In this document: positions 1 through 25,131 of the stretch, piece by piece
Numbering within the stretch: the stretch's first letter is position 1
Layout of the letters: each line of letters begins with the position of its first letter
DNA from: a virus
DNA: 25,131 nucleotides
IMG/VR virus record: IMGVR_UViG_3300044712_001944
Span: 1-25,131 of that record
Reading direction: 5' to 3' (one strand)
Notes under the pieces: generated by a model
What the model was told of the DNA's origin: nothing
The model's database searches: none
What the model saw: only the letters and a program-made list of their open reading frames with translations
Program-made: the position numbers and the translations under genes

Positions 1-127
1 AGATAAAAAAAGTAAGTATATATTCTTTAAATACTTAACGTTACAATGTTACAAATTATATTTCACTTTGCTTTCTATCAAAGAATAACCAAGAAGCCGA
101 AGCTATTGTAACAACTAATGTTATAAC
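1..127. repeat. Terminal direct repeat, left copy (circular overlap)
   Basis: Bases 1-127 are identical to 25005-25131, the last bases of the window. An exact 127-base end overlap is what a k-mer assembler leaves on a closed circle, so the replicon is circular with 25,004 unique bases. The copy holds the end of a minus-strand membrane protein gene (from 56) and the promoter region of the 103-aa gene at the other end. A true long terminal repeat of a linear virus is the alternative but is less likely, because the repeat starts and ends at arbitrary places, one of them inside a gene. Confidence 0.93.
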
Positions 128-385
128 AAGTGTACTTAATCCAACAACTCCATCCCCTAATGTCATTAGTAATGCAGTCATAAAACAAGATATTCCTGAG
201 ATTGTTGCCCACATTGCATAGTCTGCTGTTCCTGTCCTTGCTTTTTGTCTTGATATTCCACCTAAGAAAATTACTAAATAAACAAATACAAGTAACATTG
301 GAACAAATGTTGGGACTGCTTCAAAGATTCCACTAGATAAATTATCTAATCCATTTGTGGTATTTGGTAATGTGTATAAACTCAT
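56..385 (-). CDS. Small membrane protein with three hydrophobic segments
   Basis: A 109-aa protein I do not recognise as a named family. Hydrophobic segments lie near residues 25-45, 55-77 and 80-101, separated by a short basic turn (SRQKAR) and ending in DRKQSEI. The N-terminus carries two N-x-S/T sequons, suggesting it faces outside. The gene starts one base after the stop of the 143-aa gene upstream and is the last gene of the long leftward block before the promoter of the 103-aa gene. Small multi-helix proteins next to surface genes often sit in archaeal viral envelopes or pilus platforms. A role in the particle membrane is inference only. Confidence 0.72.
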   Translation of the reverse strand: MSLYTLPNTTNGLDNLSSGIFEAVPTFVPMLLVFVYLVIFLGGISRQKARTGTADYAMWATISGISCFMTALLMTLGDGVVGLSTLVITLVVTIASASWLFFDRKQSEI

Positions 386-386
386 T

Positions 387-818
387 TTAATCAGGCATCC
401 CCCTTATAGTTTTATAAACATAAAGTCCAATTAAGAAAATTACAAATCCTAATATTGTAGAAAATATATATCCAAATGCAGGATCATTTCCAAATATTTT
501 TGTTTTTATAATTGTTACTACATTTTCTATAACTGACATTGTTGATGAGTCTGTAATAGTAAATGCCCCCATAGTTTTTGGAGAGTCACTTCCTTCTTGT
601 ATTGTTGTATTAACTATTGAGGCATATTCATTTGTTTGTTGGTCTTTTAAATTAGATAAATTTCCTTGAGAGTTAGAAGAAAATGAACTAACTGACGGAT
701 CAGAAGCAATACTCACACTAACATTATTGTTTGTAGCAAAACTAACTCCAAATGCAACTATTGAAAGTGAAAATAAAATAAGCATTACTGCAGCTGCAGA
801 TAATTGTATTGTTCCCAT
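387..818 (-). CDS. Two-pass membrane protein with Ser/Asn-rich ectodomain
   Basis: A 143-aa protein with an N-terminal helix (about residues 7-27), a middle domain rich in Ser and Asn with several sequons (residues ~30-100), and a second helix near 115-137 followed by KTIRGMPD. This topology puts a loop of about 75 residues outside the membrane, as in small viral envelope or pilin-like proteins. The start codon overlaps the stop of the 1043-aa gene by one base (TAATG), indicating translational coupling. I do not recognise the family. Confidence 0.75.
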   Translation of the reverse strand: MGTIQLSAAAVMLILFSLSIVAFGVSFATNNNVSVSIASDPSVSSFSSNSQGNLSNLKDQQTNEYASIVNTTIQEGSDSPKTMGAFTITDSSTMSVIENVVTIIKTKIFGNDPAFGYIFSTILGFVIFLIGLYVYKTIRGMPD

Positions 819-3800
819 TAGTTTCTTCTACCTCCTTTAACAATTAATAATATTATTCCAACAGCTAAAAATAAGATTGTTGCAGATGTTCCAATAAATC
901 CATTACCCTCTAATATCTTCATAGCGAATAATAACAATACTCCAACAAATAAAAATATTGCGGTATAAACTGGATTGTCGCTTAATCCTGCACCAAGTAA
1001 TGTTAAGAAAACCATTATAGCAATAATAATTATTGCTCCCCCATATATTTCAGTTGGGCTTTGTCCCATTACTACTTGACCATAACTTTGTAATACCCCA
1101 TCTTTAAACAAAATTGCTGTTGCTGTTCCATTACCAAATGCTTCTGGTACAACACAAGTTAAAGTTCCTGAAGCTGAGATAATATAATCTGTACACATTG
1201 TAGTGCCTAACTTATCTTCACTTTGAACATAAAGAGTAACATTAGAAGCATTACCACTTGGAATAATAAATGTAGAGGTTATTTCTCTTGATGTTCTATT
1301 AAAAATAAAGCTATAATTAAAGTCTGCCTCTGTAGCAGTATAATCTGGGATGTTTATTCCTTCTGAAAATGCTTTAAAGTCAATAGTACAAGTTGTTATT
1401 GTTGGATTTTGACAAATTGCTCTTACATTACTAAAACTTCCCAATGTAACTCCATTTTTTGTAACAACAAAGTTATAAATAACATCATCAGTAACTAAAT
1501 GAGCTAATGTTTCTCCATTTGCATCTGTTTTTGGTATTTCTACAATCTTAAACACTCCTTCATCAATATATTTTCTATAAACATTGATTAGAGCATCAGC
1601 AATAGACAAATAAGAAGAATCTTTAAAGATTATTTTAAAAATTTGAGAAGTACTTGTGTTTAAATCATACAAACTTATATTGGTTGGGAAGTCAGAAATA
1701 TTTATTGTTTCATTTTGTAAGTGATAGAACTCTGTTTCATAACCATCAGAAGAATATTCAATCTGTGCATCTAAATTATATTGTTCAGTTGTTAAAGTTG
1801 AGTTAATACATATTCCAAAAGGGTTTGTTTTATTAAATAAGGTGTTATAGTCTAATAATAATGTTTTTGTTCCATAAGCATATATTTGTAGACTAATCTT
1901 AGCTTGACTATTTAGTGCTGTTCCATTTAAATTAGATTGTGTTGCTTCATCTTTTATGGTGAAATTGTATAATCTAACTGTATTTGTTGTACAATTATCC
2001 AATGCAAAGTTATTAACTGTTTGATTTAATGCTGTTGTATTTATTACTAATCCATCTCTTAAAACAAATATCCAATAAAAACTTAAATTAGTATTAGTTG
2101 TTACTGTTGGAGAAGTTAATGATTTAGATAATGAATAAAAATTTCCACTTGATGAGATACTTGCTGTATAATTTGTTCCATTATAATTAAGATAGGCAAT
2201 ATCTACAATAGTTCCATCTGTTGTTAAGTTGTAAGTAAAAGTATTGCTTACTGCTTCATATACGCTTGTAGAATAAGATGATGCATTAGTTATTATTGGA
2301 AGTCTAAATGTTCTATTACTCGTCGCAAATCCACAAACTCCATCTGAATCACATCCTTCAACATTCCAGTTATAAGTTCCTGCAGGATAAGTATTTGAAA
2401 AAACAACTGTTCCAAATGTTGGATTAAGAGGTACAAGTCCATTTCCATTATTCCATAATGAACTTATATCTGTTGATGTTAATGTATTATTCCACATGGC
2501 TACTTCATCTAATACCATATTTTGGTCATCAGGATAATTATATCTTGGAAAGGTATAATACCAAGCAATATTTGAACCAACTCCAAAAGTAGTAGTATTA
2601 TACAAAGCTAATTGATTATTTAACCATAATTCTCTTGTTCTTGTTACATTATTATATTGCCAAACAACAAAATTCCAACCAGCAGAAAAGGTCTTATTAC
2701 CACAATATGGATTTCCTCCAGCTGGTGCTCCTGCATATACATCTACAATATACATACACAAATTACCAGTCGCATTCATCCAAATTGTATCTCTACCAGA
2801 TCCACCTTCTTCAGTAAACATAATAAATTGTTCATGGTTAGTTGCATTCATTTTAACCCATAAAGAAGTTGAACGATTGACTCCTAAATTTAAATTAGAA
2901 ATATTAAAATATTTTCCAGTAGCACTAAAATTCCAAGCAGAACTAATCTTACCACTTACATTTGTTGGTGTTCCTACAAGTGTTCCATTTTTTAATCCTG
3001 TACCTACTGAATCTATTGCTATTGTTCCTGAACCTTCATTTAATCCATAATAAGCAACTAATTTATTACTTACACTTGTTAAAGTTGTATTTCTTAATCC
3101 CCAACTTCCAGTTGAATTATCATATAAACTCATATTAACTAAATAAGCTCCACCTGTTACATTTGCTGAAGCATTAATAGTTACAGGATTAGAATAAACT
3201 GTTGCTCCATTTGCTGGACTATTTAATATAACTTCTGCTTGACTTCCTGTCGAAATGTTACCCCATGTTGCCCATTCATCTAATGTCTTACCTTGTGTTT
3301 TAATAACCCAATCAATAGACATATAAGGAGCTTTTGTTCCTTCTAATTTAATTTTATAAGTTCCTTTTGGTAATTTATCTCCCAAATTATAATTAATCCA
3401 ATCTTGATGTTTTCCAACTTCTACATTAATACATTCTTGAGGAGTATAATAAGTTCCATTCTTTTCATTATATATTTGTTTCAAATCTGTACATTTAGTT
3501 TCATAATCAATGACATCTCCATAATAATATAAATTCCAGCTTCTAATATTTCTTTCTTCTCTTTTGCCCTCATCTAATCTATAAAACTTAATGTCATCAA
3601 TTAAACTTCCATCGCTAAAAGTTTCAATAGTAAACTCATCTAAACAACTAATATCATTACCACAACTTTCTGTATGTTTTGTAATTGCTCCCTTAAATAT
3701 ATCTGCCCCTAAACCAATAACATCTTTAATTAAAATTGGTTGATAAGTTTCCCATATTTCACTGTATTCTAAACTTTCTGTTCCAATTACTAATGATTTA

Positions 3801-3949
3801 TCTTGTGAATAAGTTAAATCTGATTTAACTGAAAGAAATTCTGCAGATACAAAACTTGTTAAAATTAGTATGAAGAATAATATAGGTAATACTAAAAAAA
3901 CCTTACTATGGGCTTGTAATTGCTGTGTTTTTTGTGATTTTGTCGTCAT
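818..3949 (-). CDS. Large surface protein with LamG-like domain and C-terminal membrane anchor
   Basis: A 1043-aa exported protein. A signal/anchor helix spans residues ~17-36. A disulfide-rich-looking domain (Cys at about 96, 102, 153, 173) runs to an EWATW motif near 225. An Ig-like stretch follows, then a concanavalin/LamG-like jelly-roll (about 295-510), recognisable by the AYYGLNEGSGT start and the LDEVAMWNNTLT end. After further beta-rich repeats the protein ends with three hydrophobic helices (about 965-1040) and a KGGRRN tail. N-x-S/T sequons are very frequent, implying heavy N-glycosylation. LamG-type folds bind glycans, so a host-attachment or surface-spike role is likely. The N-terminal half resembles the protein encoded at 5748-7301. 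It is coupled to its neighbours by ATGA and TAATG overlaps. Confidence 0.88.
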   Translation of the reverse strand: MTTKSQKTQQLQAHSKVFLVLPILFFILILTSFVSAEFLSVKSDLTYSQDKSLVIGTESLEYSEIWETYQPILIKDVIGLGADIFKGAITKHTESCGNDISCLDEFTIETFSDGSLIDDIKFYRLDEGKREERNIRSWNLYYYGDVIDYETKCTDLKQIYNEKNGTYYTPQECINVEVGKHQDWINYNLGDKLPKGTYKIKLEGTKAPYMSIDWVIKTQGKTLDEWATWGNISTGSQAEVILNSPANGATVYSNPVTINASANVTGGAYLVNMSLYDNSTGSWGLRNTTLTSVSNKLVAYYGLNEGSGTIAIDSVGTGLKNGTLVGTPTNVSGKISSAWNFSATGKYFNISNLNLGVNRSTSLWVKMNATNHEQFIMFTEEGGSGRDTIWMNATGNLCMYIVDVYAGAPAGGNPYCGNKTFSAGWNFVVWQYNNVTRTRELWLNNQLALYNTTTFGVGSNIAWYYTFPRYNYPDDQNMVLDEVAMWNNTLTSTDISSLWNNGNGLVPLNPTFGTVVFSNTYPAGTYNWNVEGCDSDGVCGFATSNRTFRLPIITNASSYSTSVYEAVSNTFTYNLTTDGTIVDIAYLNYNGTNYTASISSSGNFYSLSKSLTSPTVTTNTNLSFYWIFVLRDGLVINTTALNQTVNNFALDNCTTNTVRLYNFTIKDEATQSNLNGTALNSQAKISLQIYAYGTKTLLLDYNTLFNKTNPFGICINSTLTTEQYNLDAQIEYSSDGYETEFYHLQNETINISDFPTNISLYDLNTSTSQIFKIIFKDSSYLSIADALINVYRKYIDEGVFKIVEIPKTDANGETLAHLVTDDVIYNFVVTKNGVTLGSFSNVRAICQNPTITTCTIDFKAFSEGINIPDYTATEADFNYSFIFNRTSREITSTFIIPSGNASNVTLYVQSEDKLGTTMCTDYIISASGTLTCVVPEAFGNGTATAILFKDGVLQSYGQVVMGQSPTEIYGGAIIIIAIMVFLTLLGAGLSDNPVYTAIFLFVGVLLLFAMKILEGNGFIGTSATILFLAVGIILLIVKGGRRN

Positions 3950-4512
3950 ATTCCACTAAATCCTCCCATTTCATTTTGTCTACCTGCAAACATAAATATT
4001 CCAGCAATAAAAGCAATAATTGTTAATATCATTGGAGAATATAATATCATGTAAGCTAATAATGTTTGTTCTTTCATTCTTGTTGCAATTTCATCTGTTC
4101 CTGTATAAATATTTTCATACATATTGCTTAAAATTATTGAAGCCACAATTAATAATATCATTAACACAAAGTATAATCCAATTAATGCAGCACTAGGATT
4201 ATATCCATAAGAAACTACAAATACTATTGAGAATATTAAAGCTAATACATAAGCAAAACCAATTAACCATGGAAGAGCCTGAACAAAAGAATCCATTACA
4301 CCAAAGGTTTGTCTTCCAACATCAGATAAGTTTGTACCACCAACAACACCTAAGTCTTCCATTACTGGAGTTATTGTATCACTACCAAAATCTAATATAG
4401 CAACAACACCAGACATAATAAAACCAATTATTAATATTGAAAGTAAAACTATAAAGAATACAATTATTCCGAATGCTCCTTTCTTATTTTTCTTTTTTAA
4501 TAAAGGTTTCAT
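3946..4512 (-). CDS. Polytopic membrane protein with KKG-type N-terminus
   Basis: A 188-aa protein with a basic N-terminus (KKKNKKGAFG) running straight into a long hydrophobic helix, the arrangement seen in archaeal class III (prepilin-like) signal sequences and frequent in DPANN membrane proteins. Three further hydrophobic stretches lie near residues 75-98, 103-128 and 150-175. The gene is coupled on both sides by ATGA overlaps, with the 69-aa gene upstream and the 1043-aa surface protein downstream. I do not recognise a catalytic motif. A structural or assembly role in the envelope is inferred from the context. Confidence 0.78.
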   Translation of the reverse strand: MKPLLKKKNKKGAFGIIVFFIVLLSILIIGFIMSGVVAILDFGSDTITPVMEDLGVVGGTNLSDVGRQTFGVMDSFVQALPWLIGFAYVLALIFSIVFVVSYGYNPSAALIGLYFVLMILLIVASIILSNMYENIYTGTDEIATRMKEQTLLAYMILYSPMILTIIAFIAGIFMFAGRQNEMGGFSGI

Positions 4513-4718
4513 TGTCTTTTAGGTTTTGTTTTAAGTTCCTCCAAACTTAATCTATAACCATTAGTTCTTCTTAATAATCTAGTCATCTCTGAAATACTTA
4601 GTTCTTTCGGTTTTAGATTAGCTAGGTTTTTTTCTAATCTAATCCTTGCAATTTCTCTCATTTCTCTTTCAAAATCAGAATCAATCCTTTGTGGTGGAGC
4701 TATTTTTCTTGTAGCCAT
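4509..4718 (-). CDS. Small basic soluble protein
   Basis: A 69-aa charged protein with no membrane segment or cysteine. It is rich in Arg, Lys and Glu and is probably mostly helical (residues ~14-60). It sits between two membrane protein genes with one-base and four-base overlaps, so it is likely translated in step with them. Possible roles are a cytoplasmic or internal partner of the membrane proteins or a nucleic-acid binder. The sequence does not decide. Family unknown. Confidence 0.68.
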   Translation of the reverse strand: MATRKIAPPQRIDSDFEREMREIARIRLEKNLANLKPKELSISEMTRLLRRTNGYRLSLEELKTKPKRQ

Positions 4719-5461
4719 TATATTCTACCCTCTGGGAATATTCCCCTATTTAATAATTCTTTAAACTTTTTATCCTCTAAGAAACTTGAAACTATCCAAA
4801 TAAACCATAGGATAACAATAGGTAATGCTAGTCCAAGTAATATTTGGAAGAATGTGAAGAATACCTTATGTAATAATTCATCTCCAAGATAATTAAAGCT
4901 CAAATTAGATGCTATGTAGATTATAGTAACAAAAATCATATACTCAACAAACCACAAAGCACTTCTCAAATATTTTAAATAATTTATTTGTACAATTCTT
5001 CCCTCTTCATCTCTTGTGTTTGATGAGGGTAATTTATTTATAAAAAATGGTATTGCAAATATTATTAATAAAAGTATAACAAAAAATCCTTGAGAAACAA
5101 TTGATTGTGATGTAGAAAGTATATTTCCTGATGGACTTATATCAAATACATAACTAAAAACTTGTGCAGTTCCAGATGGATTAAAAATACCATTAACTTT
5201 GTAATTTCCTAGTTCAGAAGTATTACAGAATGTATAATTAAAGAATGTTCCATTTTTTGTGTATGAATCTCCAACCCCATAAATTGTTTGATTGGGGGAA
5301 ACTATTGAAGATATATTAGAATAAGTACAATCAGCACAGATTTGAGGTAATTTAACACAAGAATTTTGTTTGTAAGTTCCAATGTTCTCTCCAGCTTCTC
5401 CAGCACTAACTAAACCAAGTAACATTATTCCGAAGATGAAAGCTAATAATACTTTGTTCAT
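4718..5461 (-). CDS. Membrane protein with secreted Cys/Asn-rich N-domain and C-terminal helices
   Basis: A protein of about 247 aa. The start at 5461 is preferred over one two codons upstream because its ATG overlaps the preceding stop (ATGA). It has a cleavable-looking signal peptide ending near LVSAGEAG. An exported domain of about 100 residues follows with five Cys and several sequons, including a CADCTYSN motif. Three to four membrane helices then span about residues 122-232. Proteins with this CxxC ectodomain plus helices recur in DPANN-type genomes as uncharacterised membrane proteins (general impression, not a searched match). It is likely a surface or envelope component. Confidence 0.8.
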   Translation of the reverse strand: MNKVLLAFIFGIMLLGLVSAGEAGENIGTYKQNSCVKLPQICADCTYSNISSIVSPNQTIYGVGDSYTKNGTFFNYTFCNTSELGNYKVNGIFNPSGTAQVFSYVFDISPSGNILSTSQSIVSQGFFVILLLIIFAIPFFINKLPSSNTRDEEGRIVQINYLKYLRSALWFVEYMIFVTIIYIASNLSFNYLGDELLHKVFFTFFQILLGLALPIVILWFIWIVSSFLEDKKFKELLNRGIFPEGRI

Positions 5462-5748
5462 ATACAACTCCAGTCATTTAAGTTTAAATATAATTCTGTT
5501 GAGCTTGTTGCTTTGTAACATGTACAATTAGCAGGAACATACCAAACATCTCCATTCAAAACTGCACAACTTGTTGTTTCTGAATCTGTTAATGTGAAGT
5601 TTATTGAACTATAAGTTGGAGCAGTATATCCATTTGTAAGAGTGAAGTTTATTGAACTATAAGTTGGAGCAGTATAAGAACTTACAAAAGCTAAAGTTAA
5701 AACTAATGTAATTCCTATTCCATAAATTAAAAGTATATTTTTATTCAT
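5458..5748 (-). CDS. Small secreted repeat protein
   Basis: A 96-aa protein starting with a signal/anchor helix (MNKNILLIYGIGITLVLTLA). Two nearly identical 16-residue repeats follow, each with the core YTAPTYSSINFTLT, and then a C-terminal segment with four Cys (CAVLNGDVWYV...CTCY...WSC). The start at 5748 is chosen because it overlaps the upstream stop as TAATG. An ATG two codons earlier is the alternative. It sits among surface proteins, and its sequons suggest it is glycosylated. Family unknown. It could be a small spike, linker or adhesin subunit. Confidence 0.72.
   Translation of the reverse strand: MNKNILLIYGIGITLVLTLAFVSSYTAPTYSSINFTLTNGYTAPTYSSINFTLTDSETTSCAVLNGDVWYVPANCTCYKATSSTELYLNLNDWSCI
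5594..5676. repeat. 48-bp tandem duplication inside the small secreted protein gene
   Basis: Bases 5594-5628 and 5642-5676 are identical (35 bp) at a period of 48 bp, which encodes the repeated 16-residue unit. Identity at the DNA level as well as the protein level indicates a recent in-frame duplication or active copy-number change. Confidence 0.9.
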
Positions 5749-7301
5749 TAGCATCTTCCCGATATAAATGGTTTAGCTTGACCAATTAAACTATTATTTA
5801 AATAAGCAACAGCTGTGAAATTCTTTGTTGAATTCATAATTTCTACTAGCCATAAACCTGTTACTCCACTCGTTGTATTATAAGTTTCTGATTTATTATT
5901 TTGGTTAAATATTACAATATCTGCTCCATTTAATCCATTTCCACTTCCATCTTTAACATAACCTGAAAAGTTACATGGTTGAGAATAACATTCTGTTCCA
6001 TAGGCACATCCAACTCCTGAATTGTATAAATAAGTTATGTCTGTTTGAGATAATGTTCTATTCCAAAATACTGCTTCATCAATTTTTCCATTCACTGCTC
6101 TTGTAGTTGCTGGTTCATTACCAAGAGTTAATTTTGAATTATCATATGTTATTGCTCTTGTATTTGAAGTCTTTAATACTCCATCTAAGTATAAATTAAG
6201 TGTTCCATTATTTGTTAAAGTTATCATAGTCCATTTATTAAAATAAGGAGTATATGTAATATCAGCAGTATTATAACTAGTTCCATCATAGTTTGTTGCC
6301 TGTATAGCTGTTGTTGATGTAAATAATATACTAGTATCTTTATCTCCACCAGCAGTATTTCTTATATTAATAACTCTATCAAATTGTTCTGCACTTGTTA
6401 TATTTGCCCATAAATTATAAGAAGTAAATGCACTTCCATTTGTTCCAAAACCTGTTGCATTTGCCGCATCACTATTTGTATCATACAAATATGCTTGATT
6501 TAATAATCCAGCTTGATTAACTGTTATCCCATAATTAGTCATATTAATTCTGTTAGCAGAATCTACAACCACTGTTCCACTTGCCTCATCTAAATGATAG
6601 GCAGTAGTTAATCCAGTACTTAAATTACCAGTCCAAGTTGCCCATTCAGTAACTTTAACATCTGTTGTATCTACTGTGAAAGTTGGTATCCATTCTATTT
6701 TTTCTCCTTCTTTAACATCTGCAAATAATGCTAAAGTAATTGGTTTGTCTGTTAATAATTTTCCATCATAAGATAACCATTCATCTTCAAAATGACTTCC
6801 ACTTATAACTTGCTTACAATCTTGTACCTTTGTTCCATTTTTTGATATTTCTTCTGTAGCAGTACATTCAGTTGTATAATCAATTACTTCTTTTGTTCCT
6901 ATTGAAAGATATTTATAATCAACTGGTTTTGTTATGCTTTTTGAATTTTCTTTTAAATTATATAATTCTAACTGTTTAATAAAAGAATTTATATCTATCT
7001 TTGGAGAAACTGTTATTTGTGCTACCTTCTGATAACCAAGTCCAACTTGATAATTTAAAGGGGTATCTAGTTTAATAGTAACAAGTTCTTCTTTTAATCC
7101 ATCAGCACTACTAACTTTTAATTCTTGTGTTGAATTTGTATAATTAACTACTTTGTCCTCTAAAACTTTTGTTGTTGTTCCATCTATTAATTCTGCTTCT
7201 ATTGTTTCTCCCGCATTTGTTGGTTTCATAAAGAATATTAAAACTCCAATTAACAAAAGCATTCCTAAAGATACTCCTAACATTATATGTGTTTTATTCA
7301 T
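5748..7301 (-). CDS. LamG-like surface protein with N-terminal membrane anchor
   Basis: A protein of about 517 aa. The start at 7301 is preferred because its ATG overlaps the fibre gene stop (ATGA). A single helix near residues 5-25 anchors or exports it. The domain that follows shares a layout with the 1043-aa protein: a Cys pair, then an EWATW motif near residue 220, then a LamG/concanavalin-like fold beginning TAYHLDEASGTVVVDS and ending DEAVFWNRTLSQTDI. It ends with a C-terminal beta domain (PCNFSGYVKDGSGNGLNGADIVIF) resembling a carboxypeptidase-regulatory-like or Ig-type module. There are many sequons. It probably binds host glycans or decorates the particle. It differs from the 1043-aa paralogue in lacking the C-terminal triple helix. 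Confidence 0.85.
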   Translation of the reverse strand: MNKTHIMLGVSLGMLLLIGVLIFFMKPTNAGETIEAELIDGTTTKVLEDKVVNYTNSTQELKVSSADGLKEELVTIKLDTPLNYQVGLGYQKVAQITVSPKIDINSFIKQLELYNLKENSKSITKPVDYKYLSIGTKEVIDYTTECTATEEISKNGTKVQDCKQVISGSHFEDEWLSYDGKLLTDKPITLALFADVKEGEKIEWIPTFTVDTTDVKVTEWATWTGNLSTGLTTAYHLDEASGTVVVDSANRINMTNYGITVNQAGLLNQAYLYDTNSDAANATGFGTNGSAFTSYNLWANITSAEQFDRVINIRNTAGGDKDTSILFTSTTAIQATNYDGTSYNTADITYTPYFNKWTMITLTNNGTLNLYLDGVLKTSNTRAITYDNSKLTLGNEPATTRAVNGKIDEAVFWNRTLSQTDITYLYNSGVGCAYGTECYSQPCNFSGYVKDGSGNGLNGADIVIFNQNNKSETYNTTSGVTGLWLVEIMNSTKNFTAVAYLNNSLIGQAKPFISGRC

Positions 7302-10300
7302 CCTTTGATAACCCAACCAGTACCATTATGTCTGATGTAAGCTCCTCCTGTTCCATTTGTAAGATAATTATTTGTTAGAGTTACATTTGCTCCGAATGTT
7401 TGAATACTTGAAAATGTATTAGTAGCATCTGTCTTTGCTAATGTTCCATTGTAAGCAATAGTCCAAGTTGGTTTTGTTAAATATGTGGAGTAGTTAGCAT
7501 TCCAATTTGCACTTCCTGATGTGCTAGAGTTTAAAGCATAATCATATCCCAATGTTAAATTCTTACCTTGGGAGAATATACTTGTTGTAGCATTAATATC
7601 TCCGAGGACATTTAATTTATTTTGAGGACTTCCTGTTGCGATACCAACATTTCCACCTGTCTTTAACATTATATTTGGATTACCACTATTCCAATCTCCT
7701 ATTGCCAAATCTCTATAATTAGTTCCATCATAAGCTAATAATCTTCCAGCATGACCTGTTTCATAATAATACATTGAAGTATAATTTCCTATTGTTGTTG
7801 GAAGTGTTGTTGTACCATTAGCAATAAATGCTCCATTTGTTCTTGCTTGTCCATTAACATCTAAAGCCAAGTTTGCAGAATTAGAACCTATTGAAATATA
7901 ATTAACATTAGTTAAGTTTTTAGCATTTAAATCTACATTTGAACCTGCTCCTGTGAATGGAACATAAGAAGTATTAGTTGCATTCCAATCTGCTGAATGT
8001 AATAAAGTTCCATTATAAGCATCTATCCACCAATTCTTTATGTAACCAGTAGCATTCCAATCTTTTATATAACCACTAACATTCCAATCTTTAATTAATC
8101 CAGATGAATTATAATTAACTAAATCAGAAGTTTTAGCAATTGTTCCATTCATTACATTAACCCAAGAAGCCATTGTACCATTAACAACATTTGCCCAAGT
8201 AACATGAGTTAAGAACGTTGAATAATTTGTACCTCTAAATGTATCATTTAAATATATTGGGGCAGTAGTTGAGTTGTAATAAGCATAGGGATTTGAAACT
8301 AAATAATAAGAAGTGTTAGTTATGCTACTCCAAGTTGAATTATATTTTGTGAAATTATCTGTCCACTTAGGGTCTAGTTCTGTTTGTGGATTAGTTGAAT
8401 TATAATAAGAATAAGGATTTGATAAGCCATAATATAAACTATCAGCATAGGTTTTATTGAATGTAGCAAATGTACTATTCCAATATGTATTTCCATTAAG
8501 CAACTGATTATTGTTTGTTGGTACTGAACTTGCTAAAGCTAAAGTTCCATTAACTGCATTTGCCCAAGTTATATGTGTAAGGAAAGTAGAGTAGTTTGTA
8601 CCTCTAAAAGTATCATTTAAATAAATTGGTGCTGTTGAACTATTGTAATATGAGTAAGGATTTGATAATCCATAGTATAAAGTATCAGCATAAGTTTTAT
8701 TGAATGTAGCAAAAGTTGAATTCCAATAAGTATTAGGATTACTTGCTAAATAATAAGAAGTATTAGTTGCATTCCATTGTGAAGCTAATAAAACTGTTCC
8801 ATTAACAATATTAACCCACCAGTTTTTAATATATCCAGTAGCATTATCGTCCTTTATTAATCCACTTGCATTCCAGTTAGCAATATATCCTGAGGCATTC
8901 CAATCTTTAATGTATCCAGTTGCATTCCAATTAGCAATATAGCCTGTTGAATTCCAATCTTTTATAAGTCCTGTTGTATTATAAGAATGATAAGTGTTAT
9001 TTGTTGTGTTAGACCAGGAAGCATTATACTTTGTGAAGTTATCTGTCCATTGTGGGTCTGTTTCTGTATATGAAGTTAATACTCCAGTTAGTTGAGAACC
9101 ATTACCAAAGAAATAACTTCCTGTTATGTTATAGCCAGTATTATTTAGGTTTTCATTTTTATGGAATGAGAAAGGGTCAATTTCTGTTCCTGCTGGTGTT
9201 GATAGCCCTTCACTGATTGTAACCCAATCATAATAATGAACATGACCAGTATTCCCATTTGCAGATTGATAAAATCTTAATTGAACAACTCCACCACTTA
9301 TATGTTCCGATTCATCAAACACACCTATTTGTTTTATATTATATTCTGATACTTCTCCAAGTGTTGCATAGTTTTCCCAATCTCCATCAGCAAAATCATA
9401 TAATTGAACATTAACTAGATGGTTTTCTCCTGCTGTTGATTTATACCTAAAAACAATTTGATTAAAAGATGTAATACCTGTGAAATTAACTCTAAAGTCT
9501 AAACCTGTTGCCCCACTTGCTTCAGTTACATTATAAGAAATTCCATCATAAGTTAAAAGGTTTCCTATAACTCCAGCACCTGTTCCTCTTACTGCTGAAA
9601 TAGCTGAAGCATTAAAATACATTGTTTCTAATTTAGTTTGATTAAATACAATTCTAGCATTTGCAGCATCCCAATAAATATATCCAGCTGAATCATTATT
9701 CCAATTATTTTGATTAAGATGTAATGATAATGGTTCTGCTACTGGAGAGTATAATGTATCTGCGTATGTTTTATTCCAATTAAATAAAGTTAGATATGTT
9801 GAATAGTTTTGTCTAAATGTATCGTTTATGTATATTGGGGCCGTGGTTATATTATAATAAGCATTTGGATTAGAAGCTAAGTAATAATTACTTAATGAAC
9901 TGTTTAAAGCTAAAGTACCATTAACTGCTTCTGTCCAAGTTATTTTATTTAAAAAATCTGAATAATTAGCATTCCATAAACTTTCACTTGTTAAGTAAGT
10001 TCCATTAGTTGCATAAAGATAACCATCTGTTAAATTATAATTATTTGAGAAAACATCTCCAGAAAAATTTGCTATCTCTGTGTCCATATTTACTTTAAAT
10101 AATTGTTTACTATCAGAATTTCTCATGAACAAAAATCCCCCTAATTTATCTGTAATATCAAATACCAAATAATTTTTTCCCAAATCTAAAGTATCTGTAT
10201 TATCAGAATACAGAGAAAGAAATTCATCTGTTTCATTTCTAAACATTATACCTGTAGAAGTTGCATTTAAAGTTAAGTAATTACTTGTCAAAGCATTTGC

Positions 10301-11188
10301 GCCCAAATCTACGCTTCCTGTTGCTCCTGTGTAAGGAACAAATGTGCTAGTGGCATTTGAATAATTTATTGATTCTGGTAATGATGAAGAATTATAATAT
10401 CCGTAAGGATTACTTAATCCATAATAAAGCGTATCAGCATAAGTTTTATTCCAATTAAATAAAGAAAGATATGTAGAATAATTAGCACCAAAGGTATCAT
10501 TAACATATATTGGTGCTGTTGTTATATTATAATAAGAATATGGATTAGAAACTAAGTAATAAGAAGTGTTAGTTGCATTCCAGTTAGCACTTAACATTAA
10601 GGTTCCATTAACTGCTTGACTCCAATTTATTTTATTTAAGAAAGAAGAATAATTACCAGCAAATGTGTCATTGATATATATTGGAGCTGTTGTAATGTTA
10701 TAATATGAGTAAGGATTTGAAATTGAATAATAAAGTGTATCTGCTAGTGATTGATTCCAAGAAGTATTACCCGCACCTGATGGAGCATAAAGTGTATCAG
10801 CATAAGTTTTATTAAAAGTTGCATAAGTATCATTCCAAAATGAATATGGATTTGTTTTCAAATAGTAACCAGATAAGTCTACGGTCCAGTTAGCAATCAA
10901 TCCTGTTGCATTCCAGTTTTTAATATAACCACTTACATTCCAATCTCTGATTAATCCAGAAGAATTAAGATTTGGTAATGTTGTAGAATTATAAAAAGAA
11001 AAAGGGTTAGAATAAGGATAAAAATATAATGAATCAAGTCCGTCTAAGTAATCTGAATTATTAACATTAGTTGTTGTTTCATTAATTACTAATGTTGAAG
11101 GGGTACTACTAGAAGAAAATCCATAATAAGCAGAGAGGAAAGGAAGGCATAAAAAGATTACTAATAACCCTATGATCTTGTTAGCCAT
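7298..11188 (-). CDS. Giant repetitive N-glycosylated fibre/adhesin
   Basis: A 1296-aa secreted protein with a signal peptide (residues 1-20, ending FLSAYYG). Most of it consists of short repeats of three kinds: YxSNPYxYYN(I/S)TTAPIYxNDTF, (T)FNKTYADTLYYGLSNPY, and a ten-residue GYIKDWNATG/GLIANWNASG unit. Residues ~560-690 form a non-repetitive domain. Near the C-terminus a GNVGIATGSPQNKLNVLGD segment resembles the motif that precedes the tip domain of many phage tail fibres (GIGTTSP type), and the protein ends in a beta-rich NGTGWVIKG tail. Sequons occur every few residues. The whole resembles a trimeric receptor-binding fibre. It overlaps the 272-aa gene by 19 bases. Confidence 0.87.
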   Translation of the reverse strand: MANKIIGLLVIFLCLPFLSAYYGFSSSSTPSTLVINETTTNVNNSDYLDGLDSLYFYPYSNPFSFYNSTTLPNLNSSGLIRDWNVSGYIKNWNATGLIANWTVDLSGYYLKTNPYSFWNDTYATFNKTYADTLYAPSGAGNTSWNQSLADTLYYSISNPYSYYNITTAPIYINDTFAGNYSSFLNKINWSQAVNGTLMLSANWNATNTSYYLVSNPYSYYNITTAPIYVNDTFGANYSTYLSLFNWNKTYADTLYYGLSNPYGYYNSSSLPESINYSNATSTFVPYTGATGSVDLGANALTSNYLTLNATSTGIMFRNETDEFLSLYSDNTDTLDLGKNYLVFDITDKLGGFLFMRNSDSKQLFKVNMDTEIANFSGDVFSNNYNLTDGYLYATNGTYLTSESLWNANYSDFLNKITWTEAVNGTLALNSSLSNYYLASNPNAYYNITTAPIYINDTFRQNYSTYLTLFNWNKTYADTLYSPVAEPLSLHLNQNNWNNDSAGYIYWDAANARIVFNQTKLETMYFNASAISAVRGTGAGVIGNLLTYDGISYNVTEASGATGLDFRVNFTGITSFNQIVFRYKSTAGENHLVNVQLYDFADGDWENYATLGEVSEYNIKQIGVFDESEHISGGVVQLRFYQSANGNTGHVHYYDWVTISEGLSTPAGTEIDPFSFHKNENLNNTGYNITGSYFFGNGSQLTGVLTSYTETDPQWTDNFTKYNASWSNTTNNTYHSYNTTGLIKDWNSTGYIANWNATGYIKDWNASGYIANWNASGLIKDDNATGYIKNWWVNIVNGTVLLASQWNATNTSYYLASNPNTYWNSTFATFNKTYADTLYYGLSNPYSYYNSSTAPIYLNDTFRGTNYSTFLTHITWANAVNGTLALASSVPTNNNQLLNGNTYWNSTFATFNKTYADSLYYGLSNPYSYYNSTNPQTELDPKWTDNFTKYNSTWSSITNTSYYLVSNPYAYYNSTTAPIYLNDTFRGTNYSTFLTHVTWANVVNGTMASWVNVMNGTIAKTSDLVNYNSSGLIKDWNVSGYIKDWNATGYIKNWWIDAYNGTLLHSADWNATNTSYVPFTGAGSNVDLNAKNLTNVNYISIGSNSANLALDVNGQARTNGAFIANGTTTLPTTIGNYTSMYYYETGHAGRLLAYDGTNYRDLAIGDWNSGNPNIMLKTGGNVGIATGSPQNKLNVLGDINATTSIFSQGKNLTLGYDYALNSSTSGSANWNANYSTYLTKPTWTIAYNGTLAKTDATNTFSSIQTFGANVTLTNNYLTNGTGGAYIRHNGTGWVIKG
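8818..8976. repeat. 30-bp tandem repeats encoding a ten-residue WN motif
   Basis: About five successive units of roughly 30 bases encode G-(Y/L)-I-(K/A)-(D/N)-W-N-A-(T/S) in the fibre gene. Alternation between IKDWN and IANWN units suggests a two-unit repeat of 20 residues. Isolated copies also occur near 8030-8105 and 10880-10960. The pattern is clear in the protein, and the DNA is more diverged. Confidence 0.8.
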
Positions 11189-11988
11189 TTCATCATTCCT
11201 CCCTTATCACCTGCTGGAGCTCCACCTCTTCCCCCAATTAATTCAGATATTTGTGTATGTCTTCTAATGGAACCTCTTTCTTCCCCACGGAAAGCTCTAT
11301 TGTAAGTAGCATAAACCATTGCTTCAAGTTGAGACATTATCATACCATATTCTCTTAGCTTTTGTTTTCTTTGTTCTGTTCTAATCTTAGCAATTTCTTC
11401 TTCAATTTTGTTCTGCATTTCATTAAGAACATCTTTTTTAACTTGTTCAGAATCAATTTTGATGTTTAATATCTCTGCAGCAAACATTTTTAGTTTCTTT
11501 TTCTCATCTAATCTATCATTGAATATCTTCTTACATTCCTCTAATGTTGGCTCTCTGAATAATACTTCATACTTCATAAGAACTAAATCATTTAATTCTC
11601 CAACAAATCTACTCATTAAAGTTTTAATTTGTTTCTCGTCAAAATTAGATAATAATGTATTTTTATTAATATAAAAGTGAATCATCTGCATAATTCTATC
11701 AACTCCCCAGTCAGTTAATGTTCTTTCTTCTTTAATCTTAATTGCTTCCCATACTTGATTGCCCTCTGGAGATATTCTTAAAACATCTTGTCTAAGAAGA
11801 TGATAAATTTCTTCTTTAATTGAATCAACTTCTAATTGAGTTTCAGCTAAGTTCTTCTCTTGCTCTTGATAATAGTATTGAGCTGTTGCTTGTGATTGAT
11901 TTGCTTGTCCTAATCCAGCTTGTATTTGTGCTTGAGAATAATTATTATCTATCTCTTCTTGACTCATTGAATGATTTGGGTTTTCCAT
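11170..11988 (-). CDS. Coiled-coil protein with Gln-rich N-terminus
   Basis: A 272-aa soluble protein. Residues 1-45 are rich in Gln and Asn, residues ~45-75 look like a coiled coil, residues ~75-180 form a charged helical domain, and residues ~175-225 are another long Lys/Glu coiled coil. It ends with a Gly-rich, basic tail (GGRGGAPAGDKGGMMKWLTRS). No enzyme motif or membrane helix is visible. It lies between the 96-aa basic protein and the fibre. A scaffold, internal virion or assembly role is plausible from position. Family unknown. Confidence 0.78.
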   Translation of the reverse strand: MENPNHSMSQEEIDNNYSQAQIQAGLGQANQSQATAQYYYQEQEKNLAETQLEVDSIKEEIYHLLRQDVLRISPEGNQVWEAIKIKEERTLTDWGVDRIMQMIHFYINKNTLLSNFDEKQIKTLMSRFVGELNDLVLMKYEVLFREPTLEECKKIFNDRLDEKKKLKMFAAEILNIKIDSEQVKKDVLNEMQNKIEEEIAKIRTEQRKQKLREYGMIMSQLEAMVYATYNRAFRGEERGSIRRHTQISELIGGRGGAPAGDKGGMMKWLTRS

Positions 11989-12027
11989 TTTATAGTTTTA
12001 ACTTCTATTTCTTTTAAGTAAGTTAGA

Positions 12028-12318
12028 TTATATTAGACTATCTATCCTAAAAGGTTTATACTTTCCTTGTCTATAATTAACAGCAGTTCTTCTTCTTGGA
12101 GCACTTATTTTGTATGCTGTTTTAGCAATAGACTCTATTTTTCTTCCGAAAGTTGGCTTATTAGCTCTCTCCTTTGCTCTTTCAGATGCAACTCTTAGTG
12201 CTTCCTTTTCAAATACTCTTCTTTCTTCTGCTCTTGTTCTTTTTCTAACTTCCATTCTAAATGCTTCATTCTCTTTTCTTTCCATCTTGAAAGTTTCTAA
12301 TCTTTTCTTTAGTTCCAT
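12028..12318 (-). CDS. Small strongly basic helical protein
   Basis: A 96-aa protein very rich in Arg, Lys and Glu with a long amphipathic helix (residues ~1-55) and a basic Arg/Tyr-rich C-terminus (APRRRTAVNYRQGKYKPFR). It starts directly after the TAA of the 826-aa gene. High positive charge and small size fit a nucleic-acid-binding internal protein, perhaps genome packaging inside the particle. This is inference and no family is recognised. Confidence 0.73.
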   Translation of the reverse strand: MELKKRLETFKMERKENEAFRMEVRKRTRAEERRVFEKEALRVASERAKERANKPTFGRKIESIAKTAYKISAPRRRTAVNYRQGKYKPFRIDSLI

Positions 12319-14799
12319 TTATTTTCTTCTTAGACCTCCTTTCATTTGTTTAAACATTTTTATCTCTTGTTTCTCTCCCAATGCTGAAAGAGAACTCTTT
12401 GCAGGTTGAATAAATACTTGTCCTTCTTTCTTTGACATCTTAGTTCTATATCCTTTAACTTTACTCCCTTTAAAGCCACCAACTTTAAAAGTTCTTGCTA
12501 AGGTATTTCTAACAACTTTATTTCCAATCCCTATTGCTTCCATTGGGCTTTTTCCATAACCAACAATTCTAAATTGTCCTTTTCGACGGACTGATACTGG
12601 AAATAAACCTTGAAATTCTTTTTGGGTAGTTACTTGATTAATCTTTATTGGAGCAGGAGATTTAGTTTCTTTTCTGGAAGAAGTAACTGGATAATAGCTT
12701 TTTGATGGTTTTGGATAATAAGATGAACTTCCTTTACTTATACTCTTTAAACTTGATTGGCTTACTGCAGAAGATATTGACTTGCTCACACTTGAAATAG
12801 TTGAAGGAGAAATATTACTGCTTCTACTTCTTGAACTTCCTTTTGAAGAATAAATATTTGATATTGAACTAACTGAACTTGGTGCATTTGAAGATGAAGA
12901 GATACTATAACTTACTGAAGATGGAGCAACAGAAACATAACTTTCTTTTGATGTAGGTGAACTTCCTTTATTAGATAAATAACTTGCTCCAATAGAACTT
13001 GGAGTGAATATTGGATAAGAAGATACTGGTAAGTTGTAAGAAGAAGCCCCACCAACTAAACTTAAACTGCTTGTTGGTAATGCTACAACACTTTCTCCAC
13101 CATATTTAAAGACATCAATTTTAACTGGAACTCCAAAGATTTTTGTATAAAATTTAGAGAACTCTGTTTGAATATTGTAAGCTCCTGCTTCTGGTCTAAA
13201 TATTGCTTCAGCTTCTGACTTTATTAAAGGAATATCTGCATAACCCTCTTTTGCTGGGTTTTTAAATAACCAATTTAAAGTTCCTGTTTTAGAAACTTTA
13301 ACAGCTGGAGAATATCTAAATCCTTCTGGTTTAAGATAAGCTACTGCCGGATTAGTTGAACCAGTAAATACTTCTTTAATGCTAGTTGGAACATTAAATC
13401 CAGAATAACTATTTTTATTTATCTTAGAGAACGGAGTTGATATTTTATAACTACCATATAATCCAGATAATTCTGATGATCCAGATTCTGGAGTGATAGT
13501 TCCACTCTTCCAGAAGTTACTAGATGTTGTATGAAAAGCACCTGCTTCTTTTCCAAATTCTGAATAAATATTCTTCTGAAATATCTTAACTTGAGTTTGT
13601 GTTTGTGGTAATGTTGGATATTCTCCTTGAGGAATATCAATATATTCTCTACCTCTTACATTCCAATAACCCTTAACAACATTAAATCCTTTTTGTCCTG
13701 TAGCAAATCCTAAACCTCCAGCACTTCCATATAATAAATTGGTACCTACAACTGAACCAGCTTGAGAATAAGATTTTGATGTTACTACCTCTTTAACAAC
13801 ATTTGCTCCATAAATTCCTGTTAAAGCTAATCCACCAATCTTGAAAGCTCCACCTGTTATTGCTCCTATTGTTGGAGAGATATAAGATGCCCCAGCAACT
13901 ACTGCTTCTGAACCAGCACCAATACCTGCACCTATTCCAGCAACGACAATGGTCTTCAATGGTTTAGTTCTAACTTCTTGTAATATTCCTACTCCAGCTC
14001 CTGCTGCAGTTTCTAAAGCATAAGGTAAGAAAGGCATAACATCACCTATTTTTCCTAAAGTAATTCTTTGTTGTCTTAAAAAGTTAGTAGTAGTAGAGAA
14101 ATCTTTCTCTTCTGGATTAAAATTTTGACTTTCAAAGAACTTTCCTATTGTTGGTTCTGTTATTTTTGTTCTTATATTTGAATTAATATTATTATAATCT
14201 GAAACTATACCAGAAAAGAAAGTGTTAGAAATAGGAGTACTTGAACTTGTAATAGTTCTTGCTGGTATTTCAGTTGTTGTTACTGTTTCAACATTAGGGT
14301 TGGTATAAATACCGCTAACTCTCCCAGTTCCAACTGGCTTACCATATTTCTTAGATGCTTCTGCTCTCAATTCTTGTTGAAATTGGTTTGCTGTCTTGCC
14401 TGTTCCCTGAACAATAGCATTACCATAATAAGTACTTGATCCAACTCTTACTCCGCCACTTCTTTGAACATAAATGTTTTGATTTGTTTGTTGTTGATTT
14501 TGCTGAGCAACAAAAGATTGTTGTTGAGGAGTTAAATTATTTGTAGAGGTTGTAGATTTAGTTGGTACAAATTTAGAAGGAGCTGGAGTTGTTGGTAGAG
14601 TTGGCTCTTTTGGAGGAAGAATAGATTGTGCTGGTGTGAATCCTACTTCATTAGACCCCCCACCTCCGCCACCACTTCTTTTCTTTGGAGGTACTGGAAC
14701 TGTTGGGGCAATACTCATTCCTCTACTTGGATCTGCTTTAGCTAGTGCCTCGCCTAGCTTTCCGCCAATTACTGCACCAGTTTTTGTTCTATATGCCAT
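12319..14799 (-). CDS. Large Ser/Gly-rich probable structural protein
   Basis: An 826-aa protein without a signal peptide. Residues 1-120 are low-complexity (Gly, Pro, Gln, Thr) with a poly-Gly run near residue 45. A Gly/Ala-rich hydrophobic region (about residues 255-345) resembles membrane-active or membrane-spanning hairpins. The middle contains several Tyr/Gly beta-like segments. Residues ~620-700 are an extreme Ser-rich stretch, and the last ~95 residues are basic (FPVSVRRKGQFRIVGYGKSP onward). Non-coding space with a TATA-like element and an SD-like AGAGG precedes it, so it probably opens the structural gene group. Size and composition suit a minor virion or penetration protein. I do not recognise a family. 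Confidence 0.8.
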   Translation of the reverse strand: MAYRTKTGAVIGGKLGEALAKADPSRGMSIAPTVPVPPKKRSGGGGGGSNEVGFTPAQSILPPKEPTLPTTPAPSKFVPTKSTTSTNNLTPQQQSFVAQQNQQQTNQNIYVQRSGGVRVGSSTYYGNAIVQGTGKTANQFQQELRAEASKKYGKPVGTGRVSGIYTNPNVETVTTTEIPARTITSSSTPISNTFFSGIVSDYNNINSNIRTKITEPTIGKFFESQNFNPEEKDFSTTTNFLRQQRITLGKIGDVMPFLPYALETAAGAGVGILQEVRTKPLKTIVVAGIGAGIGAGSEAVVAGASYISPTIGAITGGAFKIGGLALTGIYGANVVKEVVTSKSYSQAGSVVGTNLLYGSAGGLGFATGQKGFNVVKGYWNVRGREYIDIPQGEYPTLPQTQTQVKIFQKNIYSEFGKEAGAFHTTSSNFWKSGTITPESGSSELSGLYGSYKISTPFSKINKNSYSGFNVPTSIKEVFTGSTNPAVAYLKPEGFRYSPAVKVSKTGTLNWLFKNPAKEGYADIPLIKSEAEAIFRPEAGAYNIQTEFSKFYTKIFGVPVKIDVFKYGGESVVALPTSSLSLVGGASSYNLPVSSYPIFTPSSIGASYLSNKGSSPTSKESYVSVAPSSVSYSISSSSNAPSSVSSISNIYSSKGSSRSRSSNISPSTISSVSKSISSAVSQSSLKSISKGSSSYYPKPSKSYYPVTSSRKETKSPAPIKINQVTTQKEFQGLFPVSVRRKGQFRIVGYGKSPMEAIGIGNKVVRNTLARTFKVGGFKGSKVKGYRTKMSKKEGQVFIQPAKSSLSALGEKQEIKMFKQMKGGLRRK

Positions 14800-14850
14800 A
14801 CACTAACCTCTTGTTGTAACTTAGTAACATCATTTAACTTTATATTTGTT
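14800..14850 (-). promoter_or_regulatory. Possible promoter of the structural gene block
   Basis: On the minus strand an AAATATAAAG TATA-like element (about 14839-14848) lies some 40 bases before the 826-aa gene's ATG, and AGAGGTTAGTG just before the ATG can serve as ribosome-binding site. The spacing allows a short leader. The overlap with the end of the DUF192 gene is typical for compact genomes. Confidence 0.42.
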
Positions 14851-15112
14851 TTGGATACGGCTTAGGATAAACAAATACTTCTATTAAACAAGTATAAGGT
14901 TTTGAAGGACGGATAAATAATGTGAATGGTTTAACAATAAATCTTTCAACATTACTATCTTCTAAAAAGAATGTTGCTTCAAAGGTATGAAACACAAAGA
15001 AAGAATGAATAAACTTTCTCGTCGGCTTTTCAAAGTTAAAGATTAAACTCTCGTGATTACTTTTTTTAAACATTAAGCCAATTTGCTTTTGTATTCCTTT
15101 AACTTCTATCAT
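14840..15112 (-). CDS. DUF192 family protein
   Basis: A 90-aa protein matching the DUF192 pattern from memory: an early GLMFKKS motif (family: RGLMFR), an aromatic-hydrophobic strand, a segment at the position of the family's FWM-N-T region (here SFFVFHTFEATFFLED), a FIVKPFTLF strand and the closing PYTCLIEV strand. DUF192 proteins are small beta-barrels found widely in bacteria and archaea, with no firmly settled biochemical role. They are usually about 110-150 aa with a signal peptide. This one is minimal and has no export signal, so it acts in the cytoplasm or in the particle. The start overlaps the stop of the preceding one-helix peptide by four bases. Confidence 0.72.
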   Translation of the reverse strand: MIEVKGIQKQIGLMFKKSNHESLIFNFEKPTRKFIHSFFVFHTFEATFFLEDSNVERFIVKPFTLFIRPSKPYTCLIEVFVYPKPYPKQI

Positions 15113-15213
15113 CTTAACATTACCTTTATAATATAAACCCCAAAGAATAAACCAATTAAAAACATTATTATTTTAAACCAATCATTAATCTTTTTCTTTG
15201 TTTCTGGTTTCAT
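15109..15213 (-). CDS. 34-aa single-helix membrane peptide
   Basis: A short gene read by hand: MKPETKKKINDWF, then one hydrophobic helix (IIMFLIGLFFGVYII) and KVMLR. Both ends overlap neighbours as ATGA, with the zinc-finger gene upstream and the DUF192 gene downstream. This strongly supports it as a real coupled gene despite its size. Basic residues on the N-terminal side suggest that end stays in the cytoplasm. Function unknown. Confidence 0.68.
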   Translation of the reverse strand: MKPETKKKINDWFKIIMFLIGLFFGVYIIKVMLR

Positions 15214-15545
15214 TTTATATTTAATACTCCTTCATTAATTATATTGTTTGTATTATTTAAATATGTTTTTTCTTGATACCTTTCTCTTCTTTTTGCTAAG
15301 ATACAATTTCTACAATGACCTGTTCTATTCTCTCTTGTTAATAATATCCCACATACGACACAATGTTTATTTGAAAGAAGTCTATGATTAAGATATTCTT
15401 TGTGCCCTCTTTGAATAGATTGTAATTCAGAATAACACCTTGAACAAACATTAAAGCCATGCCATAAAGCTTTAGCTTTAACTTCCATATTAAAATTTAT
15501 ACTTCTGCATTCCATTCCATCAATCTTCTTTCTTTGACATTTCAT
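15210..15545 (-). CDS. Small zinc-finger protein
   Basis: A protein of about 111 aa when started at 15545, where its ATG overlaps the stop of the 39-aa gene as ATGA. An upstream in-frame start is possible but less likely. Paired Cys motifs (CSRC near residue 33, CVVCG near 62, CRNC near 78) plus His residues indicate one or two zinc-binding modules, followed by a basic AKRRERYQEK segment typical of nucleic-acid-binding fingers. It is likely a regulatory or nuclease-accessory DNA-binding protein. No HNH catalytic pattern can be confirmed. Confidence 0.72.
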   Translation of the reverse strand: MKCQRKKIDGMECRSINFNMEVKAKALWHGFNVCSRCYSELQSIQRGHKEYLNHRLLSNKHCVVCGILLTRENRTGHCRNCILAKRRERYQEKTYLNNTNNIINEGVLNIK

Positions 15546-15661
15546 ATTATTTCTTCTCCACATAAAGGACACTTAACTTTCTTTCTTCTTACCATTTGTT
15601 TATCTCTCTTAGTAAGTAAGTCGATTATCTTTGCTTTGCAGTGGGGGCATTGCATTATCAT
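15542..15661 (-). CDS. 39-aa two-knuckle zinc ribbon
   Basis: A very short gene read by hand. The protein begins MIMQCPHCKAK and has a second knuckle CPLCGEEII at its end, giving a classic CPxC-x(n)-CPxC zinc ribbon. It is joined to both neighbours by four-base ATGA overlaps. Such minimal ribbons act as DNA, RNA or protein adaptors. The length is complete for a free-standing ribbon. Confidence 0.72.
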   Translation of the reverse strand: MIMQCPHCKAKIIDLLTKRDKQMVRRKKVKCPLCGEEII

Positions 15662-15864
15662 GTAGTTACCAATAATTTCTTTTGACATTGCCTCTCCTTA
15701 TAATCTTTAACCCATTGATTGTGCATAATTTTAATATACTTCTTTGAACAATTCTTTGAACAAGTAACTGAATTGCTTTTTCTTCTGCAAGAATTAACTC
15801 CTCCAGAGTTTGGTCTATCATAGGTTTCAAATTCTCTATTACAGACTATGCAGTGTTTTATCAT
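15658..15864 (-). CDS. Small treble-clef-like zinc-finger protein
   Basis: A 68-aa protein starting at 15864 (MIKHCIVCNREF). An in-frame alternative start nine codons upstream would reach into the structured non-coding stretch and is not preferred. Cys residues are arranged as CxxC, then after a Gly/Arg/Asn-rich loop SVTCSKNCSKKY, the layout seen in many phage and archaeal treble-clef fingers, often at the N-terminus of HNH-type nucleases or alone. It is basic and likely binds DNA or RNA. Its stop overlaps the 39-aa ribbon gene as ATGA. Confidence 0.7.
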   Translation of the reverse strand: MIKHCIVCNREFETYDRPNSGGVNSCRRKSNSVTCSKNCSKKYIKIMHNQWVKDYKERQCQKKLLVTT

Positions 15865-15872
15865 ATTATAAT

Positions 15873-16136
15873 CTCCCACCAGCAATTGCAAGGCTTAGGG
15901 AACTGATGGGAGTATTATCTCTGCACAAGAACAGATGGTATCCAGAGAGAAAAACTTGTGCAGAGTATAAATCCCTTGTTCCATTGTTCAATTCAAAAGG
16001 CGAACGGCAGGATGAAAAAGAGGTGTCTAGAGAAGAAAAAGCACCTTTGTTGATTTTTGTTGTAGAAGTCAAGCCGTTCATAGAAGGGAGTTTGTGATCA
16101 ACATCTCCTTCCCACTCCAAACTTGGAACAAGGGAT
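15873..16136. ncRNA. Candidate multi-helix structured RNA (or structured DNA element)
   Basis: The 300 bases between 15865 and 16164 hold no convincing gene but are full of perfect inverted repeats: 15873-15878 with 15907-15912; 15919-15929 with 15955-15965 (11 bp); 15971-15983 with 16124-16136 (13 bp). Inside the last lie 16002-16008 with 16073-16079, 16021-16026 with 16041-16046, and 16083-16090 with 16105-16111. The hexamer GTTGAT (16049-16054) can pair with ATCAAC (16097-16102) in the last hairpin loop, giving a pseudoknot. Nested helices with a tertiary contact suggest a folded RNA. A replication origin is the alternative. The transcribed strand is not determined, and the minus strand fits the operon. 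No match to tRNA, RNase P, SRP or group I/II cores was seen. Confidence 0.6.
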
Positions 16137-16164
16137 ACATGACAGACTTTAGTTTGTGTGAATT

Positions 16165-17466
16165 TCATTCTACTTTTCCTCTTTGTTGAAACATCTTTAT
16201 TTTCTCTTGGGCTTTCTTATAATTAACTTTAACTAATCTTCCTCTTGCTACTTTCTTCTTTTCAATTAAAAGGTTTAATCTTTTCAAAGCTCTCCCTACC
16301 CACTTTTCATTTATCCAATCTTCTCCACTTCCCATAAACTCTTTAAACTTATTAGTTAGTTCACTAATAAAAACAAAGCCATCTCTTTCTACTTCTTGAC
16401 TTAAGAAATCATAAAGGGAAACATCTGAGTTATCTGATATTGCCTCTTCTTTCTTTATTTCTATAATTGATTTGAAGTCTTCTATTATCTGCTCAAACAA
16501 TTCATCTGAAATATTATAAGCAACTAGAAATAAAGGGAAGCTTAACTCTAAGAATCTACCAGTTATCCCACTACTAAATACTTTATTAAAAAATACTTCT
16601 TTTGTATCTTTAGTGGTGTTAGTGCCGTTAGTGTTATATATGATGTTAGTGTTGTTAATGACGTTTAATAGCACATAGTCGTTCCATTCTGTATAGATGT
16701 TTTTAATAGAAACGTCACGGCACAAACGGCACTGAACCAGTTTTTCCTTTATAATTTTAAATTTTTGGAATGACGTTTCTTTTTCCCACATTTCAATTAA
16801 GCTAGTTTTTTTAGGATTATCTGACCTTTCTAGGATTATTTGGATACATCTATCTCCCAAAACATCTTCCATTCCAGAGATGTTAGCAATTTGGATTGGT
16901 CTATAAACATCAAACTCTTCTACTACCATCTTCTCTCCAGTAAAGTCTTTCTTCTTAGCCATCCTTTTAACTTTAGTTCCTTTCTTGTAAGCGGAGTTAA
17001 GTAACTCCCTTAAACTTTCAATTCCTTTTCTAGTTATTCCTTCAAACTCATCTATACCTAATCCTCCTTTGGTTCTAAACAATACTGCTTCAGTTAAACT
17101 ATTAAGTAAGCTACCATCAATAAAGCTATTAATCATTTTCATTAGTCTTGTCTTTCCGCTTCCCTTCATAGCATTAAAGAATAGGTAGGGGTAAGATTCA
17201 AAGTCTTCATGTAAGATTGCTCCAATAATCCAAACAGCTACAATCCTTTTACTTTCATCTGGCATCTCCATATACTTATCTAAGAACTGATTAATTATAA
17301 TATATAGCTCTTCTGGAGAGTTATCTCTTTCCCATTCAGAACAATAGTTATTTAATCCAACACTAAACTTTTCAAAGTTAGTACTCTTTAAAGAACACTT
17401 CCCTTCTTCATAGTATCTACAATTCTTGCAAATCATTAAAGAAGTTAGATCACCTACTTCTTCCAT
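16165..17466 (-). CDS. Zinc-finger AAA+/D5-like replication helicase
   Basis: A 433-aa protein. Residues 13-42 hold four Cys (CKNC, C23, C42), probably a metal site. A P-loop ATPase domain follows: Walker A in NAMKGSGKTR (K105), Walker B in GLGIDEFEG (D139, E140), a sensor-like IANISG near 193-198, and an arginine-finger candidate in GDRCIQ (R206). This order resembles DUF3631/D5-like helicases found in plasmid and virus replication proteins. The C-terminal ~80 residues look like a winged helix. No primase domain is attached. It is the best candidate for a replication protein and presumably unwinds DNA at the origin. It starts two bases after the Sm-like gene stop. Confidence 0.78.
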   Translation of the reverse strand: MEEVGDLTSLMICKNCRYYEEGKCSLKSTNFEKFSVGLNNYCSEWERDNSPEELYIIINQFLDKYMEMPDESKRIVAVWIIGAILHEDFESYPYLFFNAMKGSGKTRLMKMINSFIDGSLLNSLTEAVLFRTKGGLGIDEFEGITRKGIESLRELLNSAYKKGTKVKRMAKKKDFTGEKMVVEEFDVYRPIQIANISGMEDVLGDRCIQIILERSDNPKKTSLIEMWEKETSFQKFKIIKEKLVQCRLCRDVSIKNIYTEWNDYVLLNVINNTNIIYNTNGTNTTKDTKEVFFNKVFSSGITGRFLELSFPLFLVAYNISDELFEQIIEDFKSIIEIKKEEAISDNSDVSLYDFLSQEVERDGFVFISELTNKFKEFMGSGEDWINEKWVGRALKRLNLLIEKKKVARGRLVKVNYKKAQEKIKMFQQRGKVE

Positions 17467-17467
17467 T

Positions 17468-17674
17468 TTAAAGTTCTTCCTCCATTACCTCAATCTCCCC
17501 AGATGCGAATGTAACAAGTTGGTTAGTTCCTTTCTTTATTAATCCGATCCATACTAAACCATTACCAACATCTTCTACTGATTCAACTAAACCAGCGTAT
17601 GTTCTTTTATTCTTTAGAATTACAAATACTTTCTTTTTAACATACCTAGAAAAATACATACATTCATTTGTCAT
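17468..17674 (-). CDS. Sm-like (LSm) small protein
   Basis: A 68-aa protein. The ATG at 17674 is preferred to a TTG two codons upstream. The pattern KKVFVILKNKRTYAGLVESV followed by a turn, two strands and VTFASGEIEVMEEE resembles the five-stranded Sm fold: Sm1-like LK-N-R-x-Y-x-G and an Sm2-like segment with GEI. Archaeal Sm proteins are usually 70-80 aa rings that bind U-rich RNA. It leads the leftward block and directly precedes the helicase. An RNA-binding partner for the structured RNA downstream is an attractive but untested idea. Another small SH3-like barrel is the alternative. Confidence 0.55.
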   Translation of the reverse strand: MTNECMYFSRYVKKKVFVILKNKRTYAGLVESVEDVGNGLVWIGLIKKGTNQLVTFASGEIEVMEEEL

Positions 17675-17741
17675 ACCCAACTTAGAAATAATTAATATTT
17701 AAACATTAGTAACTACAAACAAGTTAAAACAAAGTTTAACA
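17675..17741. promoter_or_regulatory. Divergent promoter region
   Basis: This 67-bp gap separates the leftward and rightward gene blocks. The AT-rich ATATTTAAAC (17695-17704) can act as a TATA box on the plus strand, about 38-47 bases before the ATG at 17742. On the minus strand the overlapping GTTTAAATATTAATT lies some 20-30 bases before the ATG at 17674, which would give a nearly leaderless transcript. A regulator bound here, such as the adjacent AbrB-like protein, could control both directions. Confidence 0.5.
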
Positions 17742-17987
17742 ATGTATAGAAAGGTTTATATACCACCATATCTTATATACGGTATGAGAAAAGAAATACA
17801 ACAATACGGAAACTCAAATGTTATTGTTTTAAACAAGTCCGATCTAAAAGTCTATGGGCTAAAGGTTGGTAATATAATAGAACTAACAATAACTGGAGTG
17901 ATTGATACTCAAGACTGTTTTCCCTCTTCACAGCCAAGTAATAAATCAAAGAGGAATATTCAAACTAAGAAGGAGAAGAAACAATGA
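17742..17987 (+). CDS. AbrB/SpoVT-like DNA-binding protein
   Basis: An 81-aa protein. Residues ~18-50 (YGNSNVIVLNKSDLKVYGLK followed by VGNIIELTI) fit the swapped-hairpin AbrB pattern G-N-S-x-x-I-x-x-P/N-K-x-x-L-x-x-x-G-L-K-x-G-D/N-x-I-E-L. The tail (NKSKRNIQTKKEKKQ) is basic and disordered. AbrB-type proteins are dimeric transcription factors, often autoregulatory or antitoxins. It is the first gene of the rightward block, immediately beside the divergent promoter, which suits an early switch regulator. It overlaps the next gene by four bases (ATGA). Confidence 0.68.
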   Translation: MYRKVYIPPYLIYGMRKEIQQYGNSNVIVLNKSDLKVYGLKVGNIIELTITGVIDTQDCFPSSQPSNKSKRNIQTKKEKKQ

Positions 17988-18145
17988 GCAAATTACAAAT
18001 AATAACAAAAGAGGGTAAAATAATACAAGTAGATGTAAATGAAAAAACTAAGAAGGAGATTGATAATTTTGCTAAGAATATTGGTTTATCAACATCCTCT
18101 TTTTGTAGGATGGCGGTTATAAATGAAATGGAGAAGAAACAATGA
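17984..18145 (+). CDS. Ribbon-helix-helix regulator (53 aa)
   Basis: A 53-aa gene read by hand. A beta-strand-like start (MSKLQIITKEGKIIQVDV) precedes two helices, NEKTKKEIDNFAKNIGL and STSSFCRMAVINEMEKKQ, the CopG/MetJ/Arc arrangement in which the strand enters the DNA groove as a dimer. Its start and stop both overlap neighbouring genes as ATGA, so it is translated with the AbrB-like and winged-helix proteins. It is likely a transcription repressor of this replicon. Confidence 0.7.
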   Translation: MSKLQIITKEGKIIQVDVNEKTKKEIDNFAKNIGLSTSSFCRMAVINEMEKKQ

Positions 18146-18390
18146 GATGTCCACACTGCGGAGAAGAAGTAGAGTTTATTGGTAATTATGAAGAAAAAAT
18201 ACTTCAACAAATAAAAGAAGAAGATTTTCAAACAATAGCAAGTATACAAAGAAAATTGGGTATCCCAAGAAGTTCAATGATTTATTATATTAACTCTCTT
18301 GCTAAAGATAATAAAATTAAACTTACTAAATTAATACATCTTACTGGACAACCAGTTATTATAAGTTTTATTGATGAGAAGAAACAATGA
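18142..18390 (+). CDS. Winged-helix regulator with N-terminal zinc knuckle
   Basis: An 82-aa protein starting with a single CPHC knuckle (MRCPHCGEEVEF) and continuing as a winged helix: an EEKILQQIKEEDFQTIASIQ helix pair, a recognition helix near IPRSSMIYYINSLAKDN, and a wing (KIKLTKLIHLTGQPVIISF). Only one Cys pair is present, so metal binding would need a dimer or is lost. It is the third small regulator in a row, coupled by ATGA on both sides. It probably controls early or late gene expression. Confidence 0.68.
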   Translation: MRCPHCGEEVEFIGNYEEKILQQIKEEDFQTIASIQRKLGIPRSSMIYYINSLAKDNKIKLTKLIHLTGQPVIISFIDEKKQ

Positions 18391-18608
18391 ATAAAATAAT
18401 CCTATTAACATTAATCTTTTGCTTTGTAGTATTAGCAGGGGCAACATACATGATGTTCTTCACTTCTAATAATCAGATACATGAAGTAAGAGCAGTTAAT
18501 AATTCACAAGAAAGAGCATTATGTCCTTTCTACTGCATAGACAACGGCTTTGCTGGTGGCTATTATACTAACTGGATAAATAAATGTGTATGTAGGAGGA
18601 AAGAATGA
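18387..18608 (+). CDS. Small exported Cys-containing protein
   Basis: A 73-aa protein with a signal/anchor helix (residues ~4-25) and a short outer domain with four Cys (CPFYC, CVC) plus Gly/Tyr residues, likely disulfide-linked or metal-bound. One sequon (NNS) lies before it. It is coupled by ATGA to the regulator upstream and to a 45-aa gene downstream. Function unknown. A membrane-tethered peptide acting on the host envelope is one possibility. Confidence 0.62.
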   Translation: MNKIILLTLIFCFVVLAGATYMMFFTSNNQIHEVRAVNNSQERALCPFYCIDNGFAGGYYTNWINKCVCRRKE

Positions 18609-18742
18609 CAGGAGTATTCACAATCCCAGATGAAGAACTTCAATCTGAAAGCTGGAGATTAATGTTAAGACAAGAATCAGAGGAAGAAAAGTTTGAAAGA
18701 AAACAGAAGGAAATAATTGATGAGGTGTTTAGAGAATGGTAA
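18605..18742 (+). CDS. 45-aa acidic/charged helical protein
   Basis: A short gene read by hand: MTGVFTIPDEEL followed by a highly charged helix (LRQESEEEKFERKQKEIIDEVF) ending REW. Its start overlaps the preceding stop (ATGA) and its end overlaps the next start by seven bases, so it fits the tight rightward gene string. No family is recognised. It may be a protein-protein adaptor. Confidence 0.58.
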   Translation: MTGVFTIPDEELQSESWRLMLRQESEEEKFERKQKEIIDEVFREW

Positions 18743-18945
18743 AAGAAGTTACAATAAAAATAACAAATAAGTTTCTAATAGAAGTTCATTTTTGGTGTTG
18801 GTTTTTAATTTCTTACTTTGTGATAATGGGTTATTTAGTTCCAAATAAAATAACTTTAATTACTGGTATTGTAATTACCTTTATTGTTTTTCTTATTTCT
18901 TTATTATTTTCAATTAAATCAATAAAGGAGGTTAAACAACAATGA
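18736..18945 (+). CDS. Two-helix membrane protein
   Basis: A 69-aa protein with hydrophobic segments near residues 19-36 and 42-60 and short charged ends (N-terminal MVKEVTIKITNK, C-terminal IKSIKEVKQQ). It overlaps its upstream neighbour by seven bases and the next gene by four (ATGA), and an AAGGAGG SD for that next gene lies inside its 3' end. A holin-like or membrane-anchor role is possible, but nothing decides it. Confidence 0.62.
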   Translation: MVKEVTIKITNKFLIEVHFWCWFLISYFVIMGYLVPNKITLITGIVITFIVFLISLLFSIKSIKEVKQQ

Positions 18946-19289
18946 CAGAACAACAAAAAACTTGGTTAGAACAAGAAGCATCAGGACTAACACAAAAAGG
19001 CGACTATGAAGACTTACCCGCTTTGAAACTAACTGAAAATGTAATTGCTGAATTTGATATAGATTTTAGCAATGAATTTACTAAGTGGAGTGGAAAAGAT
19101 AGTAAAGGTAATCCAGTTACCAAAAGTATTATTCCAGTAACTGTTAATGGAACTAAGATGGTATGGTGGCTCAATGTAAAGAATCCAACATATAGAGAAG
19201 TTATCACAGCTGGAATATCTGGGCAAAAGCATTTTAAGGTGTTACAAACTGGAAAGCAAGATAATACAAAATATGTATTAGTAAAGTAA
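18942..19289 (+). CDS. Possible OB-fold single-stranded DNA-binding protein
   Basis: A 115-aa soluble protein with an acidic N-terminus (residues 1-25) and a beta-rich body whose strand order (ENVIAEFDIDF, VTKSIIPVTVNG, KMVWWLNVK, HFKVLQTGKQDNTKYVLVK) and exposed Trp/Phe/Tyr resemble small OB-fold SSBs encoded by archaeal plasmids and viruses. No zinc site is present. A strong SD (AAGGAGG) precedes it. Its place between regulators and replication-type genes agrees with an SSB role, but the family call is from pattern only. A generic beta-barrel protein is the alternative. Confidence 0.6.
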   Translation: MTEQQKTWLEQEASGLTQKGDYEDLPALKLTENVIAEFDIDFSNEFTKWSGKDSKGNPVTKSIIPVTVNGTKMVWWLNVKNPTYREVITAGISGQKHFKVLQTGKQDNTKYVLVK

Positions 19290-19300
19290 AAACAATTTCC

Positions 19301-19448
19301 CATTAGCTCCATTTATTTTTAGGAGCTTTCATACTCCAGAGATTAGCTAAAGGAGTTCTGGAGAGGCGACCAATAAGCCTTTGAACACTCCTTTAGCATT
19401 AAACTCACTAGGGTACTCATCCCTCGCCTTTCGCAAGAAGGGCGAATC
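19301..19448 (+). ncRNA. Structured leader/intergenic RNA, copy 1 of a repeated hairpin element
   Basis: The 165-base gap between genes holds several helices. AGCTCC (19305-19310) pairs with 19322-19327 around a T-rich loop. GCTAAAGGAGT (19346-19356) pairs perfectly with 19387-19397 (11 bp), with the motif GGAGAGGCGACC (19360-19371) in the loop. CTCCAGA (19334-19340) can also pair with 19357-19363, crossing the 11-bp stem as an H-type pseudoknot. AGGG/CCCT (near 19410-19424) and TCGCC/GGCGA (near 19424-19445) form further hairpins just before the next start codon. The 12-base loop motif recurs at 24623-24634. It may be a cis-regulatory RNA, processed 3' end or packaging signal. The T-rich stretch at 19311-19320 could also terminate transcription. 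Confidence 0.6.
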
Positions 19449-19454
19449 ATAATC

Positions 19455-19742
19455 ATGCCAAAGAACATAAAAGAAATAAGATTGTGGAATGATAATCCAC
19501 AAAAAGATAGAATATCAAATGTAGTCAGAATAGAATTTAACTTCCCCTGTACTTGGACTATCTTAGACATTGAAGATTTAAAGAAGATAATTAGATTATG
19601 GATAGAAGGAGAAGAACTTAAGTATCCAAGAGATAAAGACATCGGTCTCCATGTTGGAGAGTTAAGAGGTAGAGGTATGTTGTTTGAAGAAATAAAGAAG
19701 TTGTTTGAATTAAACTTGCCGAAAAAGGAGAAAGGAGAATGA
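19455..19742 (+). CDS. Uncharacterised 95-aa soluble protein
   Basis: A charged alpha/beta protein with no membrane segment. Residues ~20-35 look like a strand pair (NVVRIEFNFPCTWTILD), followed by a helix (EDLKKIIRLWIEG) and a C-terminal helical region ending KKEKGE. It has no clear Shine-Dalgarno site. Instead a stable hairpin (19424-19445) ends about ten bases before the ATG, so its translation may depend on the upstream RNA structure. It is coupled by four bases to the next gene. Family unknown. Confidence 0.65.
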   Translation: MPKNIKEIRLWNDNPQKDRISNVVRIEFNFPCTWTILDIEDLKKIIRLWIEGEELKYPRDKDIGLHVGELRGRGMLFEEIKKLFELNLPKKEKGE

Positions 19743-20221
19743 ATATTTATAATTTAAAAGATAAGGATAAACTTACTTTAAATGGAAAGCAATTAAAAGA
19801 ATGGAAGGAATTAGTTATTAAAGAATATAAGAATAGTGAATATCCTTCAACATTACATAGGAGAGCAAGGAGAGAAGGTTTTCTTGAAGCAGTAGAAGGA
19901 TTAAAACAATGGATAATTAATGAAGGAACATTAGACCCTGAACCTTGTTGTCATGGAGTTAGGATATGTAATATCATAAATAAGTTGGATGAATGGAAGA
20001 AACAAGGAGATAAAAGATTTGTTTTAGATGAGAAGCATTTAGCTTTTATTAAGCAATTATTAGAAGAGGGATATTCTAAAAGTGAAGTAGCAAAGGAATT
20101 AAATGTTTCAATTGCTACTATTTGTTATTGGACTAATCCAAGATTTAGGAAAAGACAAATGGAGAAGAATGCTAAACATAAGTTTGGAAAGAAATTAAAT
20201 ATTATTGAAAAGAAGAAATGA
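19739..20221 (+). CDS. DNA-binding protein with C-terminal helix-turn-helix
   Basis: A 160-aa protein preceded by an AAAGGAG SD. Residues ~1-80 are helical and charged, with a CCHGVRIC cluster near 89-96 that could bind metal. Residues ~110-140 (LLEEGYSKSEVAKELNVS followed by IATICYWT) are a typical homeodomain/resolvase-type helix-turn-helix, and the tail is very basic. It is likely a site-specific DNA binder, possibly the protein that recognises the replicon's repeat cluster or promoters. Both ends overlap neighbours as ATGA. Confidence 0.68.
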   Translation: MNIYNLKDKDKLTLNGKQLKEWKELVIKEYKNSEYPSTLHRRARREGFLEAVEGLKQWIINEGTLDPEPCCHGVRICNIINKLDEWKKQGDKRFVLDEKHLAFIKQLLEEGYSKSEVAKELNVSIATICYWTNPRFRKRQMEKNAKHKFGKKLNIIEKKK

Positions 20222-20421
20222 AACACTTAGACGGAGAGCCATGCTTTATAGAAATGAATAAACCAAGTTGTGCTTTAATGGTAGAATACTTAGGGCATAC
20301 AATAGATTGGTATAAGGAGCATGGAATAAGAGGAGAGATTTATAGTGTTAATGAATATATTAAAATGTTTAAGAGTATGTATGGAGATATTACAATAAAT
20401 GAGGAGTTGGAAAGAAGATGA
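20218..20421 (+). CDS. Uncharacterised 67-aa protein
   Basis: A small soluble protein with two Cys, a mid-region LMVEYLGHTIDWYKEHGIRGEIY, and a helical C-terminus ending EELERR. It is joined to the HTH gene upstream and the acidic-protein gene downstream by four-base overlaps, so it is likely co-translated with them. Nothing in the sequence identifies its role. Confidence 0.6.
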   Translation: MKHLDGEPCFIEMNKPSCALMVEYLGHTIDWYKEHGIRGEIYSVNEYIKMFKSMYGDITINEELERR

Positions 20422-21044
20422 GTGATGAGGAATTTGATTCTGCAATAGATGAGGAAGAGCCAAGAGATGAGAATGATATTGAAGAGGGAGATTATTCTAA
20501 GAAGTCCGACTTTGATAAAGCATCTATTGTTCAGGGTGCAGTTCAGAAAGTTCAAGAGACAAGAAGTCAAGAGATGAAAGAAGGTTACTTTAATATTCTT
20601 GAATTACCCAATGGTTCTATAAAGAAAGTATACTTCCCAGATACAAGACAACAATATATTGGAAGTGTTAATTATCTTAAAGCAGTTCTTAGTCCAGAGA
20701 TAAGAACAAATGATAATATTAAAAGATTTTTAGTTAAGTTTGATAAACAGAAAGAAGAACTACTAAATAAATATTCGGTAATCCGAGTAACTACTAATGG
20801 AAATGATATTATTGAATTAAAGGAGAAGTATCTTCCAAGAGTTGATGAAGAATTCCCTATTAAGATATTGGTTAATACTGGAAATGGAAAGAATAGAACA
20901 AACATTGTATTCAAAAGAGGATTACATAACTTCAATGTTAGGATGTATTGGGATGAAATGGTTGAATTGTATGATACTTTGTTTTGTGAATTAAATAACT
21001 TAATCTCCGAGAAGAATTACTTCAAGAGACAAACATCTTATTAA
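20418..21044 (+). CDS. Acidic-N-terminal protein preceding the ATPase
   Basis: A 208-aa protein. Residues 1-30 are dominated by Asp and Glu and are probably disordered. The rest alternates strands and helices (GYFNILELPNGSIKKVYFP, IKRFLVKFDKQKEELLNKYSV, a FKRGLHNFNVRMYWDEMVELYD end). Its stop is directly followed by the ATPase start, indicating that the two work together, for instance as a partner or substrate adaptor. The acidic tail may mimic DNA or contact a basic surface. Family unknown. Confidence 0.66.
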   Translation: MSDEEFDSAIDEEEPRDENDIEEGDYSKKSDFDKASIVQGAVQKVQETRSQEMKEGYFNILELPNGSIKKVYFPDTRQQYIGSVNYLKAVLSPEIRTNDNIKRFLVKFDKQKEELLNKYSVIRVTTNGNDIIELKEKYLPRVDEEFPIKILVNTGNGKNRTNIVFKRGLHNFNVRMYWDEMVELYDTLFCELNNLISEKNYFKRQTSY

Positions 21045-21968
21045 ATGGAAAAGGCAAAAACATTTGATAATGTACCTGAAGGTGATGTTATTTTGAATTA
21101 TGTTAATCATAGATTTAGAGTTGGGCTTGGAACTAACATATTTATCATTGGATTGTCTGGGACAGGCAAGAGTTCAAGCTCAATAAGGCAAGGAGAATTA
21201 ATTATTGAGTCAAGACCTAAGGAAGAACTTAAAATGTTTGTTGTTGATTCTCTTCTTGAGCTTCTTGCTGCAATTAAACAATCAAAGGAAGGAGACATTA
21301 TAATAATTGAAGAAGTATCTGTATTATTCCCTTCTCGTCGTGCAATGGGTAGTGAAAATTTAGCAATTGCAAAGATATTTGATACAATAAGAAAGAAAAG
21401 ATTATGTTTAATATCAAATGCCCCTCTTTGGAACTCAATTGATAACCATATGAAGTCTATGGCTCATGTTTTGATGCAAACAATTAAGATTTATAAGACA
21501 GAAGGGGTTGTTGTATCAAAATTCTGGAGAATTCAGACTGATCCTTCTTCAGGAAAGATTTATAGGCATACAATGACAAGAAAAGGTAAGGAAGTAGACC
21601 GAATGATACTTAGAAGACCAAATAAAGATAGGTGGGAGCAATATGAGAAGGATAAAGAGGACTTTATGGATCAATTATACCTTAAACTAAAGAGAGAACA
21701 GGAAAAGAAGGAGATGAAAGCTTCTAAAGAGGTTGTAACTATTAGTAATGGGGGTTTAACACCTAGAGAAGCTGAAGTTAACTATCTATCAACTGTGGCA
21801 GGACTTACACCAACCCAAATAGCTAAAAAGTTAGGAATAACTTATGATAGAGTTGCACAATTAAGAAAAGCAGTTAGAAATAAGACAAAAGTCGAGGGAA
21901 ATACCGAAAATAACACCCAATATATTACTAATATTAGTCAATTTAAAGCGAAATCCGTCGCAGTCTAG
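21045..21968 (+). CDS. P-loop ATPase (HerA/FtsK or Zot-like) with C-terminal HTH
   Basis: A 307-aa protein. Walker A is in IIGLSGTGKSSSS (K42, S43) and Walker B in GDIIIIEEVSVLF (E89/E90). A sensor-like LISNAP lies near 122-127, and an Arg-rich loop near residue 98. This resembles the compact RecA-fold ATPases of archaeal viruses and plasmids (HerA/FtsK/Zot group), used for genome packaging or DNA translocation. Residues ~230-280 (GGLTPREAEV...TPTQIAKKLGITYDRVAQLRKA) add a DNA-binding HTH, so the motor could select its own DNA. A charged helix of about 30 residues separates the two. It ends just before the repeat cluster at 21984, a plausible binding site. Confidence 0.75.
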   Translation: MEKAKTFDNVPEGDVILNYVNHRFRVGLGTNIFIIGLSGTGKSSSSIRQGELIIESRPKEELKMFVVDSLLELLAAIKQSKEGDIIIIEEVSVLFPSRRAMGSENLAIAKIFDTIRKKRLCLISNAPLWNSIDNHMKSMAHVLMQTIKIYKTEGVVVSKFWRIQTDPSSGKIYRHTMTRKGKEVDRMILRRPNKDRWEQYEKDKEDFMDQLYLKLKREQEKKEMKASKEVVTISNGGLTPREAEVNYLSTVAGLTPTQIAKKLGITYDRVAQLRKAVRNKTKVEGNTENNTQYITNISQFKAKSVAV

Positions 21969-21983
21969 GTATTTTGTATAGAG

Positions 21984-22080
21984 TGTAGTGCCTAAGTTCC
22001 TTTAAATTAACTTAGAGTTGTAGTGGGTAATATTATTACCTACCAAGATGTAGTGCCTAAAACAATACTGTAGTGCCTAA
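21984..22080. repeat. Iteron-like repeats with palindromes (origin or recombination site candidate)
   Basis: Three exact copies of TGTAGTGCCTAA lie at 21984-21995, 22049-22060 and 22069-22080, plus a degenerate copy TGTAGTGGGTAA at 22019-22030. All are in the same direction, with start-to-start steps of 35, 30 and 20 bp. Between them are two palindromes: CTAAGTT/AACTTAG (21992-21998 with 22009-22015) around an AT-rich loop, and GGTAATATTATTACC (about 22026-22040). It lies in the only non-coding gap of this part, between the HTH-ATPase and the recombinase. Directly repeated sites plus AT-rich palindromes are typical of replication origins. A recombinase site or operator is the alternative. Confidence 0.62.
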
Positions 22081-22110
22081 AAATAAATAAAATGACAAAA
22101 AACAAACAAA

Positions 22111-22188
22111 ATGATTGAAGAATTAGCTATAATGTTTGCAATAGTCATGGCTTTTCTAATAGGAAGGGAGTTGTTTAAGAAGAAATGA
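22111..22188 (+). CDS. 25-aa membrane micropeptide
   Basis: A short gene read by hand: MIEELAIMFAIVMAFLIGRE followed by LFKKK. It is one hydrophobic helix with an acidic N-end and a basic C-end. Its TGA overlaps the ATG of the recombinase as ATGA, suggesting that it acts as a translated leader for that gene or is a real micropeptide. The SD upstream is weak, so confidence is modest. Confidence 0.42.
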   Translation: MIEELAIMFAIVMAFLIGRELFKKK

Positions 22189-22733
22189 GCGAGGAATTAG
22201 TTGGAGCATACATTAGAGTAAGCGATCAGAAGCTTACAGATGAAGGACTTAGAAGACAAGATATTAACAGGCAAAGAGAGAAGATAAAAAAGTATTGTGT
22301 GCTTATAGGATTACCAGAACCTATATTCTTTTGTGATGATGCTATCAGTGCTTTCAAAGATGACTATAGTTCTAGACCACAATTCATTAGACTACTTCAT
22401 GAAGTTAAAGCAAATAGAATTAATCACATCATAGTTGAAGATATGACTAGGTGGAGTAGAAGAATTGAAGATGGACTTAAGACATTAAAGGAAGCAACAG
22501 AAAAAGCTAAAGTAACCTCTTTAGCTGAAGGAGAACTTGGAGTTACTATTCCAGAAGAATGGTTTAAGACTGCAATAGGTTTCTTAATGGCAGAGTGGAG
22601 CTCAAGAATTACTGCTTACAAAGTTAGGTCTGGTATGGAAAAGAGATTAAAAGATGAATCTAAGAAATGCAAAGTGTGTGGGAAAGTTCATCTTGGAAGA
22701 GTTCCGCAAAGCTGTAAGGAAAGGGGAGGTTAA
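22185..22733 (+). CDS. Serine recombinase (resolvase/invertase family)
   Basis: A 182-aa protein. The catalytic motif YIRVSD (S13) and the GLRRQDINRQ helix are at the N-terminus. RPQFIRLL (about 64-71) and the conserved DMTRWSRR (R89, R92) follow, all hallmarks of serine recombinase catalytic domains. Instead of the usual C-terminal HTH it ends with a zinc knuckle (CKVCG...C177). A long helix (about 130-157) could be helix E. It probably cuts and rejoins DNA at a nearby site for multimer resolution, inversion or integration. The repeat cluster just upstream is a candidate site. The missing HTH means DNA recognition relies on the zinc end or a partner. Confidence 0.85.
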   Translation: MSEELVGAYIRVSDQKLTDEGLRRQDINRQREKIKKYCVLIGLPEPIFFCDDAISAFKDDYSSRPQFIRLLHEVKANRINHIIVEDMTRWSRRIEDGLKTLKEATEKAKVTSLAEGELGVTIPEEWFKTAIGFLMAEWSSRITAYKVRSGMEKRLKDESKKCKVCGKVHLGRVPQSCKERGG

Positions 22734-22734
22734 A

Positions 22735-22836
22735 ATGATAAAGGAAAAAACACCATATTTTAAGGGGCTTCGAATGGTTAGCCTTATTTCATTAATTCAG
22801 CGAAACAAATATAAACTTAGAGTGGGTATGTGTTAG
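22735..22836 (+). CDS. 33-aa basic peptide
   Basis: A short gene starting one base after the recombinase stop, with a very good SD (GGGGAGGTTAAAATG). The peptide is basic (MIKEKTPYFKGLRMVSLI onward, ending KLRVGMC) and has no membrane helix or metal motif. The strong ribosome-binding site is the main support. Function unknown. Confidence 0.5.
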   Translation: MIKEKTPYFKGLRMVSLISLIQRNKYKLRVGMC

Positions 22837-22839
22837 TGT

Positions 22840-22977
22840 ATGGAAAATAAAGAAGTGAGTGACGAGATAAGATGCAAGAAATGCGGATCAACATTTACTT
22901 ATATTAGATTCTTAAAAAGATCTAGGGTCTGTAGACAATGCGGTTATATAGAAAATTTAAATGAGGTTAAAGAATAA
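22840..22977 (+). CDS. 45-aa zinc ribbon
   Basis: Read by hand: two knuckles, CKKCGS (about residues 12-16) and CRQCGY (about 31-35), separated by a basic YIRFLKRSRV strand, forming a complete CxxC...CxxC zinc ribbon. It sits three bases after the 33-aa peptide gene, and its TAA overlaps the next ATG (TAATG). A small nucleic-acid or protein adaptor is the usual role of such ribbons. Confidence 0.68.
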   Translation: MENKEVSDEIRCKKCGSTFTYIRFLKRSRVCRQCGYIENLNEVKE

Positions 22978-23690
22978 TGGGAGAGATACTTGGATTAGAT
23001 ACTGGAACTTTGGCCATGCCAAAAATAAATGTAACTGGATTCTTTTCTAACACTTGGGTTTATATTTTAATTATAGCAATTATTGGAGTAATTGCTATTG
23101 GCATTATATCTTTATTACTTTTCAAAAAGACTTACAAGAAGAAAGTAGTTATCTTTGAGAACATTGCTGGAAGAGGTTATCAGCCTGTATTAAAGACTTC
23201 TGCAAGAGTTGTTAAGGTGGCTAATGGTGGAATGGAAGTTTTGAAAACATTAGCTGGAAGAATATATTTAGATGCTCATGCAAAGAAGATGGGAATGAAT
23301 ACTTACTGGTTTGCTAAAGGATCAGATGGTTATTACTATAATATTCTTCTTGGAGACTTAGATAACAAGATGGGAATGTTAGATATTGAACCAGTAGATA
23401 GAGATGTTAGAATGTGGCATGCAGGAGTTGAAAGATTAAAAGAAGATACTTACAATAAGAAAGGTTGGTTTGATGAACATTCAAATCAGATAATATCTTT
23501 TGTTTTCCTTATAGTTTTGGTTTTTGGTATGTGGTTTATTGTTGGAAAGATTGGAGATGCCACTACTGCTCTTGCTTCTACAGCAGAAACAAACAAACAA
23601 GTTTTAGTTTCACTTCAAGGAGTTTTAGAGAATGATATATTTAAATCTAAACTTTCTGGGGTTGGTGGTTTAATTCCAGCTACAAAATGA
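22977..23690 (+). CDS. Two-pass membrane protein with cytoplasmic globular domain
   Basis: A 237-aa protein. The first helix spans about residues 28-50, followed by KKTYKKK. A soluble domain of about 115 residues (VVIFENIAGRGYQPVLKTSAR onward, with an aromatic YWFAKGSDGYYYNILL segment) comes next, then a second helix near 170-192 and an outer or luminal tail. The positive residues after helix 1 place the large domain in the cytoplasm. Together with the following small membrane proteins it forms a second membrane module, perhaps an assembly or secretion platform. I do not recognise the family. Confidence 0.75.
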   Translation: MGEILGLDTGTLAMPKINVTGFFSNTWVYILIIAIIGVIAIGIISLLLFKKTYKKKVVIFENIAGRGYQPVLKTSARVVKVANGGMEVLKTLAGRIYLDAHAKKMGMNTYWFAKGSDGYYYNILLGDLDNKMGMLDIEPVDRDVRMWHAGVERLKEDTYNKKGWFDEHSNQIISFVFLIVLVFGMWFIVGKIGDATTALASTAETNKQVLVSLQGVLENDIFKSKLSGVGGLIPATK

Positions 23691-23977
23691 TAAGTGTTGC
23701 TTTAATTATTTTTTTAATCTTCTATGGATATATGGGAGAAAAAACCTATCTTTTCTTAAAGAATAAAGAGCCAAATCAAATTAAAAGGATTCTCCTTTCT
23801 TTATTTTGGTTTGTAGATATTGGAAAGCAATGGTATGTTTCTGTTAAAGAGATAACTAAAACAAATGAATCTATGTTTAACTTTCTTGGTTGGGATAAAG
23901 AAAAACCAAAGGAAGAAGTTAAAGTAGAAACAAAAGAAGAGATTAAAGAAGAAGTTAAAGAGGAAGAAAAGAAATGA
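23687..23977 (+). CDS. Membrane protein with Lys/Glu-repeat tail
   Basis: A 96-aa protein with an N-terminal hydrophobic helix (about residues 2-15), an amphipathic middle (FLKNKEPNQIKRILLSLFWFV), and an acidic/basic tail made of repeated EEVK, ETKEE and EVKEEEKK units (residues ~70-96). Such tails form extended single helices or bind charged partners. It is coupled by ATGA to both neighbours in the membrane module. Function unknown. Confidence 0.68.
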   Translation: MISVALIIFLIFYGYMGEKTYLFLKNKEPNQIKRILLSLFWFVDIGKQWYVSVKEITKTNESMFNFLGWDKEKPKEEVKVETKEEIKEEVKEEEKK

Positions 23978-24255
23978 TAATCTACATTGAGTTCTTAATC
24001 TTAGGGTTAGTTTTCTTTATTTTTTTAGGTTGGTCTATTTGGTACAACTTATCTACAACTAAATTAAGGAGGAAGTATGATGAACAAAGAAGAAGAGAAT
24101 CAAAAGGAACAGGAGAACTTGGCACTTCAGAGGGAAGTGTTAGTTCTAAGAGACCTTTTTTCTTTAAAGGACGAGAGCTATTACCGCCAACAGATTCTAT
24201 TTCAACTGGAGAGAATAGCAACAGCACTAGAAAGTTCTTTAAAAAAAGAGGTTAA
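23974..24255 (+). CDS. Possible membrane protein overlapping another frame
   Basis: A 93-aa reading starting with a good hydrophobic helix (residues 2-24), coupled by ATGA to the gene before. After about residue 35 the sequence becomes Ser/Gly/Pro-rich and looks non-native, exactly where a second frame (24077-24259) encodes a well-formed coiled coil with a strong SD. Either the helix-coding first third is real and the tail is a by-product of overlap, or the two frames are joined by frameshifting. The N-terminal helix part is the more credible portion. Confidence 0.45.
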   Translation: MIIYIEFLILGLVFFIFLGWSIWYNLSTTKLRRKYDEQRRRESKGTGELGTSEGSVSSKRPFFFKGRELLPPTDSISTGENSNSTRKFFKKRG

Positions 24256-24259
24256 ATAA
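24077..24259 (+). CDS. 60-aa coiled-coil protein
   Basis: A charged helical protein (NKEEENQKEQENLALQREV and onward, ending ALESSLKKEVK) with heptad-like Leu spacing. An AAGGAGG SD lies seven bases before its ATG, and its TAA is followed directly by the ATG of the next gene, two strong signs it is translated. It overlaps 23974-24255 in a different frame over most of its length. A soluble adaptor for the surrounding membrane proteins is plausible. Confidence 0.62.
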   Translation: MMNKEEENQKEQENLALQREVLVLRDLFSLKDESYYRQQILFQLERIATALESSLKKEVK

Positions 24260-24526
24260 ATGAATAAGTCATTTATTAACATATTAATTATTGGAGGTTT
24301 TATTTTAATCCTCCTTTCTCCATTATTACTACTTCCTGATATATTTGAAGCAAGACAATTCTGTATTTCAAACAACTTAACATATAGCCTAAATTTGCGA
24401 TTAGAGAGCTTTTGTGATGATTTAAAGATAAATAAGTATTATTCTAACATAGAACAAAGAACTTATTGGGAATATGAGCAAAACTTCCCTTATAAAATAA
24501 AGTTAAATTTTTCTGAATTTTCCTAA
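24260..24526 (+). CDS. Small exported protein with membrane anchor
   Basis: An 88-aa protein. An N-terminal hydrophobic segment (about residues 8-27) is followed by an outer domain with two Cys (FCIS, FCDD), which may form a disulfide, and two sequons. It ends the rightward block, starting directly after the preceding stop. Downstream lies the structured intergenic element where the two strands converge. Family unknown. Confidence 0.63.
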   Translation: MNKSFINILIIGGFILILLSPLLLLPDIFEARQFCISNNLTYSLNLRLESFCDDLKINKYYSNIEQRTYWEYEQNFPYKIKLNFSEFS

Positions 24527-24534
24527 CTCTCACT

Positions 24535-24580
24535 TTTTATAAAAATAAATGATGGCTTAACAAGGGAGCCATCAGCCCTC
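24535..24580. terminator. Convergent transcription end with hairpin and T-runs
   Basis: Just after the last plus-strand gene is CACTTTTTAT, and the hairpin GATGGCT (24551-24557) with AGCCATC (24567-24573) follows. On the minus strand the same region offers ATTTATTTTTAT after the 103-aa gene. Archaeal termination relies on T-runs, so this convergent gap probably ends both transcripts. Confidence 0.5.
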
Positions 24581-24598
24581 TAAAATAAACTAACAAAG

Positions 24599-24648
24599 TT
24601 GAATGCCCCTTTGAGTTATAAAGGAGAGGCGACCCTTCAATGCTCAAA
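24599..24648 (+). ncRNA. Repeated hairpin element, copy 2
   Basis: The exact motif GGAGAGGCGACC (24623-24634) sits between TTTGAG (24610-24615) and CTCAAA (24643-24648), which can pair. Copy 1 (19346-19397) frames the same motif with an unrelated 11-bp stem, so the loop is conserved while the stem differs. TTGAA (24599-24603) with TTCAA (24636-24640) would cross that stem as a pseudoknot, and CCTTT/AAAGG (24608-24612 with 24620-24624) is a competing hairpin. Like copy 1 it follows a plus-strand stop codon and another hairpin. Role unknown. Confidence 0.55.
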
Positions 24649-24657
24649 TCCCTCTAA

Positions 24658-24969
24658 TTAAAGAGTTGATTGTCCCATTCTCATTCTTTGCCATACTCCT
24701 ACAAGTAAAGCTAGAACTCCAATGATTAATACAACTGCAGCAACTAAAAGAACTGTTGGGATCTTACCAGATACATTATCAATACCTGATGTGAAGTTTC
24801 CTACTAATCTATCTGTTGCATTATCTGAAGCAGAATCAGCAGTCAATAAACTTGCACTTGTTAAGGTATTAACAATTACAAAGGCAATAATAACTCCTAT
24901 AATCAAAGAAGCTACTCCGAAAACTAAACCTGTGATAAGTCCACCAGTTTGCCCTTTTTTATTTAACAT
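24658..24969 (-). CDS. Two-helix membrane protein, candidate major coat protein
   Basis: A 103-aa protein. The N-terminus MLNKKGQTGG precedes a long Gly/Val/Ile helix (about 9-36). An exposed loop with three sequons (NAT, NFT, NVS; about 37-68) follows, then a second helix (about 69-93) and a basic end (WQRMRMGQ). Two hydrophobic helices in about 100 residues is the layout of spindle-shaped virus major coat proteins (VP1-like), and the KKG-Q start also resembles archaeal prepilin signals. It alone has its own promoter, separated from the long leftward block, and a near-perfect SD (AAGGAGGTT), which implies high expression. A pilin-like or generic membrane protein is the alternative. Confidence 0.72.
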   Translation of the reverse strand: MLNKKGQTGGLITGLVFGVASLIIGVIIAFVIVNTLTSASLLTADSASDNATDRLVGNFTSGIDNVSGKIPTVLLVAAVVLIIGVLALLVGVWQRMRMGQSTL

Positions 24970-25040
24970 TTTTTAACCTCCTTACATTTATCTCTCGAAA
25001 AAAGAGATAAAAAAAGTAAGTATATATTCTTTAAATACTT
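24970..25040 (-). promoter_or_regulatory. Promoter, leader hairpin and strong SD of the coat-protein candidate
   Basis: Read on the minus strand: TATA-like GTATTTAAAG and ATATATAC (about 25019-25038, also bases 15-34), a T7 run, then a hairpin TTATCTCT/AGAGATAA (24988-24995 with 25003-25010) around a T-rich loop, then AAGGAGGTT (24975-24983) five bases before the ATG. The hairpin with T-runs could stabilise the leader or stop read-through from the upstream genes. Confidence 0.6.
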
Positions 25041-25131
25041 AACGTTACAATGTTACAAATTATATTTCACTTTGCTTTCTATCAAAGAATAACCAAGAAG
25101 CCGAAGCTATTGTAACAACTAATGTTATAAC
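25005..25131. repeat. Terminal direct repeat, right copy (circular overlap)
   Basis: This is the exact second copy of bases 1-127. From 25060 on it repeats the 3' part of the 109-aa membrane protein gene annotated at 56-385, so no separate gene should be called here. It lets the minus-strand reading continue across the junction into the 24658-24969 gene. Confidence 0.93.

Follow-up and report, generated by a model that had tools for sequence, protein, structure and literature searches.

The window, that is, the whole stretch of 25,131 bases analysed here, is the IMG/VR record IMGVR_UViG_3300044712_001944, which ends in a 127-base direct repeat and is therefore probably a complete circular genome of ~25.0 kb. 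Minus-strand genes occupy it up to position 17680, and plus-strand genes follow from 17742. The element under study lies in the minus-strand operon, with a gene for a P-loop ATPase/helicase-like protein upstream (16165-17466, minus) and a gene for a Cys-rich, zinc-finger-like protein downstream (15658-15864, minus; a relative is present in virus G001, tblastn E 1.5e-6). The order of a helicase and a zinc-finger gene around the element, as given in an earlier note on this DNA, thus stands, while both names are to be taken as "-like"; for the helicase this is because the protein had no Pfam match above the cut-off. The operon had also been described as otherwise gapless, and gaps of ~85-100 nt occur as well at 15113-15209 and 15573-15657. 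Additionally, the operon of the element encodes a protein (17468-17680, minus) that is predicted with high confidence (pLDDT 90.9) to adopt an Sm/Hfq-type fold. Its Foldseek matches included Hfq, LSm, and Gemin6, no match having an E-value under 0.001, and its match to LSM (E 0.0015) was under Pfam's cut-off. Adjacency, predicted fold, and the U-rich segment of the element together suggest that this protein may bind RNA.

Single-protein searches with the helicase and with the ATPase returned no relatives; these were reached via a search with a coat-like protein, followed by helicase alignments. Relatives of the P-loop ATPase/helicase-like protein, at 40-49% identity, were located in three Candidatus Pacearchaeota MAG contigs, and the helicase alignments placed further ones in IMG/VR contigs. 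Because helicase relatives sit in Pacearchaeota MAG contigs, the host is probably a Pacearchaeota-like DPANN archaeon. The coat-like protein itself (24658-24969, minus) had 70-82% identity to its counterparts in L009/L010, against 30-50% for most proteins, and several partial copies of it were present in G002.

The observation of a folded element was largely right. Both perfect inverted repeats that had been claimed are present: one of 13 bp (15971-15983/16124-16136), which closes a long-range-helix domain with 140 nt inside (15971-16136), and one of 11 bp that forms a hairpin (15919-15965; arms 15919-15929/15955-15965). Among 300 dinucleotide shuffles of the element, the 13-bp inverted repeat arose in none and the 11-bp in four, and 13 bp was the longest perfect inverted repeat across all 300-nt windows of the genome. 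The nesting of helices within the 13-bp helix was likewise borne out in that the minimum-energy fold of the plus strand has a 7-bp helix, GAACGGC/GCCGUUC (16002-16008/16073-16079), enclosing two hairpins, as well as a third hairpin. Comparison with shuffled sequence, which had been proposed earlier, found the element more stable than all of 100 shuffles on each strand (z = -3.83 for plus and -3.91 for minus; 0/100 as stable), and its G+C content is indeed higher than that of its flanks (38-40% versus ~30%). In contrast, the pseudoknot found no support, as the unpaired stretches of the minimum-energy structure hold no 6-nt Watson-Crick complementarity on either strand; it could form through some other structure. 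The statement that the element matches no RNA class held: no Rfam 15 family scored at its gathering threshold anywhere in the window, relaxed thresholds gave nothing credible for the element, and ARAGORN detected no tRNA or tmRNA in the window. The best sub-threshold match (15865-15992, plus; 24.7 bits, E 0.0042) was to PK-repZ (RF01087), an RNA known from a different biological setting, and was taken as a chance match given the gathering score of 44. A DNA search with the element gave no match in phages or in three related records. The element is not the strongest fold of the genome, since 19280-19480 folds at z = -5.06. That folded stretch (19290-19454, plus) lies between two genes and has no Rfam match, and the end of the gene before it resembles, by eye, the gene just before the small RNA copy described below for contig L018.

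Related viruses provided a comparison. G001 (IMGVR_UViG_3300018080_000090) has the helicase, an element, and the Cys-rich gene in the same order as the window. Its element contains a long-range helix of 9 bp, CUCUGGAAC/GUUCCAGAG, that encloses 132 nt (versus 13 bp and 140 nt in the window), and the helix sequences of the two viruses are unrelated. A third element, in L012, combines a 9-bp helix around ~117 nt with a 14-bp hairpin. Differing helices at one position would look like compensatory change in a qualitative sense, with G001 as the one clear ortholog. In five further helicase relatives (L014, L015, L017-L019) no such element was found right after the helicase. Several local features were seen in contigs L012, L013, and L008. 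Specifically, the 11-mer TCCACTTCGTA (region CCACTTCGT) occurs twice in the L012 element, at L012:6371 and L012:6515, each time in the loop of a different hairpin; L013:6820-6995, after an HNH-like ORF, has a strong, strand-specific fold (z -3.49 sense, +0.13 antisense) with the shape of a three-way junction; and L008:7081-7260 (G001), before the Cys-rich gene, is rich in repeats, with direct and inverted copies of the TTATCATTATC type, and may be an origin or operator.

Like the pseudoknot, the description of the element as non-coding was not supported, and it is unsafe: the minus (mRNA) strand is free of stops all the way between the helicase stop and the point where the next gene starts. 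This 100-codon frame (15866-16168, minus) has an ATG that overlaps the helicase stop and ends as TAAtATG at the start of the Cys-rich gene, and it was kept open in 0.55% of shuffles. The corresponding frames in G001, L012, and L013 comprise 58, 84, and 54 codons and were open in 1.25%, 0.25%, and 10% of shuffles, respectively; those of L012 and L013 likewise end at the start of the next gene. The codon score of the 100-codon frame was -0.175, where the wrong-frame mean was -0.20 and other genes ranged from 0.001 to 0.34. We read the frame as a structured segment that would be traversed by ribosomes.

The connection of the element to a cellular RNA came from its sequence. The clearest sequence common to the window and G001 elements is CACCUCUUUUU, and CACCTCTTTTTY matches once per genome in both viruses, at the elements. 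A search of the Pacearchaeota MAGs with CACCTCTTTTTY exposed a conserved small RNA (sRNA) gene of ~50-75 nt, composed of an archaeal promoter, a 5′ tail, AUCACCUCUUUUUCC, a covarying hairpin, and GGGUUU. The promoter is usual, with the consensus CCGAAAGATTTAAATACT ~29 nt upstream of the tail. The tail begins with 8 nt identical to the anti-Shine-Dalgarno end of 16S rRNA (GGATCACCTCCT in host contig G045). The exact 15-mer tail was present in 77 of the 132 genomes of the order, against 2 of 132 for a reversed control. A covariance model, R1, matched 249 of 279 genomes of the Nanoarchaeota phylum at E <= 0.01, which is an upper figure because tail-only matches reach ~1e-3; roughly 205 were below 1e-6. 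The gene, which this model describes, was seen in L035, L036, L032, L037, L039-L066, and L228-L234. Seven R1 matches from other genomes of the phylum retained the tail and a stable hairpin, mostly with a UUCG loop. Within the R1 hairpin, both partners change in seven of the nine modelled pairs, and cells of this kind number 39, versus 9.1 in shuffles, a count made on an alignment fitted to the R1 model, which favours covariation. No Rfam family matched the sRNA, and no description of it was found in a literature search covering mainly freely available papers. With or without a link to the viral element, this sRNA makes a strong candidate for a new family of RNAs.

Full copies of this sRNA also occur near the same helicase gene. 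One lies at L024:980-1043 (E 1.2e-10), on the upstream side of the helicase and ~335 nt from it, the two being separated by a small ORF that has a weak LSM-like match, and another at L018:3713-3788 (E 3.1e-9), on a MAG contig, ~0.5 kb downstream of the helicase. Among the IMG/VR matches listed, good R1 scores were found at L108:6717-6765, L103:4985-5037, L124:564-614, and L126:10819-10893, and in L074 and L117; the underlying scan for the exact 15-mer yields many chance matches, so that the contigs inspected, those with strong R1 scores among the matches listed, imply no frequency. The sRNA-bearing IMG/VR contigs appear virus-like and are candidate viruses. The sRNA of the host phylum, unlisted so far, and its presence in virus-like contigs form the firmer result of this analysis.

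CACCUCUUUUU, common to the elements of the window and G001, falls within the 5′ tail of the sRNA. The shared core, CACCTCTTTTT, is on the minus (mRNA) strand at 16015-16025 and is also in the G001 element. It belongs to CACCUCUUUUUC (16014-16025, minus), a match to 12 contiguous nt of the 15-nt tail, and G001 matches 13 nt on the same strand. Shuffling gave a tail match of at least 12 nt in 85 of 100,000 sequences for the window element (8.5e-4) and of at least 13 nt in 2 of 100,000 for G001 (2e-5), figures that understate chance because the motif is pyrimidine-rich and the sRNA itself was found by searching with it. Across 14 sources, 13-mers within one mismatch numbered 8; permuted 13-mers averaged 2.3, and one of them gave as many as 7. 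The elements of L012 and L013 are without the tail (longest match 7 nt). In the predicted ensemble, the CACCU part of the 12-nt match is paired and the U-run unpaired. Like the R1 sRNA, then, the element has most of the tail (12 nt of 15, and 13 in G001), and full R1 copies lie near the helicase gene in L024 and L018; unlike it, the element is ~300 nt long versus 50-75, lies within an open frame, and has neither the sRNA hairpin nor its own promoter. The window scored 9.4 bits on R1 (E 1.5), the CC..GG hairpin that follows the tail was absent from the element and the isolated segment does not form a hairpin, and the best minus-strand promoter scored <=2.2 against a host-gene mean of 20.3. Membership of the element in the sRNA family was rejected, as it is without the hairpin and the promoter. 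At most it would work like the sRNA. A link between the two is nonetheless likely.

The reading that we lean towards, tentatively and short of conviction, sees the element as a regulatory segment, structured and crossed by ribosomes, within the minus-strand mRNA of the replication operon, where it would present a copy of the anti-Shine-Dalgarno (anti-SD) tail of the host sRNA. Carried in a larger domain that a long-range helix closes, the minus-strand tail would pair with Shine-Dalgarno-type (SD) sites (GAGGUG) or, alternatively, would compete with the host sRNA for its partners; the viral Sm-fold protein may hold the tail, and pairing or competition would tilt translation. The stop-free frame would let ribosomes pass and keep the operon coupled, and their passage would open the hairpin over the ribosome site of the Cys-rich gene. 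Against this reading, the predicted fold has CACCU paired, leaving mainly the U-run exposed. The choice of the minus strand is weakly favoured because full helicase-side copies of the sRNA read in the direction of the helicase and the operon should be transcribed from that strand; neither strand of the element has a convincing promoter. Among the classes suggested earlier, a regulatory RNA bound by the Sm-like protein fares best, in that the predicted Sm/Hfq-fold neighbour and the U-rich, anti-SD-like core lend some support to the regulatory part, while the binding is a prediction. For a packaging RNA, a ribozyme or intron, or a structured origin, no positive evidence was found.

The same features could be explained without the host sRNA. 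A leader with a hidden ribosome site that brings about translational coupling is a known kind of system, and by sequence and prediction both of its parts, the leader frame and the hidden site, are present here: the element frame ends one base ahead of the next start, and the ribosome site of the Cys-rich gene, GGUGGGAG, is covered by an 11-bp hairpin of -16.6 kcal/mol (15873-15912, minus). In the predicted ensemble the SD of this gene is ~0 unpaired and its region has a mean of 0.04, the least accessible of the 19 starts compared; the hairpin has a single wobble pair, a U-G on the minus strand whose plus-strand counterpart is a C-A mismatch. Purely cis-acting coupling would thus have ribosomes on the bridging frame melt the SD hairpin, so that the Cys-rich protein is made only while the operon is translated, and the likeness to the sRNA tail would be an accident. 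This account is possible, if on the unlikely side, given that the SD in L012 is not hidden (~0.97 unpaired) and that it leaves the 13-bp domain and the shared core unexplained. The element also differs from such leaders in its extra long-range helices and its core resembling the host sRNA, and the coupling itself is predicted. That the frame is instead a fast-evolving gene for a small protein of 100 aa, with the inverted repeats incidental or secondary, would suit frames that are open far beyond chance (0.0055 in the window, 0.0125 in G001, and 0.0025 in L012) and junctions typical of operon genes. We consider it improbable, since the codon score resembles that of a wrong frame, the product has no Pfam or PHROGs match, the products of the relatives are not visibly alike, and the 13-bp repeat is not expected by chance.

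Alternatively, the active molecule might be an antisense RNA from the plus strand whose GAAAAAGAGGUG, a perfect complement to 12-13 nt of the sRNA tail, would sequester the host sRNA by base pairing. In both viruses the fold of the core is slightly more stable on the plus strand (z -4.46 versus -3.41 in the window and -3.08 versus -2.43 in G001), and two inner hairpins use G-U pairs there. However, the GAGGUG in question is paired in the predicted fold, the plus strand is without a convincing promoter, and the complete viral copies of the sRNA close to the helicase share its orientation, all of which make such a sponge quite doubtful. Perfect inverted repeats stable on both strands, along with the repeats abundant in the G001 region adjoining its element, would suit a DNA-level site beside a replication gene, for example a replication origin or recombination site, yet no shared iterons were seen, L014, L015, and L017-L019 have no such element right after the helicase, and an open frame is not something that an origin needs; this possibility is very remote.

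The favoured reading, a regulatory mRNA segment presenting the tail copy, has a parallel in bacterial sRNAs with anti-SD (C-rich) segments, which act with Hfq. The element is alike in its anti-SD-like, U-rich segment and in the Sm/Hfq-fold protein encoded nearby, and unlike in that it is embedded in an operon of an archaeal virus and that its targets and binding are putative. It suggests that the virus may interfere with translation control of the host. SD-like sites (>=5 nt) were counted ahead of 32% of the genes in the window, of 12-26% in seven further virus records, and of 8% in one host genome, a single genome not known to be that of the actual host; SD-led mRNAs thus seem common in these viruses and scarce in that genome. 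Pairing targets of the tail at gene starts in one host genome were within the range of shuffled tails. As a long shot, a near-universal host anti-SD sRNA could repress SD-led mRNAs, and viruses could carry the sRNA or mimics of its tail together with an Sm-fold protein, in an arms race over translation that is run by RNA.

A viral element of no known class would in this way be linked to a conserved RNA of an archaeal phylum that is missing from Rfam. If the link holds, it offers a testable handle on translation control in the DPANN archaea, which are mostly uncultivated, and in their viruses; without it, the element still shows how RNA structure can be superimposed on an open frame within a viral operon. 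Elsewhere in the window, AAAAAGAGGT (24243-24252, plus), in the ribosome site of the gene at 24260-24526, is complementary to 10 nt of the sRNA tail and is a possible viral target.

Follow-up and report, generated by a model that had tools for sequence, protein, structure and literature searches.

The non-coding gap at positions 19290-19454 of this viral genome folds, by prediction, into two crossing helices beyond what chance would produce. We read it, tentatively and at slightly less than even chances, as a cis-acting intercistronic H-type RNA pseudoknot in a polycistronic viral mRNA, most likely serving as an operator bound by a protein. The element is real and non-random, it is probably an RNA control element, and it has a probable pseudoknot in common with one related virus. 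A GC-rich 12-mer, GGAGAGGCGACC, overlaps one arm of the knot and occurs once more, in a less structured environment, at the end of the plus-strand gene block.

The viral genome

The window (the whole stretch of 25,131 bases that was analysed) begins and ends with an identical 127-bp terminal repeat, 1-127 and 25005-25131. Because of this repeat, we regard the record as a circular replicon that is complete at about 25,004 bp, which it probably is. Repeated ends are also found in two related records, G001 and G005, although IMG/VR-type records may be assigned to another class. The G+C content is 28-35%, and most genes form two divergent blocks, one on the minus strand from about 17,680 leftwards and one on the plus strand at 17,742-24,526. 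No tRNA or tmRNA was found in the window.

At the DNA level, the virus has no meaningful similarity to 50,697 annotated phage records, where only one relative of its ATPase is detectable, nor to annotated plasmids. This ATPase (21045-21968) is similar, at 27% identity and E 1e-8, to the one encoded by LSV-48N, a lemon-shaped Haloferax virus, and protein resemblances to LSV-48N and to the relatives described below suggest that the host is probably archaeal. KKGQ-type signal sequences would be the sole ground for a DPANN host. A short serine-recombinase gene at 22185-22733 carries the resolvase N-terminal domain only (Pfam E 6e-17); L038, L044 and L045, too, show recombinase-like ORFs. Within a 216-nt gap, three copies of a 14-nt repeat, TGTAGTGCCTAA(A/G)(A/T), are arranged at 21984-22082 around the AT-rich palindrome GGTAATATTATTACC, and repeats and palindrome together are a possible replication origin.

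Structural proteins of the virus find relatives in IMG/VR, namely G001 (26.3 kb), G002 (26.1 kb), G005 (25.3 kb), G006 (18.2 kb) and G007 (14.5 kb). The ATPase and primase used as baits retrieved no relatives from viral contigs. Close relatives of the capsid-type proteins also lie on a contig, L030 (JAUVLT010000066.1), which is filed in a MAG (G004) named Mycoplasmatota. We discarded this MAG as a host clue: three loci read by eye as bacterial, and L030, probably a binning error, gives no host.

A 12-mer repeated in two non-coding gaps

The motif pointed out in the sequence-only reading, GGAGAGGCGACC, is present exactly twice, at 19360-19371 (copy 1) and 24623-24634 (copy 2), each time on the plus strand and in a non-coding gap. 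There is no other site in the genome at up to one mismatch. It is the sole repeated 12-mer with at least 8 G+C in the genome, 0.01 being expected from order-2 Markov sequences. The same reading spoke of a repeated hairpin, and here it went too far, since only the 12-mer repeats: the longest helix enclosing copy 2 has 7 bp with G-U pairs allowed, a length reached in 316 of 1000 shuffles. The flanks of the two copies align within chance (95 of 500 shuffles). On this result we rejected two ideas: that the homology of the copies extends over an 8-nt indel, TAAAGGAG[TTCTGGAG]AGGCGACC, and that the copies are circularly permuted. A coding peptide shared over both copies was dismissed as well, no plausible ORF being seen by eye.

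Searches allowing up to two mismatches did not find the 12-mer in G001 or G002, and G005 gave only control-level matches, with three mismatches. Duplicated GC-rich non-coding 12-mers of an analogous kind were sought in the relatives and none was convincing. When the 12-mer was extended by two or three additional positions shared by the copies, the wider set of viral contigs yielded 17 matches, located in loci of 41-70% G+C and, by eye, without a recognisable surrounding element. Within the searched set, only this virus has the duplicated 12-mer.

This specificity, together with the chance-level alignment of the flanks, is what one would expect if the 12-mer were a local duplication or a chance similarity with no function of its own, lying on top of ordinary gap structure. 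Nevertheless, we regard this as very improbable. Such a repeat is hardly expected in a genome of this composition, the gap around copy 1 has fold z-scores of -5.8 and -5.9 (two runs), and the pseudoknot described next has a counterpart in G001.

Predicted crossing helices at copy 1

Copy 1 lies in a 165-nt gap (19290-19454), which a sliding scan ranks first for structure within the plus-strand operon; all elements given below are on the plus strand. The predicted stem S2 is a perfect helix of 11 bp, pairing GCTAAAGGAGT (19346-19356) with ACTCCTTTAGC (19387-19397), and an equally long helix around the motif arose in 9 of 1000 flank shuffles. It is crossed by the 7-bp helix S1, in which CTCCAGA (19334-19340, within a segment starting ATACTC) pairs with TCTGGAG (19357-19363), the latter strand abutting S2 without a spacer. 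No pair of helices matching these two was obtained in 400 shuffles of the gap. Among 66 H-type pseudoknots in 233 strand-kb of five related records, this virus included, that of copy 1 scores best. Two further hairpins complete the arrangement: AGCTCC/GGAGCT with a U-rich loop at 19305-19327, upstream of the knot, and another at 19424-19445, with its 3' end 9 nt upstream of the ATG at 19455. For the 5' arm of the latter, TCGCCTTTC, the motif (GAGAGGCGA) is an alternative pairing partner, over 9 bp including one G-U.

Stem, crossing helix and extra hairpins up to the start codon had all been drawn correctly in the sequence-only reading. Its picture of a stem that presents the 12-mer as a loop needs correction, however: the motif is enclosed by S2 and yet not free, its first four bases, GGAG, being part of the 3' strand of S1. 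Loop 3, 23 nt long, holds AGGCGACC and, at 19377-19386, GCCTTTGAAC, whose counterpart in G001 is GCCTTTAAAC. Inside this region, AGAGGC (19362-19367) has an alternative partner in GCCTTT (19377-19382).

A compact and strongly folded gap of this size might also yield a small RNA that is released from the mRNA by processing or termination and acts in trans via the exposed motif, and the virus may encode an Sm/LSM-like protein (see below). Sites in the genome complementary to the 12-mer (runs of at least 9) are, however, near expectation, 35 against 27, a result on which pairing of the motif with a distant target was rejected. Rfam (release 15) has no family reaching its gathering score in the window, and permissive matches, for both copies as well as for the corresponding gaps of G001 and G002, remained at E >0.2, far below the cut-offs. 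A trans-acting RNA of this kind appears improbable to us.

The second copy

Copy 2 is situated between convergent gene ends, 24526 on the plus and 24658 on the minus strand. Since no plus-strand gene lies downstream of it, explanations based only on a downstream gene fail for this copy. It resembles copy 1 in the 12-mer and in the hairpin preceding it, which is here formed by TGATGGCT/AGCCATCA at 24550-24574 on the plus strand. Its gap is not significantly folded (z = -1.3). Another crossing pair is possible, between CAAGGG in the loop of the hairpin and CCTTTG at 24608-24613, and was matched in 4 of 400 shuffles.

Both copies follow plus-strand stop codons, with a hairpin in between, and copy 2 marks the end of the operon; G006 also has a hairpin in the convergent gap that corresponds to that of copy 2 (L045:11228-11303). 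These features would suit a transcript-end or attenuation structure at both places. On the other hand, folding falls short of significance in the G005 counterpart of this gap (z -1.2), and neither copy has a bacterial-type terminator, i.e. a GC-rich hairpin with a U run, in a scan that does not cover archaeal U-tract terminators. Such a structure would, moreover, leave the identical GC-rich 12-mer unexplained, and we consider it a shade less probable even than the small RNA.

Related viruses

A 109-aa gene of G001 is followed by a gap (L026:15361-15480) that reads ATACTC-ACTTC...GAAGT-GAGGGG...GCCTTTAAACA...TCCTGC, and its counterpart in the window reads ATACTC-CAGA...TCTG-GAGAGG...GCCTTTGAACA...TTTAGC. 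Aligned in this way, either gap could fold into an H-type pseudoknot, the helices following in the same order: CTCCAGA/TCTGGAG with GCTAAAGGAG/CTCCTTTAGC in the window, CTCACTTC/GAAGTGAG with GCAGGA+GGGG/CCCC+TCCTGC in G001. The G001 helix pair was matched in 1 of 400 shuffles, in a test that included only the 6-bp part of S2. The two parts of S2 are separated by an insertion in G001, and S2 abuts S1 only if GGGG/CCCC is counted. Between the two viruses, both sides have changed in 4 of 10 S2 pairs and 4 of 7 S1 pairs and no pair is broken, as counted in a hand alignment made after seeing both sequences and for this single relative. Local alignment of the two gaps is only marginally better than that of shuffles (12 of 500), and other gap pairs align more weakly.

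ATACTC, GAGRGG and GCCTTTRAACA are common to the window and G001 at this gap and occur nowhere else in the pieces searched. The pattern ATACTCN{15,45}GAGRGG has a single site in each of three records, the window, G001 and G002, always in the gap after a gene of 109-116 aa, and is missing from four other records; G005 and G006 do not contain it, and the reversed pattern, used as control, had no site anywhere. Having been derived from these same sequences, the pattern describes synteny more than it tests it independently. The gap of G002 is strongly folded (z -4.5), as nested hairpins that do not form the same knot. Its sense-strand z is the lowest of 30 same-strand gaps in this and related viruses, most others being near zero; this set left out the window and G001 gaps, where overlapping antisense ORFs misled the gene caller, and these two were scored separately. 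G002 has a second strongly folded gap, L028:7592-7645, located just before a start codon and containing AGTGCGGGG...CCCTGCACT, with z -7.4 for 7505-7645.

The G001 gap is thereby probably one structural homolog of copy 1, and a single homolog is no proof of a family. A search of related replicons, as the sequence-only reading had called for, did not find the 12-mer in the records examined and recovered the fold in one, G001. Proteins encoded upstream of the gaps show no convincing similarity among the relatives by BLASTP; low-confidence models of two of them share an N-terminal helix and a beta-beta-alpha-beta-beta end. The downstream genes of the three viruses (window, G001 and G002) look unrelated by eye.

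RNA or DNA element

With RNA parameters, fold z-scores of the sense and antisense strands were -5.9 and -3.0 in the window, -3.4 and -0.1 in G001, and -4.5 and -4.1 in G002. With DNA parameters, both strands had similar energies in all gaps. Because sense folding exceeds antisense folding at copy 1 and in G001, the strand bias favours RNA over DNA, a DNA hairpin still being compatible with it. The proposal that the element acts at the RNA level to control the downstream gene thus survives in part. For copy 1 it agrees with the sense-strand excess here and in G001 and with the compensated pseudoknot that can be drawn in G001, and control of the downstream gene by this copy is plausible; for copy 2 it cannot be the job.

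A DNA replication element would have to be a nick or primer hairpin, comparable to a rolling-circle origin, with the 12-mer as the part recognised by a protein. In SNJ2, the proposed rolling-circle origin comprises an inverted repeat and a distal hairpin downstream of the Rep gene, at the end of the replication operon (PMC13107129). The layout found here is similar: hairpin, then 12-mer at both copies, placed at gene or operon ends of a small circular archaeal-type virus, copy 2 at the very end of the plus operon. LSV-48N, the distant relative, encodes the Rep family in question. An inverted repeat with stem-loop is present at copy 1; in copy 2, the stem around the 12-mer is at chance level. 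The Rep family, Rep-Arvir/DUF7845 (PF25227), is absent from this virus (G000) and from G001, G002, G005 and G006, while LSV-48N, the positive control, reached 314 bits in the same search; an SNJ2-type origin was rejected on these grounds. No rolling-circle Rep was found among the window proteins scanned against Pfam. The folding is biased to the sense RNA strand, and the TGTAGTGCCTAA repeats at 21984-22082 offer another origin candidate. A role in DNA replication is in our opinion unlikely, though it deserves more weight than any other alternative to the RNA pseudoknot operator.

Neighbouring genes and candidate binding proteins

The gene upstream of copy 1 (ORF 18942-19289, plus strand, 115 aa) belongs to no Pfam or PHROG family. 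Its structure model is of low confidence (pLDDT 48). Foldseek searches with this model placed phage ssDNA-binding proteins on top, led by Pf3 SSB and with many gene V chains close behind, at E-values and scores that are insignificant. The product is possibly OB-fold or ssDNA-binding-like.

The downstream gene (19455-19742, plus strand, 95 aa) is likewise without Pfam or PHROG family. It had been singled out for lacking a Shine-Dalgarno sequence, and the absence is real, but it is not distinctive, the same rule finding none at 12 of 32 window start sites (one of the 32 coordinates does not read ATG). The missing Shine-Dalgarno sequence, being common in these genomes, was dropped as evidence.

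A second candidate binding protein may be encoded on the minus strand at 17468-17680, beside the ATPase/primase-like gene 16165-17466. This small protein of 70 aa matches Pfam LSM at E 0.0015, below the cut-off, and a similar match (0.0008) occurs in L047. Small proteins resembling it are found in L026, L028, L038, L045 and L047, and a profile of six such look-alikes gives best matches to Tudor/FXR chains (E 1e-4). It may be an Sm/LSM-like protein.

Discussion

In the cis-acting operator that we tentatively prefer, a pseudoknot of S1 (7 bp) and S2 (11 bp), joined without a spacer and flanked by two hairpins, would separate the candidate ssDNA-binding-like gene from the gene lacking a Shine-Dalgarno sequence, and would influence how the mRNA is translated, or how stable it is, in the region of the downstream start codon. 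In the most likely version, a viral nucleic-acid-binding protein would read the purine-rich GGAGAGG at the junction of S1 and loop 3. Copy 2 of the 12-mer would then provide another site, with weaker structure, where this operon ends on its 3' side. It would be a much bolder step, and one we find quite unlikely, to see here a new family of intercistronic pseudoknot operators in little-studied circular archaeal viruses, read by a viral protein of the ssDNA-binding or Sm-like type that would recognise the repeated 12-mer at both of its sites in one operon.

If both fold and role hold true, they would reveal RNA-level control in a virus group that has no DNA-level match, and one detectable ATPase relative, among the annotated phage records, and would open a testable comparison of archaeal viruses with phages T4 and M13 and their operators for ssDNA-binding proteins. 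The copy 1 gap is, in addition, a locus that can be traced in more relatives.

Two ssDNA-binding proteins, gp32 of T4 and the gene V protein of M13, repress translation via specific mRNA targets; the target of gp32 includes a pseudoknot, and its RB69 counterpart has another sequence and a similar structure (PMC535899). The T4 operator lies in the 5' leader of the gene for its own regulator, whereas copy 1 follows the candidate ssDNA-binding gene 18942-19289. The T4 operator is the target of an ssDNA-binding protein, while the product of 18942-19289 resembles such proteins weakly and by a low-confidence model. With the gene 32 operators of T4 and RB69, copy 1 shares a predicted pseudoknot in a viral mRNA upstream of a start codon, the vicinity of a possibly ssDNA-binding-like gene, and relatives that diverge in sequence while a similar fold can be drawn.
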